A DNA stretch of 64,000 nucleotides, from positions 1,488,001 to 1,552,000 of the forward strand of contig NZ_CP101824.1 in NCBI RefSeq assembly GCF_024498195.1, read 5' to 3'. The stretch comes from Halovivax cerinus. Its GTDB lineage: Archaea > Halobacteriota > Halobacteria > Halobacteriales > Natrialbaceae. Shown here in pieces: positions 1 to 64,000 of this stretch (positions within the stretch are counted from its first letter, which is position 1; the number at the start of each line of letters is the position of its first letter). The notes beneath the pieces are model-generated. The model searched no databases and was not told where the DNA came from. It saw only the letters and a list, made by a program, of their open reading frames with translations. The translations under genes were made by a program, and so were the position numbers.

Positions 1-1
1 G

Positions 2-1273
2 CTCGCGGACGACGATCCGGTCGGCAAGGGGATCGGGCAGGTCCTGCCGGAGTGTCGGGCGTTGCTCGACGGCGAAGCCACCGAACGTCAGTTCGCGCTC
101 GACGGCGCGATCGTGGACGCGACCGTCTCGACCCTGACCACTCGTCGCGGTGCGGGCTCCGTCGTGATGCTCCGCGACGTCACCGACGAGCGGCGCGCGG
201 AGCGGCGCTTCCGGGCGCTCATCGAGAACGTCTCGGACGTGATCACGGTCGTGGACGCCACTGGGACGATCACCTATCAGAGTCCGGCGGTCGAGGACGC
301 GCTGGGCTACGATCCGGACGAACTGGTCGGCACGGCGGTCATCGACGTCGTCCACCCGGAGGACCGGGACGACGCGCGTCGAACCGTCGCCGAGTTGCTG
401 GATCGGCCGGGGGAGATGGCCCGATTCGAGTACCGCCTCCGGACAGCGGATGGGTCCTCGCGCGTGTTCGATGGCGTCCTGACGAACCTCCTCGAGAACG
501 ACTTCGTCGACGGCATCGTCATCACGTTCCGAGACGTGACGAGTCGCAAGCGTCGCGAAGAACAACTCGTCACGCAGAACGAGTACTTGGACGAGTTCGC
601 GGAGATCGTCTCCCACGACCTGCAGGGACCGTTGATGTCGATCAAAGGAAACGCCGACCTGGCCCTGTCGACGGGCTCCGTCGAGCACGTCACCCACGTC
701 CTGGACGCCGTCGATCGAACGAATCAGCTCGTCGACGATCTCCTCCAGATTGCGCGCACGGGGCGTCGGATCGAGGAACTCGAACCGGTCGCGCTGGGTG
801 ACCTCTCCCGGTCGGCCTGGGGACGTGTCTGGAGTCCGGACGCCGAACTCGTCGTCGAGACGGAGCAGACGATCCTCGCAGACCCCGACAGGGTGCGCCA
901 GCTCCTCGGGAACCTCTTCGGTAACGCGGTCGAACACGGTTCGACCGACGGTCGCGCCGATCACTCCCGAAACACGCTCGCACGGAGTGGCGGCGACCGC
1001 CAGTCCACCGCCACCGAGCCGGAGCGTGGCGTCACCGTGGCGATCGGCTCGCTCCCGCTTGGCTTCTACGTCGAGGACGACGGCCCCGGCATCCCGCCGG
1101 ACGAACGGGACCGAATCTTCGATCGCGGCTTCACGACGAGTGACGACGGACTGGGCCTCGGGCTCGGGATCGTCAAACAGATCGTCGGTGCGCACGGCTG
1201 GTCGATCCGCGTTACCGAGGGGTCTGACGGCGGGGCTCGCTTCGAAATCTCGGGCGTCGAACTCGCCGACTAG
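2..1273 (+). CDS. PAS-domain sensor histidine kinase, 5'-truncated by the window edge
   Basis: This is a cytoplasmic sensor kinase of a two-component or phosphorelay system; the signal it senses is unknown. The reading frame is open from base 2, so the true start lies upstream. Visible residues 1-65 are the tail of one sensory domain. A PAS domain follows at about 70-190, starting FRALIENVSDV and ending with the PAC-like stretch ITFRDVTSRKRREEQ. The HisKA phospho-acceptor box is SHDLQGPLMSIKGN near residue 204. The HATPase_c part shows the N box LLGNLFGNAVEHG (about 301), the G1 box EDDGPGIPP (about 358) and a G2-like run DDGLGLGLGIVKQ. A hydrophilic insert of roughly 30 residues separates the N and G1 boxes. 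No response regulator lies next to it in the window, as is common for haloarchaeal orphan kinases. The family call is firm; the partner is unknown. Confidence 0.93.
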   Translation, partial: LADDDPVGKGIGQVLPECRALLDGEATERQFALDGAIVDATVSTLTTRRGAGSVVMLRDVTDERRAERRFRALIENVSDVITVVDATGTITYQSPAVEDALGYDPDELVGTAVIDVVHPEDRDDARRTVAELLDRPGEMARFEYRLRTADGSSRVFDGVLTNLLENDFVDGIVITFRDVTSRKRREEQLVTQNEYLDEFAEIVSHDLQGPLMSIKGNADLALSTGSVEHVTHVLDAVDRTNQLVDDLLQIARTGRRIEELEPVALGDLSRSAWGRVWSPDAELVVETEQTILADPDRVRQLLGNLFGNAVEHGSTDGRADHSRNTLARSGGDRQSTATEPERGVTVAIGSLPLGFYVEDDGPGIPPDERDRIFDRGFTTSDDGLGLGLGIVKQIVGAHGWSIRVTEGSDGGARFEISGVELAD

Positions 1274-1342
1274 GCGTTTCGGTTCGACCGGCAGGTACGA
1301 GCCAGGCGACGCTCGTCCGGGCCTGTGCGATAGTACCGCGCG

Positions 1343-2305
1343 TCAGACGACGGCGATTCCGTCGACGAGGACGAACCCGAACGCGAGCCCGATCAGTGCG
1401 CCCGCGCGGTGGAGTCCGACGTACCAGGGTTCCGGCGTCACCGTCTCGCTCCCGCCGAAGCCGATGAGTTCCAGTTCCTTCGAGACCGTACTGTACGTGT
1501 AGGCACCGAGCAGACCGACGATACCGCCGACGACGAGCAGGAGGCCGAAACCGATCGGCGCGCCGATCCAGCCACCGTTCGCGAGGGCGGCCGACGCGGC
1601 CGTCGAGACGAACGCCACCGCGGCGATCAGCGCCGCCTTCCCCCGTCCAACGTCGAAGGCGGAGGCCACTCCGCCGTAGACGATAGCGGCCGTCCACACC
1701 CCGGAGACGGTTACGACGGCCAGCCAGAGCGATCCATCGGGAAACAGCTGCGAGACGGCCGCCGTCCGCACGCCGTCGAGCGTTCCCGGGTGGGTCCAGT
1801 CTGCGACCACTCGTTCGACCGCGATCGGGCGGGCGGCGTACCGGAGGAGACCGGGCACGGCGGCGAGGGCGGCGATACCAAGTCCGTCGCGGAACGCGGC
1901 GATCGCGTCCCCGTCGCCCCTCCCTGCGCGGCCGGCGACGAGCACGGGAAGCCCCGCGATCAGGACCATCCAGGCGAACGGAGCCAGCGCGGCCCGCGGC
2001 GTCACGCCGCCGACGGCGTTGCTCGCGGCCGTCCCGAGCGATCGGTCGACCGTCTCCGGGGCGTCGCAGTTGTAGAACGACGCCCGTTCTCCATCACAGA
2101 CCCCCTCCGGCGGCCCATACGGGTTGTCGACGGCGACGGTCCCTTCGACCTCGTCGGCGACCGCATCGCCGGCGAGCGTCATCGAGACGCCGCTGGCGAG
2201 ACACACCACGACGACGATGCCGACGACGACGCGAGGTCCGGGCGTCCACCCGTCGAACGCCTCGTGTGGCAGAACGAGGGCACGGAGACTTCGTTTCAGC
2301 ACCAC
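1343..2305 (-). CDS. Polytopic membrane protein, YIP1-like, paralogue 1
   Basis: A 320-residue integral membrane protein of unknown function. The start MVLKRSLRALVLPHEAFDGW is followed by a hydrophobic segment at about 25-45, a soluble loop with two Cys, and about five or six more hydrophobic segments ending near the C-terminus. The N-terminal pattern (LPHEAFDGW, then a membrane span) resembles haloarchaeal YIP1-domain proteins, but that is only a resemblance. It is a clear paralogue of the gene at 2600-3505: both share the N-terminus, the stretch VTPRAALAP, GLGIAALAA/GVGIAALAA, the segment AAVSQLFPDG, VSGVWTAAIVYGG and the C-terminal LHRAGAL. The two lie in the same orientation, separated by a remnant of another membrane gene, which points to tandem duplication of a two-gene unit. 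It ends 70 bp from the kinase stop, tail to tail. Confidence 0.85.
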   Translation of the reverse strand: MVLKRSLRALVLPHEAFDGWTPGPRVVVGIVVVVCLASGVSMTLAGDAVADEVEGTVAVDNPYGPPEGVCDGERASFYNCDAPETVDRSLGTAASNAVGGVTPRAALAPFAWMVLIAGLPVLVAGRAGRGDGDAIAAFRDGLGIAALAAVPGLLRYAARPIAVERVVADWTHPGTLDGVRTAAVSQLFPDGSLWLAVVTVSGVWTAAIVYGGVASAFDVGRGKAALIAAVAFVSTAASAALANGGWIGAPIGFGLLLVVGGIVGLLGAYTYSTVSKELELIGFGGSETVTPEPWYVGLHRAGALIGLAFGFVLVDGIAVV

Positions 2306-2400
2306 ACGATCGCTTGATGTGGCTGACGAATAAACTTTCTGAACTGTACGTCATATCTACTACTTCGGGGGACCGTCTGAACGTTCGTAGCGAGCGTCGA

Positions 2401-2514
2401 CCGACGATCTCGGGAGTCCGGCTGGTGCCACTCGACTCGCTCGCGCTCACGATCTCCGTCGCCGCCAGCGGCTCGTGGTGGGCCTCTCGGCTGGCGGTCG
2501 AAAGTCGCTGCTGA
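2401..2514 (+). pseudogene. C-terminal remnant of the membrane gene found intact-length at 3754-5382
   Basis: This short stretch ends in a stop at 2512-2514. It encodes SLALTISVAASGSWWASR, matching SLALTICVAAGVSWWSSR at the C-terminus of the 3754-5382 gene. Twenty bases are identical (2436-2455 against 5289-5308). No start codon or N-terminal part is present. It sits just before the 3' end of the second YIP1-like paralogue, exactly where a duplicated copy of the downstream partner should end. The simplest reading is that a divergent gene pair was duplicated in tandem and the first copy of the plus-strand gene was almost wholly deleted. Confidence 0.75.
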
Positions 2515-2599
2515 ACGCGATTCGGTCCTGTATCGACCTGGCGAGAACGTCCGAGCGACCGAAACGCGAGAGCGTATAGAGACGCTCTTCGTCCCGCCC

Positions 2600-3505
2600 T
2601 CAGACGAACGCGATCCCGTCGAGGAGGACGAACCCGAGGGCGAGCGCCACGAGCGCGCCTGCGCGGTGAAGTCCGACGTACCGGGGTTGCGGCGTTGCCG
2701 GCTCGCCCCCGCCGAAACCGACGAGCCCCTTCGACACCGTGATGTACGTCGACGCGCCGAGCAAACCGACGATGCCGGCGACGACGAATCCGAGGCCGAA
2801 ACCGATCGGTGCGTCGATCCACCCGCCTTCCCCGAGGACGGCCGACGCGGTCGTCGTGACGAACGCCACCCCGGCGACGAGCGCCGCTCGACACCGGCCC
2901 GTCTCGAAGGAGGCGGTCGTCCCTCCGTAGACGATGGCGGCCGTCCACACTCCCGAGACGGCCACGACGGCCAGCCAGAGCGCTCCGTCGGGAAACAGCT
3001 GCGAGACGGCCGCCATCGGAGGCTCGTACAGGGATCTCGCGTACGATTCCATGTACGTCCATCCCCCGATCGACCGCTCGACCGCGACCGGGCGGACGGC
3101 GTATCGGAGGAGACCGGGCGCCGCGGCGAGGGCGGCGATGCCAACTCCGTCACGGAACGCGACTCTCACGTCTTCGTCGTCCGTTCCTGTACGACCCGCG
3201 ACGAGGACGGCAAGCCCCGCGATCAGGAACACCCAGGCGAGCGGGGCCAGCGCGGCCCGCGGCGTCACCCCGTCGAGGGCGTTACTCGCATCCGTCTCGA
3301 TCGACTGGCGCGGCTCCGACGGCATATCGACGGGGTGGCCCTCCGCGACCTGGTCGGCGACCGCATCGCCGGCGAGCGCGATCGAGGCGCCGTTGACTGC
3401 GCATAGCAGGACGACGAGGACGGCGATGACGCGAAGTCCCTGGGTCCACCCGTCGAACGCCTCGTGTGGCAGAACGAGGGCGCGGAGACTCCGTTTCAGT
3501 GACAT
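2600..3505 (-). CDS. Polytopic membrane protein, YIP1-like, paralogue 2
   Basis: A 301-residue membrane protein and paralogue of the 1343-2305 gene. It has the same N-terminus (MSLKRSLRALVLPHEAFDGW), then a hydrophobic segment at about 25-47, an Asp/Pro-rich loop shorter than in paralogue 1 and without its Cys residues, and about six hydrophobic segments. The conserved core includes AAVSQLFPDG and VSGVWTAAIVYGG. Divergence is concentrated in the first loop and around the residue 150 loop (MESYARSLYEPPM, extra here). It is divergently arranged with the broken membrane gene at 3754, which shares the 250-bp spacer. Function is unknown; a role linked to its divergent partner is plausible only because the pair was duplicated together. 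Confidence 0.85.
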   Translation of the reverse strand: MSLKRSLRALVLPHEAFDGWTQGLRVIAVLVVLLCAVNGASIALAGDAVADQVAEGHPVDMPSEPRQSIETDASNALDGVTPRAALAPLAWVFLIAGLAVLVAGRTGTDDEDVRVAFRDGVGIAALAAAPGLLRYAVRPVAVERSIGGWTYMESYARSLYEPPMAAVSQLFPDGALWLAVVAVSGVWTAAIVYGGTTASFETGRCRAALVAGVAFVTTTASAVLGEGGWIDAPIGFGLGFVVAGIVGLLGASTYITVSKGLVGFGGGEPATPQPRYVGLHRAGALVALALGFVLLDGIAFV

Positions 3506-3753
3506 ACTCGCACTTTCTACTCTCGTAGATTATGCTTTAGGGAAGCGATTCAGCCGTACTAACCGACCGCTCCGGTCGTCACTCCGTCCATTGGAGCGAG
3601 CACGGACGCAGCTCTCACCGGGTCCGAACGCTGTCCTCATCGGTTCTCAACGCTGCGCTCACCGAGTTCGAATGCCGCCCTCCGGCCGTGTCGACGCAAA
3701 CATTGTTACGGCGAAGAGTCATTGGATCGGATATAGAATCGACACGAACACCG

Positions 3754-5382
3754 ATGATCGGCCCCGCCTGGATCCGCCAAAGCGCCCTGGTCGCCCGAGC
3801 CGAGTGGCGACGCGACGAGCGCGAGTTCGCCCGCACCCGGTCCGGACCGGCGTTCGGACTCGCCGTCGCGGCCGTCGCGGGCTGGTTCGCACACGCGTTC
3901 GGAAGCGCGTATCTGGCGGCCGAGTTGTCCCTGCCCATCCCACCCTGACTCCTGGTCGGGCTCGCGGTCGCGGACGTCATCTGGCGAAGCGGTCGGCTGA
4001 CGCTACGCCGATTCGAACGGTTGAATCCGGCCCTATTGCTCCCGACGATCCACGTTCGTGTGGCGGTGGGAGGCTTGCTCACGTTCGTCTACGCGCGAAC
4101 GTTGGCCAGAATCGGGCCGCCAGCGATCGGCGTGGCCGTCGGTCTCGGACTGGCTGCCGATTCGCCGGTACTCTCCCTCTCGATTCTCGTCGCCACGCCG
4201 GCGATGGTGGCGCTCGCAGTTGCGGTCGGCGCGGCGAGCGGTATCGCCGGCCGACACGCCGTCACGCACGTCGTCGGTGGACGCGGGATTCGCGGTTCCG
4301 TCCGGCTGGTGGCTGGTGTAGTCGTTTTCGCTGCGACTTTCGCCATCGCCTCCCTCGTCGGCGCCCCGTTTTCGGATTCGACGCGGTTCGGACCCGAAAG
4401 CGGACTCGATTCGCTATCGCCGGTGATCGAATTCTTCCGACCGAGTGGCGACGCGACGGGGATACTCGCCCTTCGGTGGCTGGCCGCGTTCAGTACTCTC
4501 TCCCTCATCGTGCTGGCCCTCGTCTCGGTGTCGGTCGCGTCCGCTCAACGACACTGGCTGGCCGATCCAGTCGGAACGTCGCGAGCCGTCGACTCTCGAT
4601 CGCTACTCGCCCGCGGTCGGCTGGATCGGCTGCTCGGCGGACGCGTTTCTCGCTCGACGCGAACGGTGATCCGGGGGACGTGGCGCGTCGAGCGACGAAA
4701 TCCGCGGGGACTGTTGTACCCGACGTTCGTTCTCGTGTTCGTGGGCGTACTCGGCTTCCCCGTCTTCGCACTCGCCGGGATCCCGTTCGCGTTGCTGCTC
4801 GTTCTCGCCCTCGGACTGGCGGCGGGCGTCGTGTTCGGGACCGACCCGGTCGGACGCGCCTACCGCCCGCTCCCGCTGCTCTTGACGACCGCCGACGCGC
4901 GAACGTTCGTCGTCGGACCGCTTGTCGCCACGGTCCTCACGGCCGTCGTCCTCGTCGCGGTCGGCTTCGTCCCGCTGGGTCTCCTGAGCGCCGCGTCCGT
5001 GCCGGAGACGCTCCTGCTCGCGGTCGTCGGCGTCGGGTTCGCGGCGACGACCACCGCGGTCGCCCTCGCGATGGGACTCGATGTTTCGACCGACGCCGTC
5101 GGACGCGTTCCCACGTACTTCAGCGACGTCCGGACGTACGGAGAAACCGGCTGGGGGCAGTTTCGCCGAGTCGGCACCGGCTTCTTGCTCACGTCAGCCG
5201 TCGGCCTTCCGGCGTTTCTCGGCAACGCGGCGTGGGTCTACGACCCGCTCGCTGCTGTTGGCGTCCCGATCGTCGCGGTCCGGCTCGGCTCGCTCGCGCT
5301 CACGATCTGCGTGGCCGCCGGCGTCTCGTGGTGGTCGTCTCGGGTAGCGATCGAGCGGTATCGCGGTTACGAACTGGTGTGA
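3754..5382 (+). pseudogene. Large membrane protein (ABC-2-permease-like) interrupted by an in-frame TGA
   Basis: A continuous reading frame of about 542 codons runs from ATG 3754 to the stop at 5380-5382, broken only by a TGA at 3946-3948 (codon 65). Before the TGA it reads MIGPAWIRQSALVARAEWRR and the hydrophobic GLAVAAVAGWFAHAFGSAYLAA. After it the same frame continues without gap as LLVGLAVADVIWRSGRL and then many hydrophobic segments. The N-terminal amphipathic start followed by repeated membrane spans recalls ABC-2-type permeases, but no ATPase gene is adjacent, so the family is unsure. Downstream of the TGA, a TTG at 4021 could restart translation of 453 residues, though that would remove the first spans. 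One base change (for example TGG or CGA) would restore the gene. It could be a real pseudogene or a sequencing error. Confidence 0.7.
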
Positions 5383-5540
5383 ATTCCTCTATAATTGCCC
5401 GTAGCACGGCTTGTTCACAACGTGTTTTCTATCCCGGTATTGGCGTACGCCTACGAGAGTTGGTGCTTTGAACGGCTCCCACAGCACCCTCGTTGAATAT
5501 TCTATCCGAATAGCTGCTCACTATCATCTATATAAATATT

Positions 5541-5561
5541 TACAAACCGTTATTTATTTAA
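5541..5561 (+). promoter_or_regulatory. Probable TATA/BRE promoter of the halocin-like gene
   Basis: An A-rich, BRE-like stretch around 5542-5548 is followed by TTATTTATTTA at 5550-5560. The T-rich core lies 24-34 bp before the ATG at 5584, the spacing expected of a leaderless haloarchaeal transcript. A second TATA-like run lies at 5529-5540. Confidence 0.5.
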
Positions 5562-5583
5562 GTACATAATTTCAATACTATAT

Positions 5584-6330
5584 ATGGCTAAAACACCAAA
5601 TAGGAGATCTGTATTATCGGCATTGGGAACGGCTGGTAGCGCTTCTTTAGCAGGTGTTACGGTAGAAAAGGGGGGAGCGGAAAACGAGCGGCGAACCGTT
5701 CGAAGTTCAGGCCGTGAGGTGGTCGAGTGGACCGGTGAAAAGAAAAAGGAGGTTGCTTCCACCGCGTCAAATAATAAGATGGTAGCAGCAATTTCAAACC
5801 GATTGAAGCAAAACGGGTGGGTTATTTCCGACAGCAAGCACAGGTCGGGGACCGTTTTGGCTGCCGACGGAGAGGAGTACGATTTCGGCGTCCTATCGTT
5901 CGAATCGGTCATGGAGTCGGAGAGGCAGGCTGCAATTCTGTGGAAACGATATAAAACAGGCGAGTGGGAAGTTAAGGGATACGTGCACAGCAATTCTGAC
6001 AATAACTCGGATAGTGATGTGGTGATTACTGTCGATTCTACGATGAACGTCCGGAAAATCGAATATGAGGGCGGGGCCACAATTGAGACATCTTGTCCGT
6101 GTCTTGATCCCGGTGGAGGAAGTGACTGCGTGTTCTTCCACGATCGCTATTGTGTCGACTTCAACCTGAGTTGTGTACTTTTCGTGATAGGGGCACTTGG
6201 TTTAAGCTGTGGGACTGCGGGGGCTGTCGGTTGTTTAGGGGCAGCGGGTCTCGGTATTGCTGAGTATCTCGCCGGTGATGGGTGTAATATTTGTGACGAA
6301 TATACGGAGGATGAGGTCTTCCTCTGTTAA
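5584..6330 (+). CDS. Halocin C8-like preproprotein (microhalocin precursor)
   Basis: Probably a secreted antimicrobial peptide precursor. The 248-residue product starts with a Tat-type signal (RRSVLSALGTAG, residues 7-18, then a hydrophobic stretch), a hydrophilic middle of about 140 residues, and a 78-residue C-terminal region (171-248) with ten cysteines that ends in Cys as the last residue. In the known halocin C8 family a Tat-exported proprotein is cut into an N-terminal immunity part and a C-terminal halocin of 76 residues, also with ten Cys and a terminal Cys; the layout here matches, with hydrophobic Gly/Ala segments such as LFVIGALGLSC. The gene is clearly more AT-rich than its neighbours and uses codons they avoid (ATA, TTA, AAA), a sign of recent transfer. 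No dedicated ABC exporter or regulator is adjacent. The call rests on architecture, not on alignment. Confidence 0.78.
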   Translation: MAKTPNRRSVLSALGTAGSASLAGVTVEKGGAENERRTVRSSGREVVEWTGEKKKEVASTASNNKMVAAISNRLKQNGWVISDSKHRSGTVLAADGEEYDFGVLSFESVMESERQAAILWKRYKTGEWEVKGYVHSNSDNNSDSDVVITVDSTMNVRKIEYEGGATIETSCPCLDPGGGSDCVFFHDRYCVDFNLSCVLFVIGALGLSCGTAGAVGCLGAAGLGIAEYLAGDGCNICDEYTEDEVFLC

Positions 6331-6419
6331 TGGCTCAAATAATATCGCGTAACCTATTCAGAACCAATAATATATCATAGGATCGAACTCTCTACGCGTA
6401 CAAAATATATCATACAGTA

Positions 6420-6815
6420 ATGGAAGGTAGAACTACACTGTTTGGGCGGCTCGTTTCGAGCTTACTTGCTCGGGAAATAGCCCTATTTATATTTCTGCTT
6501 ATCGGCGGTCACGTCGAGGGCGTCATCGAAGTGGGGGAGTACCTCTCGATCGGTGCTGCGATTCCCATACTAATGGGACTGTTCACCGGAATCGGGTTAC
6601 GATTGTACCTCGGCACCGATTCCGACTGGTCGGCCTTCTTGATCGTATTCGTCGTCTCCGTCGCTGGTATTACGTTCAGTTGGGTCGTCTCGGCCGCGTT
6701 GTTCGGCGACGCGGGCGAATCCGGCCGGATTCCCGGATTCTTTCTCGCGGTACTTCTTGGTAGCGTCCTCGCCCGGGCCTGGAACGCCGGCCGTCGACCC
6801 GGGGTCGCCGAGTGA
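6420..6815 (+). CDS. Small four-span membrane protein next to the halocin-like gene
   Basis: A 131-residue protein with four hydrophobic segments (about residues 19-38, 42-64, 70-96 and 103-120). Function is not recognised. It lies 89 bp downstream of the halocin-like gene on the same strand. The spacer is AT-rich with two ATATATCATA repeats (6369 and 6406 regions), so it may have its own promoter. Base composition changes from AT-rich in the first 30 codons to typical GC-rich afterwards, suggesting the edge of the transferred island lies inside or near this gene. A role in producer protection is possible only by association. Confidence 0.7.
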   Translation: MEGRTTLFGRLVSSLLAREIALFIFLLIGGHVEGVIEVGEYLSIGAAIPILMGLFTGIGLRLYLGTDSDWSAFLIVFVVSVAGITFSWVVSAALFGDAGESGRIPGFFLAVLLGSVLARAWNAGRRPGVAE

Positions 6816-6875
6816 TCGTCGCGCGGTTCGTCCGGTGTCGGTAGGGTTTTGGCGCCCCTCCCACTCACTTCGAGC

Positions 6876-8165
6876 ATGAGCACGTATCCGCGGATTTCCG
6901 CGCAACTCGACGACCTGGAGTCGGCCGTCGAGGAGGGTCGACGGAAGATGGAGTGGGCGCGTCAGCACATGCCGATCATGGAGGCGGTCCGCGAGGACTT
7001 CGAGGCAAACCAGCCGCTGGCCGGCGAACGCATCGCGATGGCGATGCACGTCGAGGCCAAGACGGCGATTCTGGTCGAGGCGCTCGCGGCTGGTGGCGCA
7101 GAAGTAGCTGTCACGGGCTGCAACCCGCTGTCGACGCACGACGACGTCTCCGCGGCGCTGGACGACGTCGACGACATCACCAGCTACGCCAAGCGCGAGG
7201 TCGACGACGAAGAGTACTACGCCGCCATCGAGGCGACGATCGACCTCGAGCCGACGATTACCGTCGACGACGGGATGGACCTCGTCGCCGCGATCCACGA
7301 GGACTATCCGGAACTCATCGACGGCATCGTCGGCGGCTGCGAGGAGACGACCACCGGCGTCCACCGCCTGCGCGCGATGGCCGACGACGGCGCCCTGGAG
7401 TACCCGGTCTTCGCGGTGAACGACACGCCGATGAAGCGCCTGTTCGACAACGTCCACGGCACCGGCGAGTCCTCGCTGGCCTCGCTGGCCATGACGACCA
7501 ACCTCTCCTGGGCGGGCAAGAACGTCGTCGTCGGCGGCTACGGCTACTGCGGCAAGGGCGTCGCGAAGAAGGCCGCGGGCCAGAACGCGAACGTGATCGT
7601 CACCGAGGTCGAGCCTCGCCGCGCCCTCGAAGCGCACATGGAGGGCTACGACGTCATGCCGATGGCCGAAGCCGCCGAGATCGGCGACGTCTTCATCACC
7701 ACGACGGGCAACCGCGACGTGATCGTCGAAGAGCACTTCGAGAAGATGCAGGACGGTGTCCTGCTGGCCAACGCGGGCCACTTCGACGTCGAGATCGACC
7801 TCGACGCACTCGACGACCTCGCCGTGGACCGCTACGCGGCCAGAGACGGCGTCGAGGCCTACGAGATGGCAGACGGCCGGCGCCTCAACGTCGTCGCGGA
7901 GGGCCGCCTCGTCAATCTCGCCGCCCCCGTCTCACTGGGCCACCCCGTCGAGGTCATGGACCAGAGCTTCGGCGTCCAGGCCGTCGCCGTCCGCGAACTC
8001 TTAGCACGCGACCACGCGGACGAGTACGACCCCGGCGTCCACGATGTCCCCGACGAACTCGACAAAGAGATCGCCGAGATCAAGCTCGCCGCGGAGGACG
8101 TCGACTTCGACTCCCTGACCGACACCCAGCGCGAGTACATGGGCAGCTGGGATCACGGGACGTAG
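6876..8165 (+). CDS. ahcY: Adenosylhomocysteinase (S-adenosylhomocysteine hydrolase)
   Basis: Reversibly hydrolyses S-adenosylhomocysteine to adenosine and homocysteine in the cytoplasm, keeping methyl-transfer cycles running. The 429-residue product is the usual length for archaeal enzymes. Visible landmarks are the substrate-domain start with MAMHVEAKTAILVE, the catalytic-site stretch AVNDTPMKRLFDN (Lys and Asp), the NAD-binding loop GGYGYCGKGVA near residue 219, and the C-terminal EGRLVNLAAPVSLGHP. ATG 6876 is chosen over an in-frame TTG at 6849 because homologous N-termini begin near here and a T-rich element lies about 28 bp upstream. The last 20 codons are repeated at 8820-8881 beyond a hicBA module, so the gene end looks like a former integration site. 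The gene itself is intact. Confidence 0.97.
   Translation: MSTYPRISAQLDDLESAVEEGRRKMEWARQHMPIMEAVREDFEANQPLAGERIAMAMHVEAKTAILVEALAAGGAEVAVTGCNPLSTHDDVSAALDDVDDITSYAKREVDDEEYYAAIEATIDLEPTITVDDGMDLVAAIHEDYPELIDGIVGGCEETTTGVHRLRAMADDGALEYPVFAVNDTPMKRLFDNVHGTGESSLASLAMTTNLSWAGKNVVVGGYGYCGKGVAKKAAGQNANVIVTEVEPRRALEAHMEGYDVMPMAEAAEIGDVFITTTGNRDVIVEEHFEKMQDGVLLANAGHFDVEIDLDALDDLAVDRYAARDGVEAYEMADGRRLNVVAEGRLVNLAAPVSLGHPVEVMDQSFGVQAVAVRELLARDHADEYDPGVHDVPDELDKEIAEIKLAAEDVDFDSLTDTQREYMGSWDHGT
8103..8164 (+). repeat. ahcY 3'-end direct repeat, copy 1 (inside the gene)
   Basis: The last 62 bases of ahcY before the final stop base match 8820-8881 at 57 of 62 positions. The identical core of 32 bases is 8121-8152. 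This copy forms the C-terminus of the intact enzyme and marks the left border of the 717-bp hicBA segment. Confidence 0.92.
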
Positions 8166-8210
8166 TCTGCGAGCACCGTTCCGGTCCCCTGGCTGAACGG
8201 GAGTGCTTTC

Positions 8211-8465
8211 TTACAGATTTCGATCAAGCCAGTCGAGAAACAGCTGAAAGTCCTTCATACCCGCCTGGGAGCCGACCTTTCTGAGCGTTCCTGTCGAGAG
8301 TTCGTCGTGTCGCGGAACGGGGACGGTTCGTGCGTCCGAATCGTGGTCGGCGGGCGGCTCCCACCGAAGGATGAAGTGATCGCCGTTCACGCGATCGACG
8401 TAGAACGGCCCGCTGTTGACCAGTACGCGCATGACGTCGTCCCCAGAATACGTCCGCCTCGACAT
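8211..8465 (-). CDS. hicA: HicA-family toxin (mRNA interferase)
   Basis: HicA toxins are small dsRBD-like ribonucleases that cleave mRNA and arrest growth unless bound by HicB. The 84-residue product has the family's core: a basic N-terminus, the catalytic-His motif GDHFILRW (His30), then VPVPRHDEL and GTLRKVGSQAGM. It is slightly longer than many HicA proteins because of an acidic loop (ADHDSDART). It follows hicB by 9 bp on the same strand, the order hicB-hicA, so it is probably co-transcribed from the hicB promoter. The pair lies between two copies of the ahcY 3' end, which suggests arrival as a mobile cassette. Confidence 0.9.
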   Translation of the reverse strand: MSRRTYSGDDVMRVLVNSGPFYVDRVNGDHFILRWEPPADHDSDARTVPVPRHDELSTGTLRKVGSQAGMKDFQLFLDWLDRNL

Positions 8466-8474
8466 TCGTCCGTA

Positions 8475-8744
8475 TTACTCGAGTACGTCGGGGAGCGAGT
8501 CACCCGATTCGTTGGATTCGGGATCGATACCGATCGAATCGAGCTCTTCCCGCGTCGGTGGTCGCCCCTCGCCGTCGTATCCGGCTACCGCCTCGTCGAG
8601 ATTCTCTAGTGCTGACTCTCTGGTTTTCCCCTGACTGGTGACACCCGAGTGCTCGTCGGTTGCGACCCACCACTCGTCTTCTTTCGTGAGCGTAATCCGC
8701 TCTTCGGGGTTGGTGGCGTCGTTCGAGCCGATATCGGTACTCAT
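8475..8744 (-). CDS. hicB: HicB-family antitoxin
   Basis: An 89-residue partner of HicA. The HicB-like partial RNase H fold is seen in ITLTKEDEWWVATDEHSGVT followed by GKTRESALENLDEAVAGY. The C-terminus is short and acidic (PESNESGDSLPDVLE) with no clear DNA-binding helix-turn-helix or ribbon-helix-helix, so autoregulation by this protein alone is uncertain. ATG 8744 is supported by an AT-rich, TATA-bearing region immediately upstream (8772-8800). With hicA it forms a two-gene operon inserted at the ahcY end. Confidence 0.88.
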   Translation of the reverse strand: MSTDIGSNDATNPEERITLTKEDEWWVATDEHSGVTSQGKTRESALENLDEAVAGYDGEGRPPTREELDSIGIDPESNESGDSLPDVLE

Positions 8745-8771
8745 GGGCCGTTACGCAAACAGTGCAGCGAT

Positions 8772-8800
8772 ACGCGTATATATCTTCACATATATCGGAA
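8772..8800 (-). promoter_or_regulatory. AT-rich promoter of hicBA
   Basis: Two TATATA-like stretches (8776-8783 and 8790-8797) lie upstream of the hicB start at 8744. The nearer is about 30 bp from the ATG, consistent with a leaderless transcript. The local AT content is unlike the surrounding GC-rich DNA. Confidence 0.5.
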
Positions 8801-8819
8801 CGCGGAGCGATCGGTCGCC

Positions 8820-8881
8820 GACTTCGACGCGCTCACAGACACCCAGCGCGAGTACATGGGCAGCTGGGACCACGGGACGTA
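8820..8881 (+). repeat. ahcY 3'-end direct repeat, copy 2 (orphan)
   Basis: An orphan copy of the ahcY C-terminal coding sequence. The same frame encodes DFDALTDTQREYMGSWDHGT followed by a stop, against DFDSLTDTQREYMGSWDHGT in ahcY. The five differences in 62 bases are mostly at third codon positions, so the copy diverged while under coding selection, probably in another ahcY gene. There is no start codon or gene body before it. Confidence 0.92.
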
Positions 8882-8956
8882 ACTCGGCGCGACGCCTCCC
8901 TGGCGACCGGTAGGAACAATTACTCCACAGCGACGACTATCCGTCACTGTCTCTCG

Positions 8957-9790
8957 ATGATACCTCGACTCGACCGACCGTCCATGGCGATCGGCGCCGT
9001 CGGCGGCCTCGCTCACGTCCTCCTCGTCGTCGCCCTCCTCTCGTCTTTCGACTACCACCCGTTCGTGACGTCGACTGAACTGGTGATACTCTCGGCCGGC
9101 GTCTTCGTTCTCGGGGCGATCCCGTCGGCCATCTCGGTGTTCACGAGACTCGTTGTACCCGGCGGTGGCCTGCTCGCGCTCGCCGCGAGTGTCACGGTCG
9201 TCGAGGTGACGACGCCCGCCCCGCAGAAAACCGGTGAGCTGGGCGGGCACGCGATCGTCGACGGCTCGTTTTACGCCCTGCAGTACGCCGATTCGTGGTA
9301 TCTCTGGCTCTCGCTCCTGCTCGCCGCCGGCGTCGCCGAATTCGTGATTCGACGCGGATACGCCCTCGGGGACGACCGAATTCGACATCTCCCGTCACTT
9401 CCAGTCGTCCGATCCAGGCGGTGGACGGTGGTCGCTGCCTGTAGCATCGTGGCCGGGACTGGGACGATGGTGTTACTTATCGACGGCACTCTGTGGGATA
9501 CTGTCCCCGGGTACGCCATCGGCTTCGCGGCCGCTGGCGCCGCGACGGCCGTTCCGTTCGCGGCGTTACTCGCACGGGGCCTCGTCTGCCCGTTCGTCCT
9601 GTACAGTCTGGTCATCACCAACCACGTTCGGGCCGAGGCCTTCTTGAGTCCCGATGGACTTGCCATCGTCTTTCTCGGGTTCATGGCACTCGTCTTCGCG
9701 ATCGTTGCGGTAATCGAGTGGCTCGTCCGCTCGGGCCTGTTCGGGTGGGATGGCGGGCGATTCGTCGACAATCAGCCTCTCGGTCGGTGA
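8957..9790 (+). CDS. Multi-span membrane protein, function unknown
   Basis: A 277-residue protein with about eight hydrophobic segments (residues 12-30, 40-60, 63-83, 110-128, 155-178, 185-205, 215-235 and 240-262). No family recognised. ATG 8957 is chosen because the frame upstream runs through the orphan ahcY repeat; MAIGAVGG at 8987 is an alternative. It lies 75 bp downstream of the orphan ahcY end. If the hicBA segment is an insertion, this gene was probably the original downstream neighbour of ahcY. Confidence 0.75.
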   Translation: MIPRLDRPSMAIGAVGGLAHVLLVVALLSSFDYHPFVTSTELVILSAGVFVLGAIPSAISVFTRLVVPGGGLLALAASVTVVEVTTPAPQKTGELGGHAIVDGSFYALQYADSWYLWLSLLLAAGVAEFVIRRGYALGDDRIRHLPSLPVVRSRRWTVVAACSIVAGTGTMVLLIDGTLWDTVPGYAIGFAAAGAATAVPFAALLARGLVCPFVLYSLVITNHVRAEAFLSPDGLAIVFLGFMALVFAIVAVIEWLVRSGLFGWDGGRFVDNQPLGR

Positions 9791-10207
<417 letters not shown>

Positions 10208-10708
10208 ATGTCGACTCACCGAATGGGTTCGGGCGATGGTGGTGTCCACGACCCCCATTCGACCGTCAGCCGAAGCGAGACAGACGTCGTCTTCGAACGC
10301 ATCGCTGCACAGGTCGTCGACTTCGGTTTCGTGTTCGTGCTGGCCTTCGTCTTCATCCTCGTCTTTTTCCGCCCGACGAGCGGACTCGTCTCCGGGACCG
10401 GCATCTTTCTTGGAGCCTTCGTCAACTTCGGATACAACTTCGGCCTCGAGGCCACGTGGAACGGGCGGACGGTCGGCAAGTGGCTGCTCGGGATCAGGGC
10501 GGTCGACGAGTCGGGTCGGTCGATGTCGGCGGCCCAGGCTCTCCTGCGGAGTATCCCCGCGCTGTTCTCCTTCGGCTGGCTCTCGTACCTGGTCGCGCTC
10601 GCGACGATGGCCAGCACCGACAGGCGTCAGCGCCTCTTCGACACCGTCGCGGGAACGACCGTGGTTAGCGACGCCTCGCGACGAAACCGCCCGCGCGCCG
10701 CCGGCTAA
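10208..10708 (+). CDS. RDD-family membrane protein
   Basis: A 166-residue membrane protein of the RDD family, whose members are often linked to transport or osmotic stress, with no defined biochemistry here. The family pattern is the first span preceded by RIAAQVVDFGFVF (about residues 31-43), a second hydrophobic stretch ending FGYNFGLEATWNGRTVGKWL, and GIRAVDESG before a third span (about 113-133). The N-terminal 28 residues are hydrophilic. ATG 10208 follows an AT-richer stretch, and a later in-frame start would remove little. It lies alone, 63 bp from the convergent MFS gene. Confidence 0.85.
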   Translation: MSTHRMGSGDGGVHDPHSTVSRSETDVVFERIAAQVVDFGFVFVLAFVFILVFFRPTSGLVSGTGIFLGAFVNFGYNFGLEATWNGRTVGKWLLGIRAVDESGRSMSAAQALLRSIPALFSFGWLSYLVALATMASTDRRQRLFDTVAGTTVVSDASRRNRPRAAG

Positions 10709-10771
10709 TTCGTCGATCCGGATTCGAGTGCTCGGGGTCGAGGAGACGGCGTAGACCACAGTCGTGGGGGG

Positions 10772-12178
10772 TCACCCGTCCAGACTCGTCTCACCCGCGG
10801 GTGGAAGCCCCCGGATCTCCGCGTTGGCGAGGAGGTAGACCGCTTGTCCGAGACCAGCGACGCCGATTCCGGCCATCGCGGCCCGCGGACCCAGTGCCCC
10901 CGCGACGATGCCCCCGAGGAGCGCGCCGACGGGAACGACCGCCGTCGAGGCCGATCCGAGGAGGCTGCTCACCCGGCCGACCAGCGCCTCCGGGGGCGCC
11001 GTCTGGACGATGGTTGCGATCTGGACGTTGACGGTGCCGACGGGGACGAGTGCCAGGGTGAACAGGAGGGCGGTCAGCGGGAGCCAGTCGACGAGGAGGC
11101 CGGCCGTCCAGAGCGTGCCGGTCGCGAATCCGGAGGCGAGGAAGACGTACCCGAAGGGGCGATCGGAGACGGCGGAGGCGGCGAGCGCCCCGAGAAAGTT
11201 CCCGCCGGCGAAGGCCGCCATGAGGATCCCGTACGCGCCCGCGGCGCCGAGCGCGGAGAGCGCAGTCGGGACCGCCAGCGAGTCGGCGTACGCCGGAATG
11301 GACGCCATCACCATCCCGCCGGTGACGTTGAGGATCGACGCCGCCACGACCAGCGGGAGCAGGAAGGTCCCCCGGAGGACGTCCGCCCCCTCGCGAAGGC
11401 GGTCGACGTAGCCGTCCGACTCCGGCGGTGTAGTGTCGCTTGCGTGATCGTCCGTCGATCCGTCTTCGGGCGATCCCTCGTCGTCGGAGTCAGCGTCGTT
11501 CGCTCGGGTCGGTGTTCCGCCGTCGGCCGCGGGCTCGCCACCGCCGCTCTCGACCCCGTCACCGGTCCGTCCGTCGTCGGTCGCCGTGCTCTCGTCGCCC
11601 GCGTTCGCGGGCGGAATCGCGAGTGTGGCGAAGACGAGTGCAGCAATCCCGAACGTGGCGGCGTCGATCACGAACAGCGAGACTGCGCCGACGAAGCCGA
11701 TGATCACCCCGCCGATGCCGTTGGCGACCATCTCGAAGCCCTGGTAGGCGACGGAGAAGGCCGAGTTGGCGGCGACGAGCTCCGCCTCGTCTACGATCCT
11801 CGGGAGAGCGGCCGTCTGCGCCGGGTAGACCAGTTGGTTCGCCGCCGAGAGGATCGGCATCACCGCGAGCACGTGCCAGACGGTCAGTGCGTCCAGGGCG
11901 TGGGCGATCGGGATCGTCGCGACGATCACCGCCTGGAAGAGTTGCGTGCCGACGAGCAACCGGCGGATCGGGTGTCGGTCGACGATCGGTCCCGCCAGGA
12001 ACTGAAAGACCGCCGGCCCCTGGGTTAGAAAGCCGGCGACCCCGGTGTAGAACGGATCACCGGTCAGGCTGTACACGAGCCACATCGCGCCGATGAAGTA
12101 GAGGCTGTCGCCGAGGTTCGTGATCACGCGGCCCGCGAACAGGCGGCGAAACGTCCGATTGTCGAATAGTCCTCGCAT
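10772..12178 (-). CDS. MFS transporter of the EntS/MFS_3 type
   Basis: A probable drug or metabolite exporter of the major facilitator superfamily in the cytoplasmic membrane. The N-terminus MRGLFDNRTFRRLFAGRVIT leads into 12 predicted spans; the loop 2-3 motif appears as AGPIVDRHPIRRLLVG. The central loop is expanded by about 70 strongly acidic, Gly/Thr-rich residues, followed by GYVDRLREGADVLRG. ATG 12178 is chosen over ATG 12205 because CTTATGG at about 12203-12209 gives a TATA element at the right distance and homologues begin with RGLF-like sequence. It follows the ArsR-type regulator gene by 119 bp on the same strand, so the regulator may control it. Substrate unknown. Confidence 0.88.
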   Translation of the reverse strand: MRGLFDNRTFRRLFAGRVITNLGDSLYFIGAMWLVYSLTGDPFYTGVAGFLTQGPAVFQFLAGPIVDRHPIRRLLVGTQLFQAVIVATIPIAHALDALTVWHVLAVMPILSAANQLVYPAQTAALPRIVDEAELVAANSAFSVAYQGFEMVANGIGGVIIGFVGAVSLFVIDAATFGIAALVFATLAIPPANAGDESTATDDGRTGDGVESGGGEPAADGGTPTRANDADSDDEGSPEDGSTDDHASDTTPPESDGYVDRLREGADVLRGTFLLPLVVAASILNVTGGMVMASIPAYADSLAVPTALSALGAAGAYGILMAAFAGGNFLGALAASAVSDRPFGYVFLASGFATGTLWTAGLLVDWLPLTALLFTLALVPVGTVNVQIATIVQTAPPEALVGRVSSLLGSASTAVVPVGALLGGIVAGALGPRAAMAGIGVAGLGQAVYLLANAEIRGLPPAGETSLDG

Positions 12179-12297
12179 GGAACCGACCAGCACCCGAACC
12201 GCCATAAGGGTAATCAGAACGACACTTCTGTAATCGGGGCGGCAGAATCGCCCTTCTGTAAAAATTCTGTCTGTTGTGCCGGCAGACCACCCGGTCG

Positions 12298-13179
12298 CTA
12301 CGCTGACTCCCGCTCGACCGAGACGACCGAGAGGTCGTCGGCGACGGAGAGCGTCACCGCGTCACCGTCGATCTCGTAGGTGACGTCGGCGGCGTGGGGT
12401 CCCTCGGCCGGTATCGTCGATCGTGGGAGGCCGGAGCGCGCCCCGAGTTGCCAGAACCGTATCGTGCGAACGTCGACGTCGTGCTCGTCGTAGAACCGAA
12501 CGACTGCGGGTTCGTCGAGCAGGAGGGTCGCGAGGTCGAGTTGTGTCGACATCCCACACCGGTCGCAGTCGTAGGTGGCCAGCACGAGGCCGTCCATCGT
12601 CGGCGGGAGTTCGTCGAGCTGTTTCTCCGTGAGTGACAGGGTGACGCGCCCCTCGCAGGCCGAGCAGAACTCGTTTCGCGCCTGACTCAGGAGCGTCCGG
12701 AGGTACCGGTCGGCGAGTTCGGGAAACGCCTCGGCCGGGTAGCCCGCGAACGCTCCCGGTGGGATCGGAAACGCCGTCTCGAATGGCCCGTCGGCGCACT
12801 CGATCCGCGCGCGATCGTCCTCGTAGGAGAAGGTGAGCGCGTCGCCACAGAGGGGACACGGATCGTCGAGATCGATCGGATCGATTTCGCCGTCCATCGT
12901 GTACGCCCCCGAAAGCAGTGCCCCGACGACGTGTCGACCGGCCGCCCGCAGTTCGTAGCCGTCGTCGGCCTTGCGGACGAACCGGTCGGTGAGCTTGCCG
13001 AGGTGGTAGTTGAACTTCCCCGAGTCGCGCATTCCCACGGCCTCCCGAAGTTCAGAGAACGTCGCCCGCTGGCCCTCCGCGTCCCAGAGCGCCCGGAGGA
13101 TGGCGATGCGAGAGTCGTCGGCGAGCACCGAGAAGGCGGCTTCGGGCGCGACCGCCTCGACGATGTGATCGTCGTCCAT
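12298..13179 (-). CDS. ArsR-type winged-helix regulator with C-terminal zinc-ribbon-like modules
   Basis: A 293-residue DNA-binding protein. Residues 1-95 form an ArsR-like winged helix (EAAFSVLADDSRIAILRALW, then MRDSGKFNYHLGKLTDRFV). The rest holds Cys pairs CPLC (about 107-110), CSAC (about 172-175) and CDRC (about 208-211), suggesting metal-binding ribbons as in haloarchaeal ArsR-fusion regulators. TATA-like TTCTAAG (13203-13210) lies about 28 bp before ATG 13179, consistent with a leaderless transcript. It lies upstream of the MFS gene on the same strand and divergent from the CPBP gene with an 80-bp spacer, so either could be its target. The regulated signal is unknown. Confidence 0.85.
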   Translation of the reverse strand: MDDDHIVEAVAPEAAFSVLADDSRIAILRALWDAEGQRATFSELREAVGMRDSGKFNYHLGKLTDRFVRKADDGYELRAAGRHVVGALLSGAYTMDGEIDPIDLDDPCPLCGDALTFSYEDDRARIECADGPFETAFPIPPGAFAGYPAEAFPELADRYLRTLLSQARNEFCSACEGRVTLSLTEKQLDELPPTMDGLVLATYDCDRCGMSTQLDLATLLLDEPAVVRFYDEHDVDVRTIRFWQLGARSGLPRSTIPAEGPHAADVTYEIDGDAVTLSVADDLSVVSVERESA

Positions 13180-13259
13180 GGGGGCCGGTGGGCCGATACC
13201 GGCTTAGAAGTGACGGGTGGAGACGAACATCCAAGAGTCCGCACGACGAACGGTCGGGT

Positions 13260-14096
13260 ATGTCCACGTCGCAGTCGAGTCCGTCGGTTCAGGCACCCGG
13301 CGGCCCGCTCAGGGCCGTGTTCGTCGCGCTGTCGCTGTCGGTCGCAGGGTTACTCGTCGCCACGGCCACCGCGACACCGGCAGGGCTGCTCGATCCGTCG
13401 ATCCTCACCGATCCGGCAGCGGCGTCCGACCTCGCGACGGTCGTCTACCTGATCCTCCAGTTCCTCGGCTACGCGCTGACCGGTGCGCTCTACCTCCGGT
13501 GGACGGGTCGCGGCTGGGACTGGCTCGATCTCGAGCGACCCACCGGACGGGGCTGGCGGTACGTCGTCTACGGCGTCGTCGGGAGCATCGCGTTCCTGAT
13601 CGCCGTGCAGGTCGTCGCGACGGTACTCGACCTCTCGTCGTCCGACAACCAGGTGATGGGCCTGATCGGGAACGATCCGAACATGGTACTCGTCATGATC
13701 GTCATCGTCTTCGCGTTCAACGCGCCCGCCGAAGAGTTCCTCTTCCGAAACGTCGTCCAGAAACGCCTCTACTCGTCGTTCAGCCGCGTGGGTGCGGTAC
13801 TCGTCGCCGCGCTCATCTTCGCGCTGTCGCACGTCCCCACGTACGCCCTGGCGGCCGACGGCTCGTTCGAACCGGCCGGCGCCATCGCCACCTCCCTCGC
13901 CGTCGTCTTCGGCGGCGCGGTCATCTTCGGCTACCTCTACGCGAGGTCCGACAACCTCCTCGTTCCCATCATCGCACACGCCACGTTCAACGCCATCCAG
14001 TTCGGCCTCCTCTACCTCGCGCTTCGGTACGCGCCGGAGGAACTCGAGTCGTCTACCGCGATCCTCGGGGCGCTGGTCGCCGCCGTTCCCGTCTGA
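13260..14096 (+). CDS. CPBP-family intramembrane glutamic protease
   Basis: A 278-residue membrane protein of the CPBP (CAAX protease/bacteriocin-processing) family. All three family motifs are visible: APAEEFLFRNVVQKRL (paired Glu and Arg, about residues 158-173), ALSHVPTYAL (His), and IAHATFNAIQF (His and Asn). About seven spans flank them. Known members cleave prenylated proteins or process or protect against peptides; the substrate here is not evident. ATG 13260 is chosen because the upstream frame runs into the promoter shared with the divergent ArsR-type regulator. Stands alone otherwise. Confidence 0.9.
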   Translation: MSTSQSSPSVQAPGGPLRAVFVALSLSVAGLLVATATATPAGLLDPSILTDPAAASDLATVVYLILQFLGYALTGALYLRWTGRGWDWLDLERPTGRGWRYVVYGVVGSIAFLIAVQVVATVLDLSSSDNQVMGLIGNDPNMVLVMIVIVFAFNAPAEEFLFRNVVQKRLYSSFSRVGAVLVAALIFALSHVPTYALAADGSFEPAGAIATSLAVVFGGAVIFGYLYARSDNLLVPIIAHATFNAIQFGLLYLALRYAPEELESSTAILGALVAAVPV

Positions 14097-14231
14097 TGCG
14101 CGATCCAGTCTCGTAGCCGGTCGGCGCCACCGGCCCCCGACCCTCGACCCATCCGTCGCCTCGTTACCGTCTCGTTCCACCGTCGCCTCGCTCCCGTCTT
14201 GTTTATGTACGCCCGCCCGCGAGCTATCGCC

Positions 14232-14756
14232 ATGTCCCAGGCGAAGGGTGACCGACGCGAACGCGAACTCGTCAACCGGCTCGACGAGGCCGGGTTCGCG
14301 GTCATGCGGGCACCCGCCAGCGGCTCGGCGACGGAACGCGAACTCCCGGACGTGCTGGCCGGCGACGGCGAGGTCTTCTACGCCGTCGAGGCCAAGTCGA
14401 GTTCAGGGGATCCCATCTACCTCACCGGCGAGGAGGTCGAAGCGCTCATCTACTTCTCGCGGAACTTCGGCGCGAAGCCCCGCATCGGCGTCCGCTTCGA
14501 CCGCGAGGACTGGTACTTCTTCCACCCCGGCGACCTCCACACCACCGACGGCGGGAACTACCGCGTCAAGAAGGAGACCGCCATCGCCGAAGGGACCGAC
14601 TTCGACGAGTTCGTCGGTACGAGCGAGAAGGTCACCCTGGACGAAGTGGGCGACGACGCGGCCGACCCCGGTCCGGATCCCGAAATCGTCCGCGTCCTCA
14701 CCGCCGTCGAACAGGGGATCATGGACGTCGAGGAGGCAGCCGATATTCTGGAGTAG
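14232..14756 (+). CDS. hjc: Holliday junction resolvase Hjc
   Basis: A structure-specific nuclease resolving four-way DNA junctions in recombination and fork repair. The N-terminal 120 residues carry the archaeal Hjc core: [20 protein letters not shown] (Glu of the active site), [18 protein letters not shown] (Asp) and [10 protein letters not shown] (the ExK of the PD-ExK nuclease fold). The 174-residue product has an acidic C-terminal extension of about 50 residues that includes a small helical end ([16 protein letters not shown]). TATA-like TTTATG at 14201-14206 is 28 bp before ATG 14232, so the message is probably leaderless. Confidence 0.94.
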
Positions 14757-14945
14757 CTGGCTTCGACGGGGCCGGGATGCCGGCTGATCGACGGAGATCG
14801 GACCGACCGGCCGTTGGAACGCAGCATCGCGCCCTCCATCGGCCCGATCGCCGGTGTTCCACCGTCCCGACGAGGGGTTCTCGGTCTCCAATCGGCCAAC
14901 ATCTCGATAGTTTTATCGGACCTACTCGGGAATTCTTCGTCGTCA

Positions 14946-15578
14946 ATGTGTGCGATGGACGTGACACTCGACGTCGGTGACGAGCGATACCCGGGCCGGT
15001 TGAACGTCCCGGACGCGGAGACCGACAGTGGGATCCTGATGGTTCCCGGCGCGGGACACGGTCCGTTCGGCGACGTGTTCCTCCGGTTCGCTCGGACGGC
15101 CGCGAATTCGGGTCACCAGGTGGCTCGCTTCGAGACGTGGCCGTTTCCGACCGATCTCGAGGCAAAGACCGACGCAGACTTCGCGGCCGAGCTCGAGGCG
15201 TCGGTCGATTTCCTTCGGGACCGGGGCTGTGAGACGATCACGGTGGTCGCGAAGAGTTTCGGCGGGCGGATCGCGCTGTGGCACCTCCCCGAGGCGGTCG
15301 ATCGACTCGTCCTCTGGGCGCCGGCGATCCTGGCGGGCGACCACGACGACGAGCCATCGATCTCGGACGACGATCTCGCGTCGATCGAGATCCCCGTCCG
15401 CCTCCTCCAGGGGGACGAGGACACCCTCTCGATGGAGAACGCCGCCGCGCTCGTCGACGCGCTCCCGACGGGCGAACTGGTGGAACTGCCCGGTGAAGAC
15501 CACTCCTTCCGCCGCGACCACGAGCGCGTGATCGCGGAGACGATGTCGTTCCTCCCGGAGTCACCGACCCACGACTGA
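14946..15578 (+). CDS. Alpha/beta hydrolase, KANL3/Tex30-like (dienelactone hydrolase superfamily)
   Basis: A 210-residue cytoplasmic hydrolase of unknown substrate. The order is an N-terminal strand with GILMVPGAGHGPFGDVFLRF (oxyanion region), the nucleophile elbow VVAKSFGGRIAL (Ser in KSFGG), the acid residue in LLQGDEDTLS, and the catalytic His in GEDHSFRRD. The fold is compact with no lid, like the KANL3/Tex30 branch. ATG 14946 is favoured over ATG 14955 (MDVTLDV), but either is possible. TATA-like GTTTTATCG lies at 14908-14916, giving a short leader. Lies alone between hjc and the stress-protein gene. Confidence 0.83.
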   Translation: MCAMDVTLDVGDERYPGRLNVPDAETDSGILMVPGAGHGPFGDVFLRFARTAANSGHQVARFETWPFPTDLEAKTDADFAAELEASVDFLRDRGCETITVVAKSFGGRIALWHLPEAVDRLVLWAPAILAGDHDDEPSISDDDLASIEIPVRLLQGDEDTLSMENAAALVDALPTGELVELPGEDHSFRRDHERVIAETMSFLPESPTHD

Positions 15579-15794
15579 CGTCGTGGGCCTCCGCCTCGAA
15601 TATATGTGATGGCGTCCCCGTCCGGGCCAGAGTGGGGGTATTCCCGACCGTGTGACAGGTGCCACCGATCCCCGCCCGCCTCGTTCCGGCGCGACGAACG
15701 CCCGACTCGTTCTTCGAGATCCGACGTCTCCTCGCCGATGGCGGCCCGCTCGTCGATCCGAACCGATTTGCCTCAGGCCCGCCACTGTCGAGCC

Positions 15795-16211
15795 ATGACG
15801 GTACTCGTCGCATTCGACGGCTCCGAACCGGCGCAGAAAGCGCTCCAGCACGCGGCACAGACCTTCGACGGCCAGGAGATCGTCTTGTTGCGGGTGCTCG
15901 ACACGCCAGACGGGCTGGTCGACGCGAGCGTCGGTTTCGCAAAAGAGGGGATCAAGCAACTGCGCGAGGAGTCCCGGACGGAGCTCTCGGCGGACGTAGA
16001 CGCCACCCTGGACACGACCGACGTCGAACTCCGGACGGAGGTCGCCTTCGGCGAACCGACTCGCGAGATCGTCCGCTACGCGAACGAGAACGACGTCGAC
16101 CACGTCGTGGTCGGCAATCACGGCCGCGACGGCATGGCGCGCGTCCTGCTCGGCAGCGTCGCCGAACAGGTCGTGCGACGGGCGCCGATGCCGGTCACCG
16201 TGGTCAGGTGA
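15795..16211 (+). CDS. Universal stress protein, UspA family
   Basis: A 138-residue single-domain Usp protein, probably cytoplasmic and ATP-binding. The start MTVLVAFDGSEPAQKAL is the typical first strand and Asp. The nucleotide-binding signature G-x2-G-x9-G-S is complete (GNHGRDGMARVLLGS), and the C-terminal strand is APMPVTVVR. ATG 15795 matches family length. Immediately downstream, 16225-16253 repeats the last 29 bases in altered form, a probable remnant of a second copy. Confidence 0.92.
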   Translation: MTVLVAFDGSEPAQKALQHAAQTFDGQEIVLLRVLDTPDGLVDASVGFAKEGIKQLREESRTELSADVDATLDTTDVELRTEVAFGEPTREIVRYANENDVDHVVVGNHGRDGMARVLLGSVAEQVVRRAPMPVTVVR

Positions 16212-16253
16212 GCGCTGATCGACCGCCGATGCCTGTCACTGCCGTTCGGTGAG
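16184..16253 (+). repeat. Short imperfect direct repeat of the usp 3' end
   Basis: Bases 16184-16212 (the end of the usp gene, coding MPVTVVR and stop) match 16225-16253 (coding MPVTAVR and stop in another frame) at 23 of 29 positions, with a 41-bp offset. Differences fall mainly at codon third positions, so the second copy was probably once coding. Confidence 0.65.
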
Positions 16254-16339
16254 ACCGAGCGCAGACACCTGGGAACGTCGCTCGAATGCGACCCAGTCGG
16301 TTCGTCGAGCTTATATGCGTTACAGCTCCTCGACCACCG

Positions 16340-18427
16340 CTACGGCTCCCCGAGTATCTCCGGCGCGACCGACGCGTACCGGACGATGGCGTCGAAGTGC
16401 TCGATGACGAAGCGATCCTCGCTCGTGATTCCGCGTGCGTCCCGGTCGCGAAGGTGTGTCTCGACGAAGCGTTGAGCGACGAGTGCAGTGCGGCCGTCCG
16501 GTCCGCCGGTCGCACCGGACGTCTCGGCTGCCGGGTTCTCACCGCCCGCCCCGTCTCGATCCAGATCAGCCTGAGCCTCCGCCAGCAAGAGCGCGGCCGT
16601 GTAGACGTCGAAGACGTAGTGGGCGAGTCGCTTCGCCGAGAGCTGGGCGTACTCGTCGTCCGATCCAGCGAGCGTGGCGAGCGCCCGAGAGAGATCGGCG
16701 GACGCCTCGCGCGTCGTCTCGACGGCGGCGGCGAGCGCCGGGTGGGTGACGAACGCCAGGCGGTCGTCGATCGTCTCCAGCAGGGGCTCGTGGGAGTCCT
16801 CGCGATCCAGCGCGCGGAGGAGGTCGAGCGAGAGCACGTTCTCCGTGCCCTCCCAGATGGGGAGTACCTGGGCGTCACGCAGGAGCCGGTGGGTGACGAA
16901 GTCGGAGACGTAGCCGTTGCCGCCCTGGATCTCCATGGCGTAGGAGGCCGTGTCGACGGCCATCCGGCCCGTCCGGAGTTTCGCGATCGGCGTCAGCGCC
17001 CGCAACAGGCGGTAGACCCGGTCGGGATCGGTCGGGCCCGACAGGGGCGCCTCGTCGGGTGGTGTGGCCCGGTCGCCGGTCGATGTCGCGTGGTCGCCGT
17101 CGTCGTTCGGCGTGACGCGGTCTCCGTCGCCGGTCGGCGTGTCCACGCCGCGCGCTCCGTCGTCGCCGGCCGTCTCGTCGCCGTCTTCATTCTCGCTCCA
17201 TTCGCTCCGTTCGTATCGCGAGAGCAGCGCCGCGGCGTCGAACGTGAACGCCGTCGCGGCCTCGTAGTCGACGGTCGTGTCGACCAGGTCTTCGCGCATG
17301 AGCGGATACTCGTTGATCGTCGAGCCGAAGGCTTCGCGCGTGGCCGCCTGGATCCGGCTCTCGAGAAGCGCGCGCCCCATCACGCCGCAGGCGGCCGCCG
17401 CGTTCGACAGGCGCTCGACGTTCAACATCTCGGCCATCTGTTGGAAGCCCGACCCCTCCTCGCCGACGAGGATCGCGTTCGCACCGTCGAACTCGACCTC
17501 ACCGGTCGGGACGGAGATCGTCCCCAGCTTGTCCTTCAGTCGGCGATACAGCTGGTCGTTCACCAGGTCGGGATCGAGAGCGGGCCCTTCGTTCACGGGC
17601 GCGCCGTCCGCGTCGGCGCCATCGGCCCCGCGGCTCGCGCCCGCTCCGTACCGGTCGCCCTTCGTCAGGGGTCCGTCGACCACCGTTGGGTCGGCGTGCG
17701 GGACGAGAAACATCGAGAGCCCCGCCGTGCCGTCGGGGGCGTCGGGCGTTCGGGCGAGCGCAAGCGTCCCTTCGGCGTCGATATTGGAACAGAACCACTT
17801 CTCGCCCGAGAGGTGCCAGTAGCCCGACTCCTCGTCGTACTCGGCGGTCGTCTCGATCGCTCCCACGTCGCTCCCTCCCTGTTCCTCGGTGAGGAACATC
17901 GCGCCCTCCACGAGATCCTCGTACTCGCGACTCACGAGCGCCTCGTAGTACGGGTCGGTCGCCTCGTCGCCGAATTTCCGGAGGACGACCGCAGCCCCGG
18001 CCGTCATCGCGACGGGACAGCCGAAGCCCGCGTCGGCGTACGAGAGGAGCGTGAGCATCCCCATGGTGTGGGAGAGGGCCACCGGCTCCTCGCGACCCGG
18101 GGGCGGGCGGAACGCGTCGGCGACGATCCCGCGCTCGTAGACCAGCCGGTCGTTCTCCAGTTGCTCGGGCGGGTATCGGACGAAATTCTGCACCTCGCCG
18201 TAGCGAGTCCAGGGTTCGAGTTCGGGGCCGGTCGCGTCGACCCGATCGGCGTTGTTTGCGACGGTGTGGCCCACCAGTTCACCGAAGGACGAGAGTCGGG
18301 ATTCGGCCCACTCGAACTCGACGTCGTCCATCACCCGGCGAAGTTCGCGCCCCAACGTGGGATCGAGTTCCCAGTAATTGACGTTCCGGCCGCGCTCGAA
18401 CCGACCGTAATCGATCCCCTCGGTCAT
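16340..18427 (-). CDS. Acyl-CoA dehydrogenase, AidB-like
   Basis: A flavoprotein of the acyl-CoA dehydrogenase superfamily, probably FAD-dependent and cytoplasmic. The 695-residue product is larger than classical members (about 390) but close to the AidB-like group. Landmarks are AMFLTEEQGGSDVGAIET (flavin-binding beta domain), GYWHLSGEKWFCSN, NVERLSNAAAACGVMGRALL and the C-terminal MEIQGGNGYVSDF and LPIWEGTENV. A linker of about 50 Asp/Thr/Gly-rich residues interrupts the helical C-terminal domain near residue 430. ATG 18427 gives a normal N-terminus; an upstream frame extension is not protein-like. It follows the giant surface-protein gene by 76 bp. Substrate is unknown. Confidence 0.9.
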   Translation of the reverse strand: MTEGIDYGRFERGRNVNYWELDPTLGRELRRVMDDVEFEWAESRLSSFGELVGHTVANNADRVDATGPELEPWTRYGEVQNFVRYPPEQLENDRLVYERGIVADAFRPPPGREEPVALSHTMGMLTLLSYADAGFGCPVAMTAGAAVVLRKFGDEATDPYYEALVSREYEDLVEGAMFLTEEQGGSDVGAIETTAEYDEESGYWHLSGEKWFCSNIDAEGTLALARTPDAPDGTAGLSMFLVPHADPTVVDGPLTKGDRYGAGASRGADGADADGAPVNEGPALDPDLVNDQLYRRLKDKLGTISVPTGEVEFDGANAILVGEEGSGFQQMAEMLNVERLSNAAAACGVMGRALLESRIQAATREAFGSTINEYPLMREDLVDTTVDYEAATAFTFDAAALLSRYERSEWSENEDGDETAGDDGARGVDTPTGDGDRVTPNDDGDHATSTGDRATPPDEAPLSGPTDPDRVYRLLRALTPIAKLRTGRMAVDTASYAMEIQGGNGYVSDFVTHRLLRDAQVLPIWEGTENVLSLDLLRALDREDSHEPLLETIDDRLAFVTHPALAAAVETTREASADLSRALATLAGSDDEYAQLSAKRLAHYVFDVYTAALLLAEAQADLDRDGAGGENPAAETSGATGGPDGRTALVAQRFVETHLRDRDARGITSEDRFVIEHFDAIVRYASVAPEILGEP

Positions 18428-18503
18428 GGGGTGACGTCGACCGCCGGGGAGGTAAGTACCCCGGCCAGGTGAGCGAGGACGAGCGCCGGATCCCAGTCCG
18501 CCC

Positions 18504-21500
18504 CTACCTCCTGGACCGACGAATCGCGACCGCACAGAGCGCGAGGACTGCGCCGAAGACGCCGAATCCGGGGACGCCGTCGGTCGACGATGGTTCGTCC
18601 GGCGTCTCCGATCCGCCGGATTCACCACTGTTTTCGGACGCGTCGGTCGACGATCCGGCCGGGCTCACTGTCACGTCGAACCCGTCGTCGCCGACGGTGA
18701 GCGTGTACGTTCCGGGCTCGTCGACGACGTGAGTCACGGTCACCGGTTCCCGGTCGCCCGCCCCGAGCGCGATCGTCTCGTTCGCGACGATGGTCCCGTC
18801 CAGTGAGAGGGTCACGACGTGCGTCCGCTCTTCGGTGCCGGAGTTCTCGACGGTCGCTTCGACGATCACCTCCTCGCCGGCGACGACTTCGTCGGTGACG
18901 AGCACCACGTCGACGACCGACGGCACCGAGGATTCTTCGGTCACCGTCACCGTCCCGGCCGAAACGCCGTCCACCGCGAGGTCGTACTCGCCGGGGGCGT
19001 CGAACGCTCGCTCGAACGTGATCGTCTGGGTCCCGTCGGCGGGAACGCGGACGGTCGCCGTCTCGACGCCGTCGCCGTCGACGGAGAGCGCCGAACTGAC
19101 GTGCACCGACGTCTTCCGGGGATTCTCGATCGTCGCTTCGATCGTCACCGGTTCGCCCACCGAAACGACGTCCGTTTCGAGCGTCGCGGACCGCACCGAT
19201 ATCGGTGTTCGCGGCGGCAACGGCGACGACTCGACGGTCGCGATTGCACTCGCCTCGTCGTCGGTCGTTCCGACGGCGTACCGATACTCACCGGACGAGC
19301 TGGGAAGTGAGACATCTTCGTACGTGACCGGCGTCGACTTTCCGCCGTCGAGATCGACCGTTCGATTCCCGCGATCTGCGCCGTCCAGCGTGAGCGTCAC
19401 CCGTTCGGTCCCCCCAACTTGACCAGTGTTCGTGACGGTGGCGGTCACGTCGACCGACTCGCTCGCGTCGGCCGTGACGTCGCCCGGCGAGAGGTCGGAG
19501 ACCTCGAAAACGGCGGGTTCGAGCACGGTCAGCGTCCCGGTAGCGTCGCCCTCGATGCCGTAGACTCCGTAGGCGTAATCGCCCGGTCCGAGGTGGCTCG
19601 TCGAGACGTTGTCGAACGCCACGGTCGTCGACTCGCCGCCACCGAGCGTCACCGTTCGGGCGGAGACCGCCTCGCCGTCGAGTCGGAACTCGACGTCCTG
19701 CGTCCCTTCGAGGTCCCCGCCGTTGGATACCGCCGCCGTCACCGAGAGCGACTCGTTCGGCGCGATCTCGGCGGTGGCTGGATCGAGGACTGAGACCGAG
19801 ATATTCGCGGGCGCGAGGACCGCGAATCCGTCGCTCGTCGCGGCCGAGCCGACGCCGGCCGCCTCGAACGTGAGCGCGTAGCGTCCCGTCGAGTCGACGA
19901 CGAGGTCGGCAAACGTGGCGGTTCCGTCGGCTGCCGTCTGGACGGTCGTGGCCCCGGACTCGAACGTGTCGTTGACGGTGGCGGTCACGTCGACCCCTGC
20001 GACCGGGTTTCCAGACGCGTCGACGACGAGCGCCGTGGGTGGACCGGCGATCGAGTCGCCATCGATCGTCTCGCCTGGCTGGGTCACCACGGCGACAGAT
20101 GCAGCCTGGCCGGCGTCGACGGTGAACGCCTCGGTGGTGACGGCGGCTCGTCCGGCGACCTCGAACGAGAGTTCGTAGGAGCCGGCCGCGTCGACGACGA
20201 GGGCCGAAAACGTGGCGGTCCCGTCGGCACCCGTCGCGTTCGTCGTCGCGCCGCCGGCGAACGACCCGTTGACGGTCACTTCGACATCGACGCCCGGGAC
20301 GGGATTACCGTACTGATCGCTGACGATTGCGGTCGGCGGGCCGGCGATGGCCTCGCCTGCCGTCGTGTCCGCCGGGTGCGTCTCGACGGCGACCGAATCG
20401 ACCGCTGCCGAGGTGACGTCGAACACGGTAGAGTCGACCCAATCACTCGATTCGACGGTCCCGTCGTCGTCGATCGAGAACCGCAGACGATAGGCGTCAG
20501 CCGTCTCGACGACGAGGTCGTCGAACGTGGCGACGCCGTTTGCGTCGGTTTCGAGTGTGGTTTCGCCGTCGGTGATCGCCCCGCCGCCGAGGCTCACTGC
20601 GACGTCGACCGGTACGTCCGGGACGGGATTGCCCTTCGTGTCCGTCACCAGCGCAGCAGGTGGTCCAGTGATGCTGTCGCCTGCGGTGCTGTCGCTCGGC
20701 TGGGTTTCGACGGTGACCGCCGTCGCCGGTCCCGGCTCGACGGTGACGGTCACGGTGGCTGTGTCAGTGGTACCGGCGTCGTCGGTCACGGTGAGCGTGA
20801 CGGTGTACGCGCCCGGAGCGTCGTAGGTGTGCTCGACCGTCTCCCCGGCCGCGGTCGAGCCGTCGCCGAGGTCCCACGCGTAGGAGGCGATCGCGTGGTT
20901 GTCGATCGAGCCGGATCCGTCGAACGCGATCGCTTCGGTCGCGGTGCCGGTCGACTCGTTGGTGGTCGCGTCCGCCGTCGGCGCGGTCACGTCTTCGACG
21001 GTGACAGTCACCGTGTCGGTGTCGGTGTTGCCGGCGTCGTCGGTGACGGTGAGCGTGGCGGTGTACGTGCCTGGATCGGCGTAGGTGTGGGTCGCCGTCT
21101 CTCCGGTCGCGGTGGAGCCGTCGCCGAAGTCCCACGCGTAGGATGCGATGGCGTCGTTGTCGGTCGAGGCCGACGCGTCGAAGGAAACTGACGAATCCTC
21201 GTCCCCGGTCAGGTCGCTACCCGCGTCAGCCGTCGGTACGGTCACGTCCTCGACGGTAACGGTCACCGTGTCAGTATCGGTGTTGCCGACCTCGTCTGTC
21301 ACGGTGAGCGTGACGGTGTAGGTGCCCGGATCGGTGTAGGTGTGGGTCGCCGTCTCTCCGGTCGCCGTCGAGCCGTCGCCGAGGTCCCACACGTAGGTGG
21401 CGATGGCGTCGTTGTCGGTCGAGGCCGACGCGTCGAAGGAAATCGCCGTATCCTCGTCCGCGGTCAGGCCGCTCCCTGCGTCAGCCGTCGGTGCGGTCAC

Positions 21501-23480
21501 GTCCTCGACGGTGACAGTCACCGTGTCGGTGTCGGTGTTGCCGGCGTCGTCCGCCACGGTGAGCGTGGCAGTGTACTCGCCCGGATCGGTGTAGGTGTGG
21601 GTCGCCGTCTCTCCGGTCGCCGTCGAGCCGTCGCCGAGGTCCCACGCGTAGGATGCGATTCCGACGTTGTCGCTGGACGCGGAAGCGTCGAAGGAAACTG
21701 ACGAATCTTCGTCGACCGTCTGATCGGCGCCTGCATCGGCAGCCGGAGGCGTGACGTCCTCGACGGTGACGGTCACGGTGTCGGTGTCAGTGTTGCCCGC
21801 GCCGTCGGTGACGGTGAGGGTGACGATGTACTCGTCGGGATCGGCGTAGGCGTGCTCGACCGTCTCTCCGGTCGCGGTCGTGTCGTCGCCGAAGTCCCAT
21901 TCGTACGACACGACGTCGACGTTATCGGAGGAAGCGGAGGCGTCGAACGTGCGGATGGCGTCCTCGTCGATCGTTCGATCACCGCCCACATCGGCGGACG
22001 GATCCGTCACGTCCTCGACGGTGACGATCGCCGTATCGATATCGGTATTACCGGCTGCGTCGGTAACAGTGAGCGTGACAGTGTAGGTGCCGGGGTCGGC
22101 GTATGTGTGACCGGCCGTCTTTCCGGTCGCTGTCGAATCATCGTCGAACTTCCACTCGAACGAGTCGATATTCCCATTGTCTGTCGAGCCCGACCCGTCA
22201 AACGCGAGGGTGGTATCCTCGTCGGTAGTCTTGTCGACTCCGGCTTCAGCCGTCGGGGCGGTCTCATCGGAGACCGAGACGGTTTCGGTCGCGGTCGCGC
22301 TTCCGCCGGTCACGGTCACCGATCGGTCACCGATATCCGTCAGCGTCTGTGTAATCGCGACCGTCTCGGTCGACCCGCCGTCGATGGTGCCGTTGACCCA
22401 CTCTTCGATGGTCCCGTCAACTGCAAGTGAGACGTTGTACCTCCCCGCGAGCTTGCCCGCGTTCTCGACAGTGATCGATGCGTCGACCGTATCGCCTGCG
22501 CTCACTGACTCCGTCGAGATGGACGGAGAGCCGAACGAAACGCTCGCTGGATCGACGAACGATCGCAAGAGTGGATACCCCGCTGGATTGGTTCGCGTTT
22601 TCCAGACAGTATCGAAATCGAGTCCATCCATGTGCGAGACGGCGTCCGCTCCCTGCATCTCGTCGGTCGTGAGACCGATCGGGGGTGCGGGGGAGTCGAC
22701 CACTCCCTGATCTGTCAGGTCGGTGTTCCAGTACGTCGTGTCGAGCGGAATGTCTCCGTTATTCCTCCCGACTAGCCCGCCATAATATTGCGGACTCGTG
22801 GAAACGGTACTCGCAGCGTACGACTGCGTTATCGCATCTGCGTTCGAAGCAACTTGATCACCGACGAGTCCGCCGACGTAATTCCCGCCCGAAACCGATC
22901 CGAAGCTCGACGATCTGGTGACTATTCCCCCGTTCAACCCAACCAGACCGCCGACCTGAGCACTGTCTCCCGAAACGGTCCCCTCGACGGTTACGTCCGA
23001 GATAGTGCCCTGGTTTTCCCCCGTGAGAATACCGGTTTGGGAATATGTATCGAGGACCGCACCGCTGAGCCGAAGGTGCGCCACCGATCCCGTGGCGCCG
23101 ATACCATCGAACAGACCGGTAAATCTCTCGTTCGGCCGAGATATAGTGAGTCCGGATATCTCGTTTCCGTTACCGTCGAACGTGCCCGTGAACCAGTCAT
23201 CGCGGCTAAAATCGACGTCACCGATCGGATCGAAGCCGTCGCCGCCGTTCCAGGTCGCTGTTTCGCTCGCGTCGATGTTCTCGGTCAGGACGTAGTCGGC
23301 GTCGAGCCCCTGCGAGGAGATGCACTGGAGTTTCTCGACCGAGTCGATCTCGTAGGCGCCGTTCGACTGGGTGTAGGTGACGTCGGCACAGTTGGGGGCG
23401 TCGGCCGCTGCGGTGCCCGCTCCGGCGAGCAGGACGAACCCGAGTGCGAGGACACCGAAGAGGAGGCGACGGCGGTTCAT
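18504..23480 (-). CDS. Giant surface protein with GLUG, PKD, Ig-like and CARDB repeats and PGF-CTERM anchor
   Basis: A 1658-residue exported protein, probably lipid-anchored at the cell surface. After the Sec-type signal MNRRRLLFGVLALGFVLLAG come GLUG-type repeats (about 100-260, with GGLVG motifs), one CARDB-like module (about 310-400), six PKD domains of exactly 85 residues (about 407-910), three invasin-like Ig modules (about 914-1228, each with GPP.A.V...GNPV), and CARDB-like modules to about 1600. A Ser/Asp/Gly-rich linker then leads to PGFGVFGAVLALCAVAIRRSRR, split here only for description: PGF motif, hydrophobic helix, basic tail. This is the archaeosortase A signal. PKD and CARDB modules suggest adhesion or matrix roles. 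ATG 23480 is fixed by the signal peptide, implying a leader of about 200 bases if the TATA near 23720 is used. Confidence 0.9.
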   Translation of the reverse strand: MNRRRLLFGVLALGFVLLAGAGTAAADAPNCADVTYTQSNGAYEIDSVEKLQCISSQGLDADYVLTENIDASETATWNGGDGFDPIGDVDFSRDDWFTGTFDGNGNEISGLTISRPNERFTGLFDGIGATGSVAHLRLSGAVLDTYSQTGILTGENQGTISDVTVEGTVSGDSAQVGGLVGLNGGIVTRSSSFGSVSGGNYVGGLVGDQVASNADAITQSYAASTVSTSPQYYGGLVGRNNGDIPLDTTYWNTDLTDQGVVDSPAPPIGLTTDEMQGADAVSHMDGLDFDTVWKTRTNPAGYPLLRSFVDPASVSFGSPSISTESVSAGDTVDASITVENAGKLAGRYNVSLAVDGTIEEWVNGTIDGGSTETVAITQTLTDIGDRSVTVTGGSATATETVSVSDETAPTAEAGVDKTTDEDTTLAFDGSGSTDNGNIDSFEWKFDDDSTATGKTAGHTYADPGTYTVTLTVTDAAGNTDIDTAIVTVEDVTDPSADVGGDRTIDEDAIRTFDASASSDNVDVVSYEWDFGDDTTATGETVEHAYADPDEYIVTLTVTDGAGNTDTDTVTVTVEDVTPPAADAGADQTVDEDSSVSFDASASSDNVGIASYAWDLGDGSTATGETATHTYTDPGEYTATLTVADDAGNTDTDTVTVTVEDVTAPTADAGSGLTADEDTAISFDASASTDNDAIATYVWDLGDGSTATGETATHTYTDPGTYTVTLTVTDEVGNTDTDTVTVTVEDVTVPTADAGSDLTGDEDSSVSFDASASTDNDAIASYAWDFGDGSTATGETATHTYADPGTYTATLTVTDDAGNTDTDTVTVTVEDVTAPTADATTNESTGTATEAIAFDGSGSIDNHAIASYAWDLGDGSTAAGETVEHTYDAPGAYTVTLTVTDDAGTTDTATVTVTVEPGPATAVTVETQPSDSTAGDSITGPPAALVTDTKGNPVPDVPVDVAVSLGGGAITDGETTLETDANGVATFDDLVVETADAYRLRFSIDDDGTVESSDWVDSTVFDVTSAAVDSVAVETHPADTTAGEAIAGPPTAIVSDQYGNPVPGVDVEVTVNGSFAGGATTNATGADGTATFSALVVDAAGSYELSFEVAGRAAVTTEAFTVDAGQAASVAVVTQPGETIDGDSIAGPPTALVVDASGNPVAGVDVTATVNDTFESGATTVQTAADGTATFADLVVDSTGRYALTFEAAGVGSAATSDGFAVLAPANISVSVLDPATAEIAPNESLSVTAAVSNGGDLEGTQDVEFRLDGEAVSARTVTLGGGESTTVAFDNVSTSHLGPGDYAYGVYGIEGDATGTLTVLEPAVFEVSDLSPGDVTADASESVDVTATVTNTGQVGGTERVTLTLDGADRGNRTVDLDGGKSTPVTYEDVSLPSSSGEYRYAVGTTDDEASAIATVESSPLPPRTPISVRSATLETDVVSVGEPVTIEATIENPRKTSVHVSSALSVDGDGVETATVRVPADGTQTITFERAFDAPGEYDLAVDGVSAGTVTVTEESSVPSVVDVVLVTDEVVAGEEVIVEATVENSGTEERTHVVTLSLDGTIVANETIALGAGDREPVTVTHVVDEPGTYTLTVGDDGFDVTVSPAGSSTDASENSGESGGSETPDEPSSTDGVPGFGVFGAVLALCAVAIRRSRR
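20745..22260 (-). repeat. Six tandem PKD-coding units with a 255-bp period
   Basis: The block GTCCTCGACG (or GTCTTCGACG) recurs at 20991, 21246, 21501, 21756 and 22011, exactly 255 bp (85 codons) apart. The middle units are nearly identical over long stretches, so the number of units can change by recombination. Confidence 0.9.
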
Positions 23481-23846
23481 CGGGCCGGCCTCCGTGCACA
23501 CTGTCGACCGTGCCTGCTCACGCCGTCTTCGTCGGCAGACGCACCGTCCGCGTCCGCCGTAGCCGACGTCGGGTCCCACCAGTCGCCAGTAGATCGCACG
23601 GCCCCACAGCCCCTGGTCTCCCACGCGTTCCCGCGATTGTCGTTCGCCGTCCCAGTTCCCGATACCTCGGCCCCGTCCCCGTGCCCACCGGTCATTATCG
23701 ACATTCTGGTAGATTATTCGGTTATAGTCACCGGGTGAACGAACGGTCACGACCGACCGATCGATTCGCACCAGACAGATCTATTCACCGACGAACAGCC
23801 GATTCGTACCTGAACGGTTATATGTCTGGTATCGAAAGGATCCTCC
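23481..23846. promoter_or_regulatory. 366-bp divergent control region between the surface-protein and HTH-regulator genes
   Basis: No gene seen. An AT-rich stretch at 23695-23738 contains TATA-like elements readable towards the surface-protein gene (about 240 bp before its ATG). GGTTATATG at 23816-23824 lies about 27 bp before the regulator ATG at 23847, suggesting a leaderless transcript there. Confidence 0.45.
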
Positions 23847-24632
23847 ATGACGGGGGCCGGGTACGAGACGGCGATCGAACTCCTTCGGTACGCGCCGGTC
23901 CTCGAGGCCTGCCGATCGGCTCCCCGGTCTCGGCGGGAACTCGTCGAGGAGACTGGCACCTCGCGGACGACGATCTACCGCGCGACGGTCGCGCTCGAAG
24001 AGCGTGACCTCGTAAAATACGACGGCGACGGCTATCGGACCACCGCGCGTGGCGGCGCGCTGAGTCGGGCGAGCGCATCGTTCCGCGCCACGACCGAGAC
24101 CATCGAGCGACTCGAACCGCTGTTCGACGTCGTCTCGCACCCGGAGCTACTCGACAACGCCTACCGACTGGACGACCCGACGGTCACCGTCGTCGACGCG
24201 TCGAATCCCTACCGGGTCGCCGATCGGGCTGTCGAACGGTTCGAGGAGCGACCGGCCGTCCGCGGCGTCACCGCGAGTGCCACCGACGCCGAAGCGTTCG
24301 CCCGGGCCGGTCCCCTTCTGTCAGAGAAATCCCGGGTCGAGTGGCTGTTCACGGAGACGGCGTTCGACGCCCACGAGACGATCAACGACGAGTTCCGACG
24401 CGTCCTCTCGGCGCCGACCATCTCGATCGGAATCGTCCCCGACGAGGCCGTCCCGTTCTCCTTCTCCGTCGACGAGGACGTCTCCATCGTCGGGCACGAC
24501 GACCGCACCGGTCTGCCGACGGTTCTCGTCGAATCCGACTCGCAAGCGGCCCACGACTGGCTCCGCCGTCGGTTCGAGGAACTCGACGAGCGAGCGACGC
24601 CGCTCGAAACCTGGATCGACGAGCGAGGGTGA
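23847..24632 (+). CDS. Winged-helix transcription regulator with DUF1724-type output domain
   Basis: A 261-residue putative regulator. Residues 1-60 hold a winged helix (YAPVLEACRSAPRSRRELVE, then TSRTTIYRATVALEERDLV). The remaining 200 residues match the pattern of DUF1724 (methanogen output domain) proteins, with PTVTVVDASNPYRVADRAVERF and SIGIVPDEAVPFSFSVDEDVSI. It is divergent from the giant surface-protein gene and shares its 366-bp control region, so that gene is the obvious candidate target. This is inference from position only. The start is supported by a TATA element about 27 bp upstream. Confidence 0.85.
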   Translation: MTGAGYETAIELLRYAPVLEACRSAPRSRRELVEETGTSRTTIYRATVALEERDLVKYDGDGYRTTARGGALSRASASFRATTETIERLEPLFDVVSHPELLDNAYRLDDPTVTVVDASNPYRVADRAVERFEERPAVRGVTASATDAEAFARAGPLLSEKSRVEWLFTETAFDAHETINDEFRRVLSAPTISIGIVPDEAVPFSFSVDEDVSIVGHDDRTGLPTVLVESDSQAAHDWLRRRFEELDERATPLETWIDERG

Positions 24633-24645
24633 TTCTCCCCAGATT

Positions 24646-25284
24646 TCAGCCGCGGGAGGAATTTGACGGCGTCCGTTCGAGGCGCGTTCGCGGGAAGAGG
24701 TACACCTGCAACTCGCGCGGGACGGGGCCGTTGCGACGGACCGTCGCGTGCGGGTAGACCGCAGCGACGACGGGGACGTCGCCGTCGTACTCGGCGTTCG
24801 TGCCGTACTTGGCGACCGATTCGCCCGTTGCGGGAACGGCGGTCGCGTCTGCGCGCCGGTCGGAGACGGACACGACCGTCACGAGGGCGTCGGTCTCGCG
24901 ATCGCGGGCCGCGTCGCCCGGCGAGAGGGCGTGGCGATCGCAGTAGACGGGGCCGTCGTCGTCCTCGTCGACGAAGACCGTCTCGGTGCAGTCGTGACAC
25001 TCGACGGCGAGCTGGCCCGGCGGCGGGGCGAGTCCTTCGGTGATCTCGATGGCGACGCGGCGGACGTGCTTGCATCGGGCGCCGCGGAAGATGTGATCCG
25101 GGCAACTGCAGCGTCCGGAGGCAACGTCGACGAGGTAGGTCGTGTCCTCGGTCTCGACCTCGTAGAGCCCGTCGCCGAGCGCCATGACGGCCATCGGTTC
25201 GGTCCGTGCCCGGCGCGAGCGCTCGTCGAGACGGTCGGCGCGCGGGACGGACAGCGGTGCTTTGGGTGAGGCGGTGGTGTTCAT
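24646..25284 (-). CDS. SWIM zinc-finger protein
   Basis: A 212-residue protein with a SWIM-type zinc finger: C59-S-C61 and C71-K-H73, the CxC...CxH pattern. A second metal site is likely at C96/C99 and C115/H118 (CHDC and YCDRH). The N-terminal 30 residues are basic, and the C-terminal 80 residues are a small mixed domain ending in a Ser/Arg-rich tail. SWIM domains bind DNA or proteins; in haloarchaea such small proteins are common but uncharacterised. It is convergent with the preceding HTH regulator, with 13 bp between stops. Confidence 0.85.
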   Translation of the reverse strand: MNTTASPKAPLSVPRADRLDERSRRARTEPMAVMALGDGLYEVETEDTTYLVDVASGRCSCPDHIFRGARCKHVRRVAIEITEGLAPPPGQLAVECHDCTETVFVDEDDDGPVYCDRHALSPGDAARDRETDALVTVVSVSDRRADATAVPATGESVAKYGTNAEYDGDVPVVAAVYPHATVRRNGPVPRELQVYLFPRTRLERTPSNSSRG

Positions 25285-25548
25285 GGGAGACGCTGGTGTG
25301 TTTCGACGTGCGTCTGCGGCGGGTCACCGAGTCGGGACGACGGCCGGGGGGACCGACACCCGAGGCTGCGTCCCGAGGGTGAGCCGTGGTCGGTCGTCGA
25401 TCACCGAATGCAGGCGTCGGGACAGCATAAGGATCTCCTTGCGCTAGCAGGTGTGACGGGGCCGAGTACGCGGGACGACTTCTCCGCTCGCCGACGACGC
25501 CGATCCGCCCTTCGACACGCTTTTGGCCACACCGACGAAGTCCCATCC

Positions 25549-25788
25549 ATGATCGATCGCGAAAGCGTCATCGAGGCCGCGGCGGCCCTCGCGAGCGTCC
25601 TCGTCATGCTCGGCGTGATGCTCTACGTGGGCATGACCTACGGGAGCGCCACGGCGCTCGGCGATCAGGGCGCGGAGGTCATGGTCGGGGCGATCGTCGC
25701 CTTCATCCTCTTCGTAACCGTCCTCGGTGTCGGACTCGCGTACGCGACCTCCGACCCGACGCCACCGGACGACGACGCGACGGCCTGA
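25549..25788 (+). CDS. Small two-span membrane protein (haloarchaeal DUF)
   Basis: A 79-residue protein with hydrophobic segments at about 12-31 and 43-66 and an acidic Pro/Asp tail. ATG 25549 is chosen because upstream frame sequence is not protein-like and the resulting protein begins MIDRESVIEAAAALASVL, typical of a family of short haloarchaeal membrane proteins. No function is known. It lies alone, 315 bp upstream of hisG. Confidence 0.7.
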   Translation: MIDRESVIEAAAALASVLVMLGVMLYVGMTYGSATALGDQGAEVMVGAIVAFILFVTVLGVGLAYATSDPTPPDDDATA

Positions 25789-25870
25789 TCGCACGACACC
25801 GCCACGAATTCCCCCGCCGACACGTCGCGTCGGCTCGATCGGCGCCGTCACCGCGCGCGATGGAGATCCC

Positions 25871-25948
25871 CTCGTTTCCCGCCGGTTCGTCATCGCCTCG
25901 TTTCCCGCCGGTTCGTCATCGCCTCGTTTCGCTCCGGTTCGTCACGCG
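25871..25948 (+). repeat. 26-bp tandem repeat, about three units
   Basis: Units at 25871-25896 and 25897-25922 are identical, and 25923-25948 is a degraded third copy. It lies in the 315-bp gap upstream of hisG, which otherwise shows no gene. Confidence 0.85.
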
Positions 25949-26103
25949 GTTCCGTCGGTTCGAGCGTTCGTCTGCCTCCTCGACCTCCCCGTCTCGACCC
26001 CGTTCCCGTCTCTCCTGTCTCCCACCGTCCGCCACCTGCCATCGATTCGCACGCGGCGCTGGGATAGAAAGACAGTTCCCGCCGCCGGTCGAACGGTCAC
26101 GTG

Positions 26104-26958
26104 ATGCGAATCGCCGTTCCCAACAAGGGCCGCCTGCACGAGCCGACGATCGACCTTCTGGAGCGGGCAGGTCTCCATCTGGAAAACGGCGCCGACCGCA
26201 AGCTCTACGCCGAGACGGTCGATCCCGAGGTGACCGTCCTCTTCGCTCGCGCGGCCGACATTCCCGAGTACATCGCCGACGGCGCGGCCGAGATGGGCAT
26301 CACCGGCCTCGATCAGGTCCGCGAGTCCGGCCAGTCGGACCGCCTCGCTGAACTGCTCGACCTCGAGTTCGGTCGGTGCCGGCTCGTCCTCGCCGCGCCG
26401 GAGGACGGCGACATCGACTCGCTTTCTGACCTCGCGGGACGGACCGTCGCGACCGAGTTCCCGCGGATCACCCGAGAGTTCTTCGCCGACACCGGCGTCG
26501 ACCCTGAGGTCGTCGAGGTTACCGGCGCGACGGAACTCACGCCCCACGTCGAGATGGCCGACGCCATCGTCGACATCACGAGCACGGGGACGACGCTGCA
26601 GGTGAATCGCTTAGCCATCATCGACGAGGTCCTCTCGAGTTCCGTCCGCCTGTTCGCCCACGAGGACGTCGTCGACGAACCGAAAGTCAGGGAACTGCGG
26701 ACGGCGCTGTCCTCGGTCCTCACCGCAGACGGCAAGCGCTACCTCATGATGAACGTCCCCGAGGACCGGATCGACGCCGTTCGCGACGTCATCCCCGGGC
26801 TGGGCGGACCGACGATCATGGACGTCGCCAACGGCGGCGACAAGGTCGCCGTCCACGCCGTCGTCGACGAACGCGACGTCTTCGAGACGATCACCGAGGT
26901 CAAACGCGCCGGCGCGAGCGACATTCTCGTCACCGAAATCGAACGGCTGGTCGAGTAG
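26104..26958 (+). CDS. hisG: ATP phosphoribosyltransferase, long form
   Basis: Catalyses the first step of histidine biosynthesis: ATP plus PRPP to phosphoribosyl-ATP. The 284-residue product has the two-lobed catalytic part ([45 protein letters not shown]) and the PRPP loop [12 protein letters not shown] (about residues 161-172). The C-terminal domain of about 75 residues ([19 protein letters not shown] to [11 protein letters not shown]) is the PII-like histidine-feedback domain of the long HisG form, so no HisZ is needed. ATG 26104 rather than the GTG at 26101. No other his genes are adjacent, as is usual for scattered haloarchaeal his genes. Confidence 0.96.
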
Positions 26959-27091
26959 GCTCGCCGACGCACCGTCTGGTCCGATATCGATCGATATTCC
27001 GTCCAGTCCCCGCTCCGTCTGGTGGCGCTTGGACCGCTGTCGCTGAACCGACGCTCGCTCTGCTAGCGTCACTCGAGAACCACGCGCTGCG

Positions 27092-27305
27092 CTCACTCAC
27101 ACACTCACTCTCCCACTCACTCCCACTCTCCCACACACTCACTCCCACTCTCCCACTCACTCCCACTCTCCCACTCACTCCCACTCTCCCACTCACTCCC
27201 ACTCTCCCACTCACTCACTTTCCCACTCACTCACTTTCCCACTCACTCCCACTCTCCCACTCACTCCCACTCTCCCACTCACTCCCACTCTCCCACTCAC
27301 TCTCT
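27092..27305 (-). repeat. 18-bp minisatellite, G-free on the plus strand, G-quadruplex-prone on the minus strand
   Basis: About 214 bp built from a variable 18-bp unit related to CACTCACTCCCACTCTCC. The plus strand has no G in this stretch. The minus strand carries regular GGG tracts separated by 5- and 7-base loops. It lies in the 464-bp gap between hisG and the TraB-like gene, which otherwise holds only an AT-richer promoter-like part at 27305-27422. Confidence 0.95.
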
Positions 27306-27422
27306 CGATACCCAAGATTTTCACACATTTCTGATTGTAGTGTTTATACGAACGATTACTCGGTGTTAGGGTGGATGAAACGCAAGGGTTATGCCGGTAG
27401 TACCGTATTACTGTATATCCGC

Positions 27423-28154
27423 ATGGACGGGTACGAACACCCCGACGCGTTCGACGATCCCCGTATCTCCGCACCGTTTTACCGGCACTGCCCCGGCGAC
27501 GACGGTGACGTCCTCCTGCTGGGCGTGGTCCACGACCACCCGGCGAGCGTCGGCCGCGTCGAGACGGTCCTCGACACTCTGGAGCCGACGACGGTCGCGC
27601 TCGAATTACCGTCGGCGGCGATCCCGCTGTATCGTGCGTACGCGACGCGACTCGACGAGCACGACCACCCGCGAACGGGCGGCGAGATGAGTGCTGCCAT
27701 CGCGGCCACCGATGCCGATGTGGCCGGAATCGACGCGCCGAGCTGGTCGTTCCTCCGCCGACTGGTGACGCGACTCGTCGCCGACCGTGTCCCGCTCTCG
27801 ACCGTCCGACGCGTTCTCTCGAGCGTCGGCGGCGCGACCCGGACGGCGCTCGCGTGCCGGTTGGCGGCGACGATGTCCGACCCGTCGTCGCGCTGCGTCG
27901 GGGTGACAGACACCGTCGACTACGACGTCGCTGTCGACGACCCGCCGGCGACACAGGCCGCACACGAGCGCAGTCACGTTTCCGGCGTCACGGCGTTACT
28001 CCGCGCGACCGAGACCGACCCGAAACGGTACCGGGACGAGACCCGCGAGGCGTGTATGGCCGACCATCTCGACGCCCTTCGAGCGGACGGGGACGTCGTC
28101 GCCGTCGTCGGCGTCGATCACCTCGATCCACTCGCCGACGCGCTCGCACGTTGA
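27423..28154 (+). CDS. TraB/PrgY-like protein, soluble short form
   Basis: A 243-residue protein resembling the conserved part of the TraB/PrgY family. It shows VLLLGVVHDHPASVGRVETV at residues 20-40, TVALELPSAAIPLYRAYA at 55-72, and the C-terminal GDVVAVVGVDHLDPLADALA. These Gly-His and Glu motifs are the family's hallmark and may form a metal site. Unlike PrgY it has no membrane spans at the C-terminus. ATG 27423 follows a TATA-like stretch (GTATTACTGTATATCC); an in-frame TTG at 27363 is possible but less likely. Family members inhibit signal peptides in bacteria; here the role is unknown. Confidence 0.75.
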   Translation: MDGYEHPDAFDDPRISAPFYRHCPGDDGDVLLLGVVHDHPASVGRVETVLDTLEPTTVALELPSAAIPLYRAYATRLDEHDHPRTGGEMSAAIAATDADVAGIDAPSWSFLRRLVTRLVADRVPLSTVRRVLSSVGGATRTALACRLAATMSDPSSRCVGVTDTVDYDVAVDDPPATQAAHERSHVSGVTALLRATETDPKRYRDETREACMADHLDALRADGDVVAVVGVDHLDPLADALAR

Positions 28155-28264
28155 CTCCCCTGCCACGCTGACTCTCCTGGGGACGCGGACTCCCCTGCCA
28201 CGTAGCGCCTCACGCGTCGACACCCTTCGAACGTAGCGTCTCGGGCACTGGCTCCCCTGCCACG
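28153..28264 (+). repeat. Degenerate direct repeats downstream of the TraB-like gene
   Basis: The 15-mer GACTCCCCTGCCACG occurs at 28153-28167 and 28188-28202, with a one-mismatch copy at 28250-28264. Between them CGTAGCG-CTC motifs also recur. The rest of the 209-bp gap to 28363 shows no gene. Confidence 0.8.
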
Positions 28265-28363
28265 CAGTGTCTCACGCACGCGCTCGCAGTCCGCTCCGCT
28301 CGCGACCGGTGTCGGGCCCGTGTCCCGGAGTACCGTCCTATCGACCCGGGAACGGTACGCGTC

Positions 28364-28687
28364 CTACGTCCCGAGCGTCGAGAGGCAGTTCCAGCAGTAG
28401 GTGTACGTGGTGTCGCCGTCGTTGGGGGCACCGCACGTCCTGCAGAGGTGGACGTCGCCGTCGACCTCGACTGCGTACTCGTCCGGATCGTCGTATCGCT
28501 CGTCCGACTGGGCGAGGTGGTGATCGTCGATGGGAGAGCCGTAACTGACGCCGGTGAGCGTTCGATCCGCCACCGACGGCGAGGCGGGTTGATCGTCGCC
28601 GTTCCGTCGGACGTAGTAGACGTAGAGCAACGCGTGGAGGAGGGCGAACAGGAGGACGTATCCGACGAGCCAGCCCCAGAGTTCCAT
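28364..28687 (-). CDS. Single-span membrane protein with C-terminal zinc ribbon
   Basis: A 107-residue protein: one N-terminal span (about 5-26, WGWLVGYVLLFALLHALLYV), a hydrophilic linker, and a zinc ribbon with C82xxC85 and C98xxC101 (LCRTCGAPND and CWNCLSTL). Such tail-ribbon membrane proteins are common in haloarchaea, and their function is unknown. The ribbon would face the cytoplasm if the short N-terminus is outside. Stands alone. Confidence 0.8.
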   Translation of the reverse strand: MELWGWLVGYVLLFALLHALLYVYYVRRNGDDQPASPSVADRTLTGVSYGSPIDDHHLAQSDERYDDPDEYAVEVDGDVHLCRTCGAPNDGDTTYTYCWNCLSTLGT

Positions 28688-28846
28688 CGGTGTGGTATAC
28701 TATGGCATCCCCCTTGGGTATTACCCGCGTCTCTGCCGGGTGGGACCGCGTAACGTGCGATTACCGACGGGTATCGCCCGCCCGTCGCCGAACTCGAGGC
28801 GTCGTCCGGTGAGTGAAGACGGCGATGGACAAGCGGCGGTCGGGCG

Positions 28847-29737
28847 TTAGAAGTCCCGCTGGAACTCGTCGAAGACGTCTATGTCGTCGGGGAGGTCGTA
28901 CTCGATGCGGCGATCTTCTTTTCGATCCGCGCCGCCGGCGTCGAGTGGCGCGGCGTCCGCCTCCCAGCCTGGTTTGACTTTGACGCTCTTCGCGGGTGCC
29001 CCGACCGCGACGTGGTGGGCTGGAACGTCCCCCTGTACGACGGCACGTGCGCCGACGATGGCGTTCTCGCCGATGCGACAGCCCGCGCGGACCATCGCGT
29101 CGTACGTGACGCGCGCGTCGTCCTCGATTATCGTCTGGTAGTTTCGCACCGTGGTCTGGTCGACGAGGTCGTGGTCGTGACTGTAGATGTGGGCGCCGTC
29201 GGAGATGGACGCACGATTTCCGATCGTCAACTCACCGCGGTCGTCCAGGTGAACGTCGTCGTGGATCACGGTGTTGTCGCCGACGGTGATGTTGTGGCCG
29301 TAGGTGAACGTGATCCCCTTGAAGAACCGGCAGCCGTCGCCGCAGGACTCGAAGAGGTGGTCGGCCAGCATCGCCCGAAACCGGAGGGCGAACGCGACGT
29401 TGTCGGCGATCGGCAGGCTGTCGAACTGCCGCCAGAGCCACTGGAGGTGTTTCGACTCCTCGAACGCCGCCTCGTCCTTCTCGGCGTAGTACTCGCTCTC
29501 GAGGGTCGTGTTGCAGGGGTCGTAACTCTGTAGGCGGACGCGCTCGGCGGCCGAAACGTCCTCACCCGATTCCCAGCGCTCGTAGGCGTCCCGATCCCCC
29601 GTCAGGTCGATGAGGACGTCCTCGACGACGTCGCACGTGTCCTCCTCGTCGCTCGCCAGTCGCTCGTCGACCTCGTCGATGAAGTCGGTCATCGCCGTCT
29701 CCGCCTCGTCCGGGAGGGAGACGTGCCGCTTGGTCAT
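28847..29737 (-). CDS. Hexapeptide-repeat acyltransferase
   Basis: A 296-residue protein of the left-handed beta-helix acyltransferase type, close to maltose/galactoside O-acetyltransferases. Residues 1-140 are an acidic helical part (DEVDERLASDEEDTCDVVED). The beta-helix follows with hexapeptide turns: TYGHNITVGDNTVIHDDVHL, LTIGNRASISDGAHIYSHDH (catalytic His) and GCRIGENAIVGARAVVQGDV, ending VAVGAPAKSVK. The acceptor is unknown. ATG 29737 is chosen over farther in-frame starts since the extension is not conserved-looking. It is divergent from the Nudix gene with a 112-bp shared promoter region. Confidence 0.9.
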   Translation of the reverse strand: MTKRHVSLPDEAETAMTDFIDEVDERLASDEEDTCDVVEDVLIDLTGDRDAYERWESGEDVSAAERVRLQSYDPCNTTLESEYYAEKDEAAFEESKHLQWLWRQFDSLPIADNVAFALRFRAMLADHLFESCGDGCRFFKGITFTYGHNITVGDNTVIHDDVHLDDRGELTIGNRASISDGAHIYSHDHDLVDQTTVRNYQTIIEDDARVTYDAMVRAGCRIGENAIVGARAVVQGDVPAHHVAVGAPAKSVKVKPGWEADAAPLDAGGADRKEDRRIEYDLPDDIDVFDEFQRDF

Positions 29738-29849
29738 ACGCCACCGTTGGACGCTCGCGTTGATTAGGGGTTCGGTTGCGGAAGGGGGGACATCGGCGAC
29801 CTCGGTCCGGTCGGAAGCATTTTTCGCCCGCATTGCGACAGTAGACCCA

Positions 29850-30500
29850 GTGACCACCCACGTCAACCGGTCCGACGTCGAGGCCAGACTGGCACGCCTT
29901 TGCGAGCGCTACGAGTCGGTCCCAGTCGTCGAAACCGACACGGCTGTTCCGCCGGCGCGGTTCGATCGGCTGCTCGATCGCGCTCGCGAGGGCTACACCG
30001 GCGGCGCCTACGCCTGGATCGTCCGTGAACCGACCGACGCTCCGCCGCTTTCGACGTCGATGCCCGACGAGTCGGTCGAGACCGGGCCCGTCGTCTGCCT
30101 GATCCAGCACCGCGGCGACGAGGACCGCTGGCGACTTCCCGGCGGCGGGAGGGAAGACGGCGAGACGTCCGAGGAGGCGGTCGTCCGCGAAGTGGCCGAG
30201 GAGACGAACCTGACGATCGACGTGGACGCGCCGTTCCTGTGCTACCGGGAGACCCAGACGCCTGACGACGCGCGCGAAATATACCTCCACACGCTGTGGA
30301 TCTGTTTCGACGCGACGTACGCGAGCGGGCACCTCGATATCCTGGTCGGCGAGCTCCGCGGCGCGGCGTGGCTGACCGACCCGCCGCGCGACCTCGGTCC
30401 ATGGGCGCAGTTTCGTGGCGTCGACTGGTGGGAAACGTACACACCACCTGAACCGTGGTGGGAGGTCGCGAATCCGGATCCGTATGCCCTGGTGGCGTGA
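29850..30500 (+). CDS. Nudix hydrolase
   Basis: A 216-residue Nudix enzyme; substrate undetermined. The Nudix box is complete except for its Gly: G99-x5-E105-x7-R113-E114-V-A-E117-E118-T-N120-L, where Asn120 replaces the usual Gly. The Glu metal ligands are kept. An N-terminal helical region (residues 1-50, EARLARLCERYESV) precedes the fold, and the C-terminal part is Trp/Pro-rich (GVDWWETYTPPEPWWE). The start is GTG 29850, supported by a T-rich TATA-like element at 29817-29825; upstream in-frame starts would run into the divergent gene. Homologues with this layout are frequent in haloarchaea. Confidence 0.87.
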   Translation: MTTHVNRSDVEARLARLCERYESVPVVETDTAVPPARFDRLLDRAREGYTGGAYAWIVREPTDAPPLSTSMPDESVETGPVVCLIQHRGDEDRWRLPGGGREDGETSEEAVVREVAEETNLTIDVDAPFLCYRETQTPDDAREIYLHTLWICFDATYASGHLDILVGELRGAAWLTDPPRDLGPWAQFRGVDWWETYTPPEPWWEVANPDPYALVA

Positions 30501-30538
30501 TCTCGTCCGACGAACCTGCACACCCGATTCCGCCTGCG

Positions 30539-31984
30539 TTACTCGTATCGCAACGCGTCGATCGGGTCCGTCCGCGCGGCCTTCCACGCGGGGTAGAGCC
30601 CGGAGAGGACGCCGACGCCGATTCCGACGGCGATCGCGAGCGCGACGTACTCGAGCGGATAGATCAGCGGGAGGTCGATGTACCACGCACCGAGGTAGCC
30701 CGTCGCGAGGCCGAGGGCCGTCCCGAGGATCGCACCGATGACACCGAGGACGATCGCCTCCATGAGGAAGAGCCCCAGGACGTCGCGGTTCTGCGCGCCG
30801 ACGGCCTTCATGATGCCGATCTCGCGGGTGCGCTCGGTGACGGAGACGAGCATGATGTTCGCGATGCCGATCGACCCGACCAGCAGCGAGATGGCCGCCA
30901 CGCCGACGATGAAGTTCTGTAACAGGTCGAGGATGTCCTGGACCTGCTGGAGGAGCTGTGTGCTCGTCTGGAGGATGATCTCCAACTCGCCGCTCGCTAA
31001 CAGCGCGCTCGCGTCCGAGGCGTCGCTCTCCAGATACGAGCGCGCCTGTTCGCGGGCGCGGTCGACCGCCGCGTCGTCGGCGGACGGTGCCTCGACGACG
31101 ATCGCGGTGTACCGGGTTCCCGCCGAGAGCCCGCCCGTGCCGCCCTCGGTATCGCCACCGTCTCCACTCTCGTTGTCGGGGTCGTCTTCCTCGGGTGCCG
31201 ATGCATTCCCGTCGGCCTCGGATCCACCAGCGGACTCGTTCTCGCCGGTCGGACCATCTGTAGCGGACGCGTTCCCATCCGCCGTCTCGTCGGAAGCGGA
31301 TTCGTTTCCGTCGGATTCCTCGTCGGCCGCCGAATCCGCGCCGGCGTAGAACGGATCGGTCGGGACGTACAGCCGCGGTGACTGGCCGAAGCCCTCGAAC
31401 GGACTCAGTCCTTCGGACGTGTCGGTGATCCCGACGACCGTCACCGTTCGCGTCTCGCCGCCCTGGAAGACGAGCGTGAGCTCGTCGCCGACGGAGACGT
31501 TCGACTCGAAGGCGCCCGCGACGGCCGGGTTGACGACGGCTTCGGATTCACCCGGTTCGAACTGCCGGCCCGTTTCGATGTCACTCTCCCTGACGTACGT
31601 CGGACCGGTGGCGAACGCCCCGTCGCCCAGTGGGACGACAGAATCGCCACTCGCGACCGCCTGGGTACCGAGCGGCGCGTAGCCGTAGGCGGCCTCGATC
31701 CCGTCGCGTTCTTCGAGCGCGGCCAGGTCGGCTTCGCTGACGACCGGTTGGGCCCCGGCGAGCGGGCCACCCTCCGTGCCTGGATCGGCCGCCCAGCCGT
31801 AGACGTTGCGCTGGTCGTCGGGGCTGATGTCGCCGACGATCCCCGCCTGCAGGCTCGCTCCCAGGGTGACGAACGCGATGACGGCCGCGACGCCGATGAT
31901 GACGCCGAGCGTCGTCAACGCCGACCGCAGGCGGTGCCCGGCGATCGACCGCCAGGCGAGTCGGAGGAGGGCGAGCGGCTTCAC
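30539..31984 (-). CDS. MacB/FtsX-type ABC transporter permease
   Basis: A 481-residue permease of the MacB/LolCE type. The N-terminal span in RSIAGHRLRSALTTLGVIIGVAAVIAFVT (first helix only) is followed by a large extracellular domain (about 45-345) and an FtsX domain with three spans (about 350-470), ending YPAWKAARTDPIDALRYE. These exporters use mechanotransmission to drive extracytoplasmic substrates. The extracellular domain carries about 75 acidic, Asn/Ser/Gly-rich residues (about 215-290) that look disordered. It overlaps the ATPase gene by 4 bp (start at 31984, ATPase stop at 31981), so translation is coupled. Confidence 0.92.
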   Translation of the reverse strand: MKPLALLRLAWRSIAGHRLRSALTTLGVIIGVAAVIAFVTLGASLQAGIVGDISPDDQRNVYGWAADPGTEGGPLAGAQPVVSEADLAALEERDGIEAAYGYAPLGTQAVASGDSVVPLGDGAFATGPTYVRESDIETGRQFEPGESEAVVNPAVAGAFESNVSVGDELTLVFQGGETRTVTVVGITDTSEGLSPFEGFGQSPRLYVPTDPFYAGADSAADEESDGNESASDETADGNASATDGPTGENESAGGSEADGNASAPEEDDPDNESGDGGDTEGGTGGLSAGTRYTAIVVEAPSADDAAVDRAREQARSYLESDASDASALLASGELEIILQTSTQLLQQVQDILDLLQNFIVGVAAISLLVGSIGIANIMLVSVTERTREIGIMKAVGAQNRDVLGLFLMEAIVLGVIGAILGTALGLATGYLGAWYIDLPLIYPLEYVALAIAVGIGVGVLSGLYPAWKAARTDPIDALRYE

Positions 31985-32811
31985 CGGTCTGGCCCCCGAT
32001 CTGTCCCCCCCTGATCCGTTCCACGGTCCGTCGCCCCACCGCCGTGCTCGTCGCGTCCAGCGGTCGACGATGGGGCGTCGTCAGGTCCGACGGACGGCGG
32101 CCCCGATCCGTCGTGGGCGTCGTCCAGTTCTTCGATTCGCTCGATCGTCCCGTCGAGCAGGTGCACGATCCGCTCGGCGCGTTCGGCGACGTGGCGTTCG
32201 TGAGAGACGACCAGCAGTGTCGTACCGGCGTCGTGAAACTCGGCGAAGAGGTCGAGGATCCCGGCTTCGGTCTCCGTGTCCAGGTTCCCCGAAGGTTCGT
32301 CGGCCAGCACGATCGCCGGGTCGTTCACGAGTGCGCGAGCCAGCGCGACGCGCTGGCGCTGCCCGCCCGAGAGTTCGTTCGGCCGGTGGTCCGCCCGGTC
32401 GGCCAGACCGACCCGGTCCAAGAGGTCGCGTGCCCGTTCGTTCCTGTCGGCACGGCCCACGTTCTGGAAGAGTTGCGGCATGGCGACGTTCTCCAGGGCG
32501 GTCAACCGGGGCATCAGGTTGAACGTCTGGAAGACGAACCCGATCTCGGTCCCGCGGAGTCGGGTCCGTTCCCGCCCGGTGAGCGTCGAGACGTCCGCCC
32601 CGTCGATGACGACGCGCCCCTCGGTGGGCGTGTCGAGACAGCCGATCACGTTCATCAGGGTCGACTTTCCCGACCCGCTCGGCCCCATGATCGCCGTGTA
32701 CGAGCCGCGGGGAAGCGTGAGCGAGACCCCGTCGAGCGCGTGGACCGGCTCGGCTAGCTGGTAGGTCTTGCGGACGTCGTCGAGGGTGACGGCCGGCTCG
32801 CTCGGCGCCAT
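31981..32811 (-). CDS. MacB/LolD-type ABC transporter ATPase
   Basis: A 276-residue ATP-binding subunit partnering the permease at 30539-31984. Walker A is GPSGSGKS (43-50), the signature LSGGQRQRVALARALV, Walker B IVLADEPSGNLD and the switch His in VVSHERH. The C-terminal 45 residues are a Gly/Asp/Thr-rich tail (DDAPSSTAGRDEHGGG) beyond the normal end of LolD proteins. ATG 32811 is used because the N-terminus APAVTLDDV-type strand follows directly. It comes first in the operon, with a 4-bp overlap to the permease. Confidence 0.93.
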   Translation of the reverse strand: MAPSEPAVTLDDVRKTYQLAEPVHALDGVSLTLPRGSYTAIMGPSGSGKSTLMNVIGCLDTPTEGRVVIDGADVSTLTGRERTRLRGTEIGFVFQTFNLMPRLTALENVAMPQLFQNVGRADRNERARDLLDRVGLADRADHRPNELSGGQRQRVALARALVNDPAIVLADEPSGNLDTETEAGILDLFAEFHDAGTTLLVVSHERHVAERAERIVHLLDGTIERIEELDDAHDGSGPPSVGPDDAPSSTAGRDEHGGGATDRGTDQGGTDRGPDR

Positions 32812-32887
32812 GTCGGGTCGGACCACGTCCCCGGCGAAAAAGATTCGCGACGACGCGGGTGACACCCGGCGGAGCCCGTCCGATCGG

Positions 32888-34402
32888 TTACCCGTCGAGC
32901 GCCCGTGCGACCGCCTCGGCGACGCTCCGCGCCTTCTCGGCCAGCGTCTCGGAGACGAACCCGTCCTCGACCGCCGCCGCGAGTTCGTCCTCGTCGACGA
33001 CCTCGACCGTCCCGTCGCCGTGGCGGACGACGTCGACGTGCAGGTCGACGTACCGGGCCGTGTCCGGGAAGCACTCGACGGGCGTACAAACGTTGACGTA
33101 GGTCCCGACCACGGTGCCGTCGGCGCGTTTGTACGTCGTCGGGTACCACCACCGGCCCTCGCGGAGCTTCGTCACGGCGACGTCGCCCGACTCCTTCGGC
33201 GTGCCGAGCCCGTCGTACCGCCCGCCGCCGCGGATCGACCGCTCCAGGGTGAGCGAGCCGTCCGCGTTCCACTCGGTCACCTCGCCGGGCCCGAGCGTGA
33301 TGTATCGACCGTCGGGTTTACCGTGCCCCAGCGCGAGTCGGTCGCCTGCCTGCGGGCCGTACTGGCGGGTGACTGCGGCGAACGGGAAGTCGACGTCCGC
33401 TCCGTCGAACGCGTCTGCGAATCCGGTGTCCGCTCCGTCGACGCCGTCGTCCCCGCCGTCTGCCGATTCGCCGACGACCGATTCGACGAAGTCGACGGCC
33501 GCGCTGGCCGCTCGATCTGCGGCCTTCGCCCGGTGGTGACCCGGCATGGTGGTCTCGACAGTCCGGCGCGCCTCGTCGAGGGCGAAGCGCGACTCGCGTC
33601 CGAACCAGCACCACGCGGTCGCCCGCGGTGCGGCGACCGGCGCGGGCTCGTCACCGCGCTCGGCGGTGGTGAGCGCGTCGTCCAGCTCCGCGGCCCGTTC
33701 GGCGGCGACCGAGAGCGCGTCGTTCATCGCGTCCATGTCGGCCTCGGCGGCCGTCCGCTCCCAGCGGAGTCCCCACCCGTCCGGCGCCTCTACCGAAAGC
33801 AGGTCGGTCAGACCGACGAGTTCCTCGCCAGCCTCGCCGCGGGCGGCCGCGCGGACGCCGTTCCGGCCGCGTGTGAGGGTGCACAGCCCACCGCCGACGA
33901 CGATTTCGGGTTCGACGCGGGGTACCTCGTCGATCCACGGCGGCGTCGGTTTCGTCACCTGCACCCGATAGCTGTCGCCCGAATCGACGGACCCGTCCAC
34001 CGCGTCGTAGGGCAGGTAGCCGCGGTCGCCGTCTCCGAGATCGACGGTCGCGCCGCTGCTGCCGTCGGCGTCCCTGACGACGGCGTCGAAGACGGCGCCG
34101 CGGGGCGCGTCGTCGGTCCACCGGAGGGTATCGATCCCTACCGATTCGAGCTCGTCCGCGACGAGTCCGACCGCCTCCGGCCTGCCGGTACACTCGACCC
34201 CGAGGCGATCGCGCGTCGTCTCGATCCGGACGGACGCCGGTGCGATGTCGAACGTCGCGTCGAACCGCTCGTCGATCGGATCTGACGGCTGGACGACCGC
34301 GTGGCCCGCCTCACGCAGCTGGCGAGTGAGGGCGGTCGCGTAGATGCCGCGAACCCGGGCCGTCACCGCCTCGCGCTCGGCGGACGCGCCGCCTCCAGTC
34401 AT
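32888..34402 (-). CDS. FAU-1-family RNA-binding protein / ribonuclease with DUF402 domain
   Basis: A 504-residue member of the archaeal FAU-1 (AU-1) family, described as binding AU-rich RNA and linked to 5S rRNA maturation. The middle part is RNase E/G-like with an S1-type stretch (TVDLGDGDRGYLPYDAV), and the C-terminal DUF402 domain spans about 370-490 (ITLGPGEVTEWNADGSL, WWYPTTYKRADGTVVGTYVN, VDLHVDVVRHGDGTVEVVDE). The protein is acidic with a Gly/Asp-rich insert (ESADGGDDGVDGAD) near 330. ATG 34402 (MTGGGAS) is chosen over in-frame starts farther up because the extension is Arg/Pro-rich and unlike the family. Confidence 0.9.
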   Translation of the reverse strand: MTGGGASAEREAVTARVRGIYATALTRQLREAGHAVVQPSDPIDERFDATFDIAPASVRIETTRDRLGVECTGRPEAVGLVADELESVGIDTLRWTDDAPRGAVFDAVVRDADGSSGATVDLGDGDRGYLPYDAVDGSVDSGDSYRVQVTKPTPPWIDEVPRVEPEIVVGGGLCTLTRGRNGVRAAARGEAGEELVGLTDLLSVEAPDGWGLRWERTAAEADMDAMNDALSVAAERAAELDDALTTAERGDEPAPVAAPRATAWCWFGRESRFALDEARRTVETTMPGHHRAKAADRAASAAVDFVESVVGESADGGDDGVDGADTGFADAFDGADVDFPFAAVTRQYGPQAGDRLALGHGKPDGRYITLGPGEVTEWNADGSLTLERSIRGGGRYDGLGTPKESGDVAVTKLREGRWWYPTTYKRADGTVVGTYVNVCTPVECFPDTARYVDLHVDVVRHGDGTVEVVDEDELAAAVEDGFVSETLAEKARSVAEAVARALDG

Positions 34403-34729
34403 GGGTCGCTCGCTCCGCGGCGGTGCTGGTCTCGATCTTCGTCCATATGTCGACGTGGGCCGGCCGCGTCTTGTCTGTGGCGGGTTGGGACGGTCCCCGA
34501 GGGGTTCGTAGCTGGCCGGTCGTTCGTTTGTGCGTCCGTCGTGTTTGGCATCGTCGAGTGCGGGCGCGTCCCTCGTGTGCCGAGGTGAACCCGAATACAC
34601 GGTCGCCTGCCGACCGCTCTCTGCGACATCGAAATATGGTTTATAACCATCTGTATGGAAAATAAATTTTGAATCACTTGGACGGGTGAGTCACTAAGCA
34701 CTTATCCGTCCGGTTTCTCGATAGGCGTG
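34403..34729. other. 327-bp divergent intergenic region with a palindrome over a TATA-like element
   Basis: No gene seen. It is GC-rich to about 34610, then AT-rich. A perfect 6-bp inverted repeat with a 3-bp spacer lies at 34636-34650 (ATGGTT-TAT-AACCAT), covering a TATA-like core. CTTATCC near 34700 may be the promoter of the lipoprotein gene starting at 34730. Confidence 0.5.
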
Positions 34730-35470
34730 ATGAATCGACGGAACTACCTGGGGACGGCAGGCGCGGCGTCGCTGGCCGCTCTCGCTGGGTGTACGAGTCT
34801 CCTGGGGATGGACGAACACGAGGCGTCGCCGATCGGTGTCGATCCGGACGCGCGATCGGAAACCGGCTACCCACAGCGTCGCGTGAACGATCTCGTCATC
34901 GACGAGTCGGTGGACCTCGTGCTGTGGTCCGAGTCCGTCTCGGTCACGAACTACGTCGTCGAGCACGAAAAGAGCGTCTCGATCGGTCCGCTGGTCGATC
35001 AGCGTGCCGCCGTGTTCGTCACGCTCTCGACGCCGAAAGTCGAGGTCCTCGGTCGGCAACTAAATCCAGTCGAGGACATGGAGACGGCTCGACTCGTCGG
35101 CATGATCGCAGAGAACTACGGCGGCCTCGGCTCACCCAGTCACGTCGAGGACACGGAGCTGTCCGTCCTCGACCAGCAGGTCGTCACCTCGATGTACCGT
35201 ACCACCGCGACGTTCGGGGGCAACCAGGAGATCGAGGTGAACCTCCACGTCACCGAAGCGATCGATGCGGGAGACGATCTCGCCGTCGGTATCGGCGTCT
35301 ACCCGCGCCAGCTCGCAGATCGCGAGCGGCCGAACGTCGAATCGCTCGTGGCAGCGATCGACCCGTCAGTCGACGTCGAGGGGGACGGTGACGACGCCAG
35401 CGCCTCGGCCGAGGGCGGCTCGTCCGGTGCTGGTGGCGAGGATCAGAACGGTCTCGGTATCGATCTCTGA
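34730..35470 (+). CDS. Tat-exported lipoprotein (DUF6517-like)
   Basis: A 246-residue putative lipoprotein. The N-terminus MNRRNYLGTAGAASLAALAG carries a twin-arginine motif and is followed by Cys21, a lipobox (ALAGC), so it is probably exported by Tat and lipid-anchored outside. The mature part has VDLVLWSESVSVTNYVVEHE and a mid region DTELSVLDQQVVTSMYRTTA, resembling haloarchaeal DUF6517 proteins. The C-terminus is a Ser/Gly/Ala/Asp linker. An extra GTG just before the ATG is ignored. No substrate is known. Confidence 0.8.
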   Translation: MNRRNYLGTAGAASLAALAGCTSLLGMDEHEASPIGVDPDARSETGYPQRRVNDLVIDESVDLVLWSESVSVTNYVVEHEKSVSIGPLVDQRAAVFVTLSTPKVEVLGRQLNPVEDMETARLVGMIAENYGGLGSPSHVEDTELSVLDQQVVTSMYRTTATFGGNQEIEVNLHVTEAIDAGDDLAVGIGVYPRQLADRERPNVESLVAAIDPSVDVEGDGDDASASAEGGSSGAGGEDQNGLGIDL

Positions 35471-35493
35471 CCGGTCGCGCCCCGGTTCCCCGT

Positions 35494-36132
35494 TCAGGAC
35501 TGGGAACGGTGTGTCCCCCGTGGGCGTCCCTCGTCGCGTTCGGGTACCTCCAGGATCGACTCGACGTACTTCGCCAGCACGTCGACTTCGAGGTGAACCG
35601 GATCGCCGACGTCTTTCTCCGAGAGCGTGGTGATCTCGTACGTCGTCGGGACGATGGCCACCGTCAGCCGGTCGCCGTCGAGGTCGGCGACGGTGAGGCT
35701 GATCCCGTCTAACGTGATCGATCCTTTTTCGACGACGTACCGGTCGTAGCCCGGAGGGAGCTCGAACTCGACGTACCAGTCCTCGCCGACAGACTCGACG
35801 GCCGAGACCGTCGCGACCGCGTCGACGTGGCCCTGAACGACGTGGCCGTCGAACCGGCCGTCCGCGGGCATCGCCCGTTCGAGGTTGACCGCGCCACCCT
35901 CGCGGAGATCGCCCAGATAGGTGCGCTCGACCGTCTCGCTCGCGAGGAAGACCTCGAACCAGTCGCCGGTCTCGAAGCGCTCGACGGTCAGACAGACGCC
36001 GCTGACGCTGATACTCGCCCCGTGTTCGACGTCGCTCGCGGCGACGTCGGCCTCGATCCGGAGCCGGACACCATCCTCTGTCGCCTCACGCGAACGGATC
36101 GTCCCCGTCTCCTCGACGATACCGGTGAACAT
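35494..36132 (-). CDS. ribE: Riboflavin synthase, alpha (bacterial/eukaryal) type
   Basis: Dismutates two 6,7-dimethyl-8-ribityllumazine molecules to riboflavin, the last step of the pathway. The 212-residue product has the two homologous beta-barrels of the alpha-type enzyme: MFTGIVEETGTI...SISVSGVCLTV and MPADGRFDGHVVQGHVDAVA...SITLDGISLTV. The N-terminal MFTGIVE motif is diagnostic and fixes ATG 36132. Many archaea use a different, lumazine-synthase-like enzyme, and Halobacteria are known to carry the bacterial type. The C-terminus (RDEGRPRGTHRSQS) is a short basic tail. No rib operon is nearby. Confidence 0.95.
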   Translation of the reverse strand: MFTGIVEETGTIRSREATEDGVRLRIEADVAASDVEHGASISVSGVCLTVERFETGDWFEVFLASETVERTYLGDLREGGAVNLERAMPADGRFDGHVVQGHVDAVATVSAVESVGEDWYVEFELPPGYDRYVVEKGSITLDGISLTVADLDGDRLTVAIVPTTYEITTLSEKDVGDPVHLEVDVLAKYVESILEVPERDEGRPRGTHRSQS

Positions 36133-36364
36133 ACGCGGACCTCGGCCGGCCCGCGGGATAATTGTTCCGAAATCGTTACCCGTCTCAAAATTGATACAGG
36201 GTCCGGGGTGGACTGGACGATCGACGCCCCGTCTCACGGCCAACTCGCGCCGTGACCCGCGAGTTCGCCTCCAACCTGGCCGAGACCTGCACACACTGCG
36301 TCCACGGACGCCGTCGGACACCGGACCGACGAACCTTTGGTCCGGCCCGACGGAGGACGTATCG

Positions 36365-36601
36365 ATGGGAGGTATCGTCGATACGATACAGTTGGCCGCC
36401 GTCCTGGTCTTTGCGATCCCGGCGGCGCTGGCCGGCCTCGATTTACTCCTGGTCGGCGGGGAACCGCTACTCGGCGGCGCACTCGTCTTTCTGGCAGTCG
36501 CCCTCGTCTGGCTCAAACGATACCTGACGACGCCGACCGACGTCCCGGTCGAACTCGCCTCGCGCGCCGAGGACGCGATCACTCCCGACGACGAGGAGTG
36601 A
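36365..36601 (+). CDS. Small two-span membrane protein
   Basis: A 78-residue protein, MGGIVDTIQLAAVLVFAIPA onward, with hydrophobic segments at about 6-28 and 33-52, a basic loop (LKRYLTTP) and an acidic tail (EDAITPDDEE). It resembles a family of short haloarchaeal membrane proteins with no known function. The start is chosen as the first ATG after a GC-rich non-coding stretch. It is convergent with the M24-like gene, with 10 bp between stops. Confidence 0.68.
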   Translation: MGGIVDTIQLAAVLVFAIPAALAGLDLLLVGGEPLLGGALVFLAVALVWLKRYLTTPTDVPVELASRAEDAITPDDEE

Positions 36602-36611
36602 CCGATCCCGA

Positions 36612-37727
36612 TCAGGGTACGAGCGACGACGGCTCGAGCGTCCGCGGCGGACGTTCGAGCCACTCGACGCGGTCGTCGCGGACCGCGAGGAGGTCGCCGA
36701 GGACGACCGCCCCGCCGTCCGGCGACGCGACGCCGACGTCGAGCGCGACGACGCGTCCGACGCCGAGTTCGTGACCGCCCCGAACAGGGCGTTCGCCGAC
36801 CGTGAGGCCCACGCCAGCGACCGTCCCCGTCGCCGCTCGCTCGAACCCGAAGGAACCGGCCTCGGCGACGAGTTCGCGCTCGACCGCCCGAACCGTCGCG
36901 GTCTCGGCCGCGAGCATGGTCTTCGCCGAGCGAAGGGCGCTCTCCGCGGCGACGTGGGCCCGCCGCTCCCACCCGCCGTCGGTCCCGGGCACCAGCGTCC
37001 GCGCGAGGTACCCGCGGTAGCCCTCCGGCGAGGACGGCGCCAGCCGGACCACGAGCGGTTCACCAGGTCGAATCGCGGCGTCGGCGTCGCCGGTCCCTAT
37101 CACGCGCGTCGCCCCCGTCGGCTCGCCGCCGGCCTCGACGATACCGGCGTCGATCGCTCGCCGGAGCCGGTCGTGTGACAGCACGGCGCCGTCGTATCGC
37201 AGTCCGTCGTCGCCCCGGGTCGCCTCGGCGAGGACGACACCGCCCCGACGGAGGCCGGCGCCAGCGGCTCGCTGGGCTGCTTCGATCCGCCGGCGTTCGG
37301 GCGCGTCTTTCCGCCCGCGTGCGCGATCGATCACGTCCGTCGACGCCAGATCGAACCCGGCTCGTTCGACGTACAGCGCGGCGTCGTGCGGGATCGACGC
37401 CGGAGCGAGGACCCTCGTGTCGTCGGGTGTGGGCCCGTCGGCCGGGGATCGCGTCGCCAGCCGGTCGGCCAGTCGCGACGCCGGATGGTCGCCCTCGCCG
37501 TGGGCAGCCACGAGCACGTCGTCGGCGCAGACGGCGACGGCTACGTGGTCGTGCTCGCGACCGGTCAGCGGTCCGGTGTCGACCGCCGCCGGTTCGACGG
37601 CGGAGACGTCGTCAGAACCCGCGAGGAGGTACCGGACGTTCGGGTTCGTCCGTGGGCCGGCGTGGACGAGAGCGACTGCCTCGCGGTCTGCTAGCGCCGA
37701 ACGGATGGCGTTCAGCCGAGTGGTCAC
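36612..37727 (-). CDS. M24 (prolidase-like) protein lacking metal ligands
   Basis: A 371-residue protein shaped like aminopeptidase P/prolidase: an N-terminal creatinase-like domain (MTTRLNAIRSALADREAVAL to about 150) and a pita-bread C-terminal part. Key ligands are not conserved. The first Asp position reads LVVRLAP, the SDxTRT site reads GYLARTLV (no Asp), and the usual His region reads TVAGVGLTVG. It is therefore probably not a metallopeptidase and may be a binding protein. ATG 37727 overlaps the helicase stop (37724) by 4 bp, so it is translated in the same operon, downstream of the helicase. The gene is Ala/Arg/Asp-rich but not visibly broken. Confidence 0.8.
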   Translation of the reverse strand: MTTRLNAIRSALADREAVALVHAGPRTNPNVRYLLAGSDDVSAVEPAAVDTGPLTGREHDHVAVAVCADDVLVAAHGEGDHPASRLADRLATRSPADGPTPDDTRVLAPASIPHDAALYVERAGFDLASTDVIDRARGRKDAPERRRIEAAQRAAGAGLRRGGVVLAEATRGDDGLRYDGAVLSHDRLRRAIDAGIVEAGGEPTGATRVIGTGDADAAIRPGEPLVVRLAPSSPEGYRGYLARTLVPGTDGGWERRAHVAAESALRSAKTMLAAETATVRAVERELVAEAGSFGFERAATGTVAGVGLTVGERPVRGGHELGVGRVVALDVGVASPDGGAVVLGDLLAVRDDRVEWLERPPRTLEPSSLVP

Positions 37728-39598
37728 GGCGCTTCGGCTTCGAGTTCCTGTGGACGCTGGGCCTCCTCGACGAGCTCCTCGAGACTCTGGTCCGTCAGCT
37801 CGTTGTTCAGCAGGACGTCGATCGACAGCGTGGGGGCGCCGTCGACCAGGTTCTCGAGCAAGACGAGGCGCTCGCGGGCGCGCGACATGCCGACGTAGAA
37901 GACGCGGCGCTCGTTGTCGGTGAGGACGGGCACGGGAGACGTGGTCTTGGTGAACTCGGAGCCGTCCGGAGCCGTGACGCCGTCCTCGCCGTCGCCGGAT
38001 CGGTCCTCGATGGTGGCGACCATCTGTTCGACGACCTTCTCGGTGAGATCGGTGCCGACGAAGACGTGGTCGGCCTCGCGACCCTTCGCCGAGTGGATGG
38101 TGCCGACGCGGACGCGGTCGGTCTCCATCCCCCGGTACTCGCCGATGTTGAAGTAGGCCTTGACGGACTTCTTCTGGAAGCTGGTGACCTTCCGGAGCAT
38201 GTCTGCCGCGGAGGCGCCGTCGGGCATGAAGGGGACGTGCTCGTCGATCACCGAGGCGGAGACGGTGAGTTCCTCCAGGTCGTCGACGCCTGCCTCTTCC
38301 TGTAGCTCGTCGATCTCGTCGAAGAGGGCATCGCGCTCGTTCGTGCCGAACGCCGAATCCTGGAGCATATCGGCGAGCCGGCGAGCCTGCAGGCCGTCGA
38401 CGTCGTCATCGTCGGCGATGGCCTCGACGGCGCGAACGTACTGGGTCAGGCGGTCGGTCCACATTCGCTGGTCGGTCAGTGCGGTGAAGGGTACGCCTTC
38501 GGTGATGAACTCATCGATGAACTGGAACATCTGGTAGCGAGCGCGAAAGAGCAGCATGATGGTGCCGTCGCCCTCGACGAGCGTCTGGCGGACCATCCGA
38601 ACCAGATCGAGCATAGACTTGTTCGTCTCCGCCTCGACGATGCCACCTTCCTTGCGCGGGTTCAAGTCCTTGTCCTGGCGCACGTCGATGTGGCGGATCT
38701 CGCGGTTGACGGCGTTCAACACGTTCGAGGGCAGGCGGTAGGAGTTCGGCAGGATGACGTCCTCGTCGACCGCCTCGTCCAGCAGGAGGGCCGGGTCGGC
38801 GCCCTGCCAGGAGTAGACGACCTGGTCGTCGTCGCCGGCGATCAGCACCTGCTCGACGTGCGGTTTCCACTCCTCGTAGACGTCGTACTGCAGGGTGGTG
38901 ATGTCCTGGAACTCGTCGATGACGAGGTAGTCGACGTTCGGGACGAGCGAGCGTTGTTTGACTCGCTCTAACATGTCCGCGAAGCCGATCTTTCCTTCCT
39001 GGCCCTTGTAGGTGCGCCAGCCGCGGATAGCCTCGGGGACGTCGATCCGGTCGTCGTCGCTCGGCCACGTCGGCGTGTACTTGTTACCCTCCTGGGCGTT
39101 GGGGTCGATATCCGGCGGCAAGCGGACTTCCTCTACGTCCCACTGGAAGGGGACGTCGTACCAGTCTGCGACCTCCCGACTGGTACGCTGGAGCCACTGG
39201 CTCGTCGCGATGATCTTGTTGCCGATCGTCGTCGAGCGAGCGGTCCGTCGGCCGGCCCCCGAGTACTCGTCTTCGTACTCGATGCCGAAGTCCTCACAGA
39301 AGTCCTCCTTGTCGGACTCGCCGATGACGTCGCCTCGGGAGAGGTCGAGCAGCTCGTATGCCTTCGCGTGCATCGTACAGACGTTGCCCTGCAGCGAGCG
39401 CGGGTTCTCGTCGAGTCGGTCGGCCAGTCGTTCGCGCACCTCCTGGGCCGCGGCTCGGGTGTAGGAGACGACGAGGATGTCACGGAACGTGACGTCGTCG
39501 TCCTCGAGGATTTCCTCGACGTGGTCGAGCAGCGCCGTCGTCTTCCCGCTGCCCGGCCCGCCGAAGAGTCGCGTCACAGTCGTGTCGCTTGCGGTCAT
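37724..39598 (-). CDS. UvrD/Rep-family superfamily 1 DNA helicase
   Basis: A 624-residue ATP-dependent helicase. Motifs in order: Walker A GGPGSGKTTALL (about 12-20), motif Ia VVSYTRAAAQEVRERL, motif II VIDEFQDITTLQ (about 225), motif III GDDDQVVYSWQGAD, motif V VGTIHSAKGREADHVFV and motif VI YVGMSRARERLVL. It is shorter than bacterial UvrD (about 720), matching the haloarchaeal group. ATG 39598 is preceded by a TATA-like ACTTATG at about 39625, giving a leaderless transcript. It overlaps the degenerate M24-like gene by 4 bp. Role is presumably repair or replication restart. Confidence 0.93.
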   Translation of the reverse strand: MTASDTTVTRLFGGPGSGKTTALLDHVEEILEDDDVTFRDILVVSYTRAAAQEVRERLADRLDENPRSLQGNVCTMHAKAYELLDLSRGDVIGESDKEDFCEDFGIEYEDEYSGAGRRTARSTTIGNKIIATSQWLQRTSREVADWYDVPFQWDVEEVRLPPDIDPNAQEGNKYTPTWPSDDDRIDVPEAIRGWRTYKGQEGKIGFADMLERVKQRSLVPNVDYLVIDEFQDITTLQYDVYEEWKPHVEQVLIAGDDDQVVYSWQGADPALLLDEAVDEDVILPNSYRLPSNVLNAVNREIRHIDVRQDKDLNPRKEGGIVEAETNKSMLDLVRMVRQTLVEGDGTIMLLFRARYQMFQFIDEFITEGVPFTALTDQRMWTDRLTQYVRAVEAIADDDDVDGLQARRLADMLQDSAFGTNERDALFDEIDELQEEAGVDDLEELTVSASVIDEHVPFMPDGASAADMLRKVTSFQKKSVKAYFNIGEYRGMETDRVRVGTIHSAKGREADHVFVGTDLTEKVVEQMVATIEDRSGDGEDGVTAPDGSEFTKTTSPVPVLTDNERRVFYVGMSRARERLVLLENLVDGAPTLSIDVLLNNELTDQSLEELVEEAQRPQELEAEAP

Positions 39599-39812
39599 TG
39601 TCACCGTACAAGAGCGCGGCCCCCATAAGTACGGTGGGTTTCGTTCGACCGGCCGCTGAGTGAATCGTCGGTCCTCGTCCCCGCTCCTCGCAGTTCGGTG
39701 TGACGACGGGGCGGCTGGGTGTGACGACGGGACGTTGGAGCGGGACGACGGGTCGTCGGAGCGGGACGCCGACTCCTGGGGGTTCGATACCACCGTACGG
39801 CCGTGCCGTCCG

Positions 39813-39971
39813 TCACGTTCCCCGCGTCGAACGGGCCTGGCGGACGTCCGCCCCGTCTCGGATCTTGTCGGGACAGTCCGGGCAGACGCGCGGTTCGTCC
39901 TCGTCCGGGGGCGTGAACACTCTGGCGTACGCGTCAGTGACGAACGATCCGCAGTTCTGGCATTCCGGCAT
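39813..39971 (-). CDS. 52-residue zinc-ribbon protein (DUF7563-like)
   Basis: A very short gene encoding MPECQNCGSFVTDAYARVFT, then an acidic loop and VCPDCPDKIRDGADVRQARS, ending TRGT. The two CxxC pairs (C4/C7 and C30/C33) should bind one zinc. The near-uniform length and sequence of this protein type across haloarchaea (a widespread small zinc-finger family) support a real gene. An AT-rich region with TATA-like elements lies about 25-40 bp upstream (40000-40012). Function unknown. Confidence 0.8.
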   Translation of the reverse strand: MPECQNCGSFVTDAYARVFTPPDEDEPRVCPDCPDKIRDGADVRQARSTRGT

Positions 39972-40272
39972 GCGTCTCTCCTCTCTCCGTCTCTCGGTAT
40001 TGCTATTAGTGATGTCGGTATTTGTTTGATTTGTTTGTATATCCGAGTATTGTGTCGATGCGGCGGCAGTCTACCGGGTGCGTCGAACGGGCCGGCTCCC
40101 GAAGACCTCGCCGTTGTCACCGTCCAGGGCGCGTCCGTGAACGGGCGGTGCCATCAGGCGGTGCACGCGCCAGAGCGGGAGTTGTCACGGCTCGATCGTC
40201 GACCCGCAACCGCACTCGGGTCGCTCGGGATACCGACGCTATCGGCCCGCCGTCGGACCCGTACTCACCGCG
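39972..40272. other. 300-bp gap between two small zinc-ribbon genes
   Basis: AT-richer at 39995-40050 (probable promoter of the upstream-reading 52-residue gene), then ordinary GC-rich sequence. No gene or structured element recognised. Confidence 0.5.
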
Positions 40273-40461
40273 TCAGCGCCGGGGTGTCCACCCACAGACG
40301 GTGCAAGACGTGGCGTTCTCGTCGTGGAGGCCGCCACAGTCCGGACATTGCTTCTTTCGCCGGTCCTGATCCCAGCCGACGGGTTCGGTCTCGTGACCGC
40401 GGTCCGTCAGAAACTGGTCGAACACGTCGTCGGCACCGGTGGGAGTGGCTCCCATAGCCAT
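40273..40461 (-). CDS. 62-residue zinc-ribbon protein (HVO_0416-like)
   Basis: A small protein with a C-terminal zinc ribbon: CPDCGGLHDENATSCTVCGW (C39/C42 and C53/C56). The N-terminal half is hydrophilic and contains DDVFDQFLTDRG. It resembles the haloarchaeal HVO_0416-type zinc-finger proteins. ATG 40461 is supported by a TATA-like TTTATTATC at 40478-40486, about 22 bp upstream; MGATP at 40455 is an alternative start. Confidence 0.78.
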   Translation of the reverse strand: MAMGATPTGADDVFDQFLTDRGHETEPVGWDQDRRKKQCPDCGGLHDENATSCTVCGWTPRR

Positions 40462-40769
40462 GTGTTCACATCACACGATAATAAAGGATTGGGTGGGTTC
40501 TCCCGGTTCGGTCGTACAGGGCCGTTTCGAGGGCTGAATCGTCGAAATTCTCCACTCTCTCTGTTTCACTCACTCATCTATTAGTCCCCTCCTGCACTCT
40601 CTCACACGCGAACACTCTCACACTCTCTTTTTGCCACGCCGGTCGGACGGTCCAGTCCGTCAGTCGACTGGTGGCGCCTCCCACCTCACCCTCACAGCCC
40701 GATCGCTCACGCGGTTCGCCTCCCCGACCGTCCAATCGACTTTTGCTCCCGTGGGTTCAACCTCGGCCC
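40462..40769. other. 308-bp intergenic region, pyrimidine-rich in part
   Basis: Promoter of the zinc-ribbon gene at its left end, then a CT/CA-rich low-complexity stretch (40550-40630) with CTCTCACAC-type repeats. CGACTTTTGC at 40738-40747 lies about 28 bp before the ubaA start and may be its promoter. No gene recognised. Confidence 0.5.
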
Positions 40770-41639
40770 ATGAGCGACCTCTCCCTGGACGCGACGCAGC
40801 TCGATCGCTACTCGCGTCACGTCATCATGGACGAAGTGGGGCCGGAGGGGCAAGCGGCGCTGCTCGACGCGTCGGTACTCGTCGTCGGCGCGGGCGGGCT
40901 CGGTTCGCCCGTGATCCAGTACCTCGCGGCGGCGGGCGTTGGTCGGCTGGGGATCGTCGACGACGACGTCGTCGAGCGGTCGAACCTCCAGCGTCAGGTC
41001 GTCCACGCCGATGCCGACGTCGGCCGTCCGAAAGTCGAGAGCGCCGCCGCGTCCGTCGAGCGACTGAACCCGGACGTCACCGTCGAGACCCACGAGACGC
41101 GACTCGACGCCGCCTCGATCGACGCCATTGCGGGCGACTACGACGTGATCTGCGACGCCAGCGACAACTTCGCGACGCGCTACCTCTGTAACGACTACTG
41201 CGTCCTCACGGACACACCGCTCTCTCACGGCGCCATCTACCGCTTCGAGGGCCAGGTCACGACGATCGACACGCGGGGCACGAGAACCGGTACCGACGGC
41301 CCGGTAGACGACGCGTCCGCCGAACCGAGCCCGTGTTACCGCTGTCTCTTCCCCGAGGCGCCGGAACCGGGCACCGTCCCGGACTGCGCGACGACTGGCG
41401 TGCTGGGTGTCCTCCCTGGCACGGTTGGCTGCATCCAGGCGACGGAGGCCGTCAAGCTGGTGACGGGCATCGGCGAGGCGCTGACCGGTCGAGTGCTCCT
41501 GTACGACGCCGCGGACATGTCGGTCGAAACGATAGACGTGCGACGGAACCCCGACTGTCCCGTCTGCGGCGACGCGACGACGATCGGATCGGTGGACGAG
41601 GTTTCCTACGAGGGGCGGTGTCGTGTTCCCGCGGAGTAG
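40770..41639 (+). CDS. ubaA: UbaA-type E1 enzyme (MoeB/ThiF family), SAMP activating
   Basis: An E1-like adenylyltransferase. In Haloferax the single E1-like protein UbaA activates ubiquitin-like SAMPs for protein conjugation and for sulfur transfer to molybdopterin and tRNA. The 289-residue product has the ATP-binding VVGAGGLGSPVIQYLAAAGV (about 31-50), DDDVVERSNLQRQVV, CDASDNFATRYLCND, the region with the proposed catalytic Cys PDCATTGVLGVLPGTVGCIQ (about 204-224), and zinc ligands CYRC and CPVC. ATG 40770 matches family length and has a TATA-like element about 28 bp upstream. It is intact and lies alone. Confidence 0.94.
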   Translation: MSDLSLDATQLDRYSRHVIMDEVGPEGQAALLDASVLVVGAGGLGSPVIQYLAAAGVGRLGIVDDDVVERSNLQRQVVHADADVGRPKVESAAASVERLNPDVTVETHETRLDAASIDAIAGDYDVICDASDNFATRYLCNDYCVLTDTPLSHGAIYRFEGQVTTIDTRGTRTGTDGPVDDASAEPSPCYRCLFPEAPEPGTVPDCATTGVLGVLPGTVGCIQATEAVKLVTGIGEALTGRVLLYDAADMSVETIDVRRNPDCPVCGDATTIGSVDEVSYEGRCRVPAE

Positions 41640-41681
41640 ATTCGCACGGAGACGTCCGTCGCGGACGGGCTCCTCGCGCGC

Positions 41682-41984
41682 TCATCCAAGGCGGTCGTCT
41701 TCGAGCGGTTCGAACCGCGCTCTTCCGTCCTGTTCGACGGTGATTCGGTAGCCGTTGTAGGTGAACGTAATCCGTACGTCCGCCTCGTCGGCTGGCGGAT
41801 TCGAGTACAGGTGTTCGAGGATGTGGTCGATACAGCTGTACAATGGGGTCAACTCCTCTACGGGCACGTCTTCGATCTCGGCGAGCGCAGAGACGACCGC
41901 AACGTTCGGATCCTCCTGGGTCGTGTCGAACTCTCTGGTGACGGTTCTCGCGTCGGCTCGGTCACGATCGTCGATCCCACTCAT
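41682..41984 (-). CDS. HalOD1 output-domain protein
   Basis: A 100-residue stand-alone HalOD1 (halobacterial output domain 1) protein. The core is VVSALAEIEDVPVEELTPLY, then a helix with CIDHILEHLY and the strands ITFTYNGYRITVEQDGRARF. The domain is frequent in haloarchaeal signalling proteins, and its partners are unknown. The first 25 residues are charged (DDRDRADARTVTREFD). ATG 41984 is favoured, with TACTTAAG at 42010-42017 about 27 bp upstream as TATA element. Confidence 0.88.
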   Translation of the reverse strand: MSGIDDRDRADARTVTREFDTTQEDPNVAVVSALAEIEDVPVEELTPLYSCIDHILEHLYSNPPADEADVRITFTYNGYRITVEQDGRARFEPLEDDRLG

Positions 41985-42116
41985 CGGTTTCGACCACGGT
42001 CGCGAGGCGCTTAAGTAGGCGACCGATACGATACGCGGTTGACAGTCCTGGGGAGGGACCGGGTCGCGCCGATACTGGTCGGTGATGGGACCGTTCACCG
42101 AGCCCGATCCCGACCG

Positions 42117-43052
42117 TCACGCGCCCGGATCGGCCTGGAGCGCCGAGAGCGGCCGGGCCACGCTCGCGTCCGGAGTGTCGTCTGCGTCGAACCGATCTGG
42201 ATGGAGGAGACGGGCGAGCGTCTCAGCGGCGTCGACGAGTCGCGGGCCGGGCCGATTGAGGTAGTGGGTGCCGTCAACCGCCCAGACGCGACCAGCACGA
42301 ACGGCAGCGAGTTCGTCCCAGCCTGGGCGGTCGGTGAGGTCTCCGAGGTTCTCGGCGGTCTGTGCGAGATCGTAACCACAGGGCGCGACGACGAGGGCGT
42401 CGGGGTCGCCAGAGCGCAGTTCGTCCCACTCCCGGGGGCGAGAATCCGACCCGGCCTCGGCCAGTTCGTAGCGCCCGCCGGCGATCTCGACCAACTCTGG
42501 CACCCAGTGGGCCGCCACCATCACGGGGTCCGTCCAGTCGAAGACGGCGACGCTCGGCTGGGCGTCGGGTTCGTCCGGTGTGCGTTCGCGGACGGCCTCG
42601 AGACGCGATTCGAGGTCCGCGCGAACCGCTCGGGCGCGCTTCGATCGGTTCAGCACGCGCCCGAGTCGCTCCAGGTCGTCGAACACCTCGGCGATGGTGT
42701 GGGCGTCGATGGTGACGATCTCCGGCTCCGCGTCGATCTCCTCGACAGCGTCCGCGACGAGCACGGTGTCGACCGCACAGACGTCGCAGACGCCCTGCGT
42801 GACGACCACGTCGGGATTCAGCCGCTCGATCGTCTCGGCGTCGACGTCGTAGACGCCGCCGTCGGTGTCGGCCGCTAACACCTGCCGGTCGATCTCGGCG
42901 GTCGACGCCTCGGTGTCGATCGCTGCGCTCGTGATACGGGGCCGATCCGCGACCCGTGGTGGGTAGTCACAGCTGTGTGAGACGCCGACCGGGTCGATCC
43001 CGAGGGCGGCGACCAGTTCCGTCGCGGAGGGGAGTGTCGTCACGACGCGCAT
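42117..43052 (-). CDS. Cobalamin-binding protein, BtuF/periplasmic-binding family without signal peptide
   Basis: A 311-residue protein of the helical-backbone metal-chelate receptor group. It starts directly with the domain (MRVVTTLPSATELVAALG, then VGVSHSCDYPP), with no Tat or lipoprotein signal, so it is probably cytoplasmic, like other haloarchaeal cobalamin-binding proteins of this class. Further landmarks are LNPDVVVTQGVCDVCAVD and the C-terminal DGTHYLNRPGPRLVDAAETL. ATG 43052 is the natural start. It is followed (upstream in minus order) by the GIDE protein gene, 79 bp apart. No cobalamin transporter is adjacent. Confidence 0.85.
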   Translation of the reverse strand: MRVVTTLPSATELVAALGIDPVGVSHSCDYPPRVADRPRITSAAIDTEASTAEIDRQVLAADTDGGVYDVDAETIERLNPDVVVTQGVCDVCAVDTVLVADAVEEIDAEPEIVTIDAHTIAEVFDDLERLGRVLNRSKRARAVRADLESRLEAVRERTPDEPDAQPSVAVFDWTDPVMVAAHWVPELVEIAGGRYELAEAGSDSRPREWDELRSGDPDALVVAPCGYDLAQTAENLGDLTDRPGWDELAAVRAGRVWAVDGTHYLNRPGPRLVDAAETLARLLHPDRFDADDTPDASVARPLSALQADPGA

Positions 43053-43131
43053 ACGCGGCGATTCGTCGGGTGGGTGGAAAGGCTCACGGGTCGTCGGTGG
43101 GCTTCGATCTGAGATGTGATCGCGCCCACGC

Positions 43132-43890
43132 TCAGACCGGGACCCACGCCAGGATCGCCACGGCGGCGCCGACGAGTGTGAGGAGTCCGCCGAACGCGAG
43201 GGAGACGAACCCACCCTGCGTCCGCTCCTCGATCAGTTCACGCTCGGGTTTGTTCGAGAGGACGAACTCGCCGGACCCCGTGGGCTCGTCGATCGCGTAG
43301 TCCGCCCGGTCCCAGCCGGCCGCCGTCTCTCGGGCCGCCCCGAGCACGTAGCCGTCGTCGCCCGGTTCGAGCACGCCCTCCGTGTAGCGTCTGCGCTCAC
43401 CGACTGTCACTGGCCCCATACTTCGCCGGTCGGGCAATTCGAGGTCGGGTTCGCGTTCGACGTACCGTCGCACGGCAGCCGGCGGTTCGTCGTCGACGCC
43501 AACCTCGGTTTCGGTCCCCCTGAGGTCCAATTCGTCCGCGGACGGAAGATCGACCGGCACCTCGCCGGTTCCGTCGTCGACGAGCAGGGCTTCGGCCCAC
43601 TCGTCCGTGAAGATCGTGTTCCAGGACCCGTCCTGACGTTCCTCGACCTCGATACGTGCTGCCAGCGCGTCCGTCTTCGAAATCGGCGACTCCACCGTGG
43701 CCGCGTCTTCGTCGGGACGAACGGTGCCTTTCACTTCGACCGGCCCCGGCGTGAGATCCCGGATTGGCGTCGTCTCGGTCTCGGCGATCACTCCGCCCTC
43801 GGCGCGTTCACCGTACCCTCGGTACATCGTGACGGCGCCGGCGACGACGAAGACCAGCCCGAAAACCGAGACGACCGCGTTCTCGAACAT
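43132..43890 (-). CDS. GIDE-domain membrane protein
   Basis: A 252-residue protein with an N-terminal span (MFENAVVSVFGLVFVVAGAV), a large middle domain and a C-terminal span (about 226-249). The middle part matches the GIDE domain of MULAN/MAPL-type membrane proteins: VEVKGTVRPDEDAATVESPI, then DRRSMGPVTVGERRRYTEGV and GDDGYVLGAARET. There is no RING domain, so E3-ligase activity is not implied. An ATG 30 bp earlier (43920) is possible, but 43890 places the span correctly. Function unknown in archaea. Confidence 0.8.
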   Translation of the reverse strand: MFENAVVSVFGLVFVVAGAVTMYRGYGERAEGGVIAETETTPIRDLTPGPVEVKGTVRPDEDAATVESPISKTDALAARIEVEERQDGSWNTIFTDEWAEALLVDDGTGEVPVDLPSADELDLRGTETEVGVDDEPPAAVRRYVEREPDLELPDRRSMGPVTVGERRRYTEGVLEPGDDGYVLGAARETAAGWDRADYAIDEPTGSGEFVLSNKPERELIEERTQGGFVSLAFGGLLTLVGAAVAILAWVPV

Positions 43891-44218
43891 AATAAGAGGG
43901 TCTCGAAACCGGAGCCTCAAGTAACCCGGTAGTATAATCTCGATAGCAGGTTCCTGGCGGACTCGGTTCGGTTGGCGGCCAGAAGGACCGTCCGCCTGTC
44001 GAGATCGAGGGGCCGTCTCTCGCCACCAGCCGCTTCGAGGCCGAACCGGCCGATCCCGTTCGAAGAGCAGGCCGAGACGGCGTCCCTGTCAGCCTCCGTC
44101 GGCGACGAGGGAGACGATCGTGGGGATCGCGTCCGCATCCGCCGCCGCGCCGCGGTATCGCAGCGCTGCCCAATCGAGTTCGGCCTGCCACCGGGCGCTA
44201 TCGCACGATCTAACGTTC
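43891..44218. other. 328-bp gap, possible gene relic
   Basis: No intact gene. On the minus strand a stretch of about 35 codons (about 44190 down to a TGA at 44089) reads like protein (ALRYRGAAADADAIPTIVSL) but has no start or partner domain. The remainder near 43920-43960 is AT-richer and may hold the promoter of the GIDE gene. Confidence 0.35.
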
Positions 44219-44881
44219 TCACGAAGGTGGCCGAGTGACGAATCGGCCGGTTTCGACCACCTCCCACGTCACCATATTACTGAATCGGTCGTCCGACATG
44301 TAGTCGGCCACCCGGGAGTGTTGCGACGCGGCGGTTTCACAGCGCGCGTCGGCGTGACCGGCCCGAACGACCGTGCCGGTGAACGACTCGCCAGCGTATC
44401 GCGGAGCGGCGGCGTCGAGTTCGTCACCGAGTGTCTCGTGAACCGTTTCCAGTTCGTCACTCGGCGGCCCGTCCTCGGTTTCGAGGTGGTACCCGCGGGC
44501 CATCGCACTCGAGGCAACTGCGAGCATGTACTGTGTGAGGGCCTCGTGGCGAGCAGCACAGTCGCCGATCTCGTCGGGACCGTTCCCTGCGAGGTACTCG
44601 TTCGCGTTTTCGAGGCGCTTCGAGCCTGCTTCATCCGACTTCGTGAATTCGCGCTCGGTACTTTTGACGTGCTCGCGGGCCCACGAGTAGGCGGCGTCGA
44701 GGTGGGTGTCGGTGACGGTAACGGGATTGGAAACCGTCGGGACCGCGACGTCGAGTGTCGTCTCGATCGCATCGAGATCGTCCCGCCGCCAGAGCCACCG
44801 GCGCTGCCAGTAGGCGACGCCGGCCCCACCGAGACCGACGCCACCCGCTACTTTGAGGAGGGTCCGCCTGCCAAGACGCAT
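44219..44881 (-). CDS. Tat-signal or N-anchored protein, unknown function
   Basis: A 220-residue protein with an N-terminal twin-Arg and hydrophobic segment (MRLGRRTLLKVAGGVGLGGA), so it is exported or membrane-anchored. The mature part is helical, with DTHLDAAYSWAREHVKSTER and IGDCAARHEALTQYMLAVAS. No family is recognised. A Shine-Dalgarno-like GAGGAG lies just before the ATG at 44881, and an AT-rich region (44900-44940) gives promoter elements. The context does not reveal a role. Confidence 0.68.
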   Translation of the reverse strand: MRLGRRTLLKVAGGVGLGGAGVAYWQRRWLWRRDDLDAIETTLDVAVPTVSNPVTVTDTHLDAAYSWAREHVKSTEREFTKSDEAGSKRLENANEYLAGNGPDEIGDCAARHEALTQYMLAVASSAMARGYHLETEDGPPSDELETVHETLGDELDAAAPRYAGESFTGTVVRAGHADARCETAASQHSRVADYMSDDRFSNMVTWEVVETGRFVTRPPS

Positions 44882-44960
44882 ACTCCTCAAAAATATTCTG
44901 GCTCCATCGAATATTTCTAATCGATATATTATCTTGGTCGGGCAGTACTGATGTCCGTTC

Positions 44961-45494
44961 TCACTCGTCTTCGTCGGGCATCGAGACAAGGTTCTCTCGG
45001 CCCAATTGTAGCTTTTCGACGACTCCCTCGTCCACCAGCTCTCCGACGACGCGCGACGTCTTCGAGGCGGACCAGTCACACTCCTCGGCGATTTCTGCCT
45101 GTCGGATTCGGCCGCCATTGGCTTCGAGGAGGTCGAGGACGCGCTCTGGAGCGACGACCGCGACCGGCTCGAAACGGTGGGCAACGACACCGGCACGGAG
45201 CCGATCCAGATCGGGTACGAACAGGACGTGCCGACCGCGGCGGTAACCGGTTGCTGGTGGCGAACGCCCAGGCGGCCAGTGAGGCGGAGTGACTACGACG
45301 TCGCGTGACAGCCCGTCTCCCGAGCACGGAGTCGCGTGCGACAGTCGGGGCGCGGTGGCGGGCTCGGGGCCCGGCCGATCTCTTCGGGGGACCGGACTGC
45401 GGTGGATCGGGAAGGTTTCGACCAGGTTTTCGAGCGCGGTACGTTTCGTGTCCCCCGGCTGGGAACCCGGTCGATCGCCGATCAGTAGCCACAC
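44961..45494 (-). CDS. Winged-helix protein with doubtful N-terminal part
   Basis: Only the last ~65 residues look like a well-conserved domain: RVLDLLEANGGRIRQAEIAE, then CDWSASKTSRVVGELVDEGV and LGRENLVSM. This is a MarR/DUF7343-like winged helix as found at the C-terminus of haloarchaeal membrane-linked regulators. The upstream ~110 residues are Arg/Pro-rich and unlike protein, suggesting the expected N-terminal exported and membrane part was lost or frame-shifted. The true start is therefore unclear; a shorter protein from within 45100-45200 is possible. Confidence is moderate for the domain, low for the boundaries. Confidence 0.5.
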   Translation of the reverse strand: MWLLIGDRPGSQPGDTKRTALENLVETFPIHRSPVPRRDRPGPEPATAPRLSHATPCSGDGLSRDVVVTPPHWPPGRSPPATGYRRGRHVLFVPDLDRLRAGVVAHRFEPVAVVAPERVLDLLEANGGRIRQAEIAEECDWSASKTSRVVGELVDEGVVEKLQLGRENLVSMPDEDE

Positions 45495-45540
45495 CTCACG
45501 TACCCCCTACCCCTAATAGTGAACCGACGAACGTTCGAAC

Positions 45541-45864
45541 GTGGTCCGATCGTACGACAAACTGGTTCGCGATGGAATTCCGGAGCTCATCGTGGCAAAC
45601 GGCGAACGCCCGACGACGCACGTTGCCGACGGCGAGGAGTACTCAGAGCGCTTGATCGAGAAGCTGGAGGAAGAGGTGACAGAGTATCGTGAGAGCCGAG
45701 AGGTCGACGAGCTGGCGGATATTCTGGAGGTGGTCCACGCGATCCGAGCCGATCGAGGCGTGTCCGTCGAAGCGCTGGCGGACCGCCGGTCGCGGAAGGC
45801 AGAGCGGCGCGGTCGGTTCGACGAGGGGATCGTGCTCGAACGCGTCGAAGCGGACTCGTCCTGA
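45541..45864 (+). CDS. All-alpha NTP pyrophosphatase (MazG-like/COG4997 type)
   Basis: A 107-residue house-cleaning nucleotide pyrophosphatase candidate. The family pattern is visible: YDKLVRDGIPELIVANGE at the start, then the metal-binding helices EKLEEEVTEYRES (EExxE-like) and DELADILEVVHAI (ExxD-like). GTG 45541 is favoured, since CCTAATAG at 45510-45518 lies about 26 bp upstream and no better in-frame ATG exists. Substrate is unknown; relatives hydrolyse non-canonical or phosphoribosyl nucleotides. Confidence 0.85.
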   Translation: MVRSYDKLVRDGIPELIVANGERPTTHVADGEEYSERLIEKLEEEVTEYRESREVDELADILEVVHAIRADRGVSVEALADRRSRKAERRGRFDEGIVLERVEADSS

Positions 45865-46275
<411 letters not shown>

Positions 46276-47310
46276 TCACGGGAGTACGATCAACAGGATC
46301 GGGACGAGCAGGAGCGAGAGGAGTACGCCGAGGAAGTAGCTCCTGTTGCCGATGATTCGGTTCTGGACCCCGTCGATGGCTCTGCTGTACGGGGCGTAGT
46401 AGGCCAGCGCGAGGGCGGAGGTGACGGTTCCGCTGGCCAGGACCGTGAGGACGGTGAGTACGCCGACGGACGTGTTCAGCGCGACCGCGACGACGAGCGT
46501 GTCGACCAACGTCCCGAGGTTCGCACCCAGCACGAACGGTACGATCTCGCCCCGTTTGACGTGCCCGCGATTGTACAGCGGAACGATCACCCCGAGGGAG
46601 AACGCGACGCTGGTCGTGAGTCCGGTGACGACGAGGCCGAGTCCGAACGAGAGCCACTTGTCCTGTAACGTCGAGATGTAGCGCCGCCGCAGGCGCTCTT
46701 TGTCGACTCGATCGAGCACGTGATCGAAGGACCTGAGACTGACGAGGATACAGCCGATCGCCACGAGAAACGCGACCCCGGCCCCGACGGTGGCGATGAG
46801 GCCGTCGGTGAGGACCGAGAACACGTCGGGAACAGGGGCCTCGAAATCGGGGAACAGGTGGCCGTGTCCGTCCGCTCGCCGGATCCTCGGCATCGCGAGA
46901 AAGCCGAGCACCATCGCGGGCAGGTAGATCGAGTGGGTGAGCAAGACGGTGAGGATACCGAGGCTCATCGACTCGCGGAGCGACTCGATCTCTTCGTTCA
47001 CGTAGTCGAAGCCGCCGATGAACACGACGACTGCCGCACCGCCGAGCCGGGAGCCGACGATCATCAGGAACAACTGTGTCGGCTCCACGAGGGCTGACTC
47101 GAACAGGGTCAGCGAGACAGCGGCGACGATCGACCCGTTGGCCACCACGTACGAGGCGATCCAGCTGAGACCGAGCGCCGACCGCCCGTCGACGATCACT
47201 CGGTCGAGGACGCCCTCGAGTGACGGCGTCAGGGCGTTCGTCGCGCCACCCAGCAATCGTATTGCGAAGAGAAACAGGGCGACCGTCACGAGTATCTGCG
47301 CCCCGATCAC
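46276..47310 (-). CDS. Na+/phosphate cotransporter family protein
   Basis: A 344-residue membrane protein of the NptA/Na_Pi_cotrans family. Two inverted hydrophobic repeats are visible: LGLSWIASYVVANGSIVAAV and, in the second half, GLTTSVAFSLGVIVPLYN leading to VLGANLGTLVDTLVVAVAL, where GAN-G-T is the family's repeat motif. Seven to nine spans. The start is GTG 47310 (no upstream alternative before a stop at 47367). Lacks the PhoU-like C-terminal domain of some bacterial members. Substrate not proven to be phosphate. Confidence 0.85.
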   Translation of the reverse strand: MIGAQILVTVALFLFAIRLLGGATNALTPSLEGVLDRVIVDGRSALGLSWIASYVVANGSIVAAVSLTLFESALVEPTQLFLMIVGSRLGGAAVVVFIGGFDYVNEEIESLRESMSLGILTVLLTHSIYLPAMVLGFLAMPRIRRADGHGHLFPDFEAPVPDVFSVLTDGLIATVGAGVAFLVAIGCILVSLRSFDHVLDRVDKERLRRRYISTLQDKWLSFGLGLVVTGLTTSVAFSLGVIVPLYNRGHVKRGEIVPFVLGANLGTLVDTLVVAVALNTSVGVLTVLTVLASGTVTSALALAYYAPYSRAIDGVQNRIIGNRSYFLGVLLSLLLVPILLIVLP

Positions 47311-47477
47311 CAGCGACCGGTCGTCACGCAGCCGGTCTGTACTCGTCTGGCTGCTGATTGCTCGTCACCGGCCCACGGTACGACGGAGATCGGCTAAAGT
47401 ATTGTTCAGCCTGTGATGAATGGTGGGCCTGTAGCGCACGTCCAAATTCTCCCGGGTCACCGTCACGCGCTCCCACA

Positions 47478-47585
47478 CTGGAGAACGGCCACTGGAATAC
47501 GCCGCTTCTGGGGAACGGCCACTGGAATACGCCGCTTCTGGAGAACGGCCACTGGAATACCGCCCCTTCTGGAGACGGCCACTTT
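47478..47585 (+). repeat. 30-bp tandem repeats, about 3.5 units
   Basis: Units at 47478-47507, 47508-47537 and 47538-47568, with a partial fourth to about 47585. They differ at a few bases and by one insertion. Each contains GGCCACTGGAATAC. They lie in the 354-bp gap between the Na/Pi gene and the next small gene, otherwise without a recognised gene. Confidence 0.9.
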
Positions 47586-47664
47586 CGCTCCCGACGGATC
47601 CGATCCGCGCACCCCAATTGCGCCACCCGGCCGCGGCTTCGCGACCATGTGCGACATTCGACCC

Positions 47665-47949
47665 CTAGGCCGCCAGCGAGAACAGCGAGTAGCCGACCAG
47701 CGCCAGGAGGACGCCGATGCCCGAGAGTCGCAGCGCGACCGCCGGCCAGCGCCGATCCGTCGGGAGGAGCTCCGCGAGTCCCGCCAGCCCCGTCCCAAGA
47801 GCGAGCACGAGCGTCGAGGGGAGCCCGCCCCCGTACCGCAGTTCGAAGTACGCGTAGATGGTGACGAACGCGATCGCACTCCCGACGGACACCTTGGCCG
47901 CGTCCCAGCCGCCCGGCCCGGACACGAACTGTTCGGGGTGTACTTCCAT
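47665..47949 (-). CDS. Small three-span membrane protein
   Basis: A 94-residue protein with spans at about 20-37, 45-62 and 69-91 and a hydrophilic N-terminus (MEVHPEQFVSGPGGWDAAKV). No family recognised. ATG 47949 is supported by an AT-rich promoter-like stretch (47970-47985, TATTATCC on the minus strand). It lies alone. Confidence 0.65.
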   Translation of the reverse strand: MEVHPEQFVSGPGGWDAAKVSVGSAIAFVTIYAYFELRYGGGLPSTLVLALGTGLAGLAELLPTDRRWPAVALRLSGIGVLLALVGYSLFSLAA

Positions 47950-48326
47950 TGGTATATGAACGACCGTAGTGTTGGATAATAGTTGTCATTAGTTCCGACG
48001 AACCGCTACGCCCGAGACTGAAACCCCGAGAGTTCGTCGGCCACTGCGAAACCGTTCAGGTGCCGAAACGGCGACTGAAAGCGTTCTCTCTCTCTCTCTC
48101 TCTCTCTTCGAGTACGTCGTCCCGGTTCCGTTCGTCTCCGAGCGGACTGCCCAGGTGTACCCGACACCTGTCGCGTTCGCGGGGCTGTACTCACACGGCC
48201 GGTCGATTCGGTGGTTTCGCCTTCAACCCGAACGTGGCGAACGGTCGGTCACGTCCGTCACCGTACCCACGGATCGGGTGAGCGAAACGGGTGGGAATTT
48301 TTATCGCTACCGAGCCAATCGCCACT
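47950..48326. other. 377-bp intergenic region
   Basis: Promoter of the small membrane gene at the left end, (TC)11 at 48085-48106, and a likely TATA element GAATTTTTATC at 48296-48306 about 25 bp before the TrmB-type gene ATG. No gene recognised. Confidence 0.5.
48085..48106 (+). repeat. (TC)11 microsatellite
   Basis: Pure 22-base TC run, about 220 bp upstream of the TrmB-type regulator gene. Confidence 0.97.
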
Positions 48327-49118
48327 ATGGCGGATTTCGAGGAGAGGAAGGCTGAAGACGAGGCGCTCCGCCGATTGCAAGAGCTCGGACTGACGAAATA
48401 CGAATCGCAAACGCTCCTCAACCTCGTCAGGCTCGGGACGGGAACCGCACAGGACATCACGCGAATCGACGGTGTTCCCCGAACTCGCGTCTACGAATCT
48501 GCGGAGCGCCTTCACGAGTTGGGATTCATCGACGTTCAGCACACGACACCGCGAAAATTCACCGTAGCCTCCGAGGAGACGCTCATCCGAATGCTCAACG
48601 TCAAGCGAGAGAACACGATCACCGAACTCGCGTCGTGTCTGGAGGCGATCGGCCCGGCCAACCCACAACGCGAACAGTTCGGCGTCTGGACGGTGACCGG
48701 TCGTGAAGCGGTCGCGTCTCGCGTGGGCGAGTTCATCGCCGACGCAGACGAGCAGATCGTCTACATGACCGTCGACGAGTTGCTCACCGACGACCATCTG
48801 GCGGAGCTTCGGGCTGCCGCAAATCGCGACGTCGAGATTTACCTGGCAGGGATCTCCGATGGCGTTCGAGACCGCATCCAGGAGTTGGTGCCGAACGCCG
48901 AACTGTTCGAGACCCTCTGGGAGTGGGATCAGACGCCCGCCGGACGACTGCTGATCACGGACGAAGAGACGGCGCTCGTGAGCGCACTCGTCGACGAGTC
49001 CGCCACGTCCGAAGCGATCGAGGAAACGGCGATCTGGGGTGCCGGTGATCGAAACAGTCTCGTCGTCGTCCTGCGAGCGATCTTCACCTGGCGGCTGGAC
49101 TCGGACGTGCCGTACTGA
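48327..49118 (+). CDS. TrmB-family transcription regulator
   Basis: A 263-residue putative regulator. The winged helix is at about 14-80 (LQELGLTKYESQTLLNLVRL, then TRIDGVPRTRVYESAERLHE and GFIDVQHTTPRKFT). The C-terminal ~150 residues follow the TrmB/PLD-like pattern with DEQIVYMTVDELLTDDHLAE. In archaea such proteins sense sugars or other effectors and bind promoter boxes; this effector is unknown. ATG 48327 is supported by a TATA-like element about 25 bp upstream. It is not next to a transporter. Confidence 0.87.
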   Translation: MADFEERKAEDEALRRLQELGLTKYESQTLLNLVRLGTGTAQDITRIDGVPRTRVYESAERLHELGFIDVQHTTPRKFTVASEETLIRMLNVKRENTITELASCLEAIGPANPQREQFGVWTVTGREAVASRVGEFIADADEQIVYMTVDELLTDDHLAELRAAANRDVEIYLAGISDGVRDRIQELVPNAELFETLWEWDQTPAGRLLITDEETALVSALVDESATSEAIEETAIWGAGDRNSLVVVLRAIFTWRLDSDVPY

Positions 49119-49256
49119 TGTCGGTCGACCGTTCACTCGAAGCCGTACACACTCGTTCGATCCGTCGATCGCTGTGAACGGAAGCCGCGTTCACAGTCGT
49201 CCGTCGTACGGTACGACGCACGCTTCGGTCGCTCGACGTCACGGCTCGATGACGCC

Positions 49257-49292
<36 letters not shown>

Positions 49293-49318
49293 GGTCCCTC
49301 TCACTCGCCGTTCGACGC

Positions 49319-49516
49319 TCACTCGCCGTCGTAGGTGAACAGGTCCTCGATCGAGCACTCGAAGTACTCGGCGAGCTCGAAGGCGAGTTCGAGCGACGGA
49401 TCGTACCGCTGGGCTTCGATCGCGTTGATGGTCTGGCGCGTCACACCGACCGCCATGGCGAGGTCTTTCTGCGTCAGGTCGTGCTTCGCGCGGTAGATCC
49501 TCAGTTCGTTCTCCAT
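49319..49516 (-). CDS. Small Xre-family HTH regulator
   Basis: A 65-residue DNA-binding protein consisting of a single helix-turn-helix (LTQKDLAMAVGVTRQTINAI) with flanking helices (LELAFELAEYFECSIEDLF). Small stand-alone Xre regulators of this type often pair with a membrane protein. Here it follows such a gene by 3 bp on the same strand, so they form an operon. The (GT)17 run lies just beyond its stop. Likely autoregulates through the palindromes at 49996-50032 (inference). Confidence 0.9.
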   Translation of the reverse strand: MENELRIYRAKHDLTQKDLAMAVGVTRQTINAIEAQRYDPSLELAFELAEYFECSIEDLFTYDGE

Positions 49517-49519
49517 AGG

Positions 49520-49915
49520 TCACTCGACGTACCGGTAGTAGACGAAGTACGCTCCGTACGCGAGCAGGCCGACCCAGACGTAGATCGTGCTGGCGTGCTC
49601 CGGCGGGAAGACGGAAAATCCCATGTCGAAGACGATGACGGACAGCAGTATCCAGAAGGCGTTGACGCCGACCCGTCCGTGCAGCTTTTCGGTTCGCTCG
49701 TCTCCCAGGGCTCGTCCCTCACGAGTCGCCGAAACCGTCCGGTACCCGAAGAACGCGAGGATCGTGAACGGAACGAGCGCACCGAGATAGCTGATCGGGT
49801 CCGCGTCGAAGTACGCGAACGCGGCGACCGTTCCGATCGGGATCACGACCGCGCCGATCAGCATCAGGTAGCCCCTTTGCTTCTGCCGACGGAGGTTCTG
49901 CGGCAACTCACTCAT
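49520..49915 (-). CDS. DUF2178-like membrane protein
   Basis: A 131-residue protein with four hydrophobic segments (about 17-36, 42-60, 86-106 and 112-128) and a conserved-looking loop ATREGRALGDERTEKLHGRV. The pattern fits DUF2178 proteins, which are often encoded with small Xre regulators. First gene of the two-gene operon. ATG 49915 gives MSELPQNLRRQKQRG, a basic N-terminus facing the cytoplasm. Confidence 0.82.
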   Translation of the reverse strand: MSELPQNLRRQKQRGYLMLIGAVVIPIGTVAAFAYFDADPISYLGALVPFTILAFFGYRTVSATREGRALGDERTEKLHGRVGVNAFWILLSVIVFDMGFSVFPPEHASTIYVWVGLLAYGAYFVYYRYVE

Positions 49916-49995
49916 GCGCTCACCTCCATCCCGGCTTCGGCATCACGACCGTGTCTATCTCTTCTCCCGACCGTGTCTGGTACTACAGACATAGT

Positions 49996-50032
49996 GGAAA
50001 GGGTACTTTCCATACTGGAAAGCATACGTTCC
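49996..50032. promoter_or_regulatory. Array of four alternating half-sites, candidate operator
   Basis: GGAAAG (49996), CTTTCC (50006), GGAAAG (50017) and CGTTCC (50027) alternate at 10-11-bp spacing. The first two form a perfect 6-bp inverted repeat with a 4-bp spacer, the second and third another with a 5-bp spacer. The two outer palindromes are 21 bp apart, two helical turns. It lies 80 bp upstream of the Xre/DUF2178 operon and 140 bp upstream of the flippase gene. Confidence 0.6.
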
Positions 50033-50170
50033 ACCAACGTAAGGCTTGTTGCTGGGCGGCGCCTTCCGGCGGGCGATACGTCCCGCGCATCCGCCACGTG
50101 TCACGGCGAGGTGACCCGCTTTCGCGCGCCTTATCCGACCGGGGTGGGTCTCTCGACGTAGACTCGAGTC

Positions 50171-51805
50171 GTGAGTGACGACGGACCCTCCCCTGGCGTC
50201 GAACCACCTGCAGTCGCCGGTTCTACGGCCAAAGACGAACCCCCAGCCAACGTCGTCGGAGCCGACGAGACGACGGCCACCGACGAGGTGCCCGCCGACG
50301 AGCGCGACGCCCTCCTCTCGATCGCTCACGGGGCGGTCGTCACCGGCGGTGGGGTGTCCGTCAAACGCGGTCTCTCCATCTGGATCGAGGCCATCCTCAC
50401 GCGTGGGCTGGGGCCGGAACTCTACGGCGTCTACGCGTTCGGCTGGCGTCTGGTCTCGATGGTCCTTCGCTTCGCGAACCTCGGCGCGGACATGACGCTC
50501 CTGCGGGATCTGCCGGCGTTCGCGGACGAACCGGAGCGCCAGCGGCGATCCCTGGGACTCGCGTACCTGTCGACGCTCGTCACGTCGGTACTCCTCGCCG
50601 CGTGCTTCGTCCTCGCCGCGGAGCCGATCAACGCCGCGACGATCGACCAGCCGGCGTTTCCCGAGGCGCTCCGTCTCTTCGGCGTGTTGCTCGTCCTCCT
50701 GGCGTTCGTCCGGATGCACGCCACGGCGCTCAAGGCGGCGAAGTCGGCCAACGGCGAGGTACTCCTCAACCGGATCCTCCGCCCGGCCGTCCGGCTGGTC
50801 GCGGCGGCCGCGGCCGTGGGCCTCGGCTACTCCGTGGTCGGCGTCGTCGGGGCGCTCGTCGTCACCGTGGGGGCCCTCGCCGTCGCGGCCTATCCCATCA
50901 CGATCGGCACCGTCGGCGTCAGACCGACGGTCCGCGGTCTCCGCTCGGAGGCCCGACATTTCTTCGATCACGCGGTTCCAAGCGCGCTCTCGGGCGTGGG
51001 GCGGCTGATCCGCACCCGCGTCGACGTGATCCTGATCGGCGTGTTGCTCACCGCGACGGCTGCGGGGATCTACAACGTCGTCCTCGTGCTCGTCGGCCTC
51101 GCGGCGATCCCGCTGATCGCGTTCAACCAGCTGATGCCGCCCGTCGCGTCGGACCTCTACGCCCGCGGTCGGGTGGCGACGCTGAACGACGTCTACACGA
51201 CAGTGACACGACTCATCGTCACTGCGACGGTTCCCATGATCGTCGTCCTCGCCGTCTTCGGCGGAGACCTGCTCGCCATCTTCGGTCCGCAGTACACCCG
51301 CGGCTACGAGATCCTCCTCGTCTTCCTCGTCGGCCGGTTCGTCGGCAACGCCGTCGGCGCGACGGGGATCCTCCTCTCGATGACGAACAACCACTACCCG
51401 AAGCTGTGGCTGGAGTGGCTGCTGGCCGTCCTCAACCTCACGCTCACGACGCTGTTCGTCCTCCAGTTCGGCCTGATCGGTGCGGCCCTGGGGACCAGCG
51501 TCGCCATCGGCGTGCAGAACTCCCTCCAGGTACTCCTGCTCAGGCGGTTCGAGGGGCTGTGGCCGTTCGATACGACTTTCCTCACCCCACTCGCCGCCGG
51601 AATCGCGATGGCCGGCGTCATGGCCGGCGTTCGGTGGGCGCTCGACGGCTGGACCGCGGTCGGTGTTGGGACGCTGGCCGGACTGATCACCTTCGGTGGT
51701 GTCATCGTGCTGGTCGGCCCGAACCCGCGTGATCGGCTCGTGGTGTGTGAACTGACGAGCCACTACCGACAGGTCGCGATCGAGGCAGTCGACACCGTTC
51801 GCTGA
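50171..51805 (+). CDS. Polysaccharide flippase (MOP/PST superfamily)
   Basis: A 544-residue membrane protein of the oligosaccharide flippase type, likely moving lipid-linked glycans across the membrane for S-layer or surface glycans. An N-terminal hydrophilic stretch (about 45 residues) precedes about 14 spans, with IAHGAVVTGGGVSVKRGLSI at the start of the core and ELYGVYAFGWRLVSMVLRFA. The start is GTG 50171; the acidic N-terminus (DEVPADERDALLSI) is typical of haloarchaeal members. No glycosyltransferases are adjacent, so it is an isolated flippase. Confidence 0.88.
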   Translation: MSDDGPSPGVEPPAVAGSTAKDEPPANVVGADETTATDEVPADERDALLSIAHGAVVTGGGVSVKRGLSIWIEAILTRGLGPELYGVYAFGWRLVSMVLRFANLGADMTLLRDLPAFADEPERQRRSLGLAYLSTLVTSVLLAACFVLAAEPINAATIDQPAFPEALRLFGVLLVLLAFVRMHATALKAAKSANGEVLLNRILRPAVRLVAAAAAVGLGYSVVGVVGALVVTVGALAVAAYPITIGTVGVRPTVRGLRSEARHFFDHAVPSALSGVGRLIRTRVDVILIGVLLTATAAGIYNVVLVLVGLAAIPLIAFNQLMPPVASDLYARGRVATLNDVYTTVTRLIVTATVPMIVVLAVFGGDLLAIFGPQYTRGYEILLVFLVGRFVGNAVGATGILLSMTNNHYPKLWLEWLLAVLNLTLTTLFVLQFGLIGAALGTSVAIGVQNSLQVLLLRRFEGLWPFDTTFLTPLAAGIAMAGVMAGVRWALDGWTAVGVGTLAGLITFGGVIVLVGPNPRDRLVVCELTSHYRQVAIEAVDTVR

Positions 51806-51956
51806 GAGTGCCTCGTTCCTTCGACGTTACCGGCGGGTCGTCTGTCCTCGCTCGGACGCTGTCTCCGACAGCAATGCGATCTCCTCACGAGGTCGACGGT
51901 CGGTCGCCGGCGATGCGGTCGCCCGTTCTCGACGCTGGGCAACAGCTATCGACGGT

Positions 51957-53036
51957 TCAGACGGTAAACTCGACGTCGGACATCGCGAGGAACGCGGTTT
52001 CGTACCCCTCGTGGCGAGCGACCTGCGGCGGTGTATCGACGGACAGGGTCACGACGTCGCCCGACTCGAATCCCTCGATCGGAGCACCGTAGTGGAGCTT
52101 CAGTTCGGGATCGAGCGTGGCCCGAAGCGACTCGTCGAAACTTGTCTCGGAGCCGCGGGTGACCGTCGCCGCCAGCGACGTGAACGGGAGCGGCAAGTGG
52201 TTGTAGGGGGTCCGCGGCGAGACGGCGAGGTAGCTCCCGGCAGTCCCACCGCTGGCGAATCGAGCGCCGTCGTGGACGACCGTCGCGACGAACGTGGCGT
52301 CTCCGCTCGTCGCGTCGCCGAGCACGGTGCCGGGAAGCGTCGTTTCGTCCGGAACGGTCGCCACGGGCATGTCCATCGCCGTCGACGGCGCGACGCCTCG
52401 CTGTCCCTGCTCGTTCGGATACTCCCGCACGTCGACGCCGTCGCGCGCGTCGCGACTGTAGTCGAACTCGATATCGGCGGTGACGAACTCGTCGAAGCGG
52501 CCCGCGAAGTCGCCCGTCCGTCGGACTGCGAGAGGCGCGAGCTGGACGGTGGCCGTGTACGTGCCGTCGTCGGGGAACGGCACGTTGTCGCCGAAGTGTG
52601 CGCCCATCGTCTGGCTGAGCATCGGCCACAGCGATCGCTGGTCGACGGACGATCCATCGGCCCGCCTGAGCTCGATCGTCGGACTCCCGACCGGCACGAC
52701 GACCTCGGTTTCCGTGTCCCAGACGGTCAGCATGAGGTGGGCCGAACCGGGATCCTGGACGTACACCCGTTCCGCCTCGTCGCCGCGGACGGTCCAGAAC
52801 CGGTGGGGGAAGCTGTACGAGAGCGCGATCGTGTACGGCCCGGCCTGGGTCATCCCGGCCATCTCCATGCCCTCGGTGTGCGTCGGGACGTACACCGCGT
52901 CCGGTCGATCCTCGACGACTGGTGGCTCGCGGGGACGGTCATCAGACTGAAACAGCGACGTGGTCGACTCCATACACCCCGCTGCGAGCGCGCCCGCGAG
53001 AGTCGCGCCCGTTCCGACGAACTCGCGACGCTCCAT
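51957..53036 (-). CDS. Tat lipoprotein with P19/Tp34-like iron-transport domain
   Basis: A 359-residue exported lipoprotein. ERREFVG is the Tat motif and LAAGC the lipobox near the N-terminus. The first domain (about 60-190) resembles the P19/Tp34 Fe2+-transport protein pattern, with LWPMLSQTMGAHFGDNVPFP corresponding to the family's Met/His/Gly/Asn copper-binding region, and TYTATVQLAP after it. The second half has a similar beta-rich layout without a recognised name. ATG 53036 is chosen over an earlier Met (53063). It is divergent from the DyP-like gene with 242 bp between, which supports a joint iron- or haem-related role (inference). Confidence 0.7.
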   Translation of the reverse strand: MERREFVGTGATLAGALAAGCMESTTSLFQSDDRPREPPVVEDRPDAVYVPTHTEGMEMAGMTQAGPYTIALSYSFPHRFWTVRGDEAERVYVQDPGSAHLMLTVWDTETEVVVPVGSPTIELRRADGSSVDQRSLWPMLSQTMGAHFGDNVPFPDDGTYTATVQLAPLAVRRTGDFAGRFDEFVTADIEFDYSRDARDGVDVREYPNEQGQRGVAPSTAMDMPVATVPDETTLPGTVLGDATSGDATFVATVVHDGARFASGGTAGSYLAVSPRTPYNHLPLPFTSLAATVTRGSETSFDESLRATLDPELKLHYGAPIEGFESGDVVTLSVDTPPQVARHEGYETAFLAMSDVEFTV

Positions 53037-53278
53037 CGCCGGTCCTTCGCGATCTGCCAGCATACGAATTGTGATTCGAACCGGCCACGGGTGGCGTCTC
53101 GACCGACGATCGCCGCTTCGAATCGGACCGGGGGGCACTGGGTCACCCCTGAACGCCTTCCGCCAATTTTACGTTCGCCAGCCGCCAACGATCGGTTAGA
53201 TTCGTTCGACGGGACGCCGGGCCGAGCGGCTCTCCGCGCCGGATCGTCCCCGAGCGACCACGCCAGGAACCACGTCAG

Positions 53279-54583
53279 ATGGTCTCTCCCTCACACGACT
53301 CCCTCTCGCGCCGCGACGTTACCAGAGCGGCCGTCGCTATCGGCGGGTCGGCGGCGCTCTCGGCCTGCCTCGAACGCGCGGACGAACCGGCCGACGTTCC
53401 GCACGGCCCGGAGGACCTCTCGACCCTTCCCGCGCGACAGCACGCCTGGAACGACGCCCTCGCGACGGACGAGTACGGCAATCACCTCGCGCCGCGCCAC
53501 CGCGTCCTCATTCTGTTCGACTACGCGCGCGACGGAGCGCCGAGCGACGCCGACCGGGAGACGGTCGAGAACGCGTTTCGCACGCTCGAGCGAGCGTACG
53601 AACGGAGCCACGACGGACTCCTCTGTACGATGAGTTACTCGCCGTCGTACTTCGCTCGGTTCGACGAATCGCTTCCCGACTCGGTCGATCTGAGAGAACC
53701 CGAGGCCCTGGCTCCCTTCGAGGACCCCGAGCTCGACCGCCCCGACGCCGTCGTCCACCTGGCGAGTGACCACGGCTCCGTCGTGCTGGCGGCCGAGGAA
53801 GCGTTACGCGGCGAGCTGGACGAACTCAACGGCGTCTCCGTAGACGCGACGTTCGACGGCGTCTTCGAGCGAGTGGATCGACGCACGGGCTTCGTCGGCG
53901 AGGGCCTCCCCGCCGAGAACCAGGACGTGTCGGACGTCCCCGATTCGAAACCGGTGCCCGAAGATGCCCCGATGTACATGGGATTCAAGTCCGGCTTCGA
54001 GAAGAATCAGGCCAGCGAGGAGCGCGTGACGATCCAGGCGGGCCCATTCGCCGGCGGGACGACCCAGCAACTCTCGCTCCTCCGACTGACCCTCCACCAG
54101 TGGTACGAACAGGACACCCGCGACCAGCGCGTCGCCACGATGTTCTGTCCCGCTCACGCCGCCGACGACCGCGTCGAAGGCGCCGGCCACTCCCTCGGGA
54201 ATTCGAGCGGGCTCGGGAACTGTCCGGCCCACGCCGGCGACGACGCTCGCACGGAGGGCGCGGTCGGTCACGCCCAGAAGGCGGCCCGGGCGCGCGAGGA
54301 CGACTCGCCGCTGCTCCTCCGCCGGGACTTCGACTCGACCGACGACGATCGAGCCACCCTCCACTTCCTCTCGCTGCAGCGGTCGATCGGGGACTTCGTC
54401 GACACGCGCCAGGCGATGAACGGGACCGACCTCGCCGAGACGTCGGCGGTCGGTCAACGGCTGAACAACGGCATCTTGCAGTACGTGACGGTCGAACGGC
54501 GGGGCAACTTCTTACTCCCGCCGCGGGCGCTCCGCGCGCTGCCGACGCCGACTCCCGACGCGAACCGGACACGGTCGGACTGA
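53279..54583 (+). CDS. DyP/EfeB-like haem peroxidase-family protein, catalytic Asp substituted
   Basis: A 434-residue exported protein. The N-terminus SRRDVTRAAVAIGGSAALSA with Cys after it suggests Tat export (and possibly lipidation). The DyP-like body shows GFKSG (235-239) where DyP peroxidases have GxxDG, followed by the conserved-like stretch GGTTQQLSLLRLTLHQWYEQ. The proximal-haem-His region is GHAQKAAR (His331), then LHFLSLQRSIGDF and NNGILQYVTVERRGNFLLPP, matching EfeB order. The catalytic Asp is replaced by Ser238. Between these lies a duplicated CPAHA motif (Cys290 and Cys315). It is divergent from the P19-like gene. The haem-binding part seems kept, while peroxidase activity is doubtful. 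Confidence 0.75.
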   Translation: MVSPSHDSLSRRDVTRAAVAIGGSAALSACLERADEPADVPHGPEDLSTLPARQHAWNDALATDEYGNHLAPRHRVLILFDYARDGAPSDADRETVENAFRTLERAYERSHDGLLCTMSYSPSYFARFDESLPDSVDLREPEALAPFEDPELDRPDAVVHLASDHGSVVLAAEEALRGELDELNGVSVDATFDGVFERVDRRTGFVGEGLPAENQDVSDVPDSKPVPEDAPMYMGFKSGFEKNQASEERVTIQAGPFAGGTTQQLSLLRLTLHQWYEQDTRDQRVATMFCPAHAADDRVEGAGHSLGNSSGLGNCPAHAGDDARTEGAVGHAQKAARAREDDSPLLLRRDFDSTDDDRATLHFLSLQRSIGDFVDTRQAMNGTDLAETSAVGQRLNNGILQYVTVERRGNFLLPPRALRALPTPTPDANRTRSD

Positions 54584-54683
54584 GACAGCCGTCGGCACAC
54601 CGTGCCATCGTCGGTCCGTCTCCGAACGAGCGCGCTCGAGGACGCGCCGTCGTCGGTCCTGAAACGGCGGTCGTCGACCTCGA

Positions 54684-55565
<882 letters not shown>

Positions 55566-55644
55566 ACGCGTCGTAGGTCCACCAGGCACTAAGTCGTGTG
55601 GACCTGGGCAACGGTGGCGGGTCCGGTGTCTCGGACCGACGGGG

Positions 55645-56502
55645 TCACGCGAGGAGCAGGCCGCCGACCGACAGCCCGACCAGCACGACGTGGAACGTCG
55701 CGTGAGCGACCATCGCGGCTTCGAGGCTCGATCGCCAGTAGAGCCAGCCGAAGCCGAGGCCCGCGACGCCGTTGAGCACGACGGTCCGGACGATCAGCAC
55801 GGCCGTCGGCTCCGCGATGGTGGCGAGCGCCGGCAGGTGGCCGACGCCGAAGAGCACCGCAGAGGCGACGATGGCCGCCCACGCCGACGAACGTGCGAGT
55901 CTCCCGTGTTCGGTCCCCTCGCGGACACCGCCGAACCGGACGCGGCCGGCGTGGATGGCCCACGCGAAGACGGTCAACAGTCCCCACCGGAGCAGGAGTT
56001 CCTCCGTGATCCCGCCGTACAGGAGCCGGACCGGGAGGCTGGCGAGCAGTCCGGAGACCGTCGCTACCTCCGGCAGCACCGTGACCGATTCGAGGTCTGT
56101 GGCGACCAGGGGCGCGAACGCCACGTCGAGCGCCACGATGGCGACGTACGTCGCCACACCGACCGCCACTGCTACGCCCAGTTCGGACCGGAGAGCGCCC
56201 AGAACTGGCGGTCCACCGCGAACGCGCGCGTCGACGTGCGACCGGAGGCCGACTCGGGGCGCGAGCAGGACGCCGACGCCGACGGCGACCGTGAGCAGGA
56301 TCGTCGGCTGGAGCATCACCAGCGCCGCGACCGCGGGCCCGGACAGCTGCGGGAGGCCGGGAACCCCTCCCTCGCCGGTCGCAACCGAGACGCCGACCGC
56401 GACCACGCCGAGCATGCCCAGCGCGAACAGTGCGCCGAATCGCGTCGGGAACGACCCAGTCGTCGGGGCCGTTCTCTCGAGTTCGTCCCGAGTCTGACTC
56501 AT
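55645..56502 (-). CDS. CPBP-family intramembrane protease
   Basis: A 285-residue membrane protein with the CPBP motifs: GGITEELLLRWGLL (Glu pair, Arg), LFGVGHLPALA (His) and AMVAHATFHVV (His). About eight spans. Second member of this family in the window (other at 13260). The N-terminus MSQTRDELERTAPTTGSFPT is hydrophilic. Substrate unknown. Same strand as the aldo/keto reductase, which it precedes by 79 bp, so they might share a transcript. Confidence 0.88.
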   Translation of the reverse strand: MSQTRDELERTAPTTGSFPTRFGALFALGMLGVVAVGVSVATGEGGVPGLPQLSGPAVAALVMLQPTILLTVAVGVGVLLAPRVGLRSHVDARVRGGPPVLGALRSELGVAVAVGVATYVAIVALDVAFAPLVATDLESVTVLPEVATVSGLLASLPVRLLYGGITEELLLRWGLLTVFAWAIHAGRVRFGGVREGTEHGRLARSSAWAAIVASAVLFGVGHLPALATIAEPTAVLIVRTVVLNGVAGLGFGWLYWRSSLEAAMVAHATFHVVLVGLSVGGLLLA

Positions 56503-56654
56503 ACGTACTGCGTACGCTCCGCTGCGGGATATACTCACTCGTCCGTACAGGTAGGGGTGGAGGCTCGACCGGCTGACTGACGACCGGCCGTCGCGACGAC
56601 GGACGGGTTCCGAACACCAATCCGGCCGATGCGTGGGACGGAGCCGACGCCCTC

Positions 56655-57683
56655 TCAGGCGGTGTCGACCCCGAGAACCTGGTCGACGACGGCCTGCACG
56701 CGCGTCGCCTCGGCGACGGAGACGAGGTCGCCGTCGCCGCCGTCGAGTGCGGCCACGAATTCGTCGATCAGCGCGAGGGTCGTCTCGCCCGGATCCTCGG
56801 TGAGGACACGCTCGTCTTCCTCGCCGGGGTCGGCGACGAGCCGGCGCCACGCCCGCAGCGACAGGGACCCCTCGGTCCCCTCGACGGTGATGGCGTTCTC
56901 CTCGCTCCCGGCGCAGTCACAGAGGAGGTCGATCGTTCCGTGAACCGGTTCGTCGACGGTGATAGCGCCACCACCGTCGGCGCCGACGGCGGTGTCCTCG
57001 CCGTCGGGATCGGCGCTCGCGACGCCCCCGCCGGCACGGAACGTGCCCACGATGGACTCCTCGTACGTCTCCGGGCCCGTGTATCGCACGTCCGCCGTCA
57101 CGTCGCCGATATCGCCGAACAGTTCCTGCGTCCCGAAGACGAAGTGACTCCCGACCTCCCGCATCGGGCCGCCCTGGTCCCGGTCGGCGAGCCAGTCGAC
57201 GTCCTGCCACTCCCGGGGCCACCGCGGGAAGCGAAACCGGAGGGCGACTCGTTTCGGCGCGCCGATCTCGCCGGCCGCGATCCGTTCGCGCATGTCCACG
57301 AACCCTGGCGTGTAGCGAAACGGGAGGTTGATCGCGGTCGTCCGCCCACTCTCGCGTGCGAGTTCAGTAAGTTCGCGACCGACTGCGGCGGTCTCCGCGA
57401 TCGGTTTCTCGCAGATGACGTGCTTGTTCGCACCCAGCGCGGTTCGAACGACGGCAGCGTGGTGCTTCGGCGGGACGCCGATGTAGACGATGTCGACCGC
57501 ATCGATGGCGACGAGGTCGTCGACGTCGGTGACCGCCTCGCAGCCGTACTCCGCCGCCATCGACGCGGCCTTCGAGGCCACGCGGTCGCAGACGACCCGA
57601 ATCTCTGTTCGCTCGTGTTCGTCGAACGCGGCCGCGAGACGCGACCCGATGACGCCGCAGCCGACGATGCCGACCTGGTACAT
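56655..57683 (-). CDS. Gfo/Idh/MocA-family dehydrogenase
   Basis: A 342-residue NAD(P)-dependent oxidoreductase. The Rossmann start is MYQVGIVGCGVIGSRLAAAF, followed by IVYIGVPPKHHAAV and the family motif HVICEKPIAET. The C-terminal domain has an insert with Gly/Asp-rich loop (ADPDGEDTAVGADGGG) around 245-260. Substrate is likely a sugar or inositol derivative but is not evident. It follows the ABC-2 permease gene (72 bp) on the same strand. Confidence 0.9.
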   Translation of the reverse strand: MYQVGIVGCGVIGSRLAAAFDEHERTEIRVVCDRVASKAASMAAEYGCEAVTDVDDLVAIDAVDIVYIGVPPKHHAAVVRTALGANKHVICEKPIAETAAVGRELTELARESGRTTAINLPFRYTPGFVDMRERIAAGEIGAPKRVALRFRFPRWPREWQDVDWLADRDQGGPMREVGSHFVFGTQELFGDIGDVTADVRYTGPETYEESIVGTFRAGGGVASADPDGEDTAVGADGGGAITVDEPVHGTIDLLCDCAGSEENAITVEGTEGSLSLRAWRRLVADPGEEDERVLTEDPGETTLALIDEFVAALDGGDGDLVSVAEATRVQAVVDQVLGVDTA

Positions 57684-57754
57684 GCAGGCGCAGTCGTGCG
57701 CCCGTCGCAAGAATGTGCGGATACCGGGCGAGCGGGCGTGCAGGCGACCAGAAC

Positions 57755-59392
57755 CTACGAGAGTCGGTGTCTGTGCACCATCGCGCCCAGGAACAGGGTG
57801 AGTCCGACGACGCCGAAGGCGAGCGGCGTCGCGGTCCCGACGGTTTCCCCAGTCGCGCCCGCGAAATCCAGCATCGGGACGCCGTTGAGCGGGCCGACGT
57901 ACCAGCACAGGAGGTAGCTCAGTTCGAACGCCCGCCGCGTCCCCGTCCAGCTCCCGAGACATTGCGCGAGCGACGGGACGAAGCAGACGAACCCGGCGAG
58001 GACGATGAGTCCGCCGAACCCCGAGTCCAGGACCGTCGGCCAGTACACGACGCCGAGAAACGACCCCGCGACGATCGCGCCGGCGATCCACTCGGCGAGA
58101 AGCTGGCGTTGCGGTCGTGGTGCCGAGACGACGAGGGGGACGATCCGGTGGTGGATGGGGCGATAGCCCATCGGCGACCAGACGAACAGCGGCCACATGG
58201 CAGCGATTGCCACGGTTACGCCGGTCGTACCGGCGCCGTTCAGGCCGACGACGGCGATAACCCCGGCGCCGGCGTACCACCACCACGGGTGACCGCGCAG
58301 CAACAGACGGAGTTCCTGGACGAGGAGTCGCCCGAACCCGCTTCGGTCGCGGTCCGTGACCGGGCGTAACGAAACCGCTGCGGGATCCGGTGTGTCGGGT
58401 TCCGGCACCGACCCGTCGCCGAAAATCACGGCGAGGAATTCGGTTAGTCGGTCGAACCGGCTCCGCTGCGACGGAGCCCCGGTCCGCGAAAATCGCTCGT
58501 AGGGGATCGTCGCGAACAGCACCAGCGCGAGACCCACGAGCCCGAACCCGAACCGGTTGAGGACGAACCACGGCGGCCACGCCCCGCCGTCCCAGCGGTA
58601 CCGTACGGTCTCGCCGGTACTCGTTCCGGTGCCGTAGTTCGCGACCGGCGGGCCGTCGTATCCCGGCGCAACGTCCAACAACGCTGCGAACGTCATCTCC
58701 CCGGCCGCGAATACCCCGATTGAATCGGCCAACCGGAGCCAGATCGAAGGTCGGCCGGCCGACGGATCGGTCCCCACGGCGAGGACTGCCGTGAGCAGGG
58801 TCATCGCGCCGAAGAAATACGCGATGGTACCGAACGTCCCGCGCGAGAAGGAACTCGACTGGAACAGCACGGTCACGCCGGAGACGAAGCAGCCGATCGG
58901 GACGCCGATTGCGACGACGCCGCCCAGGATCCAGACTGGATTCGTCGGGCCGCTCCCGTGTACGACGTGATTGATCAGGGCCGCGAACCCGAGCGTCGCG
59001 AGTAGCACCGCACTCATTCCGACGTGGCTGAGCCACTTCCCGAGCAGGTACGAGCGATCACGTATCGGCGTGCTCGCGACGAGTTCGTCGACGCCGCTCG
59101 TCCGGTCGCGTTCGATCGACCCACCGAGGACCGAGTACCCGAAGAACAGGAGGACGGTCGCCGCCGTCACGCCGGTCGTGAGTCCGACGTACGCGGACGT
59201 CGGCTCGCCACGGTAATTGACAATCTCTCCGGCGACGGTGTCCTGGTACAGTAGTTCGAACGCGCCGACGTTGAGCTGGTACCCGACGAAGGCGAAGATC
59301 GCCAGGACGAACAGCAGTCGCCGCGATCGGATTCGCTGCAGGAAGTCGGCCCGAGCGACGGCGGTCGCGTGCGACACGCTAACGGGAATCAT
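57755..59392 (-). CDS. ABC-2-type transporter permease
   Basis: A 545-residue membrane subunit. It starts MIPVSVSHATAVARADFLQR with a basic patch (RIRSRR), followed by about 12 spans and a hydrophilic loop around 310-360 (GDGSVPEPDTPDPAAVSLRP). SIERDRTSGVDELVASTPIR after the second span is typical of ABC-2 permeases. ATG 59392 is preferred over GTG 59404, which sits directly on the purine-rich GGGAGG. It overlaps the end of the ATPase gene by 14 bp, so translation is coupled. Substrate is unknown. Confidence 0.88.
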   Translation of the reverse strand: MIPVSVSHATAVARADFLQRIRSRRLLFVLAIFAFVGYQLNVGAFELLYQDTVAGEIVNYRGEPTSAYVGLTTGVTAATVLLFFGYSVLGGSIERDRTSGVDELVASTPIRDRSYLLGKWLSHVGMSAVLLATLGFAALINHVVHGSGPTNPVWILGGVVAIGVPIGCFVSGVTVLFQSSSFSRGTFGTIAYFFGAMTLLTAVLAVGTDPSAGRPSIWLRLADSIGVFAAGEMTFAALLDVAPGYDGPPVANYGTGTSTGETVRYRWDGGAWPPWFVLNRFGFGLVGLALVLFATIPYERFSRTGAPSQRSRFDRLTEFLAVIFGDGSVPEPDTPDPAAVSLRPVTDRDRSGFGRLLVQELRLLLRGHPWWWYAGAGVIAVVGLNGAGTTGVTVAIAAMWPLFVWSPMGYRPIHHRIVPLVVSAPRPQRQLLAEWIAGAIVAGSFLGVVYWPTVLDSGFGGLIVLAGFVCFVPSLAQCLGSWTGTRRAFELSYLLCWYVGPLNGVPMLDFAGATGETVGTATPLAFGVVGLTLFLGAMVHRHRLS

Positions 59393-60269
59393 CGAATCTA
59401 TCACCCTCCCGGTCGATTCGGTTGAGATACGCGTCTTCGAGCGTCGGGACTACCGGTTCGGCGTCGGGAGCGGGACGATCGTCCGCTATAACGCGCATCC
59501 TGACGCCGTCCGTCCGTTGAACGGTTCCCGAGACCTGGTACTGCGCGCGGACCGAATCGACCTCAGACTGCGGGACGAGGACCTCGAAGACGTTCCCCTC
59601 GGCCGCCTCGATCAGCGATTCGGGCGTCGTGTGATCGAGCAACTCGCCGTCGCTGAGGAGTGCGACGGTGTTCGCCGTCGCCTCGACGTCCGGGACGATG
59701 TGGGTCGACAGAAGTACGACCCGGTCTCGGGCGACTTCCGTGAGGAGATTCCTGACTTGCACGCGCTTTTCCGGGTCGAGACCGACTGTCGGCTCGTCGA
59801 CGACGAGGAGTTCGGGATCGTTCACCAGCGCCTGGACGATTCCGACGCTCCGGCACATGCCGCCGGAGAACGTTCGGAGCTTTCGGTCCCGATCGTCTTG
59901 CAACCCCGCCACCGCGAGGAGGTCGTCGATGCGATCGGCGGCCGTCTCGCCGTCGACGCCGCGCAATGCGGCGATATACTGGAGGAACTCTACCGCGGTC
60001 AGATCGGGGTACACGCCGAAATCCTGGGGCAGGTACCCAAGCACGCGTCGGACCGTGACCGGATCGTCGGTCACGTCCGTTCCGTTCCAGACGAACGATC
60101 CCTCGGAGGGCTCCGACACGGTCGCGATGATCCGCAGAAGCGTCGACTTTCCGGCCCCGTTCGGGCCGAGGAGTCCGTGGATACCGGTGTCCAGCTCGAG
60201 GTCGACGTCCCGGACGCCCCAGACCCCATCCGCGTACCGTTTGCCGATCGCCTTCAGAGAAAGGGTCAT
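59379..60269 (-). CDS. ABC transporter ATPase of an ABC-2 exporter
   Basis: A 296-residue ATP-binding subunit. Walker A is GPNGAGKST (about 34-42), the signature is FSGGMCRSVGIVQALV (LSGGQ variant), Walker B LLVVDEPTVGLDP and the switch His in LLSTHIVPDVEA. The C-terminal ~85 residues form the typical extra domain (FEVLVPQSEVDSVRAQY). ATG 60269. First gene of the pair with the permease at 57755. Upstream 254 bp contain no recognised gene. Confidence 0.92.
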   Translation of the reverse strand: MTLSLKAIGKRYADGVWGVRDVDLELDTGIHGLLGPNGAGKSTLLRIIATVSEPSEGSFVWNGTDVTDDPVTVRRVLGYLPQDFGVYPDLTAVEFLQYIAALRGVDGETAADRIDDLLAVAGLQDDRDRKLRTFSGGMCRSVGIVQALVNDPELLVVDEPTVGLDPEKRVQVRNLLTEVARDRVVLLSTHIVPDVEATANTVALLSDGELLDHTTPESLIEAAEGNVFEVLVPQSEVDSVRAQYQVSGTVQRTDGVRMRVIADDRPAPDAEPVVPTLEDAYLNRIDREGDRFDDSR

Positions 60270-60523
60270 GTTTCCGATAACTTCTCTCGGTTCTTTTAAC
60301 GATTGCGAACGCTCGCGGAGCCGGGTACGGTCTTCGAACGGCGCGTCACCCGTCGGCGGTGTCGCCGAGTGACTGGCTCAGGGTCCCGACCGAAGGCCAC
60401 CATAGCCCCTGGGTGGCGCCCGAGTCTCTTCACTTGCGGGCTCACAGCCGCGTGTTCCTCGGAGGAGTGGTGACTCCGGGTCGCCGTTCGGACGCGGCGG
60501 CAGTCGCCGCCGATATCGGGTCG

Positions 60524-61021
60524 TTACTCTTCGGGCGATTCGTCGGTCGCCGCCTCCCAATCGTCGACGAACCCGCGGAACGGACAGACGTACTCGTCGC
60601 GGATCAGCTGTTCGTCGACGACGGTGAGGCCGAGCGCGTCGAGTTCCTTGCCGATCCGATTCAAGTCGTCGTGGTCGGTCCCGATGGCGTTGACGTAGAC
60701 GTTGCGTTCGCCGGTCATGATGTCGCGGACCGCCGTCACGCCTCGAATGTTCCGCGCTTCCTTCGCGAGTTCGTCGCGCTCCGGTACCGGTGCGGTACAG
60801 ATGATCTTGGTGTACAGCGGGTAGCCGGCGAGATCGTAGTCGATGTCGATGTGGTAGCCCCGGATGATCCCGCTCTCTTCTAGCGCGTTGAGTCGGGTGC
60901 GAACGGTGCTCGACGACAGTCCGAGCGTCGCCGCGATGTCCGTCGAGGACGTCCCCCGGGCGTCCTGCTGGAGGTGGTAGAGGATGCGCTTGTCCACGGC
61001 GTCCAGTTCGCCATCCTTCAT
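60524..61021 (-). CDS. Lrp/AsnC-family transcription regulator
   Basis: A 165-residue regulator with an N-terminal HTH (LDAVDKRILYHLQQDARGTS, SSSTVRTRLNALEESGIIRG) and a C-terminal RAM ligand-binding domain (VTAVRDIMTGERNVYVNAIG, LNRIGKELDALGLTV). It is divergent from the APC transporter gene with a 179-bp gap to the small upstream frame and 268 bp to the transporter start. Control of amino-acid uptake is the natural guess (inference). Confidence 0.92.
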   Translation of the reverse strand: MKDGELDAVDKRILYHLQQDARGTSSTDIAATLGLSSSTVRTRLNALEESGIIRGYHIDIDYDLAGYPLYTKIICTAPVPERDELAKEARNIRGVTAVRDIMTGERNVYVNAIGTDHDDLNRIGKELDALGLTVVDEQLIRDEYVCPFRGFVDDWEAATDESPEE

Positions 61022-61155
61022 CGGTCGTCGATTCTGCCCCGTGGGTGTTTATACTCTCGGTCCGCGCCCATCCCGCCGGGACGCGCCGCGCCCGCCTAAA
61101 CGATGACGGAAGTTGAAAATTATGTCCTCTGTATCGACACTCCGTCAATTAAATC

Positions 61156-61170
61156 GCCTAGTTTATTAGC
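61156..61170 (+). promoter_or_regulatory. Candidate TATA element upstream of the leader frame and APC gene
   Basis: TTTATTAGC at 61162-61170 gives a predicted start around 61189-61195, close to the GTG codons at 61189 and 61201. This would make the small frame leaderless. Confidence 0.4.
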
Positions 61171-61200
61171 ATCCGTCACCAACTGCCGGTGATTCCTGCC

Positions 61201-61293
61201 GTGAGACCGGAGACGCCGACGACGGACGACGCGAGCCCCGCGCTTCCGAACGGAACGGCCGCGTTCGAAGCGGCGATCGCGGAGGTCGTATGA
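61201..61293 (+). CDS. Putative 30-residue leader peptide coupled to the APC gene
   Basis: A GTG-started frame of 30 codons with an acidic, Ala-rich product (PALPNGTAAFEAAIAEVV at the end). Its stop codon TGA overlaps the transporter ATG in ATGA (61290-61293). GTG 61189 in the same frame is an alternative start. The overlap suggests translational coupling, and GGAGG at 61281-61285 also lies 5 bases before the transporter ATG. Whether it is translated is unproven; the composition is protein-like but short. Confidence 0.4.
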   Translation: MRPETPTTDDASPALPNGTAAFEAAIAEVV

Positions 61294-63467
61294 AGGAACT
61301 CGAACGCGACCTCGGCCTCCCGTCGGTGCTGGCGATCAGCATCGGCGCGATGATCGGCAGCGGCATCTTCATCCTGCCAGCGCTCGCCCTGGAGACCGCG
61401 GGGCCGGCGGTCATCCTCGCCTACGCGCTCTCGGGTCTGCTCGTCGTGCCGGCTGCCCTCTCGAAGTCCGAGATGGCGACCGCGATGCCCGAAGCCGGCG
61501 GCACCTACATCTACATCGAGCGTGGGATGGGGCCGCTGCTGGGCACGATCGCCGGCGTCGGAACGTGGTTCTCCCTGACGTTCAAGGGGGCACTCGCGCT
61601 CGTCGGCGGTGTTCCGTACCTGCTCCTGTATCTCGAACTGCCGATGAAGCTGGTCGCACTGGCGCTCGCGACGGTGTTGATACTGATCAACCTCCTCGGT
61701 GCGAAGCAGACGGGTCGACTGCAGGTGGTGATCGTCGTCGTCATGCTGGCCGCGCTGGGCTGGTTCGCCGCGTTCAGCGCGCCCAGCGTCCAGTCGGCCA
61801 ACTACGCGAACTTCTTCGACGACGGGATCGGCGGGATCCTGGCGGCGACCGGGCTGGTGTTCGTCTCCTACGCGGGCGTCACGAAGGTCGCGAGCGTCGC
61901 CGAAGAGGTCGAGAATCCGGGTCGGAACATTCCGCTCGGCATCCTCGGCTCGCTCGCGTTTACCACGATCCTCTACGTCGTCATCGTGGCGGTCCTGGTC
62001 GGCGTCACCGATCCGGGGAGCGTCGCCGGCTCCCTGACGCCGGTGGCCGTCGCAGCGAGGGAGACGCTTGGGGGGGTCGGCGAAATCGTCGTCGTCATCG
62101 CGGCCATGCTCGCGCTCGTCTCGACGGCCAACGCGGGTATCCTCTCGTCGTCGCGATACCCGTTCGCCATGAGTCGCGACCAGTTGGCGCCACCGACGTT
62201 CTCGTCGGTGAGCGATCGGTTCGGGACCCCCGTCGCCTCGATCACGCTCACCGGCGCGGTGCTATTAGTGCTCATCGCGGTCGTCCCCCTCCAGAACATC
62301 GCGAAACTCGCGAGCGCGTTCCAGATCCTCGTCTTCGCGCTGATCAACGTGGCCGTGATCGCGTTCCGCGAGGGCGAGGGGGCGTACGACCCCGAGTTCC
62401 GGTCGCCGCTGTATCCGTGGGTGCAGGTCTTCGGCGCGGTCTCGGGACTCGTCCTATTGACACAGATGGGCCGGGACGCCTTCCTCGGGGCCGTCCTCAT
62501 CATTGTCGGGAGCGTGGCCTGGTACGCCTACTACGCCCGATCGCGCGTCGACCGCGAGGGCGCGGCGACGGACGCGGTTCGCCGGCGTGTCGGCCAGGAA
62601 GCGCTCATGGAGACCGAATCAGCGGTGAACGAGACGCCGCGGGAGGTCCTCGTCTCGCTCACGAAAGGGCTCGACGCGGACCGGGAACGGTCGCTCGTCG
62701 CCATCGCGGCCGACCTCGTTCGTGCGGACGACGGCCGCGTCGTCGTCGCGCGGTTCGAGGAGGTGCCCGACCAGGTTCCGCTGACCGACGAGGTGACGGT
62801 GCAGTCCGCCGCGGACCGCTCGTTCGAGTCACGGATGGACGACCTCTCGGCGGACCTGGACGTCGCGATCGAGGCCGACGAGATCGTCAGCCACGACACG
62901 AAACACGCGGTCGTCAACCTCGCCGCGGACCGGGGCGTGGACGCGATCGTCGCCGAACACGAACCGCTGCGGCTTCGCTCTCGACTTCTCGGCGATCCGG
63001 TCGACTGGATCGTTCGCCACGCTCCCTGCAACGTCGTCCTCGTCGACAATCTCGGCTACGACGATCCGGATCGCGTCGGCCTCGCCGGCGATCGCGGGCC
63101 GTTCCCGCCACTCGCAGTGACCGTCGCCGAGTCCATCGCCGGCGAGAACCGCGGTGCCGTCTCGCTCTGGCAACCCACCGATCGCGACGGGACGGAACAG
63201 TACGAGCGGACGATCGAGGACTACCAGGCGGAGCTTTCGGAGTTGCTCTCCGTGCCGGTTCGTGCCGAGCCCATCGGTGCCGACACGCTCCAGTCGTCGG
63301 CCCCCGACGTGGTAATCCGTCGCGGCACCGACGACACGCTCGCCTCGCAGGTGTTAGACGACAGTCCGACCGTTCCCCACCCCGGTTGTACGACGATCTC
63401 GGTCTATCCGCACGCGTCGCGCCGGCCGCGGTTTACGCGCCGACTACTGGAGCGCCTCACCTTCTGA
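61290..63467 (+). CDS. APC-family amino-acid transporter with C-terminal Usp-like domains
   Basis: A 725-residue transporter. Residues 1-425 hold the APC core with the diagnostic start LGLPSVLAISIGAMIGSGIF (12 spans), LVFVSYAGVTKVASVAEEVE and FAMSRDQLAPPTFSSVSDRF. The C-terminal 280 residues are soluble and resemble two Usp-like modules (SLVAIAADLVRADDGRVVVA; DAIVAEHEPLRLRSRLLGDP then VDWIVRHAPCNVVLVDNLGY), a fusion known for haloarchaeal and bacterial amino-acid permeases. The partner Lrp regulator is divergent. ATG 61290 with a Shine-Dalgarno at 61281-61285. Substrate unknown. Confidence 0.92.
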   Translation: MKELERDLGLPSVLAISIGAMIGSGIFILPALALETAGPAVILAYALSGLLVVPAALSKSEMATAMPEAGGTYIYIERGMGPLLGTIAGVGTWFSLTFKGALALVGGVPYLLLYLELPMKLVALALATVLILINLLGAKQTGRLQVVIVVVMLAALGWFAAFSAPSVQSANYANFFDDGIGGILAATGLVFVSYAGVTKVASVAEEVENPGRNIPLGILGSLAFTTILYVVIVAVLVGVTDPGSVAGSLTPVAVAARETLGGVGEIVVVIAAMLALVSTANAGILSSSRYPFAMSRDQLAPPTFSSVSDRFGTPVASITLTGAVLLVLIAVVPLQNIAKLASAFQILVFALINVAVIAFREGEGAYDPEFRSPLYPWVQVFGAVSGLVLLTQMGRDAFLGAVLIIVGSVAWYAYYARSRVDREGAATDAVRRRVGQEALMETESAVNETPREVLVSLTKGLDADRERSLVAIAADLVRADDGRVVVARFEEVPDQVPLTDEVTVQSAADRSFESRMDDLSADLDVAIEADEIVSHDTKHAVVNLAADRGVDAIVAEHEPLRLRSRLLGDPVDWIVRHAPCNVVLVDNLGYDDPDRVGLAGDRGPFPPLAVTVAESIAGENRGAVSLWQPTDRDGTEQYERTIEDYQAELSELLSVPVRAEPIGADTLQSSAPDVVIRRGTDDTLASQVLDDSPTVPHPGCTTISVYPHASRRPRFTRRLLERLTF

Positions 63468-63584
63468 CCGACGACGTTCCGATCGCCGTTTTCGACGACC
63501 GATGGTGCCGGCCGATGGCGTTCCGAGCGACTGGCGAGGTCCGAGCGACGACTCTCCTCGCACGACGCCGTCGACGAGCCGCGG

Positions 63585-63833
63585 TCACTCGGACGCTCCG
63601 GCTCGCAGATCGCCCAGCGAGTAGATGATCACGCCGACGATGACGACGTAGAGCGCGACGAGCAACAGCGCCGCGGCGCTCGCTTCCGTCGGCGGGAGGA
63701 AGTCGTAGAGCCAGTCTGTGGCGAGCCAGACCAGCCAGCCGCCGGCGACGATGACGCCGGCCAGGCCGAAGACCAGGATGATCGCGCCGATCGCCGCGAT
63801 GCCGCGTCTGAGTACGTCGAGTACGTCTACCAT
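63585..63833 (-). CDS. Small two-span membrane protein
   Basis: An 82-residue protein with spans at about 10-38 and 52-72 and Trp-rich loop (WLVWLATDWLYDFLPP). No family recognised. The start MVDVLDVLRRG is an amphipathic helix. It is convergent with the APC gene (118 bp between stops). Confidence 0.65.
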   Translation of the reverse strand: MVDVLDVLRRGIAAIGAIILVFGLAGVIVAGGWLVWLATDWLYDFLPPTEASAAALLLVALYVVIVGVIIYSLGDLRAGASE

Positions 63834-63916
63834 GTTTTCTCACGCCGGGGCCGTCGCCGACCCCGCGGCGCCCGACCCAGCTAGGGGAGTCACCGAAATG
63901 GGCACGGTCCCGGCGG

Positions 63917-64000
63917 ATGCAGGTCGTAGAATTGTGGTCCTCCACTCGACGCCGCGTTCGGCCGTCGGGCGATCGCGGAGACGAGCTGAAAGGCGAAGGC
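63917..64000 (+). CDS. Possible start of a gene running off the window
   Basis: A frame open from ATG 63917 to the window end (28 codons, MQVVELWSSTRRRVRPSGDR onward). Too short to judge, with no clear promoter. Confidence 0.2.
   Translation, partial: MQVVELWSSTRRRVRPSGDRGDELKGEG

Follow-up and report, generated by a model that had tools for sequence, protein, structure and literature searches.

A putative halocin C8-type precursor with a divergent cysteine-rich tail in an AT-rich island of Halovivax cerinus

Halocin C8 is the halocin best described at the gene level, its precursor ProC8 being exported through the Tat pathway and then matured into an immunity part and the 76-aa halocin (PMC11509114). 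Halocin precursors are activated by secreted serine proteases, and in HalH4 and HapP proteolysis likewise frees an antimicrobial part from a secreted haloarchaeal precursor, in case of HapP the N-terminal part (PMC12893001). Here we analyzed a stretch of 64,000 nucleotides of the Halovivax cerinus genome (contig NZ_CP101824.1, positions 1,488,001 to 1,552,000; subsequently designated the window), which encodes a protein resembling ProC8/HalC8, i.e. the proteins described by the models PF22862 and TIGR04449. Both possess a Tat signal, an N-domain of the HalI type and a C-terminal peptide with ten Cys residues and a hydrophobic tail, the last residue being Cys, and in neither case does the locus include a small membrane partner of its own. 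No homology of the window protein to HalH4 or HapP was shown. The features of the locus are compiled in Table 1.

Table 1. Features of the halocin-like locus; coordinates refer to the window.
Feature	Position	Strand	Basis
Halocin C8-like secreted-peptide preproprotein, 248 aa	5584..6330	+	ORF and homologues in other haloarchaea
Twin-arginine (Tat) signal, residues ~1-34	5584..5685	+	Alignments
HalI/Hac8_like_N-type N-terminal domain, residues ~44-135	5713..5988	+	PF22862 and profile-profile comparison
C-terminal Cys-rich peptide, residues 171-248, presumed mature product	6094..6327	+	Cys count and invariant Cys
AT-rich island (approximate edges) between membrane permease gene and ahcY-linked membrane gene	5383..6450		GC profile, sister species
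Leader, 14.5% GC	5529..5583	+	Sequence, GC
ahcY, adenosylhomocysteinase-like gene, synteny anchor	6876..8165	+	Found in 31/31 relatives searched
131-aa membrane protein, resident ahcY-linked gene, not part of the system	6420..6815	+	Synteny

The reading frame of the halocin-like gene comprises 248 intact codons and starts with an ATG behind the AT-rich leader. Residues 6–11 (NRRSVL) constitute the twin-arginine motif, whose RR is conserved without exception among the seven close members of the family, the window protein included, while a clear AxA signal-peptide cleavage site is absent from the window copy. The middle region is devoid of Cys. The C-terminal 78 residues, which are hydrophobic in their middle, contain ten Cys with the spacing C-x1-C-x8-C-x7-C-x6-C-x11-C-x7-C-x16-C-x2-C-x10-C, and at a background Cys frequency of 0.6%, as derived from the acidic ORFs of the window, such a stretch is expected with a probability of about 6e-11. 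The ORF sequence therefore bears out the layout proposed in the initial annotation, i.e. a Tat signal, a middle region and a 78-residue part with ten Cys ending in Cys. Structure prediction from a two-sequence input reached a pLDDT of 35, and the helices it contains carry no evidential weight.

In Pfam and NCBIfam searches with the window protein no model scored above its cut-off, and no non-bacteriocin family claimed the tail. The second match in Pfam was PF22862 (Hac8_like_N), which aligned colinearly with residues 50–126 (E 0.21), but its score of 12.6 bits is far below the gathering score of 27 bits. TIGR04449 (halocin_C8_dom) did not match the window protein; when searched against the whole genome, its sole match was another gene, L119, with 16.1 bits at a cut-off of 24. 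This gene (L119:7896-8699, minus strand; C1:1748896-1749699, outside the window) encodes a second Tat-secreted protein, which carries ten Cys near its C-terminus, matches halocin_C8_dom weakly over its full length and is located in DNA of normal GC content. A sequence search of the PDB yielded no meaningful match.

To compare the families at profile level, seven window-type proteins were aligned against 15 HalC8-type precursors collected with PF22862. The full-length profiles matched with an E value of 4e-6 over 206 columns; none of 100 column-shuffled decoys came near this score and the reversed control failed. The N-domain alone was also recognized, with an E value of 4e-4, or 7e-6 when the wider family was used (0/100 shuffles). 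For the tail alone, 19 of 100 shuffles equaled the score, i.e. homology to mature HalC8 is not demonstrable. A bridge between both groups is provided by L136: its C-terminus represents a curated halocin_C8_dom (E 9.9e-13, above the cut-off), and the window-type profile matches its N-domain with an E value of 1.2e-4. This split between the parts and the bridging member indicate that the N-domain is common, whereas the tail differs. By profile comparison, the N-domain of the window protein is a remote homologue of the HalI/Hac8_like_N domain of halocin C8 precursors, and the protein exhibits the layout of the wider halocin C8 superfamily, a Tat signal followed by a Cys-rich C-terminal peptide. 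Thus, its initial designation as a halocin C8-like preproprotein holds for the layout and for a remote relationship of the N-terminal immunity/pro part, but not for homology of the tail. The Cys spacing of the tail differs from that of the HalC8 type, represented e.g. by L027 (C-x2-C-x7-C-x3-C-x7-C-x13-C-x7-C-x8-C-x8-C-x5-C). Two proteins of ~700 aa (L047:418-2517 and L051:799-2901) show a weak Hac8_like_N match in front of a hydrophobic, Cys-containing C-terminus.

The tail falls into a subfamily of its own, consisting of six close homologues and a looser group. The close homologues are Haloferax mucosum L140/L122, L058 on plasmid pHTS138 of Haloterrigena salifodinae, L121, L123, L124 and L126. 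They share 18–27% overall identity with the window protein and agree with it in layout, RR motif and Cys core. Seven Cys residues (C182, C190, C197, C209, C217, C234 and C248) are invariant in 7/7 members, the window protein included, and an eighth core residue, C237, is kept in six of them; the remaining Cys residues, 171 and 173, correspond to CYRC in two relatives. The shared core reads C-x6/7-C-x3-N-x2-C ... G-x3-C ... C-x2-C ... C. Comparison of the window protein with L058, which has the closest tail, gave 45% identity in the Cys-rich part and 20% in the remainder, and L124 and L126 are 63% identical in the tail and 34% elsewhere. The tail is thus strongly constrained, which fits with its being the active product. 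In the looser group (L127, L130, L131, L133 and L134) both parts are related to the window type.

Strong homologues were detected by search in 6/391 sampled genomes of the class, belonging to several families. A close homologue is absent from four genomes of the same genus, one of which (G100) has a distant member elsewhere. In the sister species G207 the permease gene and ahcY are adjacent with nothing between, and in the sister species G070 the order is permease gene, a further membrane gene, four-span gene, ahcY, with no halocin gene. In almost every genome the family genes are richer in AT than their flanks. In the window, the GC content amounts to 0.505 in the ORF, 0.145 in the leader (55 bp) and 0.34 in the trailer (6331-6419) as compared to 0.65–0.69 in the DNA flanking the island, in full agreement with the AT-rich island noted initially. 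The leader contains a TATA-like stretch, TATAAATA, at 5531-5538 and may act as promoter, judged from its base composition and this element. Acquisition of the island by horizontal transfer is supported. The homologues are sporadic AT-rich inserts and the four sister species lack the gene; inheritance is sporadic rather than widespread and vertical, and the Cys residues are kept. Relatives were found neither in viral contigs or phages nor in a DNA-level plasmid search, leaving a viral origin without support. No mobile element was recognized at the island edges in searches of the genome and of plasmids. The segment separating the leader from the stop codon of the permease gene (5383-5528) has a GC content of 0.49 and contains a short ORF (5395-5496); a transposase remnant was suspected here, but no match was obtained in the genome or in plasmids.

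As a lone gene in AT-rich DNA without a partner, the ORF might itself be decaying or unexpressed, left behind by an inserted element, and some relatives (L125/L008 and L128/L063) are indeed interrupted by an in-frame stop codon. However, all 248 codons are intact and the conserved Cys, the RR motif and the AT-rich leader have been retained, making decay very improbable.

A further question concerned the genes downstream. Most relatives have a small ORF of 65–145 aa, assigned by topology to two to four membrane spans, located just 3' on either strand. Counted with a simple hydropathy rule rather than a trained predictor, a gene with at least three spans is present downstream in 13/20 relatives, omitting the window copy, as compared to 1/20 upstream and 0/46 downstream of background genes (a first count gave 14/22 versus 1/106). 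Some of these relatives are kin to each other, but the contrast holds when counted by type by hand (10/16). Small three- to four-span ORFs are located downstream of L121, L122, L124, L126, L058, L127, L128, L130, L133, L134, L135, L137 and L138, and most window-type members thus differ from the window copy, which has none of its own. The small membrane ORFs are often convergent and most of them are AT-rich like their toxin gene. Those ORFs that were scanned matched no known family, blastp detected no neighbor family common to the loci, and the partners are alike only between close toxins (56, 36 and 37% identity). Probably, these genes of the relatives provide immunity.

In the window, a membrane protein gene does follow, starting 90 bp past the halocin-like gene on the same strand, and it could accordingly form a toxin/immunity pair with a halocin-type toxin precursor, as the directional bias among relatives would suggest. 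The gene at 6420-6815 was in fact first counted as partner through this general association, but was subsequently ruled out by synteny: in five genomes (G070, G405, G131, G390 and G408) its homologues adjoin ahcY in DNA of normal GC content without a halocin gene, so that co-inheritance was not observed. Moreover, its AT content is below that of most partner genes in the relatives, to none of which it shows clear similarity. We therefore consider such a pair improbable; of the four-span protein noted initially, its presence is confirmed but not its affiliation with the halocin gene. Since 6420-6815 is a resident gene, the window copy resembles the HalC8 case in having no dedicated partner. According to our own reading of the loci, a membrane partner is present in 0/13 strict HalC8-type loci, in keeping with the self-immunity published for halocin C8. 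With no small membrane gene of its own, immunity of the window copy would be unexplained unless it came from the N-domain.

Taken together, we favor the view, with a probability of about 0.7, that the gene encodes an exported precursor of the halocin C8 superfamily releasing a new disulfide-rich microhalocin. This reading is based on the ProC8 layout, the N-domain homology, the bridge member L136, the conserved Cys and the constrained tail, as well as on the accessory distribution, the AT-rich genes and downstream membrane genes as in toxin/immunity pairs. By analogy to maturation of ProC8 (PMC11509114), the precursor would be exported through the Tat pathway, and an extracellular protease would separate the N-terminal domain from the Cys-rich tail. 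The released peptide would comprise ~78 residues with a hydrophobic core and presumably four or five disulfides, and might act against related haloarchaea, with the membrane as the probable site of inhibition. The HalI-like N-terminal domain may keep the peptide inactive and/or protect the producer in cis. Counted against this reading are the missing AxA site, the lack of demonstrable homology of the tail to a tested antimicrobial, the absence of an own membrane partner and the low-confidence structure prediction. Alternatively, the product could be a non-toxic secreted Cys-rich protein with a role at the surface, in adhesion, redox reactions or signaling, the N-domain serving only as secretion or folding module. 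The unmatched tail would be compatible with such a role, and so would the weak match of the N-domain model to the ~700-aa proteins, but occurrence as sporadic AT-rich inserts missing in sister species, the combination of one N-domain with several different Cys-rich tails and the directional small membrane partners of relatives render it unlikely.

Considered as a precursor of a microhalocin, the window protein belongs, on the evidence of its sequence, to the halocin C8 superfamily as a remote but intact representative, whose Cys-rich warhead differs from that of HalC8. More tentatively, and with somewhat less than an even chance, it belongs to a large, polymorphic haloarchaeal microhalocin system, in which one HalI-like secreted N-domain would carry several unrelated Cys-rich warheads, encoded by AT-rich inserts of one or two genes. 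Immunity would reside in the N-domain in cis (HalC8 type and window copy) or in a small membrane protein encoded 3' (most others). With polymorphic bacteriocin/immunity pairs the family shares the common N-domain, the exchangeable C-terminal part and, in relatives, the small membrane partners, whereas a known polymorphic-toxin trafficking domain was not found and the window copy has no partner. If true, a second warhead class on a common N-domain would offer new antimicrobial peptides folding at high salt, and with copies that do or do not have a small membrane partner, self-protection of halocin producers becomes directly testable. The survey of archaeal toxins by Makarova et al. (mBio, 2019) is said to have expanded the halocin C8 family, and relatives of the window protein may already be included therein, which tempers novelty.

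Further observations concern the neighborhood. The window contains a tandem pair of similar membrane-protein genes on the minus strand (1343-2305 and 2600-3505), and in G070 the slot of the halocin-like gene, with the permease gene on one side and the ahcY-linked gene for a membrane protein on the other, is occupied by a related copy. Located 3' of ahcY are a HicA toxin gene (8211-8465, minus strand) and a DUF7387 gene (8475-8744, minus strand), the latter likely encoding the antitoxin of HicA. By BLAST, the pair is present in G207 and absent in G100, G070 and G361. A second copy of the ahcY 3' end (62/70 identical) is found at 8813-8882, with the HicA/DUF7387 pair between the copies, and the arrangement at 8096-8882 looks as if the end of the ahcY gene had been rebuilt by an insertion.
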